A DNA stretch of 64,000 bases from Methylomonas sp. (GTDB lineage Bacteria; Pseudomonadota; Gammaproteobacteria; Methylococcales; Methylomonadaceae): NCBI GenBank assembly GCA_026988155.1, contig JALSLW010000083.1, positions 1 through 64,000 of the forward strand, given 5' to 3'. The stretch's first letter is position 1, and each line of letters begins with the position of its first letter. The translations under genes and the position numbers were made by a program. Positions 1 through 64,000 of the stretch are shown piece after piece. The notes below the pieces were generated by a model. The model searched no databases. It had not been told where the DNA came from and saw nothing but the letters and a program-made list of their open reading frames with translations.

Positions 1-326
1 TCTCTATGATTTTTTTCCTCCTCAGTTTCATTGCCATTGTCATCTTGGCTATTGTCATCTTGGCTATTGTCATCATGGTCATTGTCATCATGGTCATTGT
101 CATCATGGTCATTGTCATCATGGTCATTGTCATCATGGTCATTGTCATCATGGTCATTGTCATCATGGTCATTGTCATCATGGTCATTGTCATCATGGTC
201 ATCGCGCCCATCTATATGATATTTATCATCTGCATCTATGCGAGAGTCAGCGAGGCCCACACCCGAAAGAAAGCAGCTTGTTAAAAAAACAAAGCTACAA
301 ATGAGCTTTTTAGATAGTTTATTCAT
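1..326 (-). CDS. exported protein with acidic DNDHD repeats, 3' end beyond the window
   Basis: The minus-strand frame opens at an ATG at 326, with an AAGGA ribosome site seven bases upstream, and stays open to the window edge. The N-terminus is basic then hydrophobic (MNKLSKKLICSFVFLTSC), which reads as a signal peptide; LTSC at residues 14-17 could be a lipobox, and LA-DS a little further on could be a type I cleavage site. After about 40 residues it becomes a run of Asp, Asn and His from tandem copies of DNDHD, then a divergent tail (DDNSQ, DDNGNETEEE). Such sequence is probably disordered and could bind divalent metals; that is inference. I do not recognise the family. Confidence 0.6.
   Translation of the reverse strand, partial: MNKLSKKLICSFVFLTSCFLSGVGLADSRIDADDKYHIDGRDDHDDNDHDDNDHDDNDHDDNDHDDNDHDDNDHDDNDHDDNDHDDNSQDDNSQDDNGNETEEEKNHR
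39..203. repeat. 15-bp tandem repeat inside a coding sequence
   Basis: Eleven units of 15 bp. Nine follow gtcatcatggtcatt (69-203; the last differs in one base) and two at 39-68 are the variant gtcatcttggctatt. The period is five codons, so copy-number change keeps the reading frame. Read on the minus strand each unit gives Asp-Asn-Asp-His-Asp. The plus-strand open frames here (long runs of Met-Val-Ile) are shadows of the repeat. Confidence 0.9.
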
Positions 327-750
327 AAAAAATCCTTAAAAAAATAGTTAAATAGAAGGCTTTTCATTAAAGCCGATAATAATATTAACAAACACCCTAA
401 ATTCTTGTAGAGAAGTAAGTCGCAAAACAAAGTTATTCTATACCTCAATGCTAAGAATATAAAGAGATGGAGAAAATAAGGCATCAGGTTTTTAGTTTTG
501 CCAGATCAGAATGCAAAGAAAACTTCATCGCCATTTCGCCCCCACGGCTTTCTCACAAAAAAATGACATGATATTTGTCCAGATTACAAACTCAATAAAA
601 ACAGGCAATACAGAATTTATTAAAATTAATTTTCTATAAAAAATGATTATTGAAAAATAAAACTCAATGCCATTAAAAATAAATAACTTTAAATATCACT
701 GCGTTATAAAAATTAAAAAATATGCCAAGTTTTTATAAAAAAGCCGTGCA
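327..750. other. intergenic region, no gene seen
   Basis: A 424-base AT-rich stretch between the acidic-repeat gene (leftward) and the 3' end of the next leftward gene. I see no convincing open frame, RNA gene or strong hairpin. It should carry the promoter of the acidic-repeat gene, but no clear -35/-10 pair stands out. Confidence 0.5.
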
Positions 751-963
751 TTACTCCCCAAAGCCTTCTTTCCATTCAGCTTTATCAAGTTCATATCCTT
801 CAACTGAAAAACCACCTGAGTGGTCTTTAAAACCAGGCTGAATTTCCAGGTCCCGGATACAAGCATTTACAATTGCCTGCGTAGAAAAAACCCCAATCAT
901 TTTGATATCTTCATTGTCGGCATCTTTTACTCTTACATGCTGGAGCACTAGTACTTTCTTCAT
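751..963 (-). CDS. small conserved-looking hypothetical protein (DUF7336-like)
   Basis: A 70-residue protein. The ATG at 963 is preferred over a GTG nine bases upstream because AAGGTG lies about seven bases before it. The sequence (MKKVLVLQHV, then an acidic stretch, IGVFST, QPGFKDHSGGFSVEGYELDK) resembles the small single-domain proteins grouped as DUF7336, which keep a QHV strand and a PGF...GF...YELD core; this match is from memory and tentative. No signal peptide or membrane segment. Function unknown; it stands alone between two long spacers. Confidence 0.6.
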   Translation of the reverse strand: MKKVLVLQHVRVKDADNEDIKMIGVFSTQAIVNACIRDLEIQPGFKDHSGGFSVEGYELDKAEWKEGFGE

Positions 964-1101
964 AATGAACACCTTAATTATTCTAAGCTAGATGCCTATA
1001 GTTTTCTTTCTTATAGACACAGCGCATAATGAATATTAACTTATTGGTTTTAGTTTATTTAGGGGTATGATAGTGGAAAATTACAATGATAGGAGCGTGA
1101 T

Positions 1102-1452
1102 ATGGGCTGTTGTGATGATCCAACGGAACCGGTAAAAATTAACCGTACCGATGTTGCACGTATTCAGGAACAATATGGCAATTTGCTGCGAGACCTTTTT
1201 ACCGGTGACCCTGAAAAAGTGATGCTAAAGCAATTGAATGAGGCAAATGCCTACTTAAAAGAATTAGCCGCACTGAATGCGCATTACATGTCCGTTAGAA
1301 AGCGGGCCATTGAATTGCTAGAGAAAGACAGCATGGCAATGCTGCAGCGTATTATTGAGAAAGAACCTGAAAGTGAAATAGGTAAATGCGCATTGCAGAG
1401 GATAGAATATCTAAATGCAGATCACGGGCTATTTGGAAAAATCTTTAAATAG
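1102..1452 (+). CDS. hypothetical helical protein
   Basis: A 116-residue protein preceded by AGGAG (in 'gataggagcgtgat'), a good ribosome site. It begins MGCCDDPTEP and is then predicted mostly helical, with charged residues throughout and no membrane segment. The Cys-Cys pair at residues 3-4 could bind metal or be lipidated, but there is no signal peptide before it. I do not recognise the family. Its 3' end overlaps a convergent small frame by 24 bases. Confidence 0.55.
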   Translation: MGCCDDPTEPVKINRTDVARIQEQYGNLLRDLFTGDPEKVMLKQLNEANAYLKELAALNAHYMSVRKRAIELLEKDSMAMLQRIIEKEPESEIGKCALQRIEYLNADHGLFGKIFK

Positions 1453-1599
1453 CTCTATGCCATCAGCCTCCTCAGCATTTGCTGGTGATTGCTGATTTAT
1501 ATAGCTGCCGCCTACAATAAAGGCAAATATCAGCAGATAGATCATAGAGGCGATATATTTAACCTTTTTTGCTGCAGGGTCTGAAGAATTATTAGTCAT
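1429..1599 (-). CDS. possible small membrane protein
   Basis: A 56-codon frame on the minus strand. It starts MTNNSSDPAAKKVKYIAS, then has one clear transmembrane helix (MIYLLIFAFIVGGSYI, about residues 19-34) and an acidic polar tail ending FKDFSK. The basic residues before the helix predict a cytoplasmic N-terminus. The ribosome site is weak and the frame overlaps the convergent gene by 24 bases, so it needs homologues. The amino-acid pattern is much more protein-like than the other shadow frames here. Confidence 0.4.
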   Translation of the reverse strand: MTNNSSDPAAKKVKYIASMIYLLIFAFIVGGSYINQQSPANAEEADGIELFKDFSK

Positions 1600-1617
1600 T
1601 TTTTAAGGGTTTTCTCA

Positions 1618-3231
1618 TTGTATCAACAGTTTTTTAATTTTAGCACACCCCCGTTTTCTATTGCGCCTGATCCTCATTTTATTTATATGAGCCAGCATCA
1701 CCAGGAAGGTCTGGCGCATTTAATGTACGGCATTAATCATGGAGGGGGCTTTGTAGCCTTGACTGGAGAGGTGGGTACAGGCAAAACAACGCTATGCCAT
1801 TGCCTGCTGCAGCAATTGCCTAATAATATCGATATTGCTCTGGTATTAAACCCCAAGGTCAATGCCATTGAGCTACTGGCAACTATCTGTGACGAATTGC
1901 ATATTGCCTATGAGCAAGACAATCAGACACTGAAAGGACTAGTCGATAGGCTAAACAGTCATTTACTGACCGCACATGCCAATGGAAAACAGACTGTACT
2001 GGTGATAGATGAAGCTCAAAACCTGAGCCTAGACGTATTGGAACAAGTTAGGCTATTAACTAATTTAGAGACCAGCACCGCTAAGTTATTGCAGATTATC
2101 CTTATTGGCCAGCCTGAATTGCAACAACTATTAGAAAAGCCTGAACTGAGACAGCTTAATCAGAGAATCACCGCTCGCTATCATTTAACCTCTCTCTCTT
2201 TTCCAGAAACTCAAGAATATATAAAGCACCGCTTAAAAATTAGCGGGGGCGATACCGAGATTTTTACTCCGCGAGCTATTAAAAAAATCCATGCGCTTGC
2301 AAATGGTACGCCTAGACTAATCAATATTGTATGTGACAGAGCCTTGCTGGGTGCTTATGTAGATGGCTCTCAGCCCATTACTGTAAAAATTGTCAAAAAA
2401 GCGGCCAAAGAAACTTTTCATCCGGCTAAAACATCAGCAATGGGGTTAAAAGAGCTTTTGCTAGCAACTGTTTTGCTAAGTTCATTAATAGGATTGAGCT
2501 ATTATTTAACACCCAGCCATATCCCTGCCCAACCGCTAGCAGCAAAAGCAATATTGAAAAAACCGGTTGCAGAAACCGTTTCGCAAAAACCTATTGCCCA
2601 GGCGAAAAAAATAATTCCTGCCGTTAAAACATTAGACTTTAGCTCCATGCTGGAAAAACACAGCACTTCTTTAAGCGCAGCAATTCCGCTGCTTGCTGAT
2701 CTATGGAATAAAAAACTGACTGAAGGGGCCAGATGCAGTGAAGTGGAAAAGGCAGGACTGGCTTGCCTGTTTGATAAGTCAGACTGGAATGGTTTAATCG
2801 CTTTAAACCGCCCTGTTATCATGGAGTTCACAGCCTCTATATCAGAAAAAACTTATGCTTTATTAGTTGGGCTAGAACAGGGCAAACCGGTTTTTTTGAT
2901 GGAAAATCAATCTGCGTTTCCACTGGAACAGGTCTTAAGCCAGTGGAATGGCTACTATTTAATACTCTGGCAGCCACCGGCAGCGAGCGTCACAGAAGTT
3001 TTCCCTAACACTTCATCTGACACTGTACTGTGGATCAGGAATCGGCTGTCTAAAAATAAATCCGTATCAGGCAACTCTCCATTATTTGACAGCGACCTAA
3101 AGAAAGCAGTCATATTTTTTCAGAAAACTCACCATTTGGTCCCTGACGGAATTGTTGGTCCCAGAACATTTATTCATCTGCAAAATACCGACCCGCTCGA
3201 TAGCTCGCCAAAAATCAGCTTAATTAACTAA
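1618..3231 (+). CDS. ExeA/GspA-like AAA+ ATPase with C-terminal peptidoglycan-binding domain
   Basis: A 537-residue member of the ExeA family, inner-membrane ATPases that help open peptidoglycan for assembly of the type II secretion secretin. The start is TTG at 1618 (MYQQFFNFST), the family's usual N-terminus, with AAGGG upstream. Walker A is GEVGTGKTT (residues 50-58), Walker B VIDEAQ (about 129-134), followed by the AAA+ C-terminal helical part. One transmembrane helix lies near residues 276-298, and a peptidoglycan-binding_1 repeat near 465-530 (ending DGIVGPRTFIHLQ). The next gene, one base on, is a GspB-like partner. No other secretion genes are nearby, so the pair may serve a remote secretion system or another envelope task. 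Confidence 0.85.
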   Translation: MYQQFFNFSTPPFSIAPDPHFIYMSQHHQEGLAHLMYGINHGGGFVALTGEVGTGKTTLCHCLLQQLPNNIDIALVLNPKVNAIELLATICDELHIAYEQDNQTLKGLVDRLNSHLLTAHANGKQTVLVIDEAQNLSLDVLEQVRLLTNLETSTAKLLQIILIGQPELQQLLEKPELRQLNQRITARYHLTSLSFPETQEYIKHRLKISGGDTEIFTPRAIKKIHALANGTPRLINIVCDRALLGAYVDGSQPITVKIVKKAAKETFHPAKTSAMGLKELLLATVLLSSLIGLSYYLTPSHIPAQPLAAKAILKKPVAETVSQKPIAQAKKIIPAVKTLDFSSMLEKHSTSLSAAIPLLADLWNKKLTEGARCSEVEKAGLACLFDKSDWNGLIALNRPVIMEFTASISEKTYALLVGLEQGKPVFLMENQSAFPLEQVLSQWNGYYLILWQPPAASVTEVFPNTSSDTVLWIRNRLSKNKSVSGNSPLFDSDLKKAVIFFQKTHHLVPDGIVGPRTFIHLQNTDPLDSSPKISLIN

Positions 3232-3232
3232 T

Positions 3233-3994
3233 ATGTCTTATATTTTAAATGCCCTCAGAAAATCAGAACGGGAAAGGCTGGATGGCCATGCCGACGAAAC
3301 ACTGGAAAACAGAATTCAGCATAAACCGCATGCAGCCCCTAAAAAGACTTCATTCCTGCTGGCCATACTAGTCCTTGCTAACCTGTTGTTTTTATCGTAT
3401 TTCATCTGGTCTTTTAGTAAAGATAAAGAGAGTCAAGGTCAAGGAAAAGGTCAAGCTAAACAAGTGGTGGCTGAGCAAAAACAAGCTATTAAAATAGAAC
3501 CTAAGTTAAATATTGCAGGCAAAACTATTGTTCAGCAGCCTGCAGCTGTAAAACCAATAAAGGAAAAACCGCAAGTACAGTCGCAAAACTCTATTGCAGA
3601 ACAGATTAAAAGCCAAAGAGCGAAGAAAAAACGTTACCCTACCAAACCAAATCGTAGAGAAAAGCAAGGTACAGAACTCGTAAAACAACAAGTTAAGCCT
3701 CTTAGCAAACAGCCGGAGAAATTAGCCTTAACTGAAATTAAGGCCGATGAAAAGCAAGACCGTGACTTTCCCTATTTATCAGAGTTAGATTATGACTTTC
3801 GCCGGACAGTGCCGGATATTGATATTAATGTTTACGTCTATGCTGAAAAAAAACAGGACCGTTTTATTATGATAAAGATGCAAAAGTACCAGCCAGGTCA
3901 GCAAATTGACTCAGATATGACTTTGAAAGAAATACGCATAAACAGCTTTGTCATTGAATACAAAAACCGAATATTTCAAATAAAACGTAAATAA
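3233..3994 (+). CDS. GspB-like inner-membrane protein (T2SSB family)
   Basis: A 253-residue protein with the GspB/PulB layout: N-terminal MSYILNALRKSERER, one transmembrane helix at about 41-60, a Lys/Gln-rich low-complexity periplasmic linker (about 65-165), and a C-terminal T2SSB domain (about 170-253) that opens with LSELDYDFRRTVPDIDINV. GspB works with ExeA/GspA to bring the secretin to its site in the outer membrane. It begins one base after the ExeA-like gene ends, so the two are surely co-transcribed and probably translationally coupled. The family call rests on the N-terminal motif, the layout and the neighbour. Confidence 0.8.
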   Translation: MSYILNALRKSERERLDGHADETLENRIQHKPHAAPKKTSFLLAILVLANLLFLSYFIWSFSKDKESQGQGKGQAKQVVAEQKQAIKIEPKLNIAGKTIVQQPAAVKPIKEKPQVQSQNSIAEQIKSQRAKKKRYPTKPNRREKQGTELVKQQVKPLSKQPEKLALTEIKADEKQDRDFPYLSELDYDFRRTVPDIDINVYVYAEKKQDRFIMIKMQKYQPGQQIDSDMTLKEIRINSFVIEYKNRIFQIKRK

Positions 3995-4020
3995 TCACTG
4001 GCTACCCTTTTTCCCCGGTT

Positions 4021-4173
4021 TTATGCATCCATAGCCAGTTCATATTCATCTAAATCTAGGTCAAAATTACATGCTTCTTCTCCATCCGCTGTGTTTTGAA
4101 TATTTAATAAATCAACAATGTCATCTGGCAACATCGCTTCTAAACCGATATATTCATCATAGTAACTATTCAT
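4021..4173 (-). CDS. possible small acidic protein
   Basis: A 50-codon minus-strand frame, MNSYYDEYIGLEAMLPDDI at its start, strongly acidic, ending LDEYELAMDA. An in-frame ATG at 4188 would add five residues. No clear ribosome site precedes either start, so existence is uncertain, but the composition is protein-like and the frame nearly fills the spacer between the GspB-like gene and the vWA gene. No known family. Confidence 0.35.
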   Translation of the reverse strand: MNSYYDEYIGLEAMLPDDIVDLLNIQNTADGEEACNFDLDLDEYELAMDA

Positions 4174-4281
4174 TTTAATGCTCGTCATTAGTTTAAAAAC
4201 TGGTTAAATTATCTGAAATGAATATGACAATTGTATGAAAAGATCTATATTTTTTTCTAGATTAATGAGAGGTCTGCTCCA

Positions 4282-6555
4282 ATGCTAAGAATAGCCCGTG
4301 TTAAAAAATCTGCATTTATTCAGTCTGACAGTGATCAAGAAAAAATATTTTCTGTGCTTTCTGCATATGGCGATTTAACAAAACTGGTAAAACAGCACCT
4401 TTCCCCTGTCACAGCATCCATTTTTGCCATACCGACAGCTTATGAAAACAGTGATGAGATTGAATGGTCCAGCGAATTAAAAGGCCAGCCAGTTCCATTA
4501 GCCTCCCTAGCGAAAGAAGAGAAGCAACAGGCAAAAAAGCTGCTGAATGATCGCATATCAGCTATTGCCCGTCTAGCTGATGAATTGCCAAAGCAAACTC
4601 CGGAAACGGAAAGACTGCTGTCTCTATTAAAGCAGGCACTGCATTATCCAGGTGATGATGCGGTCTATGTAGTTAATGGACAGCCAGTGATTACCTTTTG
4701 GGGCATTGGCGACACCGCAAAAGGCAATAATTTATCCAGCCCGGCGGCAGCGGCAATACCCCTGACTAATGAAACTGAAAAAATCAGAAAAATACCGCGC
4801 TTTCTATCAATTCTAGGCTGGCTGGCATTGCTGACACTGCTTGCTTTTCTTTTGTGGTATTGGTTTGCTAAAAACCCTGTCAACTGGAACGATTACAACC
4901 CTTTTATAGATGAATACCAGCAATTAGTTGATGAAATAGAAGCAGCTAATGATGACTGCCTTATTCTGGATAAAATTTATCAGAATAATATTTTATTGCA
5001 GCGGCCTGAAGAAAAATTTATTTTAGTCAAAGCGCAAGTAGAACAAAAACTCGCTGTCTGCGAGGCATACAGGCGATTAGTCAAAGATATAGCGCAGGCA
5101 CAGGGCAATTGCCCTGAACTTAGCAATATTTTAACAAACAGCCCTTATTTGCAAGATGCATTGGGTATGTTTGCTGAGCTTAAACAGCAACTGGAAAATG
5201 ACATTACACTTTGTGAATTTCGTAAGCTGGAAGCAAAAATAGAGCAGGCTGCAAATAATTGCCATGAGCTCAATAATATACTGCAAAACAATAATTACCT
5301 GCAGTCGCCAGAAGGCCCGTTTATTGAGCAGAAAGAACGGTTAAAGGGTAATATTCAGCTCTGTGAATACAATAGTCTAAAATCAAAAATACAGGCTTCC
5401 TCAGGCGACTGCCCTGCACTTGGCCGTATCTTAAAAACCGAGCCGTATTTACAGAATCCACAGGGCAAGTTTGCTGAACTTAAACAGAAGGTAGAGCGAA
5501 GCATCAGCCTATGCACAGAATATAAGACTTTAAAGTCTAAAATAGAAGCGGCTAAAGATAACTGTGACGTGCTAAAAAGGATTGAAAAAGAGGATCAATA
5601 CCTGCAGAACCCAGAAAGCATGTTTGTTGAGCTTAAGCAAAAGACAGCTAAACTGTTAAAGCGCTGCGAAGATTACCAGTCATTGGCAAATGAAATAAAA
5701 CAGGCAGGAAAAGATTGTAAAAAGTTACAGCAGCTGGCCAAGGAAAATGATTATCTGCAAAATGCAAAAGGTAAGTTTGCAGATTTAAAGCGCCAATTAG
5801 ACAGACTGCGCAAACCCTGTGAAAAAAAGAAAATAGAAGACTTGGTTAATCTATGCCCTGGCCAAAGACCCAAAAAACTTGCTCCAGAACTGGTAGTTGT
5901 TTTTGATGCTTCTGGCAGTATGAGACACCTAGCGGAAGCATCATCAAAACTGCTTTCGCTAACTAAGCAAATGGAGCAGGCTCAAAGGTCTGGAAACCCT
6001 CTAGGGGTGATTGCATTAGGTATTGCCTTGAATGCAGAAATATCAAAATATGGCCCAAGCCAGTCAAGAATGTACGCGGCGAAAAAAGCCGTATCCAGTT
6101 TGGTACCAAAAATACCTTCGGATATGAATACAGGGCTAGTGGTATTAAAACAATGTTCTAGAGCACAGAAATACAGATTTTATGCTCCTAACGAAAGACA
6201 GCTGTTTTTAAGAGAAATCAATCGGCTGACTCCAACTAAAGGCACACCGCTGGGCAGCGGCCTATCCATTGCTGGACAAATGGTCGATGGCGTTAAGAAG
6301 CCGGCAACTATTATTGTTATCTCAGATGGCGAAGAAAGCTGCAATGCAAACCCCTGTGCAATCGCCCGACAACTAGCCAAAAACAAACCTTATTTAACCA
6401 TTAATGTAGTGGATATTATGGGGACTGGAGCTGGTAACTGTTTAGCCAGAGCAACTAAAAAAGGTAAGGTGTACACCGCAAGAAATATGCGCGACATTGT
6501 TAAAATGACAGAACAGGCTGCCAGCTCTGCAATACCAAAACATTGCAAGAAGTAG
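4282..6555 (+). CDS. SrfA-related membrane-anchored vWA-domain protein with six Cys-containing repeats
   Basis: A 757-residue protein. The ATG at 4282 has GAGAGGT upstream. Residues about 30-145 match the N-terminal part of the SrfA-like protein encoded at 61240 (FAIP, then acidic residues and IEW, ending VYVVNGQPVITFWG). A transmembrane helix follows at about 174-195. Residues about 205-530 are six repeats of roughly 52 residues, each with one Cys after a helix and one before the next, plus a conserved YLQ(N/S)P motif. The C-terminus is a von Willebrand A domain with an intact metal site: DASGSM at 542-547, a conserved Thr in TPLGSGL, and SDGEESC. By topology the repeats and vWA domain lie in the periplasm; the paired Cys suggest disulphides. 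Known vWA domains bind protein partners through a divalent metal. The exact role is unknown. Confidence 0.75.
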   Translation: MLRIARVKKSAFIQSDSDQEKIFSVLSAYGDLTKLVKQHLSPVTASIFAIPTAYENSDEIEWSSELKGQPVPLASLAKEEKQQAKKLLNDRISAIARLADELPKQTPETERLLSLLKQALHYPGDDAVYVVNGQPVITFWGIGDTAKGNNLSSPAAAAIPLTNETEKIRKIPRFLSILGWLALLTLLAFLLWYWFAKNPVNWNDYNPFIDEYQQLVDEIEAANDDCLILDKIYQNNILLQRPEEKFILVKAQVEQKLAVCEAYRRLVKDIAQAQGNCPELSNILTNSPYLQDALGMFAELKQQLENDITLCEFRKLEAKIEQAANNCHELNNILQNNNYLQSPEGPFIEQKERLKGNIQLCEYNSLKSKIQASSGDCPALGRILKTEPYLQNPQGKFAELKQKVERSISLCTEYKTLKSKIEAAKDNCDVLKRIEKEDQYLQNPESMFVELKQKTAKLLKRCEDYQSLANEIKQAGKDCKKLQQLAKENDYLQNAKGKFADLKRQLDRLRKPCEKKKIEDLVNLCPGQRPKKLAPELVVVFDASGSMRHLAEASSKLLSLTKQMEQAQRSGNPLGVIALGIALNAEISKYGPSQSRMYAAKKAVSSLVPKIPSDMNTGLVVLKQCSRAQKYRFYAPNERQLFLREINRLTPTKGTPLGSGLSIAGQMVDGVKKPATIIVISDGEESCNANPCAIARQLAKNKPYLTINVVDIMGTGAGNCLARATKKGKVYTARNMRDIVKMTEQAASSAIPKHCKK

Positions 6556-6602
6556 CGCCTTATTCATCTCACTTTGTCATTAAACCTAAATAAATCAGTT
6601 AA

Positions 6603-6637
6603 AGTAAACTTTCATAACTGTTTTTAAAAAGTTTACT
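6603..6637. terminator. inverted repeat between convergent genes, possible terminator
   Basis: The arms AGTAAACTTT (6603-6612) and AAAGTTTACT (6628-6637) are perfectly complementary, with T- and A-rich sequence in the loop. It lies between the vWA gene (ending 6555) and the lipoprotein gene (ending 6733, opposite strand), where a bidirectional terminator is expected. A clean U-run after the stem is missing. Confidence 0.45.
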
Positions 6638-6732
6638 GAGAACTGATCACTAGCAGTCTGGCGACTTTAGTTTGATAGATAAATGCCAATTTAATGAATG
6701 CCTGTACCGTGGAGTATGGGGTGAGAGTCCTC

Positions 6733-7221
6733 CTATTTATACCCCAATTCTTTCTTCAAATTATCAACCTCGGTATACAGCAAATTCAGTTCCAGCTGTT
6801 TTCGGGCGCCACTTGCCGAAGGGCTGCTTAGCACCTTGTCTTTTTTAACCTGCAATTTAGCAATTCGCTGCTCTAAAGCGGCATTTCCAGCAGAACGAGA
6901 ACCGATCTGTGAGATAAGCTTATTAAGCGACCGGTTAAGTTTGCCATATTGCGCCTGCTTAGCAGATAGGTTCTTTGAAATGCCTCTGCGCTCCTCATCT
7001 AATAGCGTATGGATCTGGGTAAGAGACTCATTAATGCCTCGTTCTTCTTCAATAGTCGCTTCAAGACCAGCCTGCCGTTCACTATATTTTCCGCCAAAAA
7101 GACAGCTGGCATTAGTGATGGTATTGTGCCGTACTGCAGGATCACATTGAGAGGCGGTGGTTGCACACCCTGTTACCAGAAACGCACTGACTGCGACTGC
7201 TGCATATTTTTTTATATTCAT
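6733..7221 (-). CDS. lipoprotein with coiled coil
   Basis: A 162-residue protein with a lipoprotein signal peptide (MNIKKYAAVAVSAFLVTGC; lipid-modified Cys19). The mature part has two more Cys in its first 25 residues, then a long heptad-rich helical region (about 50-160) without other recognisable domains. It is the last gene of a leftward run that begins with the ABC transporter genes, five bases after the peptidoglycan-binding lipoprotein. The context suggests a part of an envelope assembly; its own function is unknown. Confidence 0.7.
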   Translation of the reverse strand: MNIKKYAAVAVSAFLVTGCATTASQCDPAVRHNTITNASCLFGGKYSERQAGLEATIEEERGINESLTQIHTLLDEERRGISKNLSAKQAQYGKLNRSLNKLISQIGSRSAGNAALEQRIAKLQVKKDKVLSSPSASGARKQLELNLLYTEVDNLKKELGYK

Positions 7222-7226
7222 ACTGT

Positions 7227-8147
7227 TTAACCTACCCGTGATATAGAACGCAACTGATCAAGCTCATCCATCTCTTCTTCCAAAGAAGCAAGCTGAACTC
7301 TAAGCTTTTCAACTTCTTGAGCAATCTCAGGCGTATTGCCATTGCTAGACGCAATTTGCTGCCACTCCCTTTGTCTGTTCTTTAGATTGTTGTAAGTAGC
7401 CTGGAGCAATTGTCTGTTTTCATCCAGGCTGGCATACTGTTTAGCCGCCTGCCGTTTTGAAATGGTTTTTTGTTTCAATTGCCGTTTAATTTGAGCCATT
7501 GTGCGCTTATCATCAGCAATCAACTGTTTGGCTGAGCTTATCATGCCTGATAAATGTGCATTTTCCTGGCGAATTTGACTGATCGTCTGGTTTAAATCAA
7601 CTTCTGTATTGGCAGCCCCTGCACGAACTCTATTTAAGGCATAATCGGTTCCAGCCCCCAGCACAGCGCCTGCGCCTGCGCCGATTAGAGCCCCTTCTTC
7701 ACCCCCCGCAAGAACGCCAATAAGTGCGCCAATAGCCGCTCCGCCAGCTGCAGCCTGTGCGGTAGATTTGCTAAAAAATTCAGCTTCATGACGGAGCTTT
7801 TGAGCAGAAGAGGAAGACGCCGCCTGATATGAATAGCCTGGCTTCAGCTGCTGCAATACAGTGGAAGTAGCTAAACCGTCTACTGCCCCCCCCTGACTGC
7901 GCTGAAACCGGCGAATGGCATCTGCAGTTTTTTTACCCAGCTGACCATCCACTCTGCCAGGGCGATAACCCTGGTCTGCAAGTAGCTGCTGCAGTTCAGC
8001 AATTTCTTGACGGGAACGAAGCGGATAAGCCGGGGTTTGCTGCTGATAGCCTGTCCTGGGCTGCGGATTGTAATTTCTTCTTGTGTTGTTAGGTGCGCAG
8101 GCGGTCAATGCCATAGCCAGCATCAATGTGATAATTTTTCTAAACAT
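7227..8147 (-). CDS. peptidoglycan-binding lipoprotein with glycine zipper and coiled coil
   Basis: The start is taken as ATG 8147, 28 codons inside the longest frame, because it gives a proper lipoprotein signal (MFRKIITLMLAMALTAC; Cys17) and has AGAGGTG upstream. The domains, in order, are: a Pro/Gln/Tyr-rich linker, a peptidoglycan-binding_1 domain (about 48-103, with LADQGYRPGRVDGQLGKKT), a glycine-zipper segment (about 128-165, GGAAIGALIGVLAGG) that could insert in a membrane, and a C-terminal coiled coil. Such a protein can tie an outer- or inner-membrane anchor to the cell wall. It sits 28 bases after the FGE-fold gene in the same leftward operon. Confidence 0.75.
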   Translation of the reverse strand: MFRKIITLMLAMALTACAPNNTRRNYNPQPRTGYQQQTPAYPLRSRQEIAELQQLLADQGYRPGRVDGQLGKKTADAIRRFQRSQGGAVDGLATSTVLQQLKPGYSYQAASSSSAQKLRHEAEFFSKSTAQAAAGGAAIGALIGVLAGGEEGALIGAGAGAVLGAGTDYALNRVRAGAANTEVDLNQTISQIRQENAHLSGMISSAKQLIADDKRTMAQIKRQLKQKTISKRQAAKQYASLDENRQLLQATYNNLKNRQREWQQIASSNGNTPEIAQEVEKLRVQLASLEEEMDELDQLRSISRVG

Positions 8148-8175
8148 AAGCGGTTTCACCTCTGAATATAATAAT

Positions 8176-9732
8176 TTACTGAGAACACTCTTTAAGCCAT
8201 GCATCTTTGGCAATTCTGCCATTGGTCGCAAACAGCGCTAAATGCCGGCGATAGGAACTGAGAAAGGGCAATACACTGTCAAGGTTTCGTCCTTTTAAAA
8301 CCCTCACCAGAATATCCTTTTGATCATTTAGCAGGCTATCTGAATAATCTACGGCTGTTTCAGTAACGGTATCAGCATAATAACTCAGGTTTTTTTGCAA
8401 AGCGACTTCTTTTGGCTGAATCAATTGATACCTCTTTTTACAAAATTCTGATTCAGCTTCCTGTTCTGGGCACTTTTGCCGATAGCGGTTTTGAGCACGC
8501 CCCAAAACATAAGAATCTTCACTTAATTTTCGGCATAAAAAAGAACCCAATCGCAAAGCTGATTTGGCAGCCCTACTGGTCTGCTCAGATTGCGTTTCAA
8601 TACTGCCACGAAAAACTCGTAGCAGCTCTTTTAAACGTTTCTTCATATTATCATCAGTGGCCGCTTTAGCAATGGCTGCCAGTTCATCAACCGGGTTATC
8701 CAGCGCATTTTCCCCCATCCCTTCAGCTATTGCATTTTTCCCCAACTTTCGCCATGCCTGCTGATATTTTTGCACACCGTTTAAAGAGGTCAATACAGAA
8801 GAACCTAATGCCAGTCTAAACCCTGTAGTTTTACTTTTTCGCAAACCTGACTTTATATAATAGGGAGCCTCTTCTCGCATAGAGGTCCGCATTGAGGCCT
8901 CAGTGGTCATATAATTACCGCCTCTCACCACAAAACTGCCTGCTAGCCCATGGGACCGGGTTAATTTATTCAAACTGAAAGGCGTCAATACAATTTCATC
9001 CACATTGCCTAGCATGTCATGCAATTTTAGTGGGTTAGGCTTTAACAGTCCTGTTAATTGCGCTTTGCCTTTTGCCGACTGCGTACCGGCTAGCCAGACA
9101 TATTGTTTAATATCCTCTTCCATAGGAAAAAGACGTTCCTGAAAGGTTGATGGTGAAACGGTTACGCCTCCTCGCGCAGCATATTCCCATTCTATTTCAG
9201 TAGGCAATCGGACGAAACCTGCTTTGCCTTCTTTGGAGGGTAGCTTTTCTTTGGCATTACTTAATAGCCAGAGGTTATAGCGATTAGTAAAATCAACACT
9301 TTCAAACCAATTGACTTTTGTCTGAGGAAGGCGGTACTTCATGGATGGCTTAAGGCATTCTTTCTCCATCACTGCTGCATATTGCAATTGATTGATCTCA
9401 TACTTTCCGATCAGATAATAGCTATTGCCGGCATGATCAGAAAAGCTGCCGGCAATATATGCCGGATGACTGTACTCAACAAAATCCCAGTCTTCATCTG
9501 TACCGCCAATATTTATCAGATAATCATCCATCGGCCGGCTCACTGGCACCGAAACTTTTCTAAAAGCCATAGCGCCATCACAGGGCATAGGCAGAATAAT
9601 ATCCTCATTATCCGCTTGCGGGTTATAGAATTTTTGATCCCAGGCGTTAATCGACGATGAAAAAATCAATAAACAGAAAAGAACAGTATTAGTGTTGCCG
9701 AAAAGTCTCAGCAGGTTCAATTTGAATTGCAC
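8176..9732 (-). CDS. secreted FGE-sulfatase-fold protein lacking the catalytic cysteines
   Basis: A 518-residue protein starting at a GTG at 9732 with GGGGGAA five bases upstream, inside the 3' end of the permease gene (44-base overlap, so probably coupled). The signal peptide ends near SSSINA. Residues about 70-315 carry the formylglycine-generating-enzyme fold: RLPTEIEWEYAARGG, then LGNV, VVRGGNY and GFRLAL. In true FGEs the RGG motif is followed by a Cys pair; here that stretch is TTEASMRTSMR with no Cys, and the usual GNVWEW is GNVDEI. It is therefore probably a binding or structural relative, not a sulfatase activator. The C-terminal 190 residues are helical with several Cys and match nothing I know. 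Confidence 0.75.
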   Translation of the reverse strand: MQFKLNLLRLFGNTNTVLFCLLIFSSSINAWDQKFYNPQADNEDIILPMPCDGAMAFRKVSVPVSRPMDDYLINIGGTDEDWDFVEYSHPAYIAGSFSDHAGNSYYLIGKYEINQLQYAAVMEKECLKPSMKYRLPQTKVNWFESVDFTNRYNLWLLSNAKEKLPSKEGKAGFVRLPTEIEWEYAARGGVTVSPSTFQERLFPMEEDIKQYVWLAGTQSAKGKAQLTGLLKPNPLKLHDMLGNVDEIVLTPFSLNKLTRSHGLAGSFVVRGGNYMTTEASMRTSMREEAPYYIKSGLRKSKTTGFRLALGSSVLTSLNGVQKYQQAWRKLGKNAIAEGMGENALDNPVDELAAIAKAATDDNMKKRLKELLRVFRGSIETQSEQTSRAAKSALRLGSFLCRKLSEDSYVLGRAQNRYRQKCPEQEAESEFCKKRYQLIQPKEVALQKNLSYYADTVTETAVDYSDSLLNDQKDILVRVLKGRNLDSVLPFLSSYRRHLALFATNGRIAKDAWLKECSQ

Positions 9733-10921
9733 GGATTCCCCCTATAATAGCAGTGGCAAAAACGATCAGATGAGTAAATAAATAGGCTGTCAATAATTGC
9801 TGATGAGACAGGCGGCAAATAAAGCCAGACTGCTGCATAAAAGAGCCTAACTCCTGATCAAATGCCTGGGCGCCAAAAAGATAGGCGGTAAGAGCAAGCA
9901 AAAAACCAAAAGTCGCAATAAGCAATGACTGTATCACAGGATACAGGGCAACACTAAACCCAGTAAAGCCCATGAGCCTAAGCATGGCAAGATGCTGTCT
10001 TTTTCGGTCCACATTGGCAATTAAAAAACCGGCAAGAGAAACTGCACCGCCTAGAATTGCTACCCAGGCCAACACTTTAACAATAAATGACAGCACTTTT
10101 TCCGTTTGCTGAATATTCTCAATATCTTTAGCATGAGTTTTAACTTCGACTCCGCTTAGCCTGATAAAATCTGCCAAAGTAGCCACATCCGGCAACGATT
10201 TGGCAAACACTCTGGCACTGGCAAATATTTTTCTATCGGTTCTCTGCTTACCGTGGCTAATGCCAAATTCAGGTACAGAAAATTGATCTTTAAAATCATC
10301 AACTGCTTTAAGCAGAGCAAAATCGGCAAAAATTCCGGCCCTGTAAAAAGCACTCTCGGGTAAAATTCCGACAACTTTCACCAAAAATTTACCTGGCTCA
10401 GACTGTCCCTGAAAAACGCGGGGAATAATCATGTTTAACTGATCCCCCATTTTCAGCGCAAGTTTTAAAGCAAGGGTATGGGAAACAATAATTTCATTAA
10501 TGCTGGCAGGAAATGCCAGCCCATCAGAAACCAAAGGGTCGCCAAATTTTGTGGGTATAATTTCTACTTTGCGTAAAAAGTTTCTAGCATCTTTTATCAA
10601 ATCAACCTGCGTATTTAAAGCACGGGTATTGGGAATCACAAAACTTACATCAGCACGTGAGCGAAGCTGTTCAAACCACATGCTATCCAGTTTATAATGG
10701 CCGACAATTTTAATCTCACGTTTCCCAGGGTCTTGCAGAAGCCGCTGTTCCATGGTTTCAATTATTCCAAACTTTAGGCCAAACAGCAAAAGCAAAGGTG
10801 CTATAACCGAAGCTAAAGAGACAACCAGACAAAAAGTGATTTTTTTATCATGCCATAAATCTTTAAAGGCAAGCGATAGACTGACAGTAAAAGAACGAAA
10901 ACCATTGTTAAGCATTGGCAA
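9689..10921 (-). CDS. FtsX/LolCE-type ABC transporter permease
   Basis: A 410-residue inner-membrane protein with four predicted helices: one near the N-terminus (about 29-52), a large periplasmic domain (about 55-270), then three helices near 275-400. It ends with IQIEPAETFRQH, close to the closing motif of FtsX-like permeases. Members of this family (LolC/E, MacB, FtsX) do mechanical work on the envelope rather than move small solutes. It starts two bases after the ATPase gene ends, so the two form one transporter. The substrate is not evident; the lipoproteins and FGE-fold protein downstream are the likely partners. Confidence 0.8.
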   Translation of the reverse strand: MPMLNNGFRSFTVSLSLAFKDLWHDKKITFCLVVSLASVIAPLLLLFGLKFGIIETMEQRLLQDPGKREIKIVGHYKLDSMWFEQLRSRADVSFVIPNTRALNTQVDLIKDARNFLRKVEIIPTKFGDPLVSDGLAFPASINEIIVSHTLALKLALKMGDQLNMIIPRVFQGQSEPGKFLVKVVGILPESAFYRAGIFADFALLKAVDDFKDQFSVPEFGISHGKQRTDRKIFASARVFAKSLPDVATLADFIRLSGVEVKTHAKDIENIQQTEKVLSFIVKVLAWVAILGGAVSLAGFLIANVDRKRQHLAMLRLMGFTGFSVALYPVIQSLLIATFGFLLALTAYLFGAQAFDQELGSFMQQSGFICRLSHQQLLTAYLFTHLIVFATAIIGGIRAIQIEPAETFRQH

Positions 10922-10923
10922 TC

Positions 10924-11652
10924 CTAAGTTTCTGATAGTACGGCAACTGTGCCTTCATTATTACGGTGATTACAAATAAATTTAACTTCCCTCAACCCCA
11001 TATCCTTAACTCTACCCCAGTCATGTGTCACAATAATTGAGGTTAAACTGAATTGCTGGGTCAGCTTAATTAACAGCTCCATTACCTGATCCGCGTGAAA
11101 AGGGTCTAAAGCTGAGGTCGGCTCATCAGCCAATAATAAATCAGGCTTATGCACTAAAGCCCTGGCAATGGCCGTGCGCTGTCTTTCGCCTATGGATAAT
11201 TGTGCGGGCTTACGCTGTAAAAGGCGTGAAATGCCTAAAGTTTTACACACCTCAAAAACAAAATCATCTGACAGCTTTAAACCGAGCAGCTTTCTTGACA
11301 AAGTAATATTGTCCAGCACTGATAAATAAGGCAGCAACCCCCCAGACTGCAATACAAAGCCTATTTTCTGAGAACGAATTAAAGACAGTTCATTTTTCCG
11401 CTTGGTTTTCCAAAAATGAACAATATCCTGATTGTCCAGTTGAAATTTAGCCATCGAGCTAGGTTGCAAAATCAGCCCGATAATTTCCAGCAAAGTACTT
11501 TTTCCCGAACCGCTTGTTCCAGTAAAGGCAACCGCCTCACCTCTATTAATAGACAAATCAGGAACCTCAAGCGTAAAAGACTGCTCACCTTCACCACGCT
11601 GATGGGACAAGGCTTTAAGGTGCAGCATTCTGTGAGTTTTTTTTTCAATCAT
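10924..11652 (-). CDS. LolD/MacB-type ABC transporter ATPase
   Basis: A 242-residue cytoplasmic ATPase. Visible motifs are Walker A GTSGSGKST, Q-loop in FVLQSGGLLPYLS, signature LSIGERQRTAIARAL, Walker B LLLADEPTS and the switch His in IIVTHD. The LolD/MacB/FtsE group pairs with FtsX-like permeases, and such a permease gene follows directly. The C-terminal 25 residues after the H-loop are short and carry no regulatory domain. A 75-base gap separates it from the CARF-nuclease gene upstream, so it may share a transcript with it, but that is not certain. Confidence 0.85.
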   Translation of the reverse strand: MIEKKTHRMLHLKALSHQRGEGEQSFTLEVPDLSINRGEAVAFTGTSGSGKSTLLEIIGLILQPSSMAKFQLDNQDIVHFWKTKRKNELSLIRSQKIGFVLQSGGLLPYLSVLDNITLSRKLLGLKLSDDFVFEVCKTLGISRLLQRKPAQLSIGERQRTAIARALVHKPDLLLADEPTSALDPFHADQVMELLIKLTQQFSLTSIIVTHDWGRVKDMGLREVKFICNHRNNEGTVAVLSET

Positions 11653-11727
11653 TTTTTATATTTAAAGAGCGAGCTTTAGTCTGCGGTAGGCAGTAACTGT
11701 TTGATATGACAACTCATTGGAGCACTT

Positions 11728-12879
11728 CTACATAGGGCTCAGCCAAGTCGCAATTTTTTCCTGTAAAAAGGGAAGCTCTTCATAACAGCATGTTTCAATT
11801 GCCAGCTCACTGGCTCTATCTTTATGATGGCTCTTAATCGGCTTAAAACTAACCAGCATTGCTCTAGCGTGCATACCCCCCAATAAATCCCTGATACTAT
11901 CCAATTTATATAAAACGTCTGAAGCCTCATCATGCTTAATATTGCTTGCCCTAAAATGCTTTGTTTTACACTCTATTGAATACAGCCGATTATCTTTTAA
12001 AAAAGCCACATCCATTTCATTTAAAACGGACTGAGTGCCCCGTCTGCGGTTGACCTCAATGCTTCTGGCAAGATCCTGGAGCCCTATATCCTGATTAATT
12101 TCAAGACAGCAGGCATAGGCATAAACCTCAAGCCAGCCGCCATTAACAAAAAAACGGGATGCCTCATCAGCAAATTGTAACTGAGCATTTTTTTGGCTTA
12201 AAAAGCCCGCCTGTTCAAACAGGTCCACTAATTGCGAAAAACTATGATTTTTAAAATCCCTTGCCTCAACTGTTGGACTGCGTAAATTATTTTTTTTTGC
12301 GTTAGACGCATAATAATTCAAAGTGGACAATACCTCAGAAAAAGTCGAAATATTGTCAACCAGTTCATTAATCAAGTCGCGCTGCAAAGGTAAAACATCG
12401 CCTTTATGTCCCTGCTTGACATGGCTGGCACCATAAGCCTGCAAATATTCATTAAGATTAATCTGATCGGCTAAATCAACGGGTGGCTGATCTTTTGGAT
12501 ACATCCAGATCAAATGGTCCTTCTCCTGGTGCACATAGAATATAGGCTTTTCAAGCTGACGAAAAACCTCATAAGCGGCGATACTCATAGGCTTAGTACC
12601 GCAGGTTACATTTAATACAATATTTGAGGCTTTATAATCAGTGACTAGCGTCATCACCTGACGACGAATATGCTCAATATCCCAGGCATCATCAATCGGC
12701 CAATGGCTGGCTTTAATGCCCCGGGAGAGGTAAACCTGCTCCAATTGGTTCGCCTGTCGACGCATACCCTCTGAAACCAGCATAATCACTTCATCAGGCC
12801 TAAAACGCTGATCCAGAATAGGACTGATATTAGGGACTGCCTGAGCAGAAATAAGGACAACATGGATTGTATTCTTCAT
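11728..12879 (-). CDS. CARF-domain nuclease, Card1/Can2-like (DUF1887)
   Basis: A 383-residue protein with the Card1/Can2 architecture: an N-terminal CARF domain (about 1-145) with the ligand-loop motif NVTCGTKPM (residues 90-98), a middle winged-helix-like part, and a C-terminal PD-(D/E)xK nuclease domain with NEMDV (Glu288, Asp290) and IECKTK (Glu303, Lys305). Known Card1/Can2 enzymes are switched on by cyclic oligoadenylate made by type III CRISPR complexes and then cut single-stranded DNA and/or RNA. All expected active-site residues are present, so it looks functional. No cas10, cas6 or CRISPR array is in the window; the signal source is unknown. The usual ligand motif has Gly-Gly-Thr; here it is Cys-Gly-Thr. 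Confidence 0.82.
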   Translation of the reverse strand: MKNTIHVVLISAQAVPNISPILDQRFRPDEVIMLVSEGMRRQANQLEQVYLSRGIKASHWPIDDAWDIEHIRRQVMTLVTDYKASNIVLNVTCGTKPMSIAAYEVFRQLEKPIFYVHQEKDHLIWMYPKDQPPVDLADQINLNEYLQAYGASHVKQGHKGDVLPLQRDLINELVDNISTFSEVLSTLNYYASNAKKNNLRSPTVEARDFKNHSFSQLVDLFEQAGFLSQKNAQLQFADEASRFFVNGGWLEVYAYACCLEINQDIGLQDLARSIEVNRRRGTQSVLNEMDVAFLKDNRLYSIECKTKHFRASNIKHDEASDVLYKLDSIRDLLGGMHARAMLVSFKPIKSHHKDRASELAIETCCYEELPFLQEKIATWLSPM

Positions 12880-12996
12880 AAATAAAACAACCTTTTAACA
12901 GTGATAATACCAATGTTCCTTAACTTGGCTATTCACAATCCAGCCCGTGGTACGGCACCTAGAAATAAACAGCCTACCCCGAACTTTTGACAATAG

Positions 12997-13539
12997 CTAC
13001 CACATTAAGTCATCCGGTATTTCATAGCCTTGGTATTCATCCTCTTCTGCCTGTTCGGCTGTTTCTGTAAATAGCACGATTATAACCTGCTCATCTCGCT
13101 GCTTTATTTTTTCGGCAACCGGTACCGGCACCACTTCATAGCCTGTTTTTGATTTAACGATAGCCAGTCTGCCAGAAATTATTTGCCTGCGAACATCATC
13201 ATTAATATAAACAGTCTTAACTTTATTTTGGTCAGTAAAGTTATAGGCGATGCCATCTTCGTCTTTTGGCAGCTTATTTAAATCAATCAGCTGAAAAACC
13301 TGGTTGATAATCTGTTTTTTATCTGCCTCTTCATTGCGCTTCTGATTCAATAGCCTATCTTTTTCTAACTGTCTGGCTTTTGTTTCCTGCAATATTTGCT
13401 TAGCTTCATTAACAGATTCAATCTTATTTTTCTGCTGTTTCTTGGTTTGCTTTCTTTTTTCTGCTCTTGCCTGTTTTGCTTTAGTTTCATTAGTCAGACC
13501 TGCTTTCAGCAGCTGATCTTGGAGTGATAGATTTTTCAT
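12997..13539 (-). CDS. DUF2058 (YaiL-type) protein
   Basis: A 180-residue cytoplasmic protein with the family's hallmarks: an N-terminal MKNLSLQDQLLKAGL, a long Lys/Gln/Arg-rich coiled coil (about 15-85), and a globular C-terminal half with YNFTDQNKVKTVYI and YEVVPVPVAEKI. The family is widespread in Gammaproteobacteria and is called nucleoprotein/polynucleotide-associated; its biochemistry is not well defined. It is transcribed away from the helicase gene rhlE across a 193-base spacer. Confidence 0.85.
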   Translation of the reverse strand: MKNLSLQDQLLKAGLTNETKAKQARAEKRKQTKKQQKNKIESVNEAKQILQETKARQLEKDRLLNQKRNEEADKKQIINQVFQLIDLNKLPKDEDGIAYNFTDQNKVKTVYINDDVRRQIISGRLAIVKSKTGYEVVPVPVAEKIKQRDEQVIIVLFTETAEQAEEDEYQGYEIPDDLMW

Positions 13540-13664
13540 ATGCTTGATAATGGTCTAAGTGATAATCATAAGGCATTGTAACAGTGAAACTCACCTGACT
13601 TTCCCTGAAATTCAACTAGCTGTATATTTTTCTCCATTGCTGTTTCCCAATATAGCCTAGCTAA

Positions 13665-13696
13665 AATAGACTATAATAGATAAATTCTAGTCTATT
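13665..13696. promoter_or_regulatory. inverted repeat upstream of rhlE
   Basis: The arms AATAGACTA (13665-13673) and TAGTCTATT (13688-13696) are perfectly complementary with a 14-base spacer. A TATAAT at 13672-13677 lies on the left arm and could be the -10 of the rhlE promoter, although no good -35 is at the right distance. An operator or a 5' leader hairpin are both possible. The 8-mer ATAGACTA recurs in a palindrome before the arsR gene. Confidence 0.4.
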
Positions 13697-13732
13697 GTGT
13701 TTCTCCAAACACAATTCAAATCATAAAACACA

Positions 13733-15013
13733 ATGTCATTTGATCAATTAAATTTATCACCGCCTCTATTGCAAGCTATTGCCGAACAGGGATATACCAA
13801 ACCAACGCCCGTTCAGGAACAGGCTATTCCTGTTATTTTAAGTGGCAGAGATATTCTAGCCGGTGCCCAGACAGGAACAGGGAAAACAGCTGGTTTTGCT
13901 TTACCTATTTTAGAACGCCTATATAGCCAGCCCATGCCAAAAAAGCCACACCCTATTAGAGTGCTGGTTCTTACCCCAACCCGTGAACTTGCCAGTCAGG
14001 TACTGGAAAGCTTTAAAACCTACGGCAAGCATCTGCCTCTATTTTCTGATGTAGTGTTTGGTGGTGTCAGCATTCATGCGCAAATAAAACGGCTACAGCG
14101 TGGCACCGACATTCTTGTGGCAACGCCTGGCCGACTGCTGGATTTAATGCAGCAAAAAAAAGTCGATTTATCTCACGTACAATTTTTTGTATTGGATGAA
14201 GCAGATCGCATGTTAGATATGGGGTTTATCAGAGATATTCGCAAAGTGATTACAGCATTGCCTAAGCAGCGCCAAAACCTGCTGTTTTCTGCGACCTACT
14301 CGAAAGAGATCAAAGCCCTGTCTGCACAGCTGCTTAACGACCCAACCGAAGTGGCTGTCGCCAGAGAAAATGCTACGGCTGATAAAATCACCCAATCTGT
14401 TTATCCCATTAAACAGGAAAACAAACGCGAGCTGCTGTCCTGGCTAATTGGCGATGGCAACTGGCAGCAAGTTCTGGTTTTTGCTCGTACCAAACATGGT
14501 GCAGACCGTTTATGCAAGCAGCTGATGAGAGACGGTATCCGCTGTGCAGCATTGCACGGCAACAAATCTCAAAACGCCAGAAACAGAGCGCTAGGTGATT
14601 TTAAAGACAATAAAATAACCGCTTTAATAGCAACCGATATAGCTGCCCGCGGTTTAGATATAGACCAATTGCCGCACGTAGTTAATTTTGATTTGCCAGC
14701 AGTTGCCGAAGACTATGTGCATCGTATTGGCCGCACAGGCCGAGCAGGAGCAGAAGGAGAGGCCATTTCGCTGGTCACTCCTGAAGAAGGCCATTTGTTA
14801 GGTGCTATTGAGAAACTGTTAGGCAGACAAATTCTCCGAGTCGCTGATACAGGCTATGAAACGGTTGAGTTAAATTTAAGCAAATCATCTAAACCAAAAT
14901 CAAAACCTAATAATCAGAGAAATAGACGGCGCAAAACAAGCTCGAATGGCAATAAAAGACATCTCGCAACAAGTAGCGAACGTCAAGCGCAAAGTCGGGG
15001 CAATAGACGCTAA
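13733..15013 (+). CDS. rhlE: DEAD-box RNA helicase, RhlE subfamily
   Basis: A 426-residue ATP-dependent RNA helicase. It starts [21 protein letters not shown], with the Q motif [10 protein letters not shown], motif I AQTGTGKT, motif Ia PTRELASQV, motif II DEAD, motif III SAT, and motif [12 protein letters not shown]. The C-terminal 60 residues are a basic, Asn/Arg/Ser-rich tail, typical of RhlE and probably used to bind RNA. RhlE proteins help ribosome assembly and RNA decay, often at low temperature. The gene has its own leader with an inverted repeat and ends at a strong structured terminator. Confidence 0.9.
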
Positions 15014-15043
15014 AGGGAGGCACCTTTGGCCTGCCCTGCTGGC

Positions 15044-15091
15044 AATAAGCTGGAGAGAAACCAGCTGTTACCAGCTAGAAGGCTTATTTTT
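15044..15091 (+). terminator. rho-independent terminator after rhlE
   Basis: The outer stem AATAAGC (15044-15050) pairs with GCTTATT (15082-15088), the inside can pair further through CTGG/CCAG runs, and T residues follow. It lies 31 bases after the rhlE stop. Confidence 0.7.
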
Positions 15092-15308
15092 CTACGGTGA
15101 CAACTATATTGAAAACCACCGGTCATGGCCTTATCATAGTAGAGGATGAGCTAGCAGCATAATCAAATCTTATTGAAAATGAACACTTAAGTGAGCTAGG
15201 CCAGAGTCTGCCCACAACGACTAAGATAAACGCTTGAAACTTAATTTTTTTCTGTTACTATCTAGATTAAGCACTGATATTTTAATATCTTTTAGTTAGG
15301 TGGAGTCT

Positions 15309-15545
15309 ATGGCCAAGTGTTCGTTTTGTGATACTAAAGAAGAACAAGATGCTCCTCTTTGCCAATCATGCGGTGCGCTTAGATACCCTGTTGCCAACAC
15401 CGTAGAGCATACATCCACTAGCCAGCAAAAATTAAAGCTATCTGCAGTACTGGCTGTCACTCTTGTTACGCCAGGCTCTTTTGTTGTGTTAGCTTTGCTT
15501 GGCGCAAACAGGCTCAATTCTAAATTTAGAAGAAAAAATCAATAG
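15309..15545 (+). CDS. small zinc-ribbon membrane protein
   Basis: A 78-residue protein. The ATG at 15309 is chosen over a GTG at 15300 because AGGTGGAG lies just upstream of it. Residues 1-24 hold two CxxC pairs (CSFC and CQSC), a zinc-ribbon signature. One hydrophobic helix follows at about residues 42-62, and the end is basic (FRRKNQ). The ribbon would therefore be on the cytoplasmic side. Function unknown. It is convergent with rmuC, the two stops lying three bases apart. Confidence 0.65.
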   Translation: MAKCSFCDTKEEQDAPLCQSCGALRYPVANTVEHTSTSQQKLKLSAVLAVTLVTPGSFVVLALLGANRLNSKFRRKNQ

Positions 15546-15548
15546 GGG

Positions 15549-16910
15549 CTACTCTTTTTCTTCACCCGCCTGCTCTGTAAGACTTTTCGGCAATGTTTTC
15601 TTTACTTTTACACCCAAGTCAACAAAACTGCTAGCCTGCCGTACTAAATTTCCATGTCCTGTGGTTAATTTATTCATCACCCCATCATAGGTTTTATGAA
15701 CGGTAGTTAATTGATTCCCTAACTTTTCCAGGTCTTCAACAAAGCCTCTGATTTTGTCATACAGCGTACCTGCTTTCTCTGCTATCATTTTCGCATTTTC
15801 ATTTTGCCGTTCATAACGCCAAATATTTTCTATCGTTTTTAGTGTTGCCAATAAAGTAGTTGGCGTGACCACTACAATTTTATGCTCAAAAGCATCCGTA
15901 AATAGTTTTTCATCCGCCTGAAAAGCGGCCATAAAAGCGGATTCAATGGGCATAAAAAGCAATACAAAATCAAGTGAGCGCAATCCTTTCAGCCCCGAGT
16001 AGTCTTTATCGCTCAACCCCTTAATATGATTTCTAACTGATTTTATATGTGCTTTTAACGCATTAGCTCTCTCTTGCTCATTCTCTGCTGAGCAATATTG
16101 TTCATAAGCTAACAATGAGACCTTTGAATCAACCACAACATCTTTATCTTCTGGCAGCCTGACTATTACATCGGGTTTAAAAAGGTTCTTATCTTCATCC
16201 CTAAAAGCACCCTGAGTTTCATATTCTATCCCTTTGCGCAACCCTGACTGTTCCAGCACTTTTTCCAGAATCATTTCCCCCCAATTGCCCTGAGCCTTTT
16301 TATCCCCTTTTAATGCTTTAGTCAGGTTTAAGGCTTCCTGATTCATTTGTGCTGTATCACGGCGTAACGAAATAATTTCTTCCCGCAGAGAAACCCGGTC
16401 TTTAGTTTCATTTTCATACACTGCCTCTACCCGTTTTTTAAAGTCTGTTAACTGAGTTTTAATGGGGTGGACAATATGCTCCATGCTGGCTTTATTTTGT
16501 TCAGAAAACTGCCTGCCCCGGTCTTCAAAAATTTTATTGGCTAAATTTTCAAATTGGATTTTTAATTGATTTTCAGCATCCTGCAGTAACTTAATTTTTT
16601 CCTGGGTATTCTTCTCTTGCTCACTTAACTGCATTTGCAAAGCTGCATTTTCTGTTTTACTGCGGACCAGCAGTTCCTGCACTTGCTGATAATCGTTCTG
16701 CTGATTAAGCTTTTCTTCCATAATTGCCAGTGACATAAGAAGCCGCTGGTTTTCTTCTGCTTTTTGATTTAATTCTTCTAGTCGCAATTGATATTGCCAG
16801 GTAAGCTTTTTTTTTGTACGCCACAGTATTAAAGCTGTTCCTAACAGCAGCATAATGATAAATGCCACTATCATTACGGCTAGAAACAAATTATCGTCTA
16901 TGCTATTCAT
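15549..16910 (-). CDS. rmuC: DNA recombination protein RmuC
   Basis: A 453-residue protein with an N-terminal transmembrane helix (about 8-29), a long coiled coil (about 35-190) and the RmuC nuclease-like domain (about 200-400) with GNWGEMILEKVLEQSGLRKG, KPDVIVRLPEDKDVVVDSK and ENIWRYERQNENA. RmuC is thought to limit inversion-type rearrangement between repeats; its PD-(D/E)xK-like core carries the Asp and the DSK lysine seen here. It follows hemL by 34 bases on the same strand, so both may share a transcript. Confidence 0.9.
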   Translation of the reverse strand: MNSIDDNLFLAVMIVAFIIMLLLGTALILWRTKKKLTWQYQLRLEELNQKAEENQRLLMSLAIMEEKLNQQNDYQQVQELLVRSKTENAALQMQLSEQEKNTQEKIKLLQDAENQLKIQFENLANKIFEDRGRQFSEQNKASMEHIVHPIKTQLTDFKKRVEAVYENETKDRVSLREEIISLRRDTAQMNQEALNLTKALKGDKKAQGNWGEMILEKVLEQSGLRKGIEYETQGAFRDEDKNLFKPDVIVRLPEDKDVVVDSKVSLLAYEQYCSAENEQERANALKAHIKSVRNHIKGLSDKDYSGLKGLRSLDFVLLFMPIESAFMAAFQADEKLFTDAFEHKIVVVTPTTLLATLKTIENIWRYERQNENAKMIAEKAGTLYDKIRGFVEDLEKLGNQLTTVHKTYDGVMNKLTTGHGNLVRQASSFVDLGVKVKKTLPKSLTEQAGEEKE

Positions 16911-16944
16911 GACTTAGCTTTAGCTTCTAATAACCTAACTGCCA

Positions 16945-18228
16945 TTAAACTATCGATTTAAAAACTGTGCCGGCAGCCTCTATCGTTTTTTCAACATCAT
17001 CTTTACTATGCATCGCAGATACAAACCCTGCTTCAAAAGCAGAAGGAGCCAAATAAACACCTTGCTCTAACATGCCATGAAAAAATAGCTTAAAAACCTC
17101 CTGGTCGCATTGCATGACCTGAGAGAACTGACTCACTTTTTCTTCTTGAGTAAAAAATAGTCCGAACATTGCACCTACTCTGTTAACTGACAATGAAATG
17201 CCGGCCTGTGTTGCCTGTTCTTTTATTCCGACAACTAACTTTTCAGTTGTTTGCCCCAATTCGTCATAAAAACCTGGCTGTGAGATTAACTCCAGCGTTT
17301 TTAACCCGGCAGCCATTGCTACTGGGTTCCCAGACAGTGTACCTGCCTGATATACAGGCCCTAAAGGTGCCAAATATTCCATTATTATTTGTTTGCCGCC
17401 AAATGCGCCGACAGGCATGCCGCCGCCAATTACTTTACCCAGCGTGGTCAAATCAGGCGTTACCCCAAAAACACCCTGCGCACCTTGCAAGCCCACACGA
17501 AAACCTGTCATTACTTCATCAAAAATCAGTACACAGCCATGTTCATCACATACCTGTCGCAAAGTTTCTAAAAAACCTGGAACAGGCGGAATGCAGTTCA
17601 TATTTCCAGCAACCGGCTCTACAATAATACAGGCTATTTCATCGCCTATTTCGGCAAAAGCTTGCTTAACGCCTTCGCTGTCATTATAGGTAAGGGTAAT
17701 GGTATCTGCAGCTACAGCATCTGTAACCCCTGGGGAGCTTGGCACACCCAGGGTTAAGGCTCCCGACCCGGCTTTAACTAATAAAGCGTCTGAATGTCCG
17801 TGATAACAGCCTTCAAACTTAACAATTTTATCTCGCCCTGTATAGCCTCGTGCCAGTCGCAATGCACTCATGGTAGCTTCTGTTCCTGAACTCACCATTC
17901 TGACCATATCAATTGATGGTACCAATTCACAGACTTTGGCAGCCATCGCTGTCTCTAATTCAGTTGGTGCACCAAAACTTAAACCTTTTTCAGCCGTATT
18001 CTTCACAGCCTTAATCACTTCAGGATGGGCATGCCCTAGAATCATTGGTCCCCATGACCCTACATAATCTATATACCGCCTGTTTTCACTATCAAAAACA
18101 TAGGGGCCACTAGCATGATCTATATAAACGGGTGTCCCACCGACGCTGCCAAATGATCTGACTGGTGAATTAACACCGCCAGGGATTACTTTTTTTGCTT
18201 CTATGAATAAGTTGTTCGCGTTAGTCAT
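16945..18228 (-). CDS. hemL: glutamate-1-semialdehyde 2,1-aminomutase
   Basis: A 427-residue PLP enzyme that turns glutamate-1-semialdehyde into 5-aminolevulinate in the C5 route to haem. It has the full family length and motifs: [16 protein letters not shown] at the N-terminus, [41 protein letters not shown] and the PLP-binding lysine in [17 protein letters not shown] (about Lys266). Nothing unusual. It is upstream of rmuC on the minus strand; the spacer beyond its start carries the hairpin of the ferritin-like gene. Confidence 0.96.
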
Positions 18229-18365
18229 CGTATCTCTTAATTAAAAAATAAATTCCATGAATGATAGGTTAACTCGATTGCTCTATCAAGCGATTATAAT
18301 TCGGGGATGTGAAGAACCTGGGGCTGAGCTGATAACTCAGAAGGAAGTAGGCTAGTAAGAACAGT

Positions 18366-18401
18366 AAGTACCCAAGTAAAATTAATTTAACTTGGATACT
18401 T
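18366..18401. terminator. hairpin downstream of the ferritin-like gene
   Basis: AAGTACCCAAGT (18366-18377) pairs with ACTTGGATACTT (18390-18401), with a single mismatch that is G-U in one RNA orientation, and a 12-base AT loop. It lies 27 bases past the stop of the leftward ferritin-like gene and before the hemL start. No strong U-run follows, so it could be an RNA-stabilising hairpin rather than a terminator. Confidence 0.45.
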
Positions 18402-18427
18402 AAAGGGCCCAGCCTACATCTTTTGTT

Positions 18428-19321
18428 TTACGCTACACAGTAAGAAGGGATCCAGCTTTTTTCAATCATATGTTCCGGCAGTTCGTTAAAATCAAACGCC
18501 AGACCATCATTAATCATTTTCTCAACATCGAACAGCTCATCCACCTCAGGAATATCATTAAAAAACATGGTGTAAAAAGGTTTTACCAGCATTTTTGAAA
18601 CTTTCATGCCGATCGGCCCAATAAAGTTCCTCCTCTGGCCTACATGAGCCACTTCATCAATGGTTATTTCATCCAGCAATTCCTGTAAACGCACCCGTAC
18701 TTCAGGCTCATCTGCAAAAAGTTCTTCAATCATGTCATGCAGATGGCAATAAAAGGTAACTCCCATCAGTTCTGTTACAAAAGCGGGGGTATCCATTAAA
18801 AAGCCTGGAAACTTTGGAAACTGTTCATAAATTTTTTCTTTAATAGGACCTAAAGGCACCCATTCAACTTTATCTAATCCACAGGTTCTGAGCATTTCAT
18901 CAAACAGACGCACGTGGCAGAACTCTTCTGCCAGGTGCACTCGGCTTATTTTATCTTCCACACTATGCGAGTTTGCCATATTAGGTACTGAATCCCATGC
19001 TCCTTTAATTCCAACCCACTCGTGCCGTGCAAATTTGTACATCCCCGTTAACATTAAAGTCATGCGGTCCAGTGATTTCGGGTCATCCTGCATTTCAACA
19101 TAATTGCGATAAAATGCCTCAGGGTCAGCTAGCGGTGTACGCATCTTCACCGGATTATCCTGAAAATGCTTTAATCTAGCGCGTTTTATAGCTAAATCCC
19201 TGTCATCTTCAAAAAGCTCACCGCCATGCTTTTGAGTAAACTCCCAGTAATCTTCAAAATTTGCTTTTCTTTGCTCTTCTGTTGCTGGCGAAAAAACTGA
19301 TAAATATTTACCTGCAGCCAT
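18428..19321 (-). CDS. ferritin-like diiron protein of unknown function
   Basis: A 297-residue soluble protein with the four-helix ferritin-like metal pattern: RHEW near residue 97, AEEFCHVRLFDE near 132-143 (ExxH), a Glu-rich third helix (DMIEELFADEPEVR), and TIDEVAHVGQRR near 216-227 (ExxH). The two ExxH motifs plus the paired Glu are what a dinuclear iron site needs. No signal peptide. GGAGG lies eleven bases before the ATG. It is not close enough to MiaE, AurF or Coq7 for me to name it. It stands alone between hemL and the RIO kinase gene. Oxygen activation or iron handling is plausible, but not shown. Confidence 0.6.
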   Translation of the reverse strand: MAAGKYLSVFSPATEEQRKANFEDYWEFTQKHGGELFEDDRDLAIKRARLKHFQDNPVKMRTPLADPEAFYRNYVEMQDDPKSLDRMTLMLTGMYKFARHEWVGIKGAWDSVPNMANSHSVEDKISRVHLAEEFCHVRLFDEMLRTCGLDKVEWVPLGPIKEKIYEQFPKFPGFLMDTPAFVTELMGVTFYCHLHDMIEELFADEPEVRVRLQELLDEITIDEVAHVGQRRNFIGPIGMKVSKMLVKPFYTMFFNDIPEVDELFDVEKMINDGLAFDFNELPEHMIEKSWIPSYCVA

Positions 19322-19643
19322 AACTGTAACCTCCGCTTATAATTGTAATTAAACACTGTAGTCAATCTGCCATCTATTCCAAATAATCCTAGAAAAACCG
19401 GCTATTCCCAGTTTCTAGAATAATAGCCCCTCCTTTATTTGAAATAGCCAAACAGCATTAAAACCGTGCTTATTATAATGCCTAATCTATTTATAATTTA
19501 GCCAGTTATGATTATTATTTTTTCTCAGAAATATATTCCACAGCAATCACAAGGAAAAATGGTGCCTTACAGCTGTCCCAGCTCTTTTTCTCTACAAAAA
19601 AGCTAAAAAAATCTGCCCAGTTTTGGCAAGGCCTGCCAACGGC
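19322..19643. other. intergenic region with overlapping inverted repeats
   Basis: A 322-base spacer between the start of the ferritin-like gene and the end of the RIO kinase gene, both leftward. It holds two interleaved inverted repeats: CTAGAAA/TTTCTAG (19389-19395 and 19412-19418) and GGCTATT/AATAGCC (19400-19406 and 19422-19428). These could be a regulatory site for the ferritin-like gene or the terminator of an antisense RNA; nothing shows which. No coding frame is convincing. Confidence 0.4.
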
Positions 19644-20492
19644 TTAACCGACTTGCTCATATTTGCGCCTTACCGCCTCCTCTCTCGCATCATTAATTTC
19701 TCTGATCACTCCCTTTACATCAGCCTTTTTACTGCTGCTCTTGAAATGCCCAGTCAACTTAACATGAGGAGTCAGTTTACCTGTCTGATAAATCCTCCAT
19801 ATTTCTTTTCCATATTGGGTTTTAAGCAGTTCTGGCGCAAAACGTCCAAAATAATTAGCCAGGTTATTGACATCCCGTTCTAGCATCATGGCTGCATTAT
19901 TATTTGCAGATGCATCAATTGCCTGGGGCAAATCTATTATGACCGGGCCATTCATGTCAATAAGTATATTAAATTCTGACAGGTCAGCATGAATCAGGCC
20001 TGCGCATAGCATTCTAACTATCTCTTTTATCAAAAGGCCATGGTATATCAGAGCCTGCTCGTGTGTAAATTCAAGGTCACTGAGTCTTGGAGCGGCAGCC
20101 CCATGCTCATCAGTTACCAGCTCCATTAGCAGTACCCCATCAACAAAGTTATAGGGTTTCGGAACACGTACGCCCGCAGAAGCCAAACGGTATAAAGCAT
20201 CTACCTCGGCATTCTGCCAGACTTCTTCCTGCTGCTGTTTTCCGTATCGGCTATTTTTTTCCATTGCACGGGCTTTTCTGCCGCTTCTTACTTTGCGCCC
20301 CTCCTGATATAAAGCCTGTTTATGAAACCCCCGTTTATTGGCAGCCTTATAAACTTTTGCACAGAGCCGTTCGCCTGCGGACAGCACCACATATACGGCA
20401 GCTTCCTTGCCACTTTTTAATGGATGAACCACTTCATCAATAAAACCATCGATAATCAATGGTTCGAGACTTTTTGGGGTTTTAATAGCCAT
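19644..20492 (-). CDS. RIO1-family serine protein kinase
   Basis: A 282-residue protein with the RIO kinase core: a P-loop-like start (PLKSGKEAAVYVV), the ATP-anchoring Lys in LCAKVYK, the catalytic loop GLIHADLSEFNIL (Asp and Asn present) and the metal-binding VIIDLPQAID. The RIO1 signature of Asp rather than the DFG motif is kept. It matches the bacterial PA4780-type RIO kinases. Substrates of these bacterial enzymes are poorly known. It is a monocistronic leftward gene; a bidirectional terminator lies just upstream of its start. Confidence 0.88.
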   Translation of the reverse strand: MAIKTPKSLEPLIIDGFIDEVVHPLKSGKEAAVYVVLSAGERLCAKVYKAANKRGFHKQALYQEGRKVRSGRKARAMEKNSRYGKQQQEEVWQNAEVDALYRLASAGVRVPKPYNFVDGVLLMELVTDEHGAAAPRLSDLEFTHEQALIYHGLLIKEIVRMLCAGLIHADLSEFNILIDMNGPVIIDLPQAIDASANNNAAMMLERDVNNLANYFGRFAPELLKTQYGKEIWRIYQTGKLTPHVKLTGHFKSSSKKADVKGVIREINDAREEAVRRKYEQVG

Positions 20493-20527
20493 TTTCTTGG
20501 AAAACCTTATTTTTCTATATTAGTAAC

Positions 20528-20578
20528 AAAAAAACCACAGCTTGCGAACCTATAATAAGGAGCAAACTGTGGTTTTTT
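20528..20578. terminator. bidirectional rho-independent terminator
   Basis: An A-run followed by CCACAG (20535-20540), a 26-base loop, then CTGTGG (20567-20572) and six T. Because there are A's on the left and T's on the right it works on both strands. For minus-strand transcripts it closes the gpmI-envC-ctpA run, whose last stop is at 20760, before the RIO kinase gene. Confidence 0.75.
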
Positions 20579-20759
20579 AAAAATGAAAAAATACGTAAAC
20601 ACTCAGCCTATTTATAATTCCAATATCAGCAGTACTCCAGAAGACGCCATAAATACATCCCAGTAGGCTTGAACGTGTCTTCCATGACACATTACATCTT
20701 TCACAGTTTTCTGATATTAAATAATTATGTTAATTTAAACATGCCGAGTAGCTATACGA

Positions 20760-22097
20760 TTACTTATTCAATATATTCAAACCTTTTAGCAGCATTAATG
20801 CTTCATGCAGAGCATAGTCTCGAATATCTAAACCGGTATCATCATCTTTTTCCACAGTATCTTTTGAATCTTTTTTACCATTTCCATTCTCCAGATGATG
20901 AGATAAATCAGCTTCTTTTACCGGCTTAAAATTCAGCCCTTCCAAAGATTCCAGCTTCACTCTCGCCAATGCAACATCGGGCTCTATGCCTTCCGCCTGA
21001 ATGGATCGCCCCAGAGGCGTGTAGTACCGCGCAGTGGTCAATTTAACAGCGGCATTCCCTCCTGTTGGCAGGATTGTCTGTACAGACCCCTTACCAAAAG
21101 ACTTTTCACCCATAATGACTGCCCGCTTATGATCTTGCAGGGCGCCAGCAACGATTTCTGATGCGGATGCAGAGCCTGCATTAATCAAAACAACCAGCGG
21201 AATTCCATTAATTTCATCGCCAGGAGCAGCATTAAACCTCATTTCTGAATTTTTAATCCTGCCTTCCGTATATACAATAAGCCCTTTTTCCAGAAAGGCA
21301 TCACTGACTTCCACTGCGGCATTTAAAACTCCACCAGGGTTATTTCTTAGATCCAATACCAAACCTTTTAAATCCGCTTTATTTTCTTTCTTCAATTGGG
21401 CAATCGCATCAACTACACCCTGCCCGGTCCTTGACTGAAAACTGCTGATTCTAAGATAGCCATAATTGGGTTCAAGCATCTTATTTTTGACGCTTTTAAC
21501 TTTTATGATCGCTCGGGTAATTGTGATTTTTAGAGGCGCCTCTTCACCTTCCCTAATGACGGTCAGTAAAATATCATCCCCCGGTTTTCCACGCATGATC
21601 TTTACGGCATCAGCCAAAGTCATGCCTTTAACTGGCTGGTCATTTAACCGGACAATCAGGTCTCCCGTTTTCATTCCTGCGCGTTGCGCAGGCGTGTCAT
21701 CTATCGGTGAGACCACCTTTACAAAACCGTTTTCCATGGTAACTTCTATGCCCAAGCCGCCAAACTGTCCCATGGTGCCTTCTCTCAAGTCCTTGTATTG
21801 CTCCATATCTAAATAGGCCGAATGAGGGTCCAGACCTGAAAGCATGCCTTTAATGGCATCCTCCAGCAGTTTTTTATCGGAAACTGGCTCTACATAATCT
21901 CTTTTAATACGGCCAAAGACTTCAGTGAAGGTTCTTAACTCTTCATATGGAAGCGTTACGGTTTCCGGTGAATCTAATGTGGCGGGCACAGCCTTTGAAC
22001 TGCTCTCACGATCCGCAATAACCGTGCCGCCAATGCTCAGAAGAACACCTAGCATGACACCCAGAAATAAAATCACAGCACTTTTCTTTTTAAGCAT
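20760..22097 (-). CDS. ctpA: carboxy-terminal processing protease (S41)
   Basis: A 445-residue exported serine protease. An N-terminal signal anchor (VILFLGVMLGVLLSIGGTVI) is followed by a PDZ domain (about 90-180, with GGLGIEV and PAQRAGMKTGDLIV) and the S41 protease core with catalytic Ser in GSASASEIVAGAL and Lys in SFGKGSVQT. CtpA-type proteases trim or degrade periplasmic proteins, including cell-wall hydrolases and their regulators. It lies 55 bases after envC in the gpmI-envC-ctpA order common in Gammaproteobacteria, so a link to murein hydrolase control is likely. The last 50 residues are a charged linker and a short helix. Confidence 0.92.
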   Translation of the reverse strand: MLKKKSAVILFLGVMLGVLLSIGGTVIADRESSSKAVPATLDSPETVTLPYEELRTFTEVFGRIKRDYVEPVSDKKLLEDAIKGMLSGLDPHSAYLDMEQYKDLREGTMGQFGGLGIEVTMENGFVKVVSPIDDTPAQRAGMKTGDLIVRLNDQPVKGMTLADAVKIMRGKPGDDILLTVIREGEEAPLKITITRAIIKVKSVKNKMLEPNYGYLRISSFQSRTGQGVVDAIAQLKKENKADLKGLVLDLRNNPGGVLNAAVEVSDAFLEKGLIVYTEGRIKNSEMRFNAAPGDEINGIPLVVLINAGSASASEIVAGALQDHKRAVIMGEKSFGKGSVQTILPTGGNAAVKLTTARYYTPLGRSIQAEGIEPDVALARVKLESLEGLNFKPVKEADLSHHLENGNGKKDSKDTVEKDDDTGLDIRDYALHEALMLLKGLNILNK

Positions 22098-22152
22098 ACC
22101 TTTTAATACTCCAACATCCTAAAATTTAACAAATCAACTCCAGTTACATTTC

Positions 22153-23313
22153 CTATCCAACTCTTCCCTGCCGTACTTTCCGACACCACTTTACCGGATT
22201 AACTGACTTCCCTTTTTTTCTAATGGCAAAATAAAGGCCAGCCTCCGATCGCCCATCACTAAGGCCAACGGTCGAAATAACTGCACCCGCCTCAACCCAG
22301 TCACCTTTGGATTTATATAGACTCTCACTAAATGCATATAGCGTCATATAGTTTTTATCATGTTTAATAATAGTCAACAATCCATATCCCCGCAACCAAT
22401 CGGCAAAAACCACCTGGCCTCTAGTTACTGCCCTCACTTCCTGCCCTTCTTTTGCCTTGATCAAAACACCGCTCCAGCGACTGTCTGATCGCCTGTCGCC
22501 AAACCTCTTAATCAATTTCCCCTTAACAGGCCACGGCAACATACCCTTCAGTTTGGAAAAATCCCTTACAGCAACATCATCAAATGAAAGATCATTTATT
22601 TTCTGCTGCAAAGTCAAAATTAATGAGGCCAATTTTTTCTCATTCTGTTTAAACTGCCTTAACTGCTGCTTTTTTGAGCGAAACTGTCTGTTAATTTTAG
22701 CCAATATAGCCTTACGTTTAGCTTTAGTCTTTAGTAAAACTGATTGGCTCAGCCTTCTAATCGCTATTTTTTTCTCCAACAATGCCGACTCTTCACTTTG
22801 CTGGGTATCTAAATGGCGCAAAAGCTGAATATCTTGTTCAATAGATGCAATTCTGTTTAACCTGGTTTTATTCAGGTAGTCATAGTAAACCATCATTCTC
22901 CCAGACAATGCAGGATCTTGCTGGTTCAGTATGATTTTTAATTTTTCATTTCGCCCCAAACGATAGGCGGCTTTCGCCTGATTTTCTAAATCCTGCTTTT
23001 GAGACTTAATATTCCGCTGTTTTATTTGCCTTTGCTCTCTATTTTTTTCTAGAGAGCCTTTCAGTTCATTGATTTTATGTTCCAGATCCGCTAAATGACT
23101 AACACTGTTTCCATATTTTGTTTCTAATGCCTTCAACTCGGCAAGCAGAGATTGCCTTCGTGCCTTTAACTGCTTTATTTCTTTGCCTGTCTGCTTTATT
23201 TTTACTTTTACGCCAGTTAAATCTTTTGTTTTATCCTCTATTTTATCCGCCACCGAGCTCTGGCAAAATAGAAAGCTACTGAAGACAATAAATAAAATAG
23301 GTTTAAGTTTCAT
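22153..23313 (-). CDS. envC: murein hydrolase activator EnvC
   Basis: A 386-residue periplasmic protein: signal peptide (MKLKPILFIVFSSFLFCQSSVA), long coiled coil (about 25-245) and C-terminal LytM/M23 domain (about 265-380). In the LytM domain the metal-binding residues are degenerate (the last motif reads LYFAIRKKGKSVNP where active enzymes have HxH), as expected for EnvC, which activates the amidases AmiA/B rather than cut murein itself. EnvC works at the division septum under FtsEX control; no ftsEX is in the window. Confidence 0.9.
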   Translation of the reverse strand: MKLKPILFIVFSSFLFCQSSVADKIEDKTKDLTGVKVKIKQTGKEIKQLKARRQSLLAELKALETKYGNSVSHLADLEHKINELKGSLEKNREQRQIKQRNIKSQKQDLENQAKAAYRLGRNEKLKIILNQQDPALSGRMMVYYDYLNKTRLNRIASIEQDIQLLRHLDTQQSEESALLEKKIAIRRLSQSVLLKTKAKRKAILAKINRQFRSKKQQLRQFKQNEKKLASLILTLQQKINDLSFDDVAVRDFSKLKGMLPWPVKGKLIKRFGDRRSDSRWSGVLIKAKEGQEVRAVTRGQVVFADWLRGYGLLTIIKHDKNYMTLYAFSESLYKSKGDWVEAGAVISTVGLSDGRSEAGLYFAIRKKGKSVNPVKWCRKVRQGRVG

Positions 23314-23393
23314 ATACGTTAACTGATGCCAGCCAGGCTGAACAAAAATGTCTGGGCCGTCACTTACTCACCCCAGCTGTAACATCATCTAGG

Positions 23394-24929
23394 CTAAATC
23401 AAAGAATGTCCTGTCATTTCGCTTGGCTGTTCCACGCCTAGAATATCCAGCATAGTTGGCGCTATATCCGACAGACACCCGCCATCCGCCAACGGCTTTG
23501 AGCCTCCCACATGAACTAAAGGCACAAGATTTGTCGTATGTGCAGTATGTGGCTGGCCTGTTCCTTCACCGACCATCTGCTCAATATTGCCATGATCAGC
23601 CGTGACCAGCATTTGTCCATCTACCTCCTGCAATGCATCAACTAACTGCTTCAATGATGAGTCTATCGTTTCCACTGCAATAATTGCTGCATCCAGTACA
23701 CCTGTATGCCCAACCATATCGCAGTTGGCATAATTGCAAATGATGACATCATACTCCCCGCCTTTTATAGCCTCTACCAGATGATCAGTCACTTCTGCAG
23801 CACTCATTTCAGGCTGCATATCATAAGTTTTAACTTTTGGCGAAGGTACTAAGATTCTGTCTTCATTCTCAAAAGGCTCATCTCTGCCGCCATTAAAAAA
23901 GAAGGTGACATGCGCATATTTCTCAGTTTCAGCCAATCGCAACTGCTTCATCCCTTCAGCACTCAGCACCTCACCCAAACTATTTTTCACATCAACAGGC
24001 GGATAGGCAACATGGTATTCAAAATCCTGATGGTATTGGGTTAAGGTTGCATAGTAGCCACGGTGAGGCTCACATCCCCTTTCAAACCCATCAAAGTCTA
24101 CCTCCGTCAATGCTCGCGAAATTTCTCTCGCCCTGTCAGCCCGAAAATTCATAAATACTATCGAATCCTCAGGGTCTAGCACAACAGTCTGTCCATTTAT
24201 GTCAAGCACACTAGTGGGCAGAACAAACTCATCTGTTTCATCTCTGGCATAAGCCTCTTCTAATGCCTTCTGTGCAGAATCAGCCTTATGCTCAGTCTCG
24301 CCTTTGGCAATTAATGCATGAGCAAGCTTAACTCTTTCCCATCGATTATCTCTATCCATCGCATAAAATCTGCCTGTAACCGTAACAATACATCCTGCAC
24401 CCAGCTCAGCAAACTTGTCTTCCAGCAATTGAATTGAATTTTGCGCGCTTTTAGGCGGCACATCTCGCCCATCAAGAAAGGCATGCAGATACACTTTCTT
24501 CAGTCCACGTTTAACCGCCAGTTCCGCCATCGCTGCAATTTGCAATTCATGACTATGCACTCCACCTGGAGACAGCAGCCCCATAATATGCAACGCTTTA
24601 TCTTTTTCTTTTGCTTTGTCAACGGCTTCGCACAGCACCTTATTGGAGAAAAAACTGCCATTTTTTATTGCCGTGCTCACTTTCGACAACTCTTGTCGCA
24701 TTAAACGGCCACTGCCTATATGCAAATGTCCAACCTCAGAATTCCCCATTTGCTGATCAGGCAGTCCCACCGAATCACCTGCACAGTCAAGCAGGGTAGT
24801 CGGGCATTCTTTCTGCAGCTTATCCCAGCAAGGCGTATTTGCCATCGCTATCGCATTGTTGCTTTGGTCTTCTCTATAGCCGAACCCATCTAGAATTAAT
24901 AAAACTAATGGTTTTGGACGATTCAACAT
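23394..24929 (-). CDS. gpmI: 2,3-bisphosphoglycerate-independent phosphoglycerate mutase
   Basis: A 511-residue enzyme that interconverts 3- and 2-phosphoglycerate in glycolysis/gluconeogenesis. Full family length; the N-terminal metal site VLLILDGFGYRED, catalytic Ser in MGNSEVGHL, VTGRFYAMDRDNRWER, and the C-terminal metal motifs NYANCDMVGHTG and TADHGNIEQM are all present. It is the first gene of the leftward gpmI-envC-ctpA set and is divergent from the arsR gene. Confidence 0.96.
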   Translation of the reverse strand: MLNRPKPLVLLILDGFGYREDQSNNAIAMANTPCWDKLQKECPTTLLDCAGDSVGLPDQQMGNSEVGHLHIGSGRLMRQELSKVSTAIKNGSFFSNKVLCEAVDKAKEKDKALHIMGLLSPGGVHSHELQIAAMAELAVKRGLKKVYLHAFLDGRDVPPKSAQNSIQLLEDKFAELGAGCIVTVTGRFYAMDRDNRWERVKLAHALIAKGETEHKADSAQKALEEAYARDETDEFVLPTSVLDINGQTVVLDPEDSIVFMNFRADRAREISRALTEVDFDGFERGCEPHRGYYATLTQYHQDFEYHVAYPPVDVKNSLGEVLSAEGMKQLRLAETEKYAHVTFFFNGGRDEPFENEDRILVPSPKVKTYDMQPEMSAAEVTDHLVEAIKGGEYDVIICNYANCDMVGHTGVLDAAIIAVETIDSSLKQLVDALQEVDGQMLVTADHGNIEQMVGEGTGQPHTAHTTNLVPLVHVGGSKPLADGGCLSDIAPTMLDILGVEQPSEMTGHSLI

Positions 24930-25282
24930 GACTTATTACTCTCCATTGCATCTATTAAATAGAAAAATAATAGATTGATAATTATAAAAAAAACGGTCTT
25001 AAACAAAATGTTAAGCTCACCGACAAGTCGATTTACCTATACTATTCTACCTACATTAACGTATTATTATTTACAAAGATTCAAATATCTGTATAAAATA
25101 CAATGATATTTATCAATTTGACCAACTATTATCTGTAAGTTTTTTTTGTTCACTGAACTAAATAGACTAAAATAGTCCGTATATAGTAATACACGCGGGC
25201 GTTTTATGCGCACAAATAACGCTTATTAGTTATTGTCAGTTAAATATTTATCATAACAAGCAACAATACAAAGGTTTTACAA
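24930..25282. other. divergent promoter region, gpmI / arsR
   Basis: A 353-base AT-rich spacer between two outward-facing genes. It must hold both promoters; the only clear sequence feature is the palindrome at 25165-25177 and a nearby TATAGT (25182-25187). No coding frame is convincing. Confidence 0.5.
25165..25177. promoter_or_regulatory. palindrome upstream of arsR, possible operator
   Basis: GACTA-AAA-TAGTC, a perfect 5-3-5 dyad about 105 bases before the arsR start and five bases before a TATAGT that could be a -10 element. ArsR-family repressors bind imperfect dyads of this size near their own promoters, so autoregulation is a fair guess. Confidence 0.35.
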
Positions 25283-25597
25283 ATGGAAAATAGTAAGGAA
25301 ACAATTCTTTACAATGATGCAGACATTAACCGTGCAGCCCGTTGCCTAAAGGCAATGTCACATCCTTTACGCTTAAAGATTCTCTGTGTTTTAGGTACAG
25401 AATCAATTAGCGTACAGGATATAGTTGAGCAAGTCGGCACTAGCCAAAGCAACATTTCACAACATTTAGCCATTTTAAGAGAGAAGGATATACTTGGCTA
25501 CAAAAAAGAGGCAAACCGTGTTTATTACTACATTGATGACGAACGAATGTTGCAGCTTATCAGAATGATGCGGGATGTTTTTTGCTCATCCTGCTAA
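25283..25597 (+). CDS. ArsR-family transcriptional regulator
   Basis: A 104-residue winged-helix protein with the ArsR core: AMSHPLRLKILCVLG, recognition helix in VGTSQSNISQHLAILRE, and the wing NRVYYYIDDERM. The ELCVCDL metal box of ArsR/SmtB is absent; instead Cys occur in ARCLKAM, KILCVLG and at the very end (FCSSC). Cys pairs like these serve as persulfide or redox switches in the BigR/SqrR/YgaV branch, so sulfur or redox sensing is possible, but the spacing does not prove it. The rhodanese gene 74 bases downstream fits such a role. Confidence 0.85.
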   Translation: MENSKETILYNDADINRAARCLKAMSHPLRLKILCVLGTESISVQDIVEQVGTSQSNISQHLAILREKDILGYKKEANRVYYYIDDERMLQLIRMMRDVFCSSC

Positions 25598-25671
25598 TTA
25601 AGTCCTCTATGACTTATACTATTAAATAAAACCATTAAAACCCGATTAATTACAAACCTACTTTATTTACA

Positions 25672-26109
25672 ATGGACCAGCAATACATAGAATTCATCTC
25701 CAATCATTACTTGCTCTGTTTAGCACTTGTTGTTGTGACTTATCTGTTAATTCAAGACCTAGTTGAAAGTACATTCAACAAATATGAAGGCCTCTCGCCA
25801 CTTCTTGCCGTAGCTAAAATGAATGACGCGAATACTGTGGTAGTCGATGTCCGAGAACCTCACGAATATATTAAAGGTCATATTGAAAACTCTATCAATA
25901 TTCCTCTAGGCAAGTTTTCTGAAAAACTGGATTCTTTGGAAAAATATAAAAAACAGCCTATTATTGTTGTCTGCCAAAGCGGCTCTCGCTCTGTACCTGC
26001 CTGCAAAACCTTGACCAAAGCTAATTTTGAACATGTTTTCAATATGATTGGAGGCATGCAGTCTTGGGAAGATAGCAATTTTCCAATAAAAATCACTAGC
26101 ACTCAATAA
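25672..26109 (+). CDS. membrane-anchored rhodanese (YibN-like)
   Basis: A 145-residue protein with an N-terminal transmembrane helix (about 12-29) and one rhodanese domain (about 45-140): VVDVREPHEYIKGHIENSINIP and the active-site loop VCQSGSRS with Cys101. Rhodaneses carry sulfane sulfur as a persulfide on this Cys. A YibN-type rhodanese just before secB and gpsA is a standing gammaproteobacterial gene order; the glutaredoxin gene (grxC) that often lies between is missing here. Confidence 0.88.
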   Translation: MDQQYIEFISNHYLLCLALVVVTYLLIQDLVESTFNKYEGLSPLLAVAKMNDANTVVVDVREPHEYIKGHIENSINIPLGKFSEKLDSLEKYKKQPIIVVCQSGSRSVPACKTLTKANFEHVFNMIGGMQSWEDSNFPIKITSTQ

Positions 26110-26209
26110 AGCCCAAATGTCTTTTGCGTATCATAGCTATAATATTGCATATGCCTTAGACTGTGCCCACACAAACTCAATCTTAACTCTAAATAGAAAA
26201 TAAAAAATC

Positions 26210-26677
26210 ATGGCAGAACAATACGCAACTGAAGAAAAGAAATTCTCAATTCAAAAAATATATACCAAAGACGTTTCCTTTGAAACCCCAAATTCACCGC
26301 AAATATTTACTGAAAAATGGGAGCCAACCGTTGATTTCAATCTTGGAACTAATGTTGAGCCTTTAGAAAATGCATTATTTGAAGTTACACTGTCTGTAAC
26401 CGTCACTGTAAAATGCAAAGACACAACAGCATATTTAGTAGAAGTTACACAATCTGGAATTTTTTCCCTTGACGGTTTTTCCGATGAAGAAATGGGGCCG
26501 ATGGTTGGAAGTTTTTGCCCTAACATTTTATTCCCCTATGCCAGAGAAGTGGTCTCTGATATTGTGGCAAAAGGCGGCTTTCCTCAACTGCTCCTCGCTC
26601 CAGTCAATTTTGATGCATTATATTCTCAGCATTTGCAACAGGCACAGCAAGCACCCAGTTCAAACACCGTAAATTAA
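26210..26677 (+). CDS. secB: protein-export chaperone SecB
   Basis: A 155-residue cytoplasmic chaperone that holds precursors unfolded and hands them to SecA. Family hallmarks are FSIQKIYTKDVSFETPNSP, FEVTLSVTVT, CPNILFPYAREVVSDIV and GGFPQLLLAPVNFDALY. Full length. Its stop (TAA, 26675-26677) overlaps the ATG of gpsA by one base, so the two are translationally coupled. Confidence 0.95.
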   Translation: MAEQYATEEKKFSIQKIYTKDVSFETPNSPQIFTEKWEPTVDFNLGTNVEPLENALFEVTLSVTVTVKCKDTTAYLVEVTQSGIFSLDGFSDEEMGPMVGSFCPNILFPYAREVVSDIVAKGGFPQLLLAPVNFDALYSQHLQQAQQAPSSNTVN

Positions 26678-27675
26678 TGCAACCAGCAATCAGCGTGTTA
26701 GGCGCTGGCTCATGGGGAACAGCACTTGCTATTCAGGCAGCCAGAAATGGCTGTCATACCCTTTTATGGGGACATAATGCGGAGCACATGGCCTCTCTAT
26801 CTAATAATAGAGAGAATTCACGCTATTTACCGGGCTTCCTATTTCCGGAAAACCTTAGCATTACGGCTAATTTAGAGGATGCCGTTAAATCCAGCCCTCT
26901 TATCCTTATTTCTGTTCCCAGCCATGCCTTTAGAGATACACTGGAAAAAATAAAGCATTTTACCAGCAACAAAACTGAGATCGCATGGGCAACTAAAGGC
27001 TTTAACCCAGATGATGGCGTTTTGTTAAACCAGGTTGTAAAACAGACCTTTTCTGATGAAATTCATACCGCTGTCTTATCAGGCCCTACTTTTGCAAAAG
27101 AAGTGGCGACCGGCCTGCCCACGGCAATTACAATTGCATCGGATAATCTTCGCTTTTCATCTAAAATATCAGACATTCTCCATAACAATTATTTCAGAAT
27201 TTATACCAGCAGTGATATTGTCGGGGTCCAAGTTGGAGGAGCAGTTAAAAATGTACTGGCTATTGCGGCTGGAATTGCTGATGGACTAGGTTTTGGTGCC
27301 AATACCCGATCCGCGTTAATAACCCGGGGACTACAAGAAATCATGCGCCTTGGCATTAAATTAGGCGGCCATGCAGATACCTTTATGGGAATGGCTGGCC
27401 TTGGCGATCTAATTTTGACTTGTACAGACAATCAATCTCGCAACCGTCGCCTTGGACTTGCTTTAGGTGAAGGAAAAAATAAAGAGACGGCCCTTAAAGA
27501 GATAGGTCAGGAAGTTGAAGGTATTTCTGCTGCCAAAGAAACTTACTTACTTTCAATAAAACACGGCATAGAAATGCCAATCATTGAACAGACCTATAAA
27601 GTCCTATACCAAAAGCTCGACCCTCGCATTGCCGTTCAAAACCTTTTAGGCCGTGAGCAAAAGGCAGAATCTTAA
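26677..27675 (+). CDS. gpsA: glycerol-3-phosphate dehydrogenase [NAD(P)+]
   Basis: A 332-residue enzyme reducing dihydroxyacetone phosphate to sn-glycerol-3-phosphate for phospholipid synthesis. It has the dinucleotide fold GAGSWGTALA (about 7-16), SGPTFAKEVATGLPTA, the catalytic Lys in GGAVKNVLAIAAGI, GLGDLILTC and SRNRRLG. Complete and standard. It follows secB with a one-base overlap, the usual arrangement. Confidence 0.95.
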   Translation: MQPAISVLGAGSWGTALAIQAARNGCHTLLWGHNAEHMASLSNNRENSRYLPGFLFPENLSITANLEDAVKSSPLILISVPSHAFRDTLEKIKHFTSNKTEIAWATKGFNPDDGVLLNQVVKQTFSDEIHTAVLSGPTFAKEVATGLPTAITIASDNLRFSSKISDILHNNYFRIYTSSDIVGVQVGGAVKNVLAIAAGIADGLGFGANTRSALITRGLQEIMRLGIKLGGHADTFMGMAGLGDLILTCTDNQSRNRRLGLALGEGKNKETALKEIGQEVEGISAAKETYLLSIKHGIEMPIIEQTYKVLYQKLDPRIAVQNLLGREQKAES

Positions 27676-27877
27676 ATTTAAAAGCATTGTTCTCATAATC
27701 CTAAATAAATCCTGTTGCGCAAGCTTTGTCTCATCACCCGCCTACTTTTTCGAATATTTTACAAAAAAACTTGCTAAATATAAAAAATGTATTATTATAA
27801 AATATAACACTTATTTTTTATACAGTTACAACATCTACCTAATGTAGACTAAAACCCAAGTAAGAAGAGAAAGCATT

Positions 27878-28174
27878 ATGTTACATATTATTAGCAACCT
27901 ACCCATATCTCCTTCATTTTTAGAAAAAACGAGTTCAGGTGATACCGTCATCTTTACTGGCAATGCTATTTTTGCTGTAAAACAAAACAGTTCCGATACA
28001 GAGAAAACATTAACTCAAAAAACATTTAACCATATAAACCTCTGTGTTCGCAGAGCAGATCTACTTATTAAGAACATTTCAAATAGCGAACTTTGGCACA
28101 GTGTAGCTATAATAGATGAAGATCAGTACAAAAATGTTACATCTGAATGTTTTGCGTTTAAATCCTGCAATTGA
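27878..28174 (+). CDS. TusB/DsrH-like protein
   Basis: A 98-residue protein with the DsrH/TusB outline: MLHIISNLP at the start, a central (T)VIFTGNAIFAV strand, CVRRADLLIKN and a final IDEDQYKNVT followed by a short tail. TusB is part of the TusBCD sulfur relay for tRNA 2-thiouridine, and DsrH of the dsrEFH relay in sulfur oxidisers. No tusC/tusD or dsrE/F partner is adjacent, which is unusual. The match is from overall pattern only, so it could be another small alpha/beta protein. It is probably co-transcribed with dciA (18-base gap). Confidence 0.5.
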   Translation: MLHIISNLPISPSFLEKTSSGDTVIFTGNAIFAVKQNSSDTEKTLTQKTFNHINLCVRRADLLIKNISNSELWHSVAIIDEDQYKNVTSECFAFKSCN

Positions 28175-28192
28175 TACTGATTTTCCATTTTT

Positions 28193-28657
28193 ATGGCCTT
28201 TAAGACTAATACGTTTAAATCAGCTCTAGGCTATAACGGCAAAATCTTTACACTTTATAAGTATAAGATAGAAACTCAGGCTACACTGCTAAAAAAAATT
28301 AAAGCCACTTTGCCTGATCACTTATCCGCTCACGCTTTATACTGCGTTTTATCTAATAAAAAAGTTTCCCTTTATACCGATTCGGCCATTTGGTCTTCTC
28401 AGCTTAGATTTTATCACCAGACAATACTTCAGGGTCTATTAAGCTCACATGAAGGGGTTATTGAAACCCTTCAGATAAAAATCACTCCTTCGTCCATTGA
28501 GCAGAAACCAGAACAAAAGAAAACAAAAAATATTCCTTCTGATGAGAATATTGATTATATTTTAGAACAGGCGGAACACCTGAATGAGGGGAACCTAAAA
28601 GACGCCCTACTACGGCTAGGTCAAACTTTTCAAAAAAAATCTAAGCCATACAAGTAG
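28193..28657 (+). CDS. dciA: DciA-like replicative helicase loader (DUF721)
   Basis: A 154-residue protein whose first 105 residues fit the DUF721/DciA KH-like domain: LLKKIKATLPDHLSAHAL, VSLYTDSAIWSSQLRFY and a final strand IETLQIKITP. The tail is charged and helical. DciA loads DnaB in bacteria that lack DnaC. The neighbour lpxC is also the usual neighbour of dciA in Gammaproteobacteria (lpxC-dciA-secA), although here the two are convergent. Confidence 0.75.
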   Translation: MAFKTNTFKSALGYNGKIFTLYKYKIETQATLLKKIKATLPDHLSAHALYCVLSNKKVSLYTDSAIWSSQLRFYHQTILQGLLSSHEGVIETLQIKITPSSIEQKPEQKKTKNIPSDENIDYILEQAEHLNEGNLKDALLRLGQTFQKKSKPYK

Positions 28658-28912
28658 AAAAGGAAGTTGCTTTCAACCTAAATAAATCAGCTGAGTACGA
28701 ATTTTGTGGGAAGTCTGGAAAAAATGGCCACAGCCTTTATTGAGGACTATCCCGCAGAGTTTTAGCCCATATTTTCAAGCTGTTAAGCGATTTCATATCG
28801 CCAAACGGGGGAACGGATAAATATACTAGACATATCCAGCCTACATTAACTTATTAAAAAATATAGCGTTCTACTAATTTTTCTTGGCTCAACTTCCTCA
28901 ATTTAACGTTGC

Positions 28913-29836
28913 TTATGAGTCTTCACCTGACGAGGGAATTGAACGCATAAAAGCGATGGGTGCATCTTCTTCATTTTCAAATGAAACCTTTTCCCATGCA
29001 TCTTTATTTTCCAGCAAAGCCAGCAATAATTTGTTATTTAAAGCATGTCCTGACTTAAACCCCTTAAACTCACCGATCAGGCTATGGCCTAACAGATACA
29101 AATCGCCTATTGCATCCAATATTTTATGTTTTACAAACTCATCGGCATACCGCAGCCCATCTTCATTGATTACCTTGTTATTATCTACAACAATGGCATT
29201 ATCTAAACTTCCCCCCAACGCCAGGTTATTTTCCCTTAAAAATTCGATATCTTTCATAAAACCAAAAGTTCTTGCCCGACTCACTTCTTTTACAAAAGTA
29301 GTCGATGAAAAATCCATTACAGATGTTTTTAAATGATCAGGAAACGCCGGATGATCAAAATCGATAGTAAAGGTTACCTTGAAACCGTCAAAGGGTTCGA
29401 AAGCGGCCCATTTATCATCATCTTCGACTCGAATAGCCTTTTTTATTCGAATATACTGTTTAGGCCTGTCCTGTTCAAATACGCCGGCAGACTGCAATAA
29501 AAACACAAAGGGGCCGGCACTCCCGTCCATAATGGGAACTTCCGCCGCGCTTACATCGACAATGGCATTATCGATCCCCAGACCGGCAAGAGCAGAAAGC
29601 AGATGCTCAACAGTAGCGACTTTAATCCCATCTTTGACCAATGTGGTTGAAAGCATAGTTTCACCGACATTTTCTGGCGTTGCATTAATTGTAACCGGAT
29701 TTTCCAGGTCAACCCTTCGAAAACGGATGCCTGTATTTGGTTCTGCAGGATGCAAGGTTAAATAGACCTTATCCCCGCTATGCAAACCTACGCCAGTTGC
29801 TCTGATGGTATTCTTTAATGTTCTTTGCTTAATCAT
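28913..29836 (-). CDS. lpxC: UDP-3-O-acyl-N-acetylglucosamine deacetylase
   Basis: A 307-residue zinc enzyme for the committed step of lipid A synthesis. It begins [21 protein letters not shown], with zinc ligand His78 in VEHLLSAL and the HKILDAIGD motif (second His and Asp, about 237-241). Catalytic His in [20 protein letters not shown]. The protein confirms a Gram-negative outer membrane. It closes the dcw cluster 56 bases after ftsZ. Confidence 0.96.
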
Positions 29837-29892
29837 ATATTGCTATCAATAAAAACTAATTCGCAATTTTATCACACTTTCAGCCAACAGCC

Positions 29893-31053
29893 TTAATCTG
29901 CCTGGCGTCTCAAAAAAGCCGGAACATCAAGGTAATCCAAATCCACATCAGTTTTAGGCTGTGCACCAAAACGCGTTTCTCTCGGTTCCTGCTTGCTTTG
30001 TCTGATAACGGTAGGTTTGTCTAAAACATCATAATTAATATCACCTGCAGCCGCCTTTTGTACCAATTTAACAGGGGAGTTTACTGCTGCAGCTTTATTG
30101 CTGCCCATACCTGTTGCTACAACGGTAACCTTGATTTCATCACCCATTTCAGGATTTGTTGCCATGCCGATCTTCATATCAGCTTCTTCCGATGCAAAGG
30201 CCTGCATTATGCTGCCAATTTCATCAAACTCTGTTAGCTCCATATCTGCAGCAGTTACATTAACCAAAATACCTTTCGCACCCTGCAGGTTAATATCTTC
30301 CAATAATGGACAGGCAATTGCCTGCTCGGCAGCTTCTCTGGCACGATTTTCACCTGAAGCGGCACCAGAACCCATAATGGCAGCCCCCATGTTAGCCATT
30401 ACCGTTTTCACATCTGCAAAATCAACATTGATCAGACCGGGGTGGGTAATAAGCTCTGTAATGCCTTGCACCGCATCTAATAAAACATCGTTAGCGGCAT
30501 TAAAAGCATTGGTTACAGACAGATTACCACCCAGTACAGGCAATAGCTTTTGATTTGGAATAATAATGAGCGAATCAACATATTTTTCCAGTTCACGAAT
30601 TCCTTCCTCCGCCACTAGCTTTTTCTTTTTACCTTCAAAATCGAACGGTTTAGTAACGACAGCAACAGTGAGCACTCCTAGGTCTTTAGCAACTTCCGCA
30701 AGCACCGAGATAGCTCCCGTTCCGGTTCCACCGCCCATTCCAGCAGTTAAAAAAACCATATCTGCACCATCAATGACTTCTTTAATATGTTCTCTATTTT
30801 CTTCAGCAGCCAGCTTACCCACTTCCGGTTTTGTTCCTGCGCCCAAGCCTTTTGTAAGTTCAATGCCTAATTGAACCTTAGTTTCAACATTTAACCTGCG
30901 CAATGCCTGTGCATCTGTATTTGCACAAACAAATTGAACACCTTCAATAAGGCTGTCTATCATATGATCAACTGCATTGCCGCCGCCACCGCCAACACCG
31001 ATAACCTTAATAACCGCACCATCACTATGCATATCCATTAATTCATATTTCAT
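29893..31053 (-). CDS. ftsZ: cell division protein FtsZ
   Basis: A 386-residue tubulin-like GTPase that forms the Z ring. GGGTGTG signature at 107-113; T7-loop NVDFADVKTVM; conserved C-terminal peptide LDYLDVPAFLRRQAD that binds FtsA and ZipA. Length is normal. A 22-base gap separates it from ftsA. Confidence 0.97.
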   Translation of the reverse strand: MKYELMDMHSDGAVIKVIGVGGGGGNAVDHMIDSLIEGVQFVCANTDAQALRRLNVETKVQLGIELTKGLGAGTKPEVGKLAAEENREHIKEVIDGADMVFLTAGMGGGTGTGAISVLAEVAKDLGVLTVAVVTKPFDFEGKKKKLVAEEGIRELEKYVDSLIIIPNQKLLPVLGGNLSVTNAFNAANDVLLDAVQGITELITHPGLINVDFADVKTVMANMGAAIMGSGAASGENRAREAAEQAIACPLLEDINLQGAKGILVNVTAADMELTEFDEIGSIMQAFASEEADMKIGMATNPEMGDEIKVTVVATGMGSNKAAAVNSPVKLVQKAAAGDINYDVLDKPTVIRQSKQEPRETRFGAQPKTDVDLDYLDVPAFLRRQAD

Positions 31054-31075
31054 TTTCTTTCCTCATCCACACAAT

Positions 31076-32308
31076 TTAAAAATTACCTTGAAACCAACTC
31101 TTCATTTTGGCCCAAATACTTTCACTACTACTCAAACTTTCAGTTCTTCCATGATGATCTCTTCCATATAGCAACAATCCTACTCCAGTAGAATAAATTG
31201 GATTTTGCACAACATCTGTCAGTCCTGAAACATGCTGTGGCACACCAATCCGTACCGGCATATGAAAAATCTCTTCAGCCAAATCAACAAGACCACGAAC
31301 TTTAGAACTCCCGCCTGTCATTACCATACCCGCTGCGATTAAATCCTCATAACCGCTTCGTCTTAATTCTGCCTGAACTAACAGCATTAACTCTTCATAC
31401 CTTGGTTCAACAATTTCTGCCAGGTTTTGCGCTGATATTTTTCTTGGCTCTCTATCACCGATACTTGGTACATCAATCATCTGCTCTGCATCTGCTATTT
31501 GCGTTAATGCACAGGCATATTCACGCTTAATCTCTTCTGCACTTTTCGTCGGAGTTCTTAAAGCAACGGCTATATCGTTAGTCACCTGATCTCCGGCTAT
31601 AGGAATAACGGCCGTATGCTTAATTGCACCTTCTGAAAAAATTGCAATATCAGTGGTTCCTCCGCCAATATCAATCAGGCAAACACCCAATTCCTTTTCA
31701 TCCTCTGTTAATACAGATGTACATGATGCCAACTGTTCTAAAACAATGTCATCCACTTCTAGCCCACATCGTCTGATACATTTAATGATATTCTGAGCAG
31801 CACTCACACTGCCAGTCACCATATGAACCTTGGCTTCAAGCCTTATGCCTGACATACCTATCGGCTCTTTTATACCTTCTTGCTGATCAATTACGAATTC
31901 CTGAGGCAATATATGCAATATCTTTTGATCTGCGGGTATTGCAACAGCTCTGGCTGAGTCAATCACCCTATCAATATCATATTGCATAACCTCTTTATCC
32001 TTAATTGCCACAATGCCATGAGAGTTCAAACTCTTAATATGACTTCCGGCAATTCCTGCAAAAACGGACTGAACCTGACAGCCCGCCATCAGTTCAGCTT
32101 CTTCCACTGCACGCTGAATTGAATGTACCGTTGATTCTAAATTGACAACCACACCTTTTTTTAAGCCTTTTGATGGAGCCGTTCCTATTCCGATGATTTC
32201 TATCTCATCGTTTCCAGTATGTTCAGCCACAATAGCAGCCACTTTAGAAGTGCCGATATCAAGTCCTACAATAATATTTCGTTCTGTTTTCTTTGCCATA
32301 CTCAACAC
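31076..32308 (-). CDS. ftsA: cell division protein FtsA
   Basis: A 410-residue actin-like ATPase that anchors FtsZ to the membrane. Phosphate-1 loop VGLDIGTSKVAAIV, phosphate-2 DIGGGTTDIAIF, adenosine motif MTGGSSKVRGLVDLAEE, and a C-terminal amphipathic helix (IWAKMKSWFQGNF) that targets the membrane. It starts two bases after ftsQ ends. Confidence 0.97.
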   Translation of the reverse strand: MLSMAKKTERNIIVGLDIGTSKVAAIVAEHTGNDEIEIIGIGTAPSKGLKKGVVVNLESTVHSIQRAVEEAELMAGCQVQSVFAGIAGSHIKSLNSHGIVAIKDKEVMQYDIDRVIDSARAVAIPADQKILHILPQEFVIDQQEGIKEPIGMSGIRLEAKVHMVTGSVSAAQNIIKCIRRCGLEVDDIVLEQLASCTSVLTEDEKELGVCLIDIGGGTTDIAIFSEGAIKHTAVIPIAGDQVTNDIAVALRTPTKSAEEIKREYACALTQIADAEQMIDVPSIGDREPRKISAQNLAEIVEPRYEELMLLVQAELRRSGYEDLIAAGMVMTGGSSKVRGLVDLAEEIFHMPVRIGVPQHVSGLTDVVQNPIYSTGVGLLLYGRDHHGRTESLSSSESIWAKMKSWFQGNF

Positions 32309-32310
32309 AC

Positions 32311-33054
32311 TTATGATTTATTCATTTCAGCTATTTTCTTCCAGTCTATTGCATCATCGCCTTGTTTCCACGTTAGGGCGTATCCATTTGAATATCTCAA
32401 ATCAACCACTGCAATTTTTGCCATTTGCTCCTCTGTTATTAAAGAAATCGTATTTAAAAACCGCTGTATTTTTTCTAAAGGCTGATTTCTTCCTGCATTT
32501 AGCACTATTTTATTTTGTAACTTAATAGTCCACGCTCTTCTTTCATTAATCTGGAACTCTGCTAATTTCATTCTCTGCTCAGTAAACGCATCAGACAGCT
32601 CATTGACCACCCCTAGCATTTTCTTTTCGTACCCATCAGGCCCAGCCAATAAAATCAATTCACTAAAATCATTAATTTTGTCTGGTTTAAAACGCTTTCC
32701 CTTTTTATTTAACAGTTCATTATCGCCCCACCTTACTACTGGCCTCTGTTCATCAATCATTACATTGATGGTATCAGGCCAGATTCTTTCAACAGTTGCT
32801 GACTCTACCCAAGGCAACGCCTTGACTGATTCCTGAATCTGCTGAATATCCGCATTGTAAAATCCATTATTAACCCGGTTGCGCATCACTTCTTTTATCT
32901 TGCCGGTAGCTATATATTGAAATGCCCCAACAACCCTTACATATTTGACCGGTAGCCAACCGGCTCCCTGCACCTTAAACTCTTGCCACCCTTTCCATCC
33001 AGCCATTAGCACTAAAACAAATCCAAATAGAAAATAAATAGCCGTTTTATTCAT
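32311..33054 (-). CDS. ftsQ: cell division protein FtsQ
   Basis: A 247-residue bitopic divisome protein: one transmembrane helix (AIYFLFGFVLVLMAGW, about 4-20), a POTRA domain (about 40-110: VRVVGAFQYI, LPWVESATVERIWPDTINVMIDEQRPV) and a beta domain. It links FtsK with the FtsB/FtsL pair. The start lies inside the end of ddl (8-base overlap). Confidence 0.93.
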   Translation of the reverse strand: MNKTAIYFLFGFVLVLMAGWKGWQEFKVQGAGWLPVKYVRVVGAFQYIATGKIKEVMRNRVNNGFYNADIQQIQESVKALPWVESATVERIWPDTINVMIDEQRPVVRWGDNELLNKKGKRFKPDKINDFSELILLAGPDGYEKKMLGVVNELSDAFTEQRMKLAEFQINERRAWTIKLQNKIVLNAGRNQPLEKIQRFLNTISLITEEQMAKIAVVDLRYSNGYALTWKQGDDAIDWKKIAEMNKS

Positions 33055-33982
33055 TCATGCCTGTTTCTAAAATTCGCCAAACCAACTCATCAAAATTACA
33101 CCCGCCTGCTTTTGCGGCCATGGGGACAAGACTGTGGTCAGTCATGCCCGGCACTGTGTTTACTTCTATCAGCTGTATTTGGCCCTGCCGGTCAATAAAT
33201 GCATCAACACGTCCCCAGCCTTTAACACCAACCACTCCGCAAGCTTCTACTGCCATTGACTGCAAATCACTTTCCTGCTTTTCTGACAATCCGCAAGGAC
33301 AATGGTATTGAGTACGATTTGATTGGTATTTAGCTTCAAAATCATAAAATACATTAGCCGTTTCCAGACGGATAACAGGCAATGCCTCTCCATCAATCAC
33401 TGCAACGGTATATTCATCCCCTTCAACCCATGCTTCCACAAGCACGTCGCACAGATAGCCTTCGGCAACTGACATGGCTTTTAACAGTTCGTCCCTATTG
33501 TTTGCTTTGCTCATTCCTATGCTGGAACCTTCCTGAGCAGGCTTTACAATAACTGGAAAACCTAAGCTTCCAATGCAAGAGTCTATTTCCTGCACACTAT
33601 TTAAAACAAACCACTTTGGAGTGGCCAGCCCAGCGCCTTGCCAGCAAAGTTTGGTTCGCAATTTATCCATGGTCAGTGCCGAAGCCATCACTCCGGAACC
33701 TGTATAGGGCATTTTCATTGCATCTAAAACACCTTGCAAAACACCATCTTCTCCGCCACGTCCATGAATAATATTAAAAACCCTGTCAATTTTTTCTCCT
33801 GACAGCATTTCTATTAAATTTTCTTTAATATCAACTGCAATAACATCGACGCCCTGTCTTTCCAATGCATCAGTAACAGCCATTCCACTTTTAATTGAAA
33901 TATCTCTTTCGGCTGAGACTCCACCCATTAAAACAGCCACTTTTCCAAACTTTTCTGGCTGCTGAATGGTCATTTCCTTCAC
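33047..33982 (-). CDS. ddl: D-alanine--D-alanine ligase
   Basis: A 311-residue ATP-grasp ligase that makes the D-Ala-D-Ala end of the peptidoglycan stem. Motifs: VLMGGVSAERDISIKSG, HGRGGEDGVLQG, YTGSGVMASALTMDK, FPVIVKPAQEGSSIGM and EVNTVPGMTDHSLVPMAA. The ATG at 33982 overlaps the end of murB by four bases; an ATG three codons on is a possible alternative. Confidence 0.96.
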   Translation of the reverse strand: MKEMTIQQPEKFGKVAVLMGGVSAERDISIKSGMAVTDALERQGVDVIAVDIKENLIEMLSGEKIDRVFNIIHGRGGEDGVLQGVLDAMKMPYTGSGVMASALTMDKLRTKLCWQGAGLATPKWFVLNSVQEIDSCIGSLGFPVIVKPAQEGSSIGMSKANNRDELLKAMSVAEGYLCDVLVEAWVEGDEYTVAVIDGEALPVIRLETANVFYDFEAKYQSNRTQYHCPCGLSEKQESDLQSMAVEACGVVGVKGWGRVDAFIDRQGQIQLIEVNTVPGMTDHSLVPMAAKAGGCNFDELVWRILETGMNE

Positions 33983-34851
33983 AAGGATTCCCCCACCCTA
34001 CAAACCTCTGTACACAATGTCACTCCCATCTGTTGCTGCACCTGTGACTGAATATAGGCAATTAATTCTTCAATATTGGTCGCCGTCGCGCTCCCTGTGT
34101 TCTCAATAAAATTTGCATGCTTTTCTGATACACAGGCACCTCCAATTGCATAGCCTTTTAAGCCGCAGGCTTCTATTAATCTGGCGGCAAAATCACCTGG
34201 CGGATTCTTAAACACAGACCCGCAGGTTGGCTTGTTTGTAGGCTGAGTCAGTCCACGTTTCTCCAATAATTCTTTAACTTTTTGCTGGCTTAACTCAGCT
34301 TTGCCTTTTCGCAAATTTAATTCGGCAGATAAAAACCATTCACCTTCCAAACCTTTCACTGACCGATAAGCCACTTCAAATGCCTCAGCCCCTTGTTTTC
34401 TAACCAACCCATCTGCATTAATCATTTCAACGCTATCAACAATATTCCAGGTCTCCCCGCCAAATGCACCTGCGTTCATTTTTAATGCACCTCCCATGGT
34501 TCCAGGGATTCCAGCTAAAAACTCTGCGCCAGCCAATCCAAGTCCCATACAAAATTTTGCAACATGGGCACTAGGGACACCAGCCTCCACATAAACTTTT
34601 CCTGACTCTAGCAATTGCATCCTCTTTAATCGTCCCCGGGTATTAATCACTGTGCCTTTAATGCCACCGTCGCGTACTAGCAAATTGCTGCCCAGCCCAA
34701 GCCAGTAAACATTCTGCTGTTTAGGCAATGCTTTAAGGAATTCAATTAAGTCATTTCTATCTATGGGCAAATACATCTGTTCTGCCGGGCCTCCAACCCG
34801 CCAGCTGGTATATTTAGCCAATGGTTCATTTTTTAGCAAAGTCCCTTTCAT
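33979..34851 (-). CDS. murB: UDP-N-acetylenolpyruvoylglucosamine reductase
   Basis: A 290-residue FAD enzyme that makes UDP-MurNAc. FAD-binding [35 protein letters not shown], the catalytic Ser in [20 protein letters not shown] and the final Glu in [14 protein letters not shown]. It is the shorter (type II-like) form, not the E. coli 342-residue form. It overlaps murC by four bases. Confidence 0.95.
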
Positions 34852-36284
34852 TTCTTTATAGCATTAGCAAGTTGCTCAGGCAGTTCAGCGGCAATTTGTC
34901 CTACACTGCCTGCACCCATGGTTAATACCACATCATCTTTCTGTACAATGCCGGCCAGAATAGCGGCCAGTTCATTACGGTCTTTAACAAATACGGGGTT
35001 TACCTGCCCTCGCATTCGAATGGCACTTGATAAGGCCTGACCATTCGCACCCACAATTTCATCTTCGCCTGCTGTATAAATATCAAGCAAGATTAGAAAG
35101 TCTACAGTCGATAATACCTCTACAAAATCTTCAAATAAATCCCTAGTTCTAGTGTACCTATGCGGCTGAAACACAACCACCTTCCTTCTATCTGGCCATG
35201 CCTGACGCATAGCCTCCAATGTTGCAGCCACTTCTCTTGGATGATGCCCATAATCGTCAACCAGTGAAATACGCCCATCTCCCAGCACAATATCGCCGTT
35301 CAACTGAAAGCGCCGGCCAATCCCTTTAAATGTCTCCAGGCTTTTTATAATTGCCTGATCGTCCACGTCCAGTCGCGTTGCAATCGCAATTGATGCCAAT
35401 GCATTCAGCATATTGTGCCAGCCAGGCATATTTAAGGTAACGTGCAAAGGTTTATGATCACCCCAACGCTCAACGGTAAAAGAGGTTTGCATACCCTTCT
35501 GCTTTATATCTGTAGCTCGGACATCAGCATCTTCATGTACACCGTAGGTTTTTACCGGCTTGGCTATTTCATTCAATATTTCCTGTACGCCTGGATCATC
35601 AAGACACATAACAGCCAAACCATAAAAGGGCAAATGATGTAAAAACTCTAAAAAAGTTTCTTTCAATCGCTGATAGCTTCCTCCATAGGTCTCCATATGA
35701 TCCTGATCAATATTAGTTACCACAGCCATCATCGGTTGCAGATGCAAAAACGAAGCATCACTTTCATCCGCTTCTGCCACTAAGTATTGACCTAAACCTA
35801 GCTTGGCGTTAGTACCTGCACTATTTAACCGTCCCCCAATTACAAAAGTTGGATCTAAGCCGCCTTCTGCAAGTATGCTGGCAGTTAAGCTTGTGGTTGT
35901 GGTTTTGCCATGAGTGCCTGCTACCGCAATTCCAAACCTAAAGCGCATTAATTCTGCCAGCATTTCAGCTCGAGGAATCACAGGAATTTTATTGGCATAG
36001 GCGGCTTTAACTTCCTTATTTTTTTTGTCAACGGCTGTAGAGGTAACCACTACATCTACATTTTTTACATTGTCTTTAGTATGCCCAATATGTACGGTGA
36101 CGCCTTGCTGCTGCAGTCTTTTAGTAACAGCACTTTCTTTAATATCTGACCCTGAAACGTCATAGCCCAAATTTGATAGCACTTCAGCAATGCCACTCAT
36201 TCCTGTACCGCCGACACCGACAAAATGAATCTTCTTTATGACCCCTAACAATTGAGTAGGTCTCTGTATATCTGGCATATTCAT
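34848..36284 (-). CDS. murC: UDP-N-acetylmuramate--L-alanine ligase
   Basis: A 478-residue Mur ligase. It starts with the nucleotide-binding [17 protein letters not shown], has the ATP loop [24 protein letters not shown], the central [15 protein letters not shown], and [13 protein letters not shown]. It adds L-Ala to UDP-MurNAc. Four-base overlaps with murG and murB show tight coupling. Confidence 0.97.
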
Positions 36285-37342
36285 TTATTCGCTTCCTCAA
36301 TGCAAATATTGGCTACAACCTCAGTTGCATCTAATTTTGCTTTATTCTTTACAGCTGCAGTCATCACACTTAACGACACTTTAACCTTTTCAATAGCGTT
36401 GATTAACGAAACCTCATTAAATTCATTTTGAACTAATAAAACAGCGGCATCAGCGTCAGCTAAATACCGTGCATTTGCCGTTTGGTGGTCATCAATCGCA
36501 TGTGGCAAAGGAATAAAAATAGCTGGAATACCAACTGCCGCTATTTCACTCACCGTCATCGCACCTGCACGGCAAATAACTAAATCTGTCCATTGATAGG
36601 CTGAAGCAATGTCTTCTATAAACTCAACAGCCTCCGCTTCAATCTCTAATTCAGCATATTTTTTCGCTACCAATTCCAGCGATGCAGCTCCGGTCTGATG
36701 CTTTATTTCAACCTTTTCCAGATGTTTGGCTGTAGCAGGGACAACATCATTTAAAAATTTTGCACCCTGACTGCCACCAATGACTAAAATACGTAATGGC
36801 CTCTCAGACTCTTTGGACCAAAGTTCTTTTTCAGGAAAATCCAAAAAATATGATCTAAGTGGATTGCCAGTAAACATTGCTTTAGCCGTTGGGGGAAAAC
36901 TATCAGGAAAAGCTTCCAACACCCTGTCCGCCTTTTTCACCAACAGCCTGTTAGTTGTTCCAGGCACACGGTTTTGTTCATGAATAACTAAAGGAATGCC
37001 CATTAAACTGGCTACCATTCCGCCAGGTCCTGCAACATATCCGCCCATACCTAAAATCACATTAGGCTTACGTTTCCGAAAAATCTTAAATGCCTGCCAG
37101 AATGCTTTCAGCAACTGACTGATACTGGCCATCATTGCTCTTATCCCTTTACCTCTAATTCCTTCGACTGACAGCCAATCTATTTCTATGCCATTCGCGG
37201 GAATCACTCGGCTTTCCATTCCCCGCCGCGTGCCTATCCAGCTAACATCCCACTCCTTTGACTTTAAAAATTGGGCAACAGCAAGCGCGGGGAATACATG
37301 CCCCCCTGTTCCGCCTGCCATAATCACAATTCGCCGTCCCAT
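36281..37342 (-). CDS. murG: MurG: undecaprenyl-PP-MurNAc-pentapeptide GlcNAc transferase
   Basis: A 353-residue GT-B glycosyltransferase on the inner face of the inner membrane, making lipid II. N-terminal glycine loop [30 protein letters not shown], the second glycine-rich loop [14 protein letters not shown], and [31 protein letters not shown]. Complete. Confidence 0.97.
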
Positions 37343-38484
37343 TATCTCTGTCCTTTATTCTGTCTCTTATCTTCAATTTCACTGTATACGCGAAATAATA
37401 ATGCCATCGCAGCACACATAATAATCATGCTGCCACCGCCATAGCTCATTAATGGCAGCGTCAGCCCTTTAGTCGGCAAGATTCCCATATTAACGCCCAT
37501 ATTGACAAATGCCTGAAAACCAAACCATATTCCCAGCCCATAGGCGACAAAAGCGGCAAACTCTTCACCTGCCTGTTCCGCCTTTACAGCAAGATTGAAT
37601 GCATGCCAAAGCAGTAAACTAAATAGTACAATCGTAGCTAGCACGCCAACTAAACCTAACTCTTCTGCTACCACCGAAAATAAAAAATCGGTATGTGCTT
37701 CTGGCAAATAAAATAGCTTTTGTATACCGCTTCCTAATCCGACTCCAAATATCTCACCCCGCCCAAATGAAATTAACGCCTGCGTCAATTGAAAGCCCGT
37801 GTTTTGAGCATCCGCCCAGGGATCAATAAAACCTGTTACTCTAGCCCAGCGATAAGGTGAGAAATACACCAGCAACATGCCCAGCACCACGACGATAGCT
37901 ATCAATATTAAAAATTGCCATAACCGTGCACCGCTTAAATACATTACGCCCATTGCTATCACCAAGATAACCACAGAGGACCCAAAATCGGGTTCGAGCA
38001 ATAGCAAAAAGCAGGCAATGGAAAATAGCAGCAAAGGTTTTACCAAACCATAGGTAGACTGCTGTACGTGCTCCTGATGCCTTGTCACATATCCCGCCAT
38101 ATAGACCACAGATATAAATTTAATTATTTCTGAAACCTGAATTCTTAATCCGCCTAATGCCATCCATCGCGTGCTTCCCTTAACTTTGACACCCAACCCC
38201 GGTATCAAAACAAAAACTAGCAAAGCCAATCCGGCAATAAATAGCCAAGGTCCTACCTTCTCCCATAGCCTCAGGGGAATAAATGCAACGACTACCGCAA
38301 CACAAAGACCAATAACAATATGCATTAACTGTCTAGTCGGATAATATAAAATGTCATTTACCATTTTTTCGCCTAAATGCAACGAGGAAGATGTCAAAAT
38401 AACAAAACCTAACAGCAACAGACCGGTACATATAAATAGCAGAAAATAATCCATATGAAAGCTACTTTTCGTCCGTCCACTCAT
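37342..38484 (-). CDS. ftsW: FtsW, septal peptidoglycan glycosyltransferase
   Basis: A 380-residue SEDS-family membrane protein with about ten helices. Conserved stretches: KVKGSTRWMALGGLRIQVSE, LLLEPDFGSSVVI, FSPYRWARVTGFIDPWAD, GSGIQKLFYLPEAHTDFLFS and MPLMSYGGGSMI near the end. It polymerises lipid II with FtsI at the septum. Shares one base with murG and four with murD. Confidence 0.96.
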   Translation of the reverse strand: MSGRTKSSFHMDYFLLFICTGLLLLGFVILTSSSLHLGEKMVNDILYYPTRQLMHIVIGLCVAVVVAFIPLRLWEKVGPWLFIAGLALLVFVLIPGLGVKVKGSTRWMALGGLRIQVSEIIKFISVVYMAGYVTRHQEHVQQSTYGLVKPLLLFSIACFLLLLEPDFGSSVVILVIAMGVMYLSGARLWQFLILIAIVVVLGMLLVYFSPYRWARVTGFIDPWADAQNTGFQLTQALISFGRGEIFGVGLGSGIQKLFYLPEAHTDFLFSVVAEELGLVGVLATIVLFSLLLWHAFNLAVKAEQAGEEFAAFVAYGLGIWFGFQAFVNMGVNMGILPTKGLTLPLMSYGGGSMIIMCAAMALLFRVYSEIEDKRQNKGQR

Positions 38485-39848
38485 GCAACTAAGGCCAATA
38501 CTGCCGCAGTAAATTTATCCCCTCTATCCTGATAGCTTTTATACTGATCAATGCTTGCACAGGCAGGGCTCAATAAAACACTGTCCCCTTCCTTTGCCAA
38601 ACCCACCGCTATTGCAACAGCCTGCTGAACAGTTTCCACTTTATATGTTGGAACGCAGCCGTTAATGGCACTGTCTATCACATCCGCATCCTTGCCCATT
38701 AAAACTACACACTTTGCACTTTCTTTTACTGCCGGAACCAACTCTGTCATATCAGCACCTTTTGCATCACCGCCTGCTATCAACACCACTTTATGCTGAT
38801 AGCCTTCAAGCGCGGCTACACAGGCACCGATATTAGTTGCCTTAGAATCATTAACCCAGGTAACTCCTCTAAATTCTGCCACCCTCTGCATTCTATGGCT
38901 CAAGCCTTTAAATTTTCGCAAAGCATTGCACATGGCAGTAACATTTAATTCTATCTCCCCCCCCATTGCCATTGCTGCCAGTGCATTTGCAACGTTATGC
39001 AAACCCTCTAAAGGCAATTCCTGCCGGCGCATTAATGGCTGATCCTCATTCATCAGCCAGCTTTCGCCTTGATACTGCCGCAGATGAAAACCTTTATTCT
39101 TATGTGTGGAAAAGAATATTGTCTTTCTGCCTTGCCGCTCCATTTCCCTGACTATCGAATCATCTTCATTTAGCACCATTACCCCGTCGCCGAGAAACAC
39201 TTTCTGCTTTTCTTTCGCATAGCCATCAATGCCATCATGTCTATCCAAATGATCTGCTGATACATTTAAAACGGTAGCTACTTGCGCATTTAGAACAGAA
39301 GCTCTCTCTAATTGAAAACTGGAAAGCTCTATCACATACAGCTCTACAGTCTCATCCAGCAAATCTAACGCTGGCGTTCCCAAGTTGCCACCTATGGCGG
39401 TTTTAATACCCGAAGCTACGCCCATTGATCCCAGCATAGTTGTCACAGTGCTTTTACCATTTGAACCTGTAATGGCCGCTATGGGTTTATCAGTACTGCA
39501 AGCAAACAAGTCAATATCGCTAACCAATTTTGCACCTTTTAGCAAAGCTCTGTTAATCGACGCCTCCTGTAAGCTGACCCCTGGGCTCACTATTAGGTGA
39601 GTCGCCACATCAAAAGCCGCTTTATCAAAACCGCCGGTAAAAACCGGGGTATCAGGATAATCCGCTAACAGTGCATCATTAAGTGGCGGTTTATCTCTGC
39701 TATCGATCACTGCAAAAGGAAGTGATAGCCGATGTAAGAATTTAGCAACAGAAAACCCAGTTTCACCCAACCCTACCACTAAGATCTTTGACTCTTTGTT
39801 CAAAGACAGCTGTATATCTAATGCTCTTGAAACAGTATCGCTATCCAT
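38481..39848 (-). CDS. murD: UDP-N-acetylmuramoylalanine--D-glutamate ligase
   Basis: A 455-residue Mur ligase. The ATG at 39848 is chosen (MDSDTVSRAL), two bases after the mraY stop; a longer frame would overlap mraY by 58 bases. Motifs: ILVVGLGETGFSVAKFL, the ATP loop AITGSNGKSTVTTML, ELSSFQLERA, HRMQRVAEFRGVTWVNDSKATN, SPACASIDQYKSYQDRGDKF. It adds D-Glu to the stem peptide. Confidence 0.95.
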   Translation of the reverse strand: MDSDTVSRALDIQLSLNKESKILVVGLGETGFSVAKFLHRLSLPFAVIDSRDKPPLNDALLADYPDTPVFTGGFDKAAFDVATHLIVSPGVSLQEASINRALLKGAKLVSDIDLFACSTDKPIAAITGSNGKSTVTTMLGSMGVASGIKTAIGGNLGTPALDLLDETVELYVIELSSFQLERASVLNAQVATVLNVSADHLDRHDGIDGYAKEKQKVFLGDGVMVLNEDDSIVREMERQGRKTIFFSTHKNKGFHLRQYQGESWLMNEDQPLMRRQELPLEGLHNVANALAAMAMGGEIELNVTAMCNALRKFKGLSHRMQRVAEFRGVTWVNDSKATNIGACVAALEGYQHKVVLIAGGDAKGADMTELVPAVKESAKCVVLMGKDADVIDSAINGCVPTYKVETVQQAVAIAVGLAKEGDSVLLSPACASIDQYKSYQDRGDKFTAAVLALVA

Positions 39849-39850
39849 CA

Positions 39851-40933
39851 CTATCTTAATTTCAACGTTGCCAACCCTATCAAAACCAGTACAAAGGTTA
39901 TTATCCAAAAACGTACAATAATCCTTGGCTCCGGCCAGCCTTTTAATTCATAGTGATGATGAATAGGAGCCATTAAAAAGACTCGCTTGCCTCTCATCTT
40001 AAATGAAACCACCTGAATAATGACTGAGATAGTCTCAACCACAAACACGCCGCCCATAATCATCAGGACGATTTCCTGTCTAACCAATATGGCTACAATC
40101 CCTAAAGCCGCGCCTAGTGCCAGCGCCCCCACATCGCCCATAAATACCATGGCCGGATAGGCGTTAAACCATAAAAAACCTAAGCCGGCTCCCACTAGAG
40201 CCGCACAAAATACAATCAGCTCCCCTGATTCAGGTAAATAGGGAATTGCCAAATATTCTGCAAACTTTATATTCCCCGACAAATAGGCAAAAATCCCCAA
40301 TGCAGCGGCCACCATAACTGTCGGCATAATGGCTAACCCATCAAGGCCGTCCGTTAAGTTAACAGCATTGCTGGTACCCACAACGACGAAATAGGTAACA
40401 ACGATATAGAACCACCCCATCTCAATCATTACATCTTTAAAAAAAGGCACAATAAACTGTGTTTCTGCAGGCACTTCTTTAGTCATATATAGAAAGGCGC
40501 CTGCGCCCAGTGCAAATACTGATTGCCAAAATATCTTTGCTTTTGCCGAAAGGCCATCACTGTTTCCTTGCATAACCTTTCTATAGTCATCAACAAAACC
40601 GATAATTCCATGACCTAATGTCACCAGCAGAACTACCCAGACATATCTATTGTCCAAATCAGCCCAGAGCAATGTGCTTATTGCAATAGCCACCAGGATC
40701 AGAGCACCGCCCATTGTTGGCGTCCCCGCTTTTTCTAAATGCGATTCCGGGCCGTCATCTCTAATCGACTGTCCAATTTTTTTTCTAGTCAGCCTTTTAA
40801 TCATCGTCGGACCGACAATAAACGAAATAATTAATGCTGTTAATGCGCCTAAAATTGCCCTCAATGTCAAGTATTGAAATACTCGAAAACCGCCATCAAA
40901 GTTCATCAAATAATCTGTTAAATAAAGTAACAT
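39851..40933 (-). CDS. mraY: phospho-MurNAc-pentapeptide translocase
   Basis: A 360-residue membrane enzyme (ten predicted helices) that makes lipid I. Motifs: [22 protein letters not shown] (first part), [43 protein letters not shown] and the cytoplasmic [15 protein letters not shown]. All catalytic Asp residues are present. Confidence 0.97.
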
Positions 40934-40942
40934 TCTTCCTCT

Positions 40943-42304
40943 TTATGTCCTAAAATCTGTAACTAATGCTGCCACAATATTTTCCATTTTTTGCGAACGC
41001 GACCCTTTAACCAATACAGTTTCATTTCCCTTCATTTCTTGCTGTAAATATGATATCAACTGCTGCTGCGACTTAAAAAAAGTGGCTCCTCTGCCAAAAG
41101 CACTGGAGGTAGATTCTGCATCGGAGCCTATAGTCAGCAGGCGCACTACTTTCATTGACTTAATTAATTCACCTAACTCTTTATGCCTTATTACACTGTC
41201 TGTCCCCATTTCTGCTAACGCCCCCATCACAAACCAGGGCTTTCCTTCACACTGCATCAGAACTTCTACTGCCGCTTTTACAGAGCTCGGGTTTGCGTTA
41301 TAGGTATCGTCTATAATCAATTCCCCCTTTTTGCCTTTTAATGGCTGTAAGCGCCCGGTCACAGGCCGGATTATTTCCAGCCCCCGCTTTATCTGCTGCA
41401 GCGGTATCCCTAAACTTATGCAGCAAGCGGCCGCAGCCAAGGCATTAATCACATTATGCTGCCCAGCCAAAGACAGCTCTATCATAATTTCTTCGCCATC
41501 TGCCAATAATATAAACTGGGTAAAAAACCCTTCAGTCTTTGCTTTAAACACAATATCTTTTGCCGTAATATCAGCACTTTTCTCCAGACCGAAACTAACC
41601 ACTTTTTTTTCTTTAGCTAATGTCCTCCAAAAGTTATAAAATTGATCATCCCTATTTAAAACGGCAATGCCATCACTGCCTAAACTTTTAACAATTTCAC
41701 CTTTCGCTTTGGCAATACCTTCAATACTGCCAAAACCTTCGATATGTGCCGCCCCGACATTAGTAATCACTGCAATATCAGGCTGAGCATAACGACTGCT
41801 GTAAGTAATCTCGCCACAATGATTGGCTCCCATTTCTATCACTGCATACTGATGCTGGTCCTGCAATTTCAGCAATGTCAGCGGCACGCCAATATCATTA
41901 TTCAAATTGCCTTTTGTAAACAGCACATTAGCATTAATACTCAAAATGGCTGCTATCATTTCCTTTACAGTAGTTTTGCCGTTGCTGCCTGTTATCCCTA
42001 CAGTTTTTACCCTTATCTTACGTTTCCAGGCTCCTGCCAACTCAGCCAGTGCCAAATGAGTATCCTTTACAATTATTTGCGGCAGCTCACTATCACTTTG
42101 CTCTGCCACTAAAACTGCACTTGCCCCTACCGCTTCAGCTTGATCAATAAAAGCATGCCCATCAAACACTTTGCCCTTTATCGCGATATATAAATCAGCT
42201 TTGGCCAATGTTCTGCTATCTATACTGACAGCTGAAACAGCCAAGTCTGCTCCATTTAAATAGCCATCAACTGCTGTCGCAATTTCACTCAATAGCATTT
42301 TCAT
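40943..42304 (-). CDS. murF: UDP-MurNAc-tripeptide--D-alanyl-D-alanine ligase
   Basis: A 453-residue Mur ligase that adds the D-Ala-D-Ala dipeptide made by Ddl. ATP loop GITGSNGKTTVKEM, IEMGANHCGEI, GHNVINALAAAACCISLG (without the first residues), DDTYNANPSSVKAAVEVL and VLVKGSRSQKMENIV. Two bases of overlap-free spacing to murE; nine bases to mraY. Confidence 0.96.
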   Translation of the reverse strand: MKMLLSEIATAVDGYLNGADLAVSAVSIDSRTLAKADLYIAIKGKVFDGHAFIDQAEAVGASAVLVAEQSDSELPQIIVKDTHLALAELAGAWKRKIRVKTVGITGSNGKTTVKEMIAAILSINANVLFTKGNLNNDIGVPLTLLKLQDQHQYAVIEMGANHCGEITYSSRYAQPDIAVITNVGAAHIEGFGSIEGIAKAKGEIVKSLGSDGIAVLNRDDQFYNFWRTLAKEKKVVSFGLEKSADITAKDIVFKAKTEGFFTQFILLADGEEIMIELSLAGQHNVINALAAAACCISLGIPLQQIKRGLEIIRPVTGRLQPLKGKKGELIIDDTYNANPSSVKAAVEVLMQCEGKPWFVMGALAEMGTDSVIRHKELGELIKSMKVVRLLTIGSDAESTSSAFGRGATFFKSQQQLISYLQQEMKGNETVLVKGSRSQKMENIVAALVTDFRT

Positions 42305-42307
42305 TTA

Positions 42308-43783
42308 CTATTTAGCCCATTCCAATAATGCCTGCTGAACAACTTGCTGATCGCTAAACTCATGTTTAATGCCCTTTATATCCTGATAACACTCATGCCC
42401 TTTGCCTGCAATCACAATGCAATCATTCTTGTCTGCTTTGTTTATCACGCTTTGTATTGCCATTTCTCGGTTTTGAATGATTTCAAATCTATCTTCTCCA
42501 GTAAAGCCATCAACAATGTCATTAATAATCAGTTCTGGCTTTTCTAAACGCGGATTATCATCAGTAATCACCACTTGGTCTGCCATTTTTTCAGCAACAG
42601 CACCCATTTGAGCACGCTTGCCTTTATCTCTGTTTCCACCGCAGCCAAAAACCAGCCATAAGGTTTGCGAACAATATTTCCTTAACCCCTGCAGCACTTT
42701 CTCTAATGCATCTGGCGTATGAGCATAATCTACAAATACAAAAGGCTTGCCCTTTCCGCCAAAGCCTTCCATTCTTCCGACAACCGGCGCCAGTCCATTT
42801 GCTTTTCTGCCCGCCTCATCTAATGAGTACCCTTCAGCCAATAACACCGTAATAACAGCCAATATATTTTCTAAATTAAAATCGCCAACAATTTTTGTCT
42901 GTATCAAAACCCTTTTGCGGCCCCAGCAAACATAAAACTTAATACCATTTAAACTGTATTCAACCTTATCTGCTGTTACATTTTCAGCCATTAGGCTTTC
43001 CCGTCCCTTTGCACTAAAAGCCCAGCGTTTAACATGTCGCTGAGTGGCATTTAAAAACAGCTCACTGCTATCATCATCCGTATTGGCCACAGCAAATTCC
43101 AGTTCAGGCCTTTTAAACAGCGCCAACTTAGCTTTTAGATAAGCCTCCATCGAGCCGTGATAATCCAAATGATCCCTACTTAAATTAGTAAATAGTGCAC
43201 CTTTAAAATTAACTGCATTAACACGTCCCTGCTCTAATCCATGAGATGAAACTTCCATTGCCACTGCTTTCTTTTTGTCTTCTGCAAACCTTGCCAAAAT
43301 CTGATGTACATCTAAAGCACCAGGCGTGGTATTAAGCGTTTTAGTTAAAGCTTTCCCTTCCCCCCAGCCTAAAGTACCTATCACCCCACAGTCTGGCATT
43401 AACTGCTGCAAAAACTGACTGCATGTTGTTTTGCCGTTAGTACCCGTTACCCCGATCACATCCAACCTTTTGGAAGGCGAGTGATAAAACCTATCTGCAA
43501 TACTGCCCAGCTTTAACGCTAACTCCTTTACCTCCAATGCATAGCTTTCAAACTGTTCAAGGGTAATGTTTTCACATCCCCTAGGGTCATAAATAACGGC
43601 AAAAGCTCCATTTTCTATTGCCTGCCTGGCATAAACCATCCCATGTTCAACTGCTCCGTCAACCGCAAAAAAAACAAAATCTTTTTTTACTTTTCGACTG
43701 TCCAGGGCAATCCCCCTAATTTCAACAGCATTATCTTCCCATAGCTTATTAACCGGCCCATCTAGCAATTCAGATAAAATCAT
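42308..43783 (-). CDS. murE: UDP-MurNAc-L-Ala-D-Glu--meso-DAP ligase
   Basis: A 491-residue Mur ligase. ATP loop GVTGTNGKTTCSQFL, TPGALDVHQILARF, SSHGLEQGRVNAVNF, and the substrate motif DNPRLEKPELIINDIV: the DNPR sequence is the mark of meso-diaminopimelate specificity, as in other Gram-negatives. GKGHECYQ near the end is also typical. It overlaps ftsI by four bases. Confidence 0.96.
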   Translation of the reverse strand: MILSELLDGPVNKLWEDNAVEIRGIALDSRKVKKDFVFFAVDGAVEHGMVYARQAIENGAFAVIYDPRGCENITLEQFESYALEVKELALKLGSIADRFYHSPSKRLDVIGVTGTNGKTTCSQFLQQLMPDCGVIGTLGWGEGKALTKTLNTTPGALDVHQILARFAEDKKKAVAMEVSSHGLEQGRVNAVNFKGALFTNLSRDHLDYHGSMEAYLKAKLALFKRPELEFAVANTDDDSSELFLNATQRHVKRWAFSAKGRESLMAENVTADKVEYSLNGIKFYVCWGRKRVLIQTKIVGDFNLENILAVITVLLAEGYSLDEAGRKANGLAPVVGRMEGFGGKGKPFVFVDYAHTPDALEKVLQGLRKYCSQTLWLVFGCGGNRDKGKRAQMGAVAEKMADQVVITDDNPRLEKPELIINDIVDGFTGEDRFEIIQNREMAIQSVINKADKNDCIVIAGKGHECYQDIKGIKHEFSDQQVVQQALLEWAK

Positions 43784-45504
43784 TCTGCTCCAGTCAGCAA
43801 TACAGGCATTGTTTCTTCTTTATCAGGAGCAACGCCATACACTCTTAAAGCCCCTGCCATCACTTTTGCAAAAATAGGTGCAGCCACTGTGCCGCCATAG
43901 TATTCACCGGCACTTGGCTCATCCACCATCACAGCAATCACAAACCGCGGATTGCTCGCAGGCGCCAACCCCACAAACACAGCCAAATACCGATCATCAG
44001 CATAGCCGCCCGCTGTTGCTTTTTTTACTGTTCCCGTCTTCCCTGCAACTCTATAGCCGTCCACTCTGGCCTTGTAAGCCGTTCCATCCCTTTCAATAAC
44101 ATGTTCAAGCATTCCTCTGACCTTTATTGCCACATCAGCAGAAAACACACGCTTTGCATCATCATCTTCATCTCGCTTTAACAGGCTTACCGAATGCAGC
44201 ACCCCATCATCAGCCAAAGCGGTGTATGCTCTTGCCAGCTGCAGTACTGAAGTTGAAACCCCATACCCATAAGATAAGGTTGCATGTTCAAAATCATGCC
44301 ATCGCTGAAAGTCCAGCAATGTACCGCTGGCTTCTCCAGGAAAGCCAACGTTAGCGGCAACACCAAAACCTAACTGGTTATAGCTATTCCAAAAATATTC
44401 CCTGGGCATCATTAAAGCAACCTTACTAATCCCAACATTGCTGGATTTCTTCAAAATATGCATCAAATCCAAAGTTCCGTAATTACGGGTATCTTTTACC
44501 AAATTTCGCCCCACTCTATAAAAGCCATGAGTCTCAATCTGAATATCCTCATCCGCATACCCTCCGTCCAAAGCTGCCGCAATAACAAAGGGCTTTACTG
44601 TTGAACCTGGCTCAAAAACATCTAACATTGCTCTGTTACGAATCGAATTGGCTTTCATTCCTTTTCGAGTGTTGGGGTTAAACGCCGGCTGGTTCACAGC
44701 AGCCAGTACCTCCCCATTTTTTGCATCTAATACCACTAGCGATGCTGAAAGTGCTTTATGTTCAATAAACCCTGCCTTTAACGCCTTAAATGCTAAATAT
44801 TGGATTTTTTGGTCAACACTTAAAACCAGATCCTGCCCTGAAACAGGTATCTGAATGTTTTCGATATCTTTAATTACCCTGCGATGACCGTCTCTAATCA
44901 CCCGCTTTTTACCTGAAATTCCTTTTAAACTCTGCTCGTATCCCCGTTCTATGCCTTCTTGACCAACATCATCAATATCAGTGAAACCCACTACATGTGC
45001 AGACACGGCACCAGCGGGATAATAGCGCTTAAATTCCCTTTCAAAATAAACACCGCTTAACTGCATTGCCTTAATTTTTTCTGCTAATGCAGGGTTAATT
45101 CTTCTTTTTAAATAACTGAACCGCGTATCAGTCTTTGCCCTTAACAAAAATCTCAGTTTTTTATTGGGCACTTTAAGCAATTTTGCGGCCTGCTTAAATC
45201 TACTCTGCTCCGTTTTGTTAAAATGCTGAGGATTTACCCAAACTGATTCCACTGGCGTACTAATCGCCAATGGCTCATTATTCCTGTCTAAAATCTTGCC
45301 TCTATAAGCAGATACAGACACCACACCAACATGTCGCATATCGCCCTGCCGCTGTAAAAACTGGGTGTCTATAATCTGCAAAAACACAGCTCTTCCTGCC
45401 AATGCCATCATCCCAAACAGCATAACCCCTAGCAAAAACCTTCGCCTAATTACAAATTTCCTAGGCTTAACCTTTCCTGTTTGCCCATATCCCTCCCTAA
45501 TCAT
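43780..45504 (-). CDS. ftsI: FtsI (PBP3), septal transpeptidase
   Basis: A 574-residue class B penicillin-binding protein. One N-terminal transmembrane helix (about 22-42), PBP dimer domain (GKILDRNNEPLAIS) and transpeptidase domain with SxxK in FEPGSTVKPFVI, SxN in KKSSNVGISK and KTGT in VAGKTGTVKKA. It crosslinks the new septal wall together with FtsW. It starts two bases after ftsL. Confidence 0.96.
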   Translation of the reverse strand: MIREGYGQTGKVKPRKFVIRRRFLLGVMLFGMMALAGRAVFLQIIDTQFLQRQGDMRHVGVVSVSAYRGKILDRNNEPLAISTPVESVWVNPQHFNKTEQSRFKQAAKLLKVPNKKLRFLLRAKTDTRFSYLKRRINPALAEKIKAMQLSGVYFEREFKRYYPAGAVSAHVVGFTDIDDVGQEGIERGYEQSLKGISGKKRVIRDGHRRVIKDIENIQIPVSGQDLVLSVDQKIQYLAFKALKAGFIEHKALSASLVVLDAKNGEVLAAVNQPAFNPNTRKGMKANSIRNRAMLDVFEPGSTVKPFVIAAALDGGYADEDIQIETHGFYRVGRNLVKDTRNYGTLDLMHILKKSSNVGISKVALMMPREYFWNSYNQLGFGVAANVGFPGEASGTLLDFQRWHDFEHATLSYGYGVSTSVLQLARAYTALADDGVLHSVSLLKRDEDDDAKRVFSADVAIKVRGMLEHVIERDGTAYKARVDGYRVAGKTGTVKKATAGGYADDRYLAVFVGLAPASNPRFVIAVMVDEPSAGEYYGGTVAAPIFAKVMAGALRVYGVAPDKEETMPVLLTGAE

Positions 45505-45506
45505 GG

Positions 45507-45779
45507 CTAAGGCTTAATATAAATAATTTTTCCACGGTCTGGCATTCTCAATTTCAACTGCCTTTTAGCCACCCGCTCAACTCTACTTTCTTCAGTTAAA
45601 GTTGTTAATTCCAATTGCAACTGCCCCCACTCAATTTCATATTCATCCAAACTGGCTTCCTGAGCCTGAATCGCTACAAAGAGCGAACGGGACTGATACT
45701 TACTGCCAATAACCGCTAATGCAGAAACCAGCAATACAGTAAGTAAACCCGCGATGATAGAAATGTGAGAAAAAGACAA
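45507..45779 (-). CDS. ftsL: cell division protein FtsL
   Basis: A 90-residue bitopic protein: one transmembrane helix (about 8-26) and a periplasmic leucine-zipper-like coiled coil (about 30-75), ending KLRMPDRGKIIYIKP. FtsL forms a complex with FtsB and FtsQ and activates FtsWI. Sequence is weakly conserved, but position between rsmH and ftsI and the layout are decisive. Confidence 0.93.
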   Translation of the reverse strand: MSFSHISIIAGLLTVLLVSALAVIGSKYQSRSLFVAIQAQEASLDEYEIEWGQLQLELTTLTEESRVERVAKRQLKLRMPDRGKIIYIKP

Positions 45780-45783
45780 CGCT

Positions 45784-46710
45784 CTAAACTCTTTCTGCCA
45801 CTCGCATTACTGCACTTCGTGCCCTTGGGTTATTTTGCAGCTCTGCCTTCCCGGCCTTAACTGCCTTACCCAGCCGCTTCAAAACGCCTTGTTCAATATC
45901 CATTTCCCTAATAGGTAGGCGTCCCGGGTTAACTTTACGTCCAGATTCATTCCTAATAAACCGTTTTACAATCCTGTCTTCCAATGAATGAAATGAAATA
46001 ACAACCAACCGTCCTGCGGGGGCTAGAACATTGATTGCCTGCTGTAAACCCGTTTTAATTTCTTCCAGCTCACTATTAATTTCAATCCTTATTGCCTGAA
46101 AGCTTCGCGTTGCTGGATGCTTATGCTTCTCACGCTTAGGTACCGCTGTTTCAATCAACTTTGCCAGATCCAACGTCGTCTGCAGAGGCGAGCTATCTCG
46201 TCTTTCAATCACGGCCTTTGCAATACGCCTGGCAAAACGCTCTTCGCCATATTCAAATAGCACCTTGACCAAATCCTTTTCTTCAACGTTCTGCAGCCAT
46301 TCTGCTGCCGATAAGCCTGTACTATCATCCATTCGCATATCCAAAGGCCCTTCTTTCATAAAGCTAAACCCCCTTAACGAATCATCCAGCTGTGGCGAAG
46401 AAACGCCAAGATCCATCAATACGCCATCCACCTGTCCTTGCCAGCCAATCTGATTCACAACAGCCTCCAAATCAGAAAAACAGCCATGATGCATTGTAAA
46501 CCGTGAATCCTTTTGCATTTCATCGGCATAAACCGAGTTGATGGCAGCTAAATCTCGATCAAACGCAAGCAGCCGTCCAGACTCACTCAATTGATCCATT
46601 ATTCCTTTACTATGCCCACCTCGCCCAAAAGTACAGTCTATGTAAAATCCATCGGGCTTTATATTTAAACCCTGCAAAGACTCTTCAAATAAAACGGATA
46701 AGTGTTCCAT
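45784..46710 (-). CDS. rsmH: 16S rRNA (cytosine1402-N4)-methyltransferase
   Basis: A 308-residue SAM-dependent methyltransferase (MraW). Motifs: HLSVLFEESLQGLNI, IDCTFGRGGHSKGIM for SAM, VDGVLMDLGVSSPQLDDSLRG (core DLGVSSPQLD), PLDMRMD, HPATRSFQAIRIEIN, VISFHSLEDRIVKRF. It modifies C1402 in the ribosomal P site. One base overlap with mraZ. Confidence 0.96.
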   Translation of the reverse strand: MEHLSVLFEESLQGLNIKPDGFYIDCTFGRGGHSKGIMDQLSESGRLLAFDRDLAAINSVYADEMQKDSRFTMHHGCFSDLEAVVNQIGWQGQVDGVLMDLGVSSPQLDDSLRGFSFMKEGPLDMRMDDSTGLSAAEWLQNVEEKDLVKVLFEYGEERFARRIAKAVIERRDSSPLQTTLDLAKLIETAVPKREKHKHPATRSFQAIRIEINSELEEIKTGLQQAINVLAPAGRLVVISFHSLEDRIVKRFIRNESGRKVNPGRLPIREMDIEQGVLKRLGKAVKAGKAELQNNPRARSAVMRVAERV

Positions 46711-47183
46711 TAAAATGATATATCTTTGATTTCTTCTAAGTCAGCTGCAGAAATATCATCATCATTCATCAATTCACTTTCTTTTTTATTCCAGGCAGCC
46801 TCGTTCCAAATTTCAAACTTATTTAGCTGTCCCACTAAAACAACATGCTTTTCCATCCCAGCAAATGTTCTTAGCTTTTCAGAAACTAACAGCCGCCCCT
46901 GCGCATCCATTTCACACTCAGTTGCATTTCCAATTAGAAAACGGCGCAGTTTTACTGCCAATTTATTTAAAGAGGGCAACTTACTAATGGTAAGCTCTAG
47001 TTTTTCCCATTCAGGCAGCGGATACAGCCAAAGACAGCCTGCTTCGCTTACTCCGCGACCATCCATGGCAATAGTCATTATCATTTGACGCTCACAGCCT
47101 TCCTGTAACTCCGCTCGATACCGAGTAGGAATTGCAAGACGCCCTTTAGCATCCAAATTGATATTGCTTACACCACGAAACAC
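46710..47183 (-). CDS. mraZ: transcriptional regulator MraZ
   Basis: A 157-residue protein with two SpoVT/AbrB-like repeats: INLDAKGRLAIPTRYR and the second CEMDAQGRLLVSEKLR. The GTG at 47183 is chosen: it gives the family N-terminus (M)FRGVSNINLDAKGR and has GGGGGCG five bases upstream, while an upstream in-frame ATG would add 17 unlike residues. MraZ forms a ring and represses the dcw promoter by binding spaced repeats; these are visible just upstream. Confidence 0.94.
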   Translation of the reverse strand: MFRGVSNINLDAKGRLAIPTRYRAELQEGCERQMIMTIAMDGRGVSEAGCLWLYPLPEWEKLELTISKLPSLNKLAVKLRRFLIGNATECEMDAQGRLLVSEKLRTFAGMEKHVVLVGQLNKFEIWNEAAWNKKESELMNDDDISAADLEEIKDISF

Positions 47184-47205
47184 AAATCGCCCCCAAATAA
47201 ATAAA

Positions 47206-47235
47206 AAAATCCATTTTACACCACTTCTCTCCACT
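47206..47235 (-). promoter_or_regulatory. MraZ box, three 10-bp direct repeats
   Basis: On the minus strand three units with exact 10-base spacing: AGTGGAGAGA, AGTGGTGTAA, AATGGATTTT. The shared core is A-(G/A)-T-G-G at each unit start. Known MraZ operators are short TGG(G)-type repeats with 10-base period between the promoter and mraZ. The site begins 9 bases after the -10 element, so a bound ring would block transcription start. Confidence 0.65.
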
Positions 47236-47243
47236 TAATTACA

Positions 47244-47272
47244 ACTATAGGTATCTATTTATTCTTCGTCAA
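47244..47272 (-). promoter_or_regulatory. sigma70 promoter of the dcw cluster
   Basis: Minus strand -35 TTGACG (47272-47267), 17-base spacer, -10 TATAGT (47249-47244). Near consensus and correctly placed for a leader of about 55 bases to the mraZ GTG. It is the only strong promoter I find for the 17 genes downstream. Confidence 0.75.
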
Positions 47273-47705
47273 GATTGATTCACATTAAAATATTCCTTTT
47301 TGTACTATGGCTTTTAAACTTATTTTTCTCTGATATGCTTTATCGCCAAAATAAAGGCTTAAAAGACCAGCTTTTATCAAAAGCTTAGGGGGTACTGTTA
47401 ATCTTTTATCTAGTAACAAATATAAAGAAAAAAAATATTCTGAAACAAGATTAATGAGTAATTTATTCTATTTTCCACCGCACCTATAACCGTCAAAATA
47501 ACTGACGCCATAGAAATACGGGACAAAAAACACCGCTAAGCAATTAAAAAATATAGCATTTTTCAGTACAAACAAAACATTAATAGAAATGGGAGGGTAT
47601 AGCTAGCAAATTGCAAGTTTTGAATATCAACCTTGGGGAATAAGAATTGAATTTATTTGAAGACTTTATGAAGGAGTTTCATCCTAAAACTATATATTTA
47701 AAGCA
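47273..47705. other. intergenic region between the dcw promoter and rnpB
   Basis: About 430 AT-rich bases with no convincing gene. A short TTG frame (47647-47709, twenty codons, LNLFEDFMKEF at its start) looks protein-like and has GGGGAAT upstream, but is too short to call and might be a gene remnant. Confidence 0.45.
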
Positions 47706-47717
47706 TTAAAAAGAAAA
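47706..47717 (-). terminator. U-run terminator of rnpB
   Basis: On the minus strand the P1 stem of RNase P RNA is followed directly by TTTTTCTTTTT. The P1 stem itself may serve as the terminator hairpin. Confidence 0.6.
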
Positions 47718-48072
47718 AGAGTTGGCCTGTAAGCCGGGTTCTGTCGAGAACAGCCATTCATCTAGGCCGCCAGTCACCTGACGGCTCAAGCAATCTACCC
47801 AGGAGCCGCGCGGGCCACACGTCTGCTCCTCTATTTGATCTTGCTCCAGGTGGGGTTTACCCTGCCACTGCTGTTGCCAGCAAGCGCGGTGCGCTCTTAC
47901 CGCACCATTTCACCCTTACCGAACTTCTTTTGCAAGAAGCCAGGCGGTATATTTTCTGCGGCACTTTCCATAGGCTCACGCCTTCCAGGCGTTACCTGGC
48001 ACCCTGCCCATTGGAGCCCGGACTTTCCTCCGTCTTATCTTGCAATAAAACAGCGACTGCTCGGCCAACTCT
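47718..48072 (-). ncRNA. rnpB: RNase P RNA, bacterial type A
   Basis: The catalytic RNA that trims the 5' ends of tRNA precursors. The ends are set by the P1 stem: AGAGTTGGCC (48072-48063, minus strand) pairs perfectly with GGCCAACTCT (47727-47718). Conserved parts read on the minus strand: GAGGAAAGTCCGGGCTCC near the 5' end (P4 and CR-I region), GAACCCGGCTTAC near the 3' end, and GGTAAACCCCACCTGGAGCA in the middle, including the GGU-ready L15 region. Length about 355 nt is normal. It lies between the dcw promoter and a membrane-protein gene and is transcribed leftward. Confidence 0.95.
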
Positions 48073-48080
48073 AGCGGGCA

Positions 48081-48112
48081 ATTGTACAGCATCTTCTGTC
48101 TTTAAACTGCAA
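48081..48112 (-). promoter_or_regulatory. rnpB promoter
   Basis: Minus-strand -10 TACAAT (48086-48081) lies eight bases before the P1 5' end. The best -35 is TTGCAG (48112-48107), but the 20-base spacer is long, so the -35 is uncertain. Confidence 0.5.
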
Positions 48113-48185
48113 TAAAACAAGTCGATCTAAAATCCCTGTCTATACTGAAACTAATGTATTAACAATTAGAGATTAAGGATTCAAA

Positions 48186-48803
48186 ATGGCTGATGACAAC
48201 CAACTGGAAAACCAAGGACTTAAGCATTTTTTGCTCACTCCAAACATTGATGAATATATTTTTATCTCATTAATAGCGGCCAGCTTTGTAGGAGAGATAA
48301 TAATGGAAGCCTCCCTGTTTATTGCTTTTATTTATTGGTTAGCAATAACCCCTTTCTTTTTCATCGCATCCATTTTAAGCGAGAAGGCAAAATGCCTGCG
48401 TACAGGACGAAAAACTGCCCACCTTATAAGATACGAGCTATTCTATTGGGGCAGTGCATTTATTGCCGTAATTCTAGTTTTTTTTCTATGGGACTTTGAC
48501 CGCATAAAACCCTCAGAAGCCAGTATTTTCATACATATCATCCTTGCTCACACCATGTTTTTAACGGGCATAGTTTTAGGTTTTCGTTTCTATCTAATAG
48601 GAATACTGCTTTTTATCACAGCGGCATTAAATATCACCTCAGCATATTCTTTAAATTTCAGTCTAGATTTGGTATTCATTGCATTAATTACCTGGCTGGG
48701 TTTAAAAATAAAGAGCCAGTTTATATTGCCTATTTTGAAAAGGGAGTCTGACTTTACCAAGGACAGTGAAATGTACTCAGGGGAAGAGCGCAGAAATAGT
48801 TAA
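48186..48803 (+). CDS. hypothetical multi-pass membrane protein
   Basis: A 205-residue protein with five to six predicted transmembrane helices (about residues 25-75 as a pair, then 85-105, 112-135, 140-158 and 160-180), a polar N-terminus (MADDNQLENQGLKHFLLTP) and a charged C-terminus ending SGEERRNS. I do not recognise the family. It has its own terminator downstream and sits alone between rnpB and diaA. Confidence 0.65.
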   Translation: MADDNQLENQGLKHFLLTPNIDEYIFISLIAASFVGEIIMEASLFIAFIYWLAITPFFFIASILSEKAKCLRTGRKTAHLIRYELFYWGSAFIAVILVFFLWDFDRIKPSEASIFIHIILAHTMFLTGIVLGFRFYLIGILLFITAALNITSAYSLNFSLDLVFIALITWLGLKIKSQFILPILKRESDFTKDSEMYSGEERRNS

Positions 48804-49724
<921 letters not shown>

Positions 49725-49728
49725 AAAA

Positions 49729-50325
49729 ATGAAAAATACCCTTGTCTTTATTCTCATCCCTATAATGCTTTCAGCATGCTCAGCCTTAATGACTGGCGGA
49801 GCTGAAGTTACGGGACTCTCCGTTTTGCATGACCGCAGGACCAGCAAGGCACTGTTAATTGACGAACGGATAGAAATCAATGCGGGGATAGAGCTAAACG
49901 CTCACGATGATATCCGCAGTAAATGCCATTTCAATGTAACAGCCTATAATGGTACTGTACTGGTAACAGGGGAAGCACCTACAGAAAAATTACGCCAAAA
50001 AATAATTTCCATTATTCAAACCATTTCTGGGGTAAAGCTGATACACAACGAAATAAAAGTAGCTCCTCTGTCATCTTTCTCCACCCGCGCACATGACACT
50101 CTGATCACCGCAAAAGTAAAGTCATCCTTAAGCAATGTTAAAAACTTACCTGGTTTTGATGCTACGCGAGTAAAAGTCATCACCGAAAATGGCGTGGTCT
50201 ATCTCCTTGGCCTAGTCCATAAAAATGAAGGACTTGTTGCAACCGAAATTGCCCGCAGAGAAACAGGCGTCAAACAGGTGGTAAAGATTTTTGAAATTAT
50301 CGATTACAGACAGAAGCAAAAATAA
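49729..50325 (+). CDS. dolP: outer-membrane lipoprotein with two BON domains (DolP/YraP-like)
   Basis: A 198-residue protein with a lipoprotein signal (MKNTLVFILIPIMLSAC; Cys17) followed by two BON domains (about 50-112 and 118-190). The second ends in the usual ENGVVYLLGLV and RETGVKQVVKIFEII. DolP sits in the outer membrane near the division site and supports envelope integrity and the BAM complex. The position right after the SIS gene is the usual one. Confidence 0.88.
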   Translation: MKNTLVFILIPIMLSACSALMTGGAEVTGLSVLHDRRTSKALLIDERIEINAGIELNAHDDIRSKCHFNVTAYNGTVLVTGEAPTEKLRQKIISIIQTISGVKLIHNEIKVAPLSSFSTRAHDTLITAKVKSSLSNVKNLPGFDATRVKVITENGVVYLLGLVHKNEGLVATEIARRETGVKQVVKIFEIIDYRQKQK

Positions 50326-50364
50326 CGCTATGAATTCCATTGAGCCACTACCCCTCTTTTTAAA

Positions 50365-51144
50365 ATGACCTCAGAAACAAATAACTCAACTTTCAGCTCG
50401 GACTGGATAAACCTGCCCAGTCTTAACCTAACCGTGAAAAGCTTATTTACCAGCTATTTACTGGTCATTGGACTGGGCGCACTGCTTGCAAGTGCACAGA
50501 TATTAATGACTCATGGCATGGCCGACGGGAAGATTGGCTTATCTGTAGACGATATTGTATACAGCTATCATGGCGACCCTAAGCACAGCAAAATTGAAAT
50601 AAAACTTAATGGATCCATGAGTGACAAAGCATCCGCAGCTGACAAGTTAAAAATCATAAAATGGGTTAGAAATGGCGCGCCAGAAGAACAGTGGAACCAG
50701 CAGCTTAAAGAAGTTTTTTACAGCAACTGCATTTCATGTCATAGCACCATTCCCGGCTTACCTGATTTCACCCAATTTGAAGAAGTTAAACGTGTTGCAA
50801 AGTCAGAAAAGGGAGCGACTGCCAGCTCATTAACCCGGATTTCCCATATCCACATTTTTGCCATTTCTTTTATATTTTTCTTTAATGGCATGATATTCAG
50901 TCTATCTGTCGGCATAAAGCAAGGACTGAGAATATTTATAGTCAGCGCGCCCTTCTTTTTTCTTGCCATTGATGTTTTTTCCTGGTGGCTAACAAAAATC
51001 GTCCCTGAATTTGCTTGGCTTACCATTATTTCAGGGATAGGCTACAGCTTATGCGCTGCTATCACCTGGTTTGTATCTTTATATCAGATGTGGGTACTAC
51101 CCAGAAATGGCAAATCATACAAAGTTAACGCTTGGCAAAGTTAA
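50365..51144 (+). CDS. membrane protein with one c-type haem motif
   Basis: A 259-residue protein: a transmembrane helix at about 27-47, a periplasmic section (about 50-165) with one haem c motif CISCH (residues 122-126) followed by STIPGLPDFTQFEEV, and three to four helices from about 168 to 245. His residues at the edge of the second helix (RISHIHIFAISF) could ligate a b haem; that is inference. No known respiratory subunit matches. It follows dolP by 39 bases. A mono-haem membrane electron carrier is the safest description. Confidence 0.6.
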   Translation: MTSETNNSTFSSDWINLPSLNLTVKSLFTSYLLVIGLGALLASAQILMTHGMADGKIGLSVDDIVYSYHGDPKHSKIEIKLNGSMSDKASAADKLKIIKWVRNGAPEEQWNQQLKEVFYSNCISCHSTIPGLPDFTQFEEVKRVAKSEKGATASSLTRISHIHIFAISFIFFFNGMIFSLSVGIKQGLRIFIVSAPFFFLAIDVFSWWLTKIVPEFAWLTIISGIGYSLCAAITWFVSLYQMWVLPRNGKSYKVNAWQS

Positions 51145-51260
51145 AAACCAGTGGAACATAAAGCAAAGTACAAAGTACTGCAGAGCCATTAAACCTGCAG
51201 ATAAACAGAGCAGATGACTGATGCCTACCCGGCCTCTGCCCACACCTGCTTACCTGCATA

Positions 51261-52922
51261 TTACTTTCTATCATCTACTGTCATTAGCCGGACAGCCAAA
51301 TCATGATCAGAATACGTTTCCAGGGCATGCCCCACTTTCCTGCACGAACCGCCAGTTCGTGCATAATGCGCACTAAATTCATCTATATAAATCAATATTG
51401 AGTGATCGATTAAATAGCCTTCGGAGAAATCAAAGATAATTATCTTTCCTGGTTCGATGCTATCAACAGCCCATTTAAGTGGTAAAAAATTAGAAAACAG
51501 AGCTGATCCAATAATTTTTACGGTAACATGCTCACCCTTTTCTTCAATGGTAAAGTGGATTTTAAATAGGTTGTTTAGCCACACACCTCGTGACAAATGA
51601 AGTAATAGTTTTATAAACACGCCGAAAAAGACACCTACCAATAAATTAGTCGCTAAAACTGCCAAAATAGTCACTACAAACAGAAAGAGCTGATCCTTCC
51701 CTATCGCTAAAATCTGTGCAAATATTTTCGGTGTCGCACGGCGGTAGCCGACAAAAACCAGCAACGCAGCTAAAGCGGCATGAGGGATGCTGTGAATAAC
51801 ATGCGGAAAAAGAGCAACAAAGAACAGCAGTATCAGTCCGTGAAAGAAATTAGCCCAGCCTGTTTTCGCCCCGCCTTCTACATTAGCTGAACTGCGGACA
51901 AATTCGGCAATCATGGGCAAACCGCCAAGAAAACCAGAAATAACATTGCCTAAGCCAACAGCAGCTAAATCTTGATTCAAATCAGTCGGCCTTTTATAGG
52001 GGTCTATTTTTTCTGCAGCTGTAGCACTCAATAAACTTTCCAGGCTGGCAACCATACAGATAGTCATAGTTGCCAGCCAGAATTCGAAGGTTAAAACTTT
52101 TGAAAAATCCGGCAGGCAAAAGTATTCAGAAAAATCATCAGGAATATCAACTAAAAAAGGCGGAGCAATTAAATGTGCGTGTCCCTCTGCCTGTCCAAAA
52201 TGCATATGATCATATTGGATGCCGAAAAATTGCGCCAGGCCCATCCCAACTATTAAAACAATAATGGGGGCAGGAATTTTACCTACTTTAGTTTGCTTTA
52301 AATAGGGCCAAACAATCAAAATGGCAAAAGAAATTAAGCCTATAACAGCAATTTCAGAGGTTGCATTTAACAGGCTGCTCGGAATTTGCCCTATCATAGA
52401 AAAAAGACCGCCTGGTTCGGGTGTTACCCCCAGCATAACGTGAACCTGTTTAGCCATAATGCTAATTCCCATTGCAGCCAACATTCCATGTACTATGGGC
52501 ACAGGGAAAAAAGCACTCAAACTCCCCAATTTATAGCGCCCCATAATCACCTGAAACAATCCTGCAATCATAATGGCCGCCAGTGTATAGCGATACCCTG
52601 AATACATATCGCCACCGTCACTAAGAGATTCTACTGCGGCCAGCATGACGACTATCAAGCCTCCTGCGGGACCATTAATAACGACGTAGGAACCATTTAG
52701 CCGAGAAACCAATAGCCCACCGACAACTGCTGTAATAATACCGGCCGAGGGAGGGAAACCGGAACCTAAAGCTATACCTAAACAGAGAGGCAAGGCTAGC
52801 AAAAAGACAAAAAAACCTGCTTGCAAATCACTGCGCCAATTTTCTTTTAAACCTTCGATTCCATTTTTTGGAAGTGCTGAGTGCTTTTTCATAATGAGTT
52901 CGTTTGCTGAATAACCCTCCAT
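51261..52922 (-). CDS. SulP-family anion transporter with STAS domain
   Basis: A 553-residue inner-membrane transporter. The SulP core has GFFVFLLALPLCLGIALGSG, the conserved VVINGPAGGLIVVMLAAV and FLGGLPMIAEFVRSSANVEGGAKTGWANF (core GGLPMI), some twelve helices, and a C-terminal STAS domain (about 455-545). SulP members carry sulfate, bicarbonate or other anions; the substrate cannot be read here. The start is uncertain: an in-frame ATG at 52892 (MKKHSALPKNG) is as likely as 52922, and neither has a good ribosome site. Confidence 0.85.
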   Translation of the reverse strand: MEGYSANELIMKKHSALPKNGIEGLKENWRSDLQAGFFVFLLALPLCLGIALGSGFPPSAGIITAVVGGLLVSRLNGSYVVINGPAGGLIVVMLAAVESLSDGGDMYSGYRYTLAAIMIAGLFQVIMGRYKLGSLSAFFPVPIVHGMLAAMGISIMAKQVHVMLGVTPEPGGLFSMIGQIPSSLLNATSEIAVIGLISFAILIVWPYLKQTKVGKIPAPIIVLIVGMGLAQFFGIQYDHMHFGQAEGHAHLIAPPFLVDIPDDFSEYFCLPDFSKVLTFEFWLATMTICMVASLESLLSATAAEKIDPYKRPTDLNQDLAAVGLGNVISGFLGGLPMIAEFVRSSANVEGGAKTGWANFFHGLILLFFVALFPHVIHSIPHAALAALLVFVGYRRATPKIFAQILAIGKDQLFLFVVTILAVLATNLLVGVFFGVFIKLLLHLSRGVWLNNLFKIHFTIEEKGEHVTVKIIGSALFSNFLPLKWAVDSIEPGKIIIFDFSEGYLIDHSILIYIDEFSAHYARTGGSCRKVGHALETYSDHDLAVRLMTVDDRK

Positions 52923-53360
52923 TCTAGCAATTAAAGTTTATAAAATTAGAACTTAATATTATTTTCCTGCTATTGAAATACTGAATTACACAGCAATAGC
53001 CAGCTCATTTGCTGAAAGCACATGTCTTCCTTTATAAGTTATATCACTCACATAAATAGGGGATTTGCCCTATTTTTAAAAGATAAAAACAACTCCACAC
53101 AATCTTTATGCAGAATGTCCCCTGATGGCGGGTCATTTCGTCAATGATTTTATAAAACGAGTCACTACAAGAACTTCACCTTTACAAACATTTACTTGCG
53201 AACACGCAACGACGGCTTCTATTCCTTAGTGCGTTTAATTTATAAAGACGACAGCTGTCTTTTTGTTATCAAATTAGCTCTAAATTCCTGTTGGCTTAAT
53301 TTATGCTTTTAATAATTATTGGGTCAACCTCTTATATCACCTGATAAGCCGGAGTAAAAA
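52923..53360. other. divergent promoter region, SulP / reductase operon
   Basis: A 438-base spacer between two outward-facing transcription units. It holds the hairpin at 53054-53077 and a perfect palindrome GACAGCTGTC at 53250-53259, about 100 bases before the reductase operon. No gene seen. Confidence 0.5.
53054..53077. terminator. hairpin with flanking A and T runs in a divergent region
   Basis: AAATAGGG pairs with CCCTATTT around a GATTTG loop, with T residues on the right and A on the left, so it looks like a small bidirectional terminator. It lies upstream of both neighbours, so it would be an attenuator in the leader of SulP, or the end of an unseen short transcript. Confidence 0.45.
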
Positions 53361-54368
53361 ATGAAACATTATTTAACTTTTACACTGCTGTGTTTATTCA
53401 CTACTGGAAAACTGTTTGCCAGCATCCCGCAGCTATGGTTTTCCGACCAGCCCCCTGAGCGGTCAATGATTAAAAACATGCAAATGCGCCATGGGGGCTT
53501 TGTTCATGTTGTTGATGGGGTAGATGTTAAGCAGTTATGGCTGCGACAGGGCGATAGCCTGCATCAATCAGACTACTTAGGCTCTACTACAAAAGGCGAA
53601 TTTGTACTGATGGATGTGCAAAAAAACATCAATGCCCCACAAATTGAAAAGGCTAAACAGCAGTCTATCCGTTTTCCCATGCCTGATGAGGGTTTTTACA
53701 ATGCCTATTTTACAGAACGGTTAGTCAGTAATGACACGCTTGCGGTGATGACAGCTAAAGCTGAAATTCTCAAGCATAACTGCAGAAATGGACATAAATA
53801 CGACAGAAACCTAGTCAAGCCTCAGAAGTGGAGCGATGCGCCATTGGACATTGTTAGGCTTAGGGTGCCTAAAGAAGATTTTCACACCCGGATTCGTTCT
53901 GGTACAGAAGTAAAATTTCAGATTTTTCATCGGGGTAACCCTGTAAAAGGTGCCAATGTAAAACTGGAAACAAAAAAAGGCTGGGTTAAAACGACTCAAA
54001 GTGATGATCTGGGCTTCGCCAGCTTTCAGATTATTCAGGATAACTTTTTTGATGCCAAGAAAGCTGAAAAACAGGGTAAGAAAGTAGAACGCGGACATGG
54101 CGGGCGAATTCGCATCAGAGACAGCTATCTGGTGACAGCAGAATATCTGACTGATGAAACTGGCTCTCTGAATGATGCTCCCTTTAGCCAAACAGTCTAT
54201 AGAGTTTCAACAACAGGGCGATATTATCCGCAGCAGCTTGCCAGAAAGTCACCCGAACAGGCCCTATATTTTGCCAGTGCCGGAATGCTGGTGATGGGAG
54301 TGGGTGGCTATACCTATCGCAGAAGACGTGTTAAGCCATTTAAAGAGGAACAGTTTGATGAGCATTAA
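53361..54368 (+). CDS. exported beta-sandwich protein with C-terminal membrane anchor (DUF4198-like)
   Basis: A 335-residue protein preceded by CGGAG. Signal peptide MKHYLTFTLLCLFTTGKLFA; a periplasmic part with an Ig-like/carboxypeptidase-regulatory-type unit (GNPVKGANVKLETKKG then DDLGFASFQI, about 195-235); a C-terminal hydrophobic helix (about 303-320) followed by RRRRVKPF, so it is anchored with a cytoplasmic tail. The outline is that of DUF4198-like proteins, which often accompany metal or cofactor systems; I am not sure of the family. First gene of a five-gene operon; the next start lies inside its 3' end (11-base overlap). Confidence 0.6.
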   Translation: MKHYLTFTLLCLFTTGKLFASIPQLWFSDQPPERSMIKNMQMRHGGFVHVVDGVDVKQLWLRQGDSLHQSDYLGSTTKGEFVLMDVQKNINAPQIEKAKQQSIRFPMPDEGFYNAYFTERLVSNDTLAVMTAKAEILKHNCRNGHKYDRNLVKPQKWSDAPLDIVRLRVPKEDFHTRIRSGTEVKFQIFHRGNPVKGANVKLETKKGWVKTTQSDDLGFASFQIIQDNFFDAKKAEKQGKKVERGHGGRIRIRDSYLVTAEYLTDETGSLNDAPFSQTVYRVSTTGRYYPQQLARKSPEQALYFASAGMLVMGVGGYTYRRRRVKPFKEEQFDEH

Positions 54369-55329
54369 ATCTCGAATTGATCGAATAGATTTACGGCCTT
54401 TTCGTTTCTGGTTCCAGCTGGCGGCCTTTATTTTTCTGGTTTACGGCGGGCATTTAGCCATAGATTTAGGAAACAGCTTACCGACTTTTTCCTGTGGATA
54501 TAATCGTGACGGCACAGCAGGCACCTGTTACCTGCTGCCTTTGCAGCATCAATTGGCGCAGCCCTGGTCTCGATTATTTAGCCCAGCCGGATTAACGGTG
54601 TTAACTGGGTTTGGCCTATTCATCCTGTGGTTTATGGTGCTCAACAAAGCATGGTGCGGCTATGTCTGCCCCCTTGGCACCATTCAGGACTGGATAACAG
54701 GTCTGCGTAAAAGGTTAGGCATTCCCTACAGCAATTACAGTGACGATCATTTTAATAAGCTTAAATATATTAAATATTTTTTACTGCTGGCGTTAATTTT
54801 TATCCCGCTGGCAATAGGCGGACAGTTTCTATCTCATGACTGGGGTGTACCATTTTGTAAAATCTGCCCAGCCAGAATGATTATTCCCGCTTTTAATGGT
54901 GACTTTAGACAATGGGCCATTGATTTTTCCAATGATACAAAAATGTGGCTTACCGCATTAGGCATGTTTATTACAGGCCTTTTTCTAGTCGGCTCATTTA
55001 TAAAAAAACGCTTTTTCTGTTTTTTTTGTCCGATGAGCGCCTTCCATTTCATCTTTTCAAAACTGTCCATTTTAAAGCTAAAAAAAGACGGCTCAAAATG
55101 TACAGTTTGCGGAGACTGCTACCGAGTCTGTGATATGCAGATCAAACCCATAGCAGATGACATAGACAGTGTAGATATACTGCGGGATGACTGTATTTTA
55201 TGCTTAAAGTGTGTAGCGGCCTGCCCAGAAGAAGGGGCACTTAAAGTGGATATTTTAGGCAAAACAGTATTTGAAGCAACACGCGGCGGCTTTAATAAAC
55301 GAATGGGGATTGAAAAAAATGACAACTGA
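54358..55329 (+). CDS. NapH/CcoG-like membrane ferredoxin
   Basis: A 323-residue protein. The ATG at 54358 is chosen over one at 54304 because GAGGAA sits about nine bases before it. About five transmembrane helices carry Cys motifs on the loops: CGYVCPLGTIQDW, FCKICPAR and CFFCPMSAFHF, as in NapH, NosR and CcoG. The C-terminal 80 residues are a two-cluster ferredoxin domain: CTVCGDCYRVC and CILCLKCVAACPEEG. Such proteins move electrons between quinone and soluble or periplasmic partners. No nap, nos or cco genes are nearby; the partner here is probably the reductase in the next two genes. It overlaps the next gene by 11 bases. Confidence 0.82.
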   Translation: MSIKSRIDRIDLRPFRFWFQLAAFIFLVYGGHLAIDLGNSLPTFSCGYNRDGTAGTCYLLPLQHQLAQPWSRLFSPAGLTVLTGFGLFILWFMVLNKAWCGYVCPLGTIQDWITGLRKRLGIPYSNYSDDHFNKLKYIKYFLLLALIFIPLAIGGQFLSHDWGVPFCKICPARMIIPAFNGDFRQWAIDFSNDTKMWLTALGMFITGLFLVGSFIKKRFFCFFCPMSAFHFIFSKLSILKLKKDGSKCTVCGDCYRVCDMQIKPIADDIDSVDILRDDCILCLKCVAACPEEGALKVDILGKTVFEATRGGFNKRMGIEKNDN

Positions 55330-56608
55330 AACAAAAATAGAATTCAGAGAAATTGAAGATAGTCAGCAGCGCCATGTACGCCATCAAGGGATGGAGGCAA
55401 TGCAGGTACTGGATGTTATCGAAAAAGATTTTTCTGAAAACCCTAAAGCCATGCAGTATTTTTATGACTTATTCAGAGATGTTTATTGCAATGGCATAAA
55501 ACCCCATCCCGGTAAAGAAATGATCGGAACCATGTGTGTACAAGTACCTGATGAAATTATTTATGCGGCAGGTGGTGTCCCTGTACGGATGTGCAATGGT
55601 TTTTATACAGATGAAGAAGTTGGTGCAGAGTTTATGCCCGCTAAATCCTGTTCATTAGTCAAAGCATCGCTGGGAATGTTAAAAAGTAAAACTAATCCTT
55701 ATAGCGACGGCATTAAAACCATTGTAAACCCAACCACCTGCGACCAGAAGAAAAAATCTGCAGGCATTATGAAAGAAATGGGGTACAACGTTTATGATAT
55801 GGAACTGCCACCTGTAAAAGAGTCAGAAATCGGCAGGGAATATTGGCGACGCTCGGTAAGACAATTTACTAAAGAAGTCGGAAAAATCACGGGTAATAAA
55901 GTCACTAAAAAAGGCTTAAAGAAAACCATCTCTAAAATAGGTCGAGCACAAAATGCTTATCATCGATTAAACGAAGCGCGTAAATTAGTGCCCCTTCCCT
56001 TTTTGGGTAAAGATATGTTTATCGTTACCAATGCATTCTTTTTTGACGACATAGATCGCTGGACATTGGCAACTGAAAAGCTAGCGGATGAAATTGATCA
56101 ACGTGTAATTGATAAACATAACACGGCAGGAAAACGCTCACCCCGTATCGTTTTTACAGGCTCTCCTCCCGTATTCCCTAACTTAAAAGTTCCCTTAATG
56201 ATAGAACAGTCGGATGCAGTCATTGTTGCAGATGAAACCTGTTCTTCTAATAGACTATTAAATGACATGGTATCAGTGGATGAATGGTTTATGTACGATA
56301 TGGTGGATGCCGTAGCAGATCGCTATTTAAAATCCTGTACCTGCCCCATTTTTACCATGAATGACGATAGAATCCGCCGCTTGATAGAACTGGTTCGTTC
56401 ATCAAAAGCAGATGGTGTAATTTATCAAGCCTTTGCAGGCTGCGGCGTTTATGAAATGGAACAGCGCAGTGTGGCAAAGGCTATGGAAAAAGAAGGTATT
56501 CCGATGCTATATATAGAAACGGATTACAGTCCCAGCCAAGGCGGTCAATTATCAACAAGAATCGAAGCTTTTGTTGAATCATTAAAAGCAAGAAGCAGGA
56601 GGAAATAA
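55319..56608 (+). CDS. 2-hydroxyacyl-CoA-dehydratase-family protein, double-cubane type
   Basis: A 429-residue protein of the HgdB/BcrB family. The ATG at 55319 (MTTETKIEFR) is taken, since a longer frame reaches back into the ferredoxin gene with unlike residues. Nine Cys: 57, 73, 92, 111 (in PAKSCSLVKAS), 141 (NPTTCDQKKKS), 308 (ADETCSSNR), 340 and 342 (SCTCP) and 375 (AGCGVYEME). The dehydratases and benzoyl-CoA reductases use two unlike subunits of this family; here there is only one, next to one activator. That is the arrangement of double-cubane cluster proteins (DCCP), which carry an [8Fe-9S] cluster held by six Cys and reduce small molecules in an ATP-dependent way. The substrate is unknown. 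Confidence 0.78.
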   Translation: MTTETKIEFREIEDSQQRHVRHQGMEAMQVLDVIEKDFSENPKAMQYFYDLFRDVYCNGIKPHPGKEMIGTMCVQVPDEIIYAAGGVPVRMCNGFYTDEEVGAEFMPAKSCSLVKASLGMLKSKTNPYSDGIKTIVNPTTCDQKKKSAGIMKEMGYNVYDMELPPVKESEIGREYWRRSVRQFTKEVGKITGNKVTKKGLKKTISKIGRAQNAYHRLNEARKLVPLPFLGKDMFIVTNAFFFDDIDRWTLATEKLADEIDQRVIDKHNTAGKRSPRIVFTGSPPVFPNLKVPLMIEQSDAVIVADETCSSNRLLNDMVSVDEWFMYDMVDAVADRYLKSCTCPIFTMNDDRIRRLIELVRSSKADGVIYQAFAGCGVYEMEQRSVAKAMEKEGIPMLYIETDYSPSQGGQLSTRIEAFVESLKARSRRK

Positions 56609-57567
56609 TGGAATATTTTGCAGGTATTGATATAGGCTCAACCGCTGTCAAAGTGGCTGTAACCGATGAAGACAGACAGATTATCGGCAGTAAAGTGGCA
56701 AAAACGGGAGCTTTGGTTTATAAAAATGCACAAACTGCCTTTCTGTCGTTACTTGATGAAATTGGTTTAAAGAGAAAAGACATCATCTATTTAACCACCA
56801 CAGGGTATGGACGGAAACTATTTGAAGATGCTGATGAAACTATTAGTGAAATCACCGCCAATGCCATAGGTGCTAAACAGGTAGGAAAACCGTTTGGCAC
56901 CATCAGAACCATTATTAATATAGGCGGTCAGGATTCCAAAGCTATTAGTTTGGATGAAGATGGCAATGTCTCTAATTTTGCCATGAATGATCGCTGTGCT
57001 GCTGGTACAGGCCGGTTTTTAGATATGGCGGCACGAAATCTGGAAATTGAAGTAACCGATTTAGGTGAATTTCATCATAATGCCAAAAGTACACCAGCAG
57101 CTGTTAATGCGACTTGTGCAGTGTTTGCAGAATCTGAAATCATAGGATTGTTAGGCAAAGGACATGGGCGCGAAGAAATTGTCAAAGGCATTCATTTTTC
57201 AATCGCTAAACGGACGATTCGGTTAGTAAAGCGTGTTGGGCTGGAAGAACTGCTTTATTTTGATGGTGGGCCTGCACTTAATGAAGGCTTAGTCGCTTCA
57301 TTGGAAGATGAGCTGGGGAAACGGCTTGTTATTCCTGAATTTCCACAGGTAACTACTGCTTATGGAGCAGCCATTATCGGCCAAGAATCCTATCAATTTG
57401 AAAAAGAGGAAGATACTGAGACTGTGGAAGAGGCGTTATCAGCAGCACCTAAAGACAAAAGGAGCCTAAAGGAGATTTTATTAGGCAAGGCTCCTATTAT
57501 CCCCATTGCCCAAGAAAAACAGACCAGCAGTTGTGGAAGCAGTAGCTGTAGTAGTGGCTGCGAATGA
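56608..57567 (+). CDS. BcrA/HgdC-type ATPase activator (archerase)
   Basis: A 319-residue ASKHA-fold ATPase of the BadF/BadG/BcrA/BcrD family. Phosphate-1 FAGIDIGSTAVKVAV, phosphate-2 INIGGQDSKAI. The Cys that hold one [4Fe-4S] between two monomers are present: Cys130 in NDRCAAGTGRFLD and Cys170 in NATCAVFAESE. These activators fire single low-potential electrons into the partner protein with ATP hydrolysis. A C-terminal extension after about residue 265 is unusual and ends in SSCGSSSCSSGCE, three Cys that could bind a metal or another cluster. AGGAGG lies six bases upstream; ATG overlaps the previous stop by one base. Confidence 0.88.
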   Translation: MEYFAGIDIGSTAVKVAVTDEDRQIIGSKVAKTGALVYKNAQTAFLSLLDEIGLKRKDIIYLTTTGYGRKLFEDADETISEITANAIGAKQVGKPFGTIRTIINIGGQDSKAISLDEDGNVSNFAMNDRCAAGTGRFLDMAARNLEIEVTDLGEFHHNAKSTPAAVNATCAVFAESEIIGLLGKGHGREEIVKGIHFSIAKRTIRLVKRVGLEELLYFDGGPALNEGLVASLEDELGKRLVIPEFPQVTTAYGAAIIGQESYQFEKEEDTETVEEALSAAPKDKRSLKEILLGKAPIIPIAQEKQTSSCGSSSCSSGCE

Positions 57568-58220
57568 GTGAATATCTACTGAGTCTGCCCACCGTTTTTA
57601 TAATAGGGCTGGTTTTCGGTATAGGCCCTTGTACGATTACCTGTTTGCCCTATTTAGGCCCAGTTTTTTTGTCAAAAGAAGGTGGGATTAAAGATTCATG
57701 GAAAATAATCTTGCCTTTTTCTATGGGACGAATGAGCAGCTACAGTGCATTAGGTGCTTTATCTGGCTATGCAGGAGCTTCAATAGAAAAAATGATCCAT
57801 ACGCCACTGATTGCTTGGCTATTAGGGGGGGCTACAGTCTCCGTAGGGTTGCTAATTTTTTGGCGTTCCTACCGAAATAAATCAGCTTGCGGCTCACATC
57901 TGAATAAACACAAACTTCAAGACAACCCCTTTTTACCAAGCGGCTTATTTTTTATGGGCGTAGGTATGGCTGCAACCCCTTGCGCACCGCTTGTCACCGT
58001 TATGCTTACCGCCGCAGCCACTGCCAGTACTTTTTCTGGGTTTATGCTGGGGTTTTGTTTTGGTATTGGTGCGGTACTCGTTCCAGCCCTGGTATTCGGT
58101 ATTGGGATGGCTTATTTTGGCCAACGGATTAGGGACATAATGCAAGTTTGGCGGTCAACCCTGGAACGTGCAAGCGCCTGTTTATTAATCATTTTAGGTG
58201 TTGGGACAATTACAGGGTAG
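57564..58220 (+). CDS. CcdA/DsbD-like thiol electron transporter
   Basis: A 218-residue membrane protein with six predicted helices. The N-terminal helix holds GIGPCTITCLPYLGP (Cys23 and Cys27), and the fourth holds ATPCAPLVT (Cys140). Paired Cys in two helices, each next to Pro, are the mark of the DsbD-beta/CcdA group, which takes electrons from cytoplasmic thioredoxin to the outside; the DsbD_2 (UreH-like) subset has this short form. It could also be read as a TauE/SafE-like exporter, but the Cys favour thiol transfer. Its ATG overlaps the activator's stop by four bases. Confidence 0.7.
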   Translation: MSEYLLSLPTVFIIGLVFGIGPCTITCLPYLGPVFLSKEGGIKDSWKIILPFSMGRMSSYSALGALSGYAGASIEKMIHTPLIAWLLGGATVSVGLLIFWRSYRNKSACGSHLNKHKLQDNPFLPSGLFFMGVGMAATPCAPLVTVMLTAAATASTFSGFMLGFCFGIGAVLVPALVFGIGMAYFGQRIRDIMQVWRSTLERASACLLIILGVGTITG

Positions 58221-58224
58221 ACTA

Positions 58225-58260
58225 GGGGAAAAATAATTTTTGGCAAAAAACTATTTTCCC
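58225..58260. terminator. bidirectional terminator between convergent genes
   Basis: GGGGAAAAATA (58225-58235) pairs with TATTTTCCC (58252-58260), one bulged base, and A/T runs in and around the loop. It ends both the reductase operon and the EF-hand gene, whose stop codon (58251-58253) lies in the right arm. Confidence 0.6.
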
Positions 58261-58928
58261 TGACTGACTTTTTTCTTTGCCCGCTGTTCTTTAGCCTGCA
58301 TCACTTCTGCTGGTGTCACCACCTTATCTCCATTTTTATCCATACTGTCAAACCATTTCATCCGGGCAGTATTTCGTTCTTCCTGCGTTAATTGAGTATC
58401 TCTATTTAGATCCATCTCCATAAACTGTAGAAAAGGATCGGTTTGCCTACGCATTGAATTCTGTTCGCCTATATAACGAAAAAAAGCGAATTCTTCGTTA
58501 TTTATACTGCCGCTGTTATCCTTGTCTAAATTGGCAAAATATTTTTTTGCCCGCTCCTCGCTGCTTGCAATAAATTCCTTTTTACTCACTGTGCCATCGT
58601 TATCAGTATCTATTGAAGCAAAATATTCAAGTTTCTGCTCTTTCTTTCTGGCTCGACTGCGTAAAAGAGAGGCCTGGATATATTCTCTGCGGCTCAATAC
58701 ACCATTACCATCTTTATCATCCTTTTTAAACCGCCCAGATCTGGCAAGAATAAACTCATCAGCGGTTACCTTCTGATCTTTATTGGTATCAAAATGTTCA
58801 AAGAACGCACTCTGTGTTGAAATAGCCGTTCCAGGTTTTGTAGAAATGCTATTAGAACAAGCTGGCAGCAAAAGAACCATTGCAACTGAACTTGCTATGA
58901 ATTTATATTGATTTGGTTTATTTCTCAT
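58251..58928 (-). CDS. lipoprotein with six EF-hand calcium sites
   Basis: A 225-residue protein with a lipoprotein signal (ends LLPAC; Cys24) and six EF-hand loops: DTNKDQKVTADE, DKDGNGVLSRRE, DTDNDGTVSKKE, DKDNSGSINNEE, DLNRDTQLTQEE and DKNGDKVVTPAE. All keep Asp at 1, 3 and 5 (or Asn/Ser) and Glu at 12, so most should bind calcium. It is exported to the periplasm or outer membrane. The role is unknown. Confidence 0.85.
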   Translation of the reverse strand: MRNKPNQYKFIASSVAMVLLLPACSNSISTKPGTAISTQSAFFEHFDTNKDQKVTADEFILARSGRFKKDDKDGNGVLSRREYIQASLLRSRARKKEQKLEYFASIDTDNDGTVSKKEFIASSEERAKKYFANLDKDNSGSINNEEFAFFRYIGEQNSMRRQTDPFLQFMEMDLNRDTQLTQEERNTARMKWFDSMDKNGDKVVTPAEVMQAKEQRAKKKVSQGK

Positions 58929-58967
58929 TTTTTCTCTTTATAATTTGTATAGCTTCATTTAACTTAG

Positions 58968-58998
58968 AAAAACCAGCAACCACTGGTCGCTTTTTTTA
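58968..58998 (-). terminator. terminator of the chemoreceptor gene
   Basis: Minus strand ACCAG, 6-base loop, CTGGT, then TTTTT. On the plus strand the hairpin is also followed by CGCTTTTTTT, so it may work both ways. Confidence 0.6.
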
Positions 58999-59050
58999 TT
59001 CTTTCTTCCGGAAGAAAAACATTTTTGATTTTATCACTAACGCTACGGCC

Positions 59051-61069
59051 TTACACTTTAAAACGGCTGACTAGCCCCTGTATATCCGAAGCTAATTTCG
59101 CCAATTCATCACTATTCTGACTTATTTGCAGCGAGCTCTGAGCTGACTGTTCAGTCACACCGCTAATATTGTTAATATTTCTGCTTATTTCTTCAGAAAC
59201 GGCGGCCTGCTCTTCAGATGCACTCGCTATATGAGTCGCCATATCTTCTATACTAACGATGGAGGTCGCAATTTCCTGGAGCTGCTCATTTCCTTTGTCA
59301 GTCTCTGTCACCGTACTTTCTGACTGTTTTTTTCCTTCTATCATGACGTTGACTGCTTTTGATGTTCCTGTCTGCAGGCGTTCGATCATTTTATGAATTT
59401 CTTCAGTAGACTCTTGCGTGCGGCTAGCCAGTGTACGAACTTCGTCTGCGACTACAGCAAAACCACGGCCATTTTCTCCCGCTCTAGCCGCCTCAATTGC
59501 GGCATTTAGTGCCAGTAAATTGGTTTGTTCTGCAATACTTTGAATTACGCCCAGTATGTCACCAATTTTGTCGCTGTCTTCTGCCAATTCCTGAACCACT
59601 GACATAGCACTGTCTATTTCATCAGATAAAACATGAATGACCTGTTTGGTATTACCCGACAGCTGCAGACCTTTTGTGACAGTATTATGCGCCGACTGAG
59701 TTGCCGTCGCCGTTTCACTGGCATGTCTGGCCACTTCATGCACTGTTGCCGACATTTCAGTCATTGCCGTTGCAATCTGTTCTATCTGTTCCTGCTGATG
59801 CTGTACGCCTCGGCTGGTTTCCTGGCTAGTCATAGACAACTCCTCTGTAGAAGAAGCCAGAATCTCAATTGAAGCTTCAAGCTGTCGAATAACCTCAGAA
59901 AACTGATTAGCCATTGAATTAAAAGAATCTGCCAAATTGCCAAACTCGTCTTTACTTTCCAGATGAACTCGAGCGGCAAGGTGGCCCGATGCAAGTGCCT
60001 TAGCCATTTCCTGTAATTTGACTATAGCGGTTTGGAAAGACTGAAAGAACCCAGAAAACAAATAAATCGCCAGCAAAGTAAAGATAGCAATTAAAGACAG
60101 TAAAAGAATCATTTTCCCATACAGCTCTTCTATTCGGCGCTCCAATAAAGCTTCTAATTCAGGAGCAAGCATATCTAAAACCTTAAAATTAGCCTCAATA
60201 GTTTCAGTACCCCTAGAAAAAACAGTACTTGACTGAACAGCAATATGATCGGAATCAAGAATGCTCGAATTAAGGAATTTCAAATAATTTTCTGAATTGA
60301 CAATTGTCTGCTGAACTTGTGAGCCAATTATATTAGATAAATTTGAATTTTCTTGCTTCAGCACCTGCATGCCCCGTTTAAGATCATTAATATTGTGCTG
60401 AGCTGTTGATATTAACGAGGCCAGCTTAGTGCTTTCCTTACGGGAAATGGCTTTCCTTACGGCTATCCCAGAAGACAATCCCCTTGCCTGGCCTAAATTC
60501 TCAACCACCTGGGGCACTAAATTCACAATGGCATAGCCAATATAATAGCTATCCAGTACCGGATCTAACGTGAGATTAGAATTGTCACTAGCCCGCTTAA
60601 GCAGATCCAGCACCTCGGCAATCAATAAAGTATGCCGAGAAAAAATCTCATTAGCTGACCCAGTGAATGCTTCTGCTTCCAGCCGAGACCAAGTGTTTTT
60701 AATATTATTCCACTGTTCTGTGGTGCCTAACTGAGCACCAAGACGCTGATCAGCCTCATCTATTAAACGAATATCTTCAGCCAGCTGCTTTCTTTCTGCT
60801 AGGATTTTAGCTTTGAAATTTTCATTGCCTGATAAAAAGGCATTGGTCATCCCTCTATGTTTAGGAAGATGCTGAACAAGTCGCTGTACAGGTATAATAT
60901 ATTCTACTCCAGTCAGTTCTTTTTCAGCAAAATCAATGGTAATCATCTGCTCATTTACTAGAAAGAATGTGGTTATCACCAAAGGCGTGATAAATGCAAT
61001 TGAAATCAACAGCATTTTTTTGGAACAGCTTAGCTGATTCATCAAAGCAGTGGCTGGTGCAGTGATCAT
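59051..61069 (-). CDS. methyl-accepting chemotaxis protein
   Basis: A 672-residue receptor: transmembrane helix 1 (about 18-38), a large all-helical periplasmic domain (about 40-315) that starts [20 protein letters not shown], helix 2 (about 318-340), a HAMP domain (about 342-395) and the signalling domain with the hairpin tip [19 protein letters not shown] and [16 protein letters not shown]. The periplasmic domain resembles the long helical-bundle (NIT-like) sensors; the ligand is unknown. No C-terminal tether pentapeptide. No other chemotaxis genes are nearby. Confidence 0.92.
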
Positions 61070-61239
61070 AATCTTATCCTGAATACTATGTTAGAAATTA
61101 AAGTCTGCAATTATTGAATTTTGGCTTCTTTTAGGAACCAATTCCCTTAAGTGTAGTTAAAAAAACAGATGTTTTCATAAATTTGTCATATGGTAGTATG
61201 TTCAAAACTTTGCTGGGCAAGACCCTCTTGAAAATGTGA

Positions 61240-62598
61240 ATGACAATGGCTATTGGAACAGGTTCGCTACTTAGATCAGACAGTTTGAAAAATTACACTC
61301 CTTTAGGCGAGGAAGGCAATCCCGTTTATAAATGGGCTACACAGATTAGGGTGGCTATTAGGCGCAATATTGGTGCTGAAAACATTAACGCTTTTGCTAT
61401 TCCTCAAGTTAATGAAGATGGCGACATTCTAGATTGGTATGCGCCTGAACCGGGAGCTGTCGTTCCCTGGTCTTCAGCTACACGGGATGAGCAGATTTCT
61501 GCCAAACGGCAACTGGCTGATATCCAGCAGACATTATTGGCTGCAGAAAATAGGCCGGATAGATCCGAAGACAAAGACCAGACTGTATTTAAACGGCTAT
61601 TGAAACATGTTCTTCAATTTCCGGATGATCAGCATGTCTATCTAGTAAATGGCAAACCCGTCCTTACCTTCTGGGGTTTTATCAATACGGACTCTGTGCC
61701 CAGCAACGACCCTTTAACTCTGTTAAGAATCCCTGAACTGCCTAAGCCTGCTGAAATTACTTCAGTCCCGGTACATGACACCGCTGTTGAACCCCTTCCA
61801 GTAAAGCGCAGGTCTTTATGGTGGTGGCTGTTATTGCTTCCCTTATTGCTGCTATTATTCCTTTTGCTGAGGAGCTGTAATGTTTTGCCGCCCTCTGTTA
61901 ATTTAGGCGGCATTTCTATCCCAGATGTATCCCTTGGTATTGACCCGTCATTGGATATTGATCCTTCTCTTGATATTTCGGCAGGAACCCACCGAGATAC
62001 TGGACATATTGACGGTCAGTTACCAGCCGGTTCAATAGAATTGCCTGAAAGCAATTTACCGGAAGTACCCGCAGAGGAAACTCCAGAACAGGCATTGGAA
62101 CCAGATGAGACTGCATTGGATAAACAGCCTGAGCTACCCCCTGAACCAAAAGAAGAAACAGTACCGCCGGCGCCAGAAAACAGCCCTACACCTAAGCCCC
62201 CCTCCCAGCAGCCCTTGGAAATACCCAAAAACCCGGCAGAGAATAAATCGTTAGATTTTTTAAATGGCAGCTGGCAGGCAAATTCTGGCTTAATGGATGC
62301 ACAGGGGCGGCCTGTTAATCTGGAATATAATTTTAAAGATGGCAAAGGCGACGTCAGAATCAGAAAAAATGACGGCACCGTCTGTACAGGCAAAGTTCAG
62401 GCTAGCATGAAAGGTGCTGAACTTGGCTTTTCTGATACAGGAAAAATCAAATGTCCTGACGGCAGGTCTTTTCAGCCGGCTAAAGTACAGTGTAAAATCA
62501 ACTCTGCCAATCAGACTGTTTGCAAAGGCTCTTATAAGAATGGTGCCCGTTTTAATATGGATGTAACCAAGTCTAAGTCTGCACAGGCTGAGAAATAG
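61240..62598 (+). CDS. srfA: SrfA-like protein
   Basis: A 452-residue membrane-anchored protein. The N-terminal part (GSLLRSDSLKNYTPLGEEGN at its start, ending VYLVNGKPVLTFWG near residue 145) fits the SrfA family of the SrfABC locus. A strongly hydrophobic helix with Trp start lies at about 192-211; then a Pro/Glu-rich linker (about 260-335) and a C-terminal domain (about 340-445) that opens LDFLNGSWQANSGL and has four Cys. The linker and C-terminal domain should be periplasmic. SrfABC is annotated as a virulence locus in Salmonella, but its action is not well known. Followed by srfB after a 220-base spacer with a palindromic repeat. Confidence 0.75.
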   Translation: MTMAIGTGSLLRSDSLKNYTPLGEEGNPVYKWATQIRVAIRRNIGAENINAFAIPQVNEDGDILDWYAPEPGAVVPWSSATRDEQISAKRQLADIQQTLLAAENRPDRSEDKDQTVFKRLLKHVLQFPDDQHVYLVNGKPVLTFWGFINTDSVPSNDPLTLLRIPELPKPAEITSVPVHDTAVEPLPVKRRSLWWWLLLLPLLLLLFLLLRSCNVLPPSVNLGGISIPDVSLGIDPSLDIDPSLDISAGTHRDTGHIDGQLPAGSIELPESNLPEVPAEETPEQALEPDETALDKQPELPPEPKEETVPPAPENSPTPKPPSQQPLEIPKNPAENKSLDFLNGSWQANSGLMDAQGRPVNLEYNFKDGKGDVRIRKNDGTVCTGKVQASMKGAELGFSDTGKIKCPDGRSFQPAKVQCKINSANQTVCKGSYKNGARFNMDVTKSKSAQAEK

Positions 62599-62631
62599 CC
62601 GCCGTTTTTTGCAGAGAACAGTAGGGAGCAA

Positions 62632-62758
62632 CCCCAATGTCGTTAAGTTAAGCATAAAACATTCGGAGGAGGGACTTTAGTCCCTACAAATACGGGGCTA
62701 AAGCCCCGCCTCCAAGCTTAATTAGCTCTATAAACCTTTTAACTTAATGACATTGAGG
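62632..62758. repeat. palindromic repeat element with two inner hairpins
   Basis: Outer arms of 20 bases (62632-62651 and 62739-62758) are complementary with two mismatches; the core is AATGTC(g/a)TTAAGTTAA. Inside, GGAGG (62665-62669) pairs with CCTCC (62709-62713) and encloses two small hairpins: GGGACTTTAGTCCC (62671-62684) and GGGGCTAAAGCCCC (62694-62706). Nested palindromes of this kind are seen in REP/BIME-like and MITE-like elements. It fills most of the spacer between srfA and srfB. Confidence 0.75.
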
Positions 62759-62818
62759 GCAGGATCATATAATGATTATGCTGGTTGTTAGATAAAACTT
62801 AAAAATGTAAGGAAGATA

Positions 62819-64000
62819 ATGATTCCAGAGCTCACTAAATTTGAACAGCAAGTTTCATTGATTATGGCCAGTGGCGTTCAGTTTCTGGACTTTGGCCTGC
62901 AGATAGAACCGCGCAAGGAAGACCCGGGTGAATTTGCTACTCAAGAAGGCAATCGGTCTCTAGCCCGTCTAAAGTACGATTCACGTTTGGAAGAGTATAT
63001 ACAGCCGGATAAGCCGGGAATCCCCGTCAAACCGGCAGTGAGCATGCCTGTTGATCAGTCTTTAAAACTGCTTGATAAATTATGGCTGCCCATTCCTTTT
63101 TTTAAAAAATCCTCATCGGCAGAATTTTCAGAAGGTCCCGTCAACTGGGCACGGGCACGCATAGTTGAGCTTGAACCTGGAGAAAGCCCTGAAAATAGCA
63201 GCCATAGAATTACTATCGCAATAGATACTTCAGTTTATCCTGACCGAGATGGAACCGACTATTTAGCGCCTACCTTATCCAATGTTAATGCTGGGGCAAC
63301 CTTTGCCTTGGCATGGCAATCTCATCAAATGCACTGGTTTACCGAATCAATCTGGGTCAATAAATGGCTGGAGGAAGTGTTCATAGATAATGCCGAAGAA
63401 AAATTGGGGGTTTACGCCGAAGATGTAGACAAGGAAATCACAGAATTAAGCCATCACGCGCACTATTTAAACTGGCTCTCCATTATCGGTGAATATGCCC
63501 ATGCTCCTGAAATAAAGATCACTTTAAATTCATCAGATAATAAAGAACCCCCGATACAGGTAGATATGGTGCTTGATGTTGGCAATTCACGGACTTGCGG
63601 CATTTTGATTGAAGAACACCCGCAAGAAAGCGATGGCATGAAAAAACGCTATGAGCTGGAATTAAGAGATTTAAGTGAGCCTCAGCATATCTATACAGAA
63701 CCTTTTGAAAGCCGCCTGGAATTTGCTCAGGCAAATTTCGGCAAAGATAACTGTTCTGTAGAAAGCGGACGCAACGATGCCTTCGTCTGGCCAACCTTTG
63801 CACGCGTAGGAAAAGAAGCCAGCCGACTGGCAAGCTGTAGACGCGGTACAGAAGGCCCCAGCGGTTTATCCAGCCCTAAACGCTATCTTTGGGATGAAAA
63901 CCCTTTTGTACATCGCTGGCGTTTCAGCAGCTCCTTTGATCGCAGTGAACGCGAGCCTTATGCCAGTGCGGCACCTTTCAATCAATTAATTAATTCTACA
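62819..64000 (+). CDS. srfB: SrfB-like actin-fold ATPase, 3' end beyond the window
   Basis: An open frame of 394 codons to the window edge, starting ATG 62819 with AAGGAAG five bases upstream. It matches the SrfB family: MIPELTKFEQQVSLIMASGV at the start, a long N-terminal region, then the phosphate-1 type motif VDMVLDVGNSRTCGILIEE (about residues 248-266), which is the start of an ASKHA (actin/Hsp70-like) fold. The full protein is near 1000 residues in the family, so most is missing. SrfC should follow to the right. Confidence 0.8.
   Translation, partial: MIPELTKFEQQVSLIMASGVQFLDFGLQIEPRKEDPGEFATQEGNRSLARLKYDSRLEEYIQPDKPGIPVKPAVSMPVDQSLKLLDKLWLPIPFFKKSSSAEFSEGPVNWARARIVELEPGESPENSSHRITIAIDTSVYPDRDGTDYLAPTLSNVNAGATFALAWQSHQMHWFTESIWVNKWLEEVFIDNAEEKLGVYAEDVDKEITELSHHAHYLNWLSIIGEYAHAPEIKITLNSSDNKEPPIQVDMVLDVGNSRTCGILIEEHPQESDGMKKRYELELRDLSEPQHIYTEPFESRLEFAQANFGKDNCSVESGRNDAFVWPTFARVGKEASRLASCRRGTEGPSGLSSPKRYLWDENPFVHRWRFSSSFDRSEREPYASAAPFNQLINST

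Follow-up and report, generated by a model that had tools for sequence, protein, structure and literature searches.

In a 64,000-nucleotide stretch of a Methylomonas sp. contig (JALSLW010000083.1; hereafter, the window), five overlapping genes, here designated A to E, combine a protein assigned to the double-cubane cluster protein (DCCP) family and its ATP-dependent activator with a membrane iron-sulfur protein and putative periplasmic and thiol-side partners, and relatives of this operon recur beside genes for TonB-dependent receptors. We propose, with slightly less than even confidence, that the products of the operon form an electron pump, powered by ATP, that runs from the cytoplasm to the envelope and is tied to TonB-dependent uptake. 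Among the papers searched in full text, none describes the module or combines its gene set.

The genes occupy positions 53361–58220 of the window, with successive overlaps of 11, 11, 1 and 4 bases, exactly as given in a first-pass annotation made from the DNA alone (Table 1). Domain matches were obtained to HGD-D for C (321 bits), BcrAD_BadFG for D (180 bits), DsbD_2 for E (81 bits) and Fer4_5/NapH-like models for B, and a weak one to DUF4198 for A.

Table 1 Genes of the operon and local features of their products, in window coordinates.
Feature	Position	Strand	Description
A	53361..54368	+	Periplasmic protein of DUF4198/Zcp fold, 335 aa; predicted to be exported and anchored in the membrane by its C-terminus
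B	54358..55329	+	NapH-like membrane iron-sulfur protein, 323 aa
B periplasmic loop 1	54493..54528	+	Predicted loop; invariant Cys46 and Cys57, His64 just after; not in E. coli NapH
B periplasmic loop 2	54856..54867	+	Predicted loop; invariant Cys167 and Cys170; not in E. coli NapH
C	55319..56608	+	Putative double-cubane-cluster-type reductase, 429 aa; HGD-D/PF06050, NCBIfam NF040772
C Cys340-Thr-Cys342	56336..56344	+	Cys342 in all DCCPs compared; Cys340 in the operon subfamily only
D	56608..57567	+	ATP-dependent activator, BcrA/HgdC/YjiL family, 319 aa
E	57564..58220	+	CcdA/DsbD_2-like membrane protein, 218 aa

Judged by a curated model and by the nearest solved structures, C belongs to the DCCP family. 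It scores 360.2 bits against NF040772 (double_cubane), above the curated cut-off of 350, and the solved chains nearest to it are 7yyl and 6eno (E = 1e-68), followed by BzdN (1e-18) and HadC (5e-15). D is the activator of C; it has ATPase motifs, matching PF01869 and exceeding the cut-off of TIGR00241, carries a Cys-rich tail at its C-terminus and has the inter-subunit cysteine pair, which is conserved across 21 loci, one of them truncated (Cys130 in 21/21, Cys170 in 20/21). A single HGD-D-type protein with a BcrA/HgdC-type activator is also the arrangement of the Carboxydothermus DCCP (PDB: 6ENO/7YYL) and of E. coli YjiM/YjiL. The first-pass annotation had recognized this layout in C and D, and the NF040772 score, the nearest structures and the single HGD-D gene all agree with it. 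Its suggestion that such low-potential chemistry tied to the membrane would be new in a gammaproteobacterium holds for the coupling to the membrane, as does the novelty of the link to TonB; the DCCP itself is already known in this class from E. coli. Benzoyl-CoA reductases and 2-hydroxyacyl-CoA dehydratases share the superfamily and the ATP-driven activator with the C-D pair, but 2-hydroxyacyl-CoA dehydratases and class I benzoyl-CoA reductases are defined by two unlike HGD-D subunits, a definition that C does not fit: the Methylomonas genome, which is 99.97% complete, contains a single PF06050 match and encodes no second, unlike HGD-D subunit. The assignment of C as part of a two-subunit dehydratase was considered and rejected, the HadC, BzdN and BcrC models yielding less than 90 bits against cut-offs of 421–700 for this lone HGD-D subunit.

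The nine cysteines of C (residues 57, 73, 92, 111, 141, 308, 340, 342 and 375), like the pair in D, had been counted correctly at first pass. Conservation indicates that C retains candidates for the six cluster-ligating cysteines of the DCCP family; all 56 sequences compared have Cys73, 111, 141, 308, 342 and 375, and 54 of the 56 also have Cys92. Seven cysteines are common to typical DCCPs and the C proteins of the operon, whereas Cys57 and Cys340 are extra in the latter, with Cys340 found in 40/40 operon C proteins and in 0/16 of the other DCCPs compared. The operon C proteins also score lower against NF040772 (351–378 bits, compared with 475–531 for typical DCCPs) and form one side of a well-supported branch (98/95, and 98/87 after a divergent member was added), separate from the DCCPs that are accompanied solely by an activator. 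They are always encoded with a membrane iron-sulfur protein and a DUF4198-fold protein, and usually with a TonB receptor too.

The gene order A-B-C-D(-E), which the first-pass annotation had proposed to look for in other genomes, recurs in 40 loci from three phyla, namely Pseudomonadota (Methylococcales and others), Campylobacterota and, in one genome, Bacteroidota. Of these 40 loci, 36 have a gene for a TonB-dependent receptor no more than ~2 kb away, compared with 0/14 control C loci, none of which has A, B or E. Many of the clusters contain ExbB/ExbD, and RND or MacAB-type pumps adjoin several. In the window, no TonB receptor adjoins the operon; a cluster with a TonB receptor, PepSY_TM and CobN/HmuS-like genes lies on the same contig, 23–35 kb away, and in a sister genome the receptor and PepSY_TM directly follow E. 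The receptor escaped the first-pass annotation because none is adjacent here. Against models and solved structures for siderophore, heme, B12 and PQQ uptake, the receptors, which are of several types, gave generic matches below cut-off, so the cargo may be something other than a metal chelate. A Fur-box search in 28 regions upstream of the first genes showed no enrichment, and no ferrous or other metal permease was recognized within the operon.

PepSY/FpvG/VciB-type and P19-type iron reduction likewise groups a TonB receptor, a DUF4198 protein that is secreted and an electron carrier of the inner membrane in one cluster, and DUF4198 proteins and TonB receptors repeatedly accompany the PepSY clusters for extracytosolic iron reductases (PMC8238504). 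In PepSY-type systems, PepSY passes on electrons taken from NAD(P)H or quinol, whereas here they would derive from the ATP-driven double-cubane enzyme via the NapH-like protein.

Structures were predicted for A and B. Sequence and predicted structure give B four transmembrane helices, two cytoplasmic [4Fe-4S] ferredoxin motifs and CX3CP/CX2CP motifs. Its score against the curated NapH/MauN model (78.7 bits, cut-off 213) places it outside NapH proper; by its Fer4_5 transmembrane region, CX3CP motifs and two [4Fe-4S] motifs it belongs to the broad class of NapH-like membrane ferredoxins. The four helices and both kinds of motif are common to NapH/NosR/PceC-type proteins, but B adds four invariant cysteines and His64 on the predicted periplasmic side. 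All 16 cysteines of B are invariant in 43/43 sequences, and the four that are new relative to E. coli NapH are predicted to face the periplasm, opposite the ferredoxin domain.

A scores 18.6 bits against the DUF4198 Pfam model, below the gathering score of 34, and its sequence matched no solved chain, so a fold search was needed. The predicted structure (pLDDT 89; one row of the alignment, from a plasmid record, was left out) resembles Zcp (Z 19.4) and a Ni-binding DUF4198 protein (9gcb; Z 16.0), which points to a metal-binding DUF4198/Zcp fold. Zcp binds Zn, Cu and Co, and the DUF4198 relative binds Ni (PMC12537917). A shares the fold with both, but it alone is anchored by a C-terminal helix and lacks conserved histidines; in the alignment, the N-terminal metal-ligand histidine of DUF4198 is not conserved, and no His or Cys is invariant. 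Met/His-rich segments are present, and the tail is conserved (YRRRRxKPFKEVxFDE). Most Campylobacterota A proteins are fusions with a second Fer4_5 electron-transfer module. E scores 81.4 bits against DsbD_2 (cut-off 24.9) and has Cys23, 27, 109 and 140 in 18/18 sequences; domain and cysteine set together argue for a CcdA/DsbD-like thiol transporter. The earlier idea that this protein links the system to periplasmic thiols is consistent with the four invariant cysteines of E and the four extra cysteines of B, which fit but do not prove it.

The first-pass annotation had B feeding electrons to the activator, a direction that the wider distribution of B-type proteins does not support. In 19/20 tested genomes without any DCCP, B-like proteins of the same type are encoded beside A-like, E-like and TonB receptor genes, and three genomes have two A-B sets per single C-D. 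What stays with B throughout is thus the periplasmic side, with C-D apparently acting as the power source. Since C-D is optional and B is kept with the receptor, A and E, the arrow is probably reversed, with electrons passing from D through C and B into the periplasm.

For the DCCP family, ATP hydrolysis and electron injection into the double-cubane cluster by the activator are established. In the mechanism that we infer, including the electron direction, the contact between C and B and the identity of the cargo, D would likewise hydrolyse ATP and inject electrons into the cluster of C, which would hand them at very low potential to B at its ferredoxin domain in the cytoplasm. From there, B would conduct them over the inner membrane to its unique periplasmic four-cysteine site, where E would hold the thiols reduced. 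Membrane-anchored A would present the cargo brought to the periplasm by the TonB-dependent receptor, most likely a metal chelate, ferric or otherwise, that resists reduction by NAD(P)H or quinol; once reduced in the periplasm, the cargo would release its metal, and the nearby RND/MacAB pumps could export the emptied chelator.

Electrons might instead be drawn by B from quinol or the periplasm and passed to D, with C acting in the cytosol on a small molecule that has been imported and reducing it. As a donor to the activator cluster, however, quinol is much too oxidising unless energy is put in, and NapH-type proteins are not known to have such coupling. Where C-D is absent, B is still accompanied by A, E and the receptor, stand-alone DCCP-activator pairs exist without any B, and no inner-membrane importer was recognized in the operon; we therefore regard this route as unlikely, even though NapH-like proteins are described as electron carriers linked to quinol (PMC8238504). 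C-D could also be a maturation or repair factor whose ATP-driven electrons serve to activate or rebuild an unusual cofactor of B or A and not to power turnover, which would make it resemble the reductive activators of corrinoid enzymes. The novel cysteine set of B, the existence of one B clade that strictly accompanies C-D and the fact that related B proteins work without C-D speak for such a role, but B proteins from DCCP-less loci have the same sixteen cysteines, so the cofactor evidently can form without C-D, and we consider this role improbable.

Other readings concern the cargo. A tetrapyrrole (heme or corrinoid), reduced or de-metallated together with a CobN/HmuS-like chelatase, is suggested by the CobN-like, MotA/ExbB-like and DUF2149 genes that adjoin the operon in several Methylococcales and share its contig in the Methylomonas genome, by the heme-receptor-like, below-cut-off matches of some receptors, and by HmuS being a heme de-chelatase (PMC12583661). 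No CobN-like gene lies beside the operon in the Campylobacterota, Bacteroidota and other Pseudomonadota loci examined, which leaves a tetrapyrrole cargo improbable. Reduction and delivery of Cu(I) would accord with the NosL domains of several Campylobacterota A proteins, the Met/His-rich segments of A and the copper bound by Zcp in the crystal, but we rate a copper-only role as very unlikely because NosL was seen only in some Campylobacterota copies and not in the window's A. The copper-receptor model TIGR01778 matched none of the operon receptors scanned, its one match being to the receptor of a DCCP-less locus, far below cut-off. Moreover, Cu(II) is easily reduced, making an ATP-driven low-potential donor unnecessary.

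The conserved gene set suggests that ATP is spent by these cells on driving very strong reducing power into the envelope, probably for pulling metals from imported chelates. Double-cubane reductases are distant analogues of nitrogenase, and the full reading, that such a nitrogenase-like enzyme sends electrons of sub-NAD(P)H potential through a membrane iron-sulfur conduit to strip metal from TonB-imported chelates and represents an undescribed class of envelope machine, is somewhat less likely than not and is offered tentatively. The 2025 literature describes the biological function of DCCPs as unknown (PMC11971306), and the strict genetic link across phyla to a TonB receptor, a membrane iron-sulfur conduit with a new cysteine site and a metal-protein fold offers a concrete answer that can be tested. 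If correct, it would give DCCPs a role in physiology and add an extracytosolic reductase powered by ATP, with an ATP-powered route for very low-potential electrons outside the cytoplasm, and would bear on metal acquisition by methanotrophs and by vent and sediment Campylobacterota.

The first-pass annotation had called five genes, here A to E, with overlaps of 11, 11, 1 and 4 bases, and this layout was confirmed on the sequence. A Pfam search matched A to DUF4198 (weakly), B to Fer4_5 and ferredoxin domains, C to HGD-D, D to BcrAD_BadFG and E to DsbD_2. The window covers the first 64,000 bases of contig C83, which comprises 146,507 bases of a 3.4 Mb genome that is 99.97% complete and has Methylococcales as its closest relatives. 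The whole genome contains exactly one HGD-D gene, in agreement with the proposed single partner lacking a second, unlike subunit. The D proteins of Methylococcales, in the window and at loci L002-L005 and L007 of other genomes, carry a short Cys-rich C-terminal tail (CGSSSCSSGCE, CQGCSCG, CQGSCSSCG, CQSCTCD, CGACSCG).

Positions of the operon and of features discussed with it
Feature	Position	Description
Operon A-E	window, 53361-58220	five overlapping genes
Membrane protein	window, 50365-51144	CISCH heme c-like motif; marginal Haem_bd match
Tail of D	window, 57480-57567	Cys-rich C-terminus
Receptor set (L045/L046)	C83 at ~81-94 kb (about 81.4-93.5 kb), outside the window	TonB receptor; PepSY_TM protein; CobN/HmuS-like, MotA/ExbB-like and DUF2149-like genes; EF-hand-like protein; sigma/anti-sigma-like gene pair, called from size and sequence only

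The assignment of C to the double-cubane cluster proteins (DCCPs) was correct: it scores 360.2 bits against the NCBIfam double_cubane model (cut-off 350), and among solved structures it comes closest to the chains of Carboxydothermus DCCP. Identification as a dehydratase or benzoyl-CoA reductase was rejected, all of those models scoring below 90 bits. The C proteins of A-B-C loci reach 351-378 bits with the double_cubane model, compared with 475-531 for typical DCCPs, including E. coli YjiM. Seven cysteines of C (Cys73, 92, 111, 141, 308, 342 and 375) are common to control DCCPs encoded outside such operons, whereas Cys340 is present in 40/40 operon members and Cys57 in 38/40, each against 0/16 controls. 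When the phylogeny of this HgdB-type partner was run as a maximum-likelihood tree, one branch set the 40 operon C proteins apart (support 98/95; 98/87 after addition of a member with 43% identity that belongs to a different class of Pseudomonadota). Horizontal transfer is suggested by this tree because Methylococcales C groups with Campylobacterota and not with other Gammaproteobacteria (98/93 and 100/99). Three genomes (G702, G793, G659) contain DCCP-like frames of 30-31% identity, each with one in-frame TAG; these could be pseudogenes or use a read-through codon.

Searched across genomes, A-B-C recurs at 40 loci outside the window, with E in nearly all and D missing only from two second copies. 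These copies (L084, L089) run receptor-A-B-C-E, in genomes that also have a copy with D. The usual order is (ExbB-ExbD-)receptor-A-B-C-D-E in Pseudomonadota, receptor-A-B-C-D in Bacteroidota and receptor-(ExbB-ExbD-)E-A-B-C-D in most Campylobacterota, among them an annotated Sulfurovum mangrovi plasmid. Distribution is patchy: 5/151 genomes of the family and 5/369 of the class (the window's genome counted in both), 1/345 Bacteroidota and roughly 10% of 299 genomes from a single Campylobacterota order. In 36/40 A-B-C loci a TonB-dependent receptor is encoded within ~2 kb; of the exceptions, one is at a contig edge, one has its receptor ~6 kb off, and two have none seen. At 14 control HGD-D/DCCP loci, no A, B, E or receptor was found within the 10-14 kb read. 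The conserved module thus extends beyond what the window shows. In the window's own genome no receptor adjoins the operon, but the genes for receptor and PepSY_TM protein come directly after E in a sister genome (L002). The first-pass annotation had its gene calls right and missed the decisive context, the receptor, which lay beyond the readable stretch.

B has 16 cysteines, every one of them invariant in 43/43 sequences. Twelve match E. coli NapH, but Cys46, Cys57, Cys167, Cys170 and His64 have no counterpart there, which sets B apart from ordinary NapH. Both hydropathy and structure prediction (pLDDT 74) indicate four transmembrane helices and place the four extra cysteines in the two loops on the side opposite the ferredoxin domain (loop 38-58 with low confidence). 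A was modelled with high confidence (pLDDT 89), and a fold search retrieved Zcp, whose crystals contained Zn, Cu and Co (Z 19.4), and a DUF4198 protein that binds Ni (Z 16.0), the next match reaching only Z 6.0. Metal binding by A through known ligands is not supported, since no His or Cys is invariant across its alignment. Campylobacterota usually have A as the C-terminal portion of a protein that includes a second Fer4_5 electron-transfer module; at L011, L014, L093 and L096 a NosL domain is inserted into this fusion.

A sample of Pseudomonadota showed B-like proteins that share these extra cysteines encoded close to TonB receptors, in many cases together with A-like and E-like genes, in genomes without a DCCP (it is absent from 19 of the 20 genomes tested). 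In a tree of B, the nine B proteins from DCCP-less genomes cluster separately from C-associated B. At loci from a single family in a different class of Pseudomonadota (L126, L127, L128, L134), ExbB/ExbD-like genes and a receptor precede A-B-E, with no DCCP in the genome; L126 has an LTXXQ-family Cys/His-rich protein between receptor and A-B-E. Three Campylobacterota loci (L090, L091, L092) each have two A-B sets, one with the usual Campylobacterota B and one divergent, a single C-D-E, and receptor genes between and beside the sets (one outer A gene extends past the stretch read). Receptor-A-B(-E) is therefore the part that stays constant, to which C-D apparently adds power. Activator and DCCP use ATP to drive electrons to very low potential (PMC11971306), and NapH-like proteins carry electrons through the membrane in modular fashion (PMC8238504). 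Combined with the optional nature of C-D, this makes a path from D through C and B to the periplasm the most economical reading, by inference. The role first given to B, feeding electrons to D, is probably reversed, as receptor-A-B(-E) persists without C-D.

RND or MacAB-type pumps adjoin several clusters and would be consistent with a chelator being recycled once emptied, by analogy with pyoverdine. Extracytosolic iron reductases are repeatedly accompanied by DUF4198 proteins and TonB receptors (PMC8238504), and the genes found around DUF4198 include those for TonB receptors and nickel regulators (PMC12537917). Because of these precedents and pumps a metal chelate is the leading cargo, yet it is unproven, since no single known ligand model fits the receptors and no Fur box was found upstream. 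For Methylococcales, where a CobN/HmuS-like gene is a neighbour, heme or a corrinoid is a serious alternative to the metal chelate. Our literature search found no published description of a TonB-linked DCCP envelope module. C represents a DCCP subfamily integrated in a TonB-linked envelope electron-transfer module.
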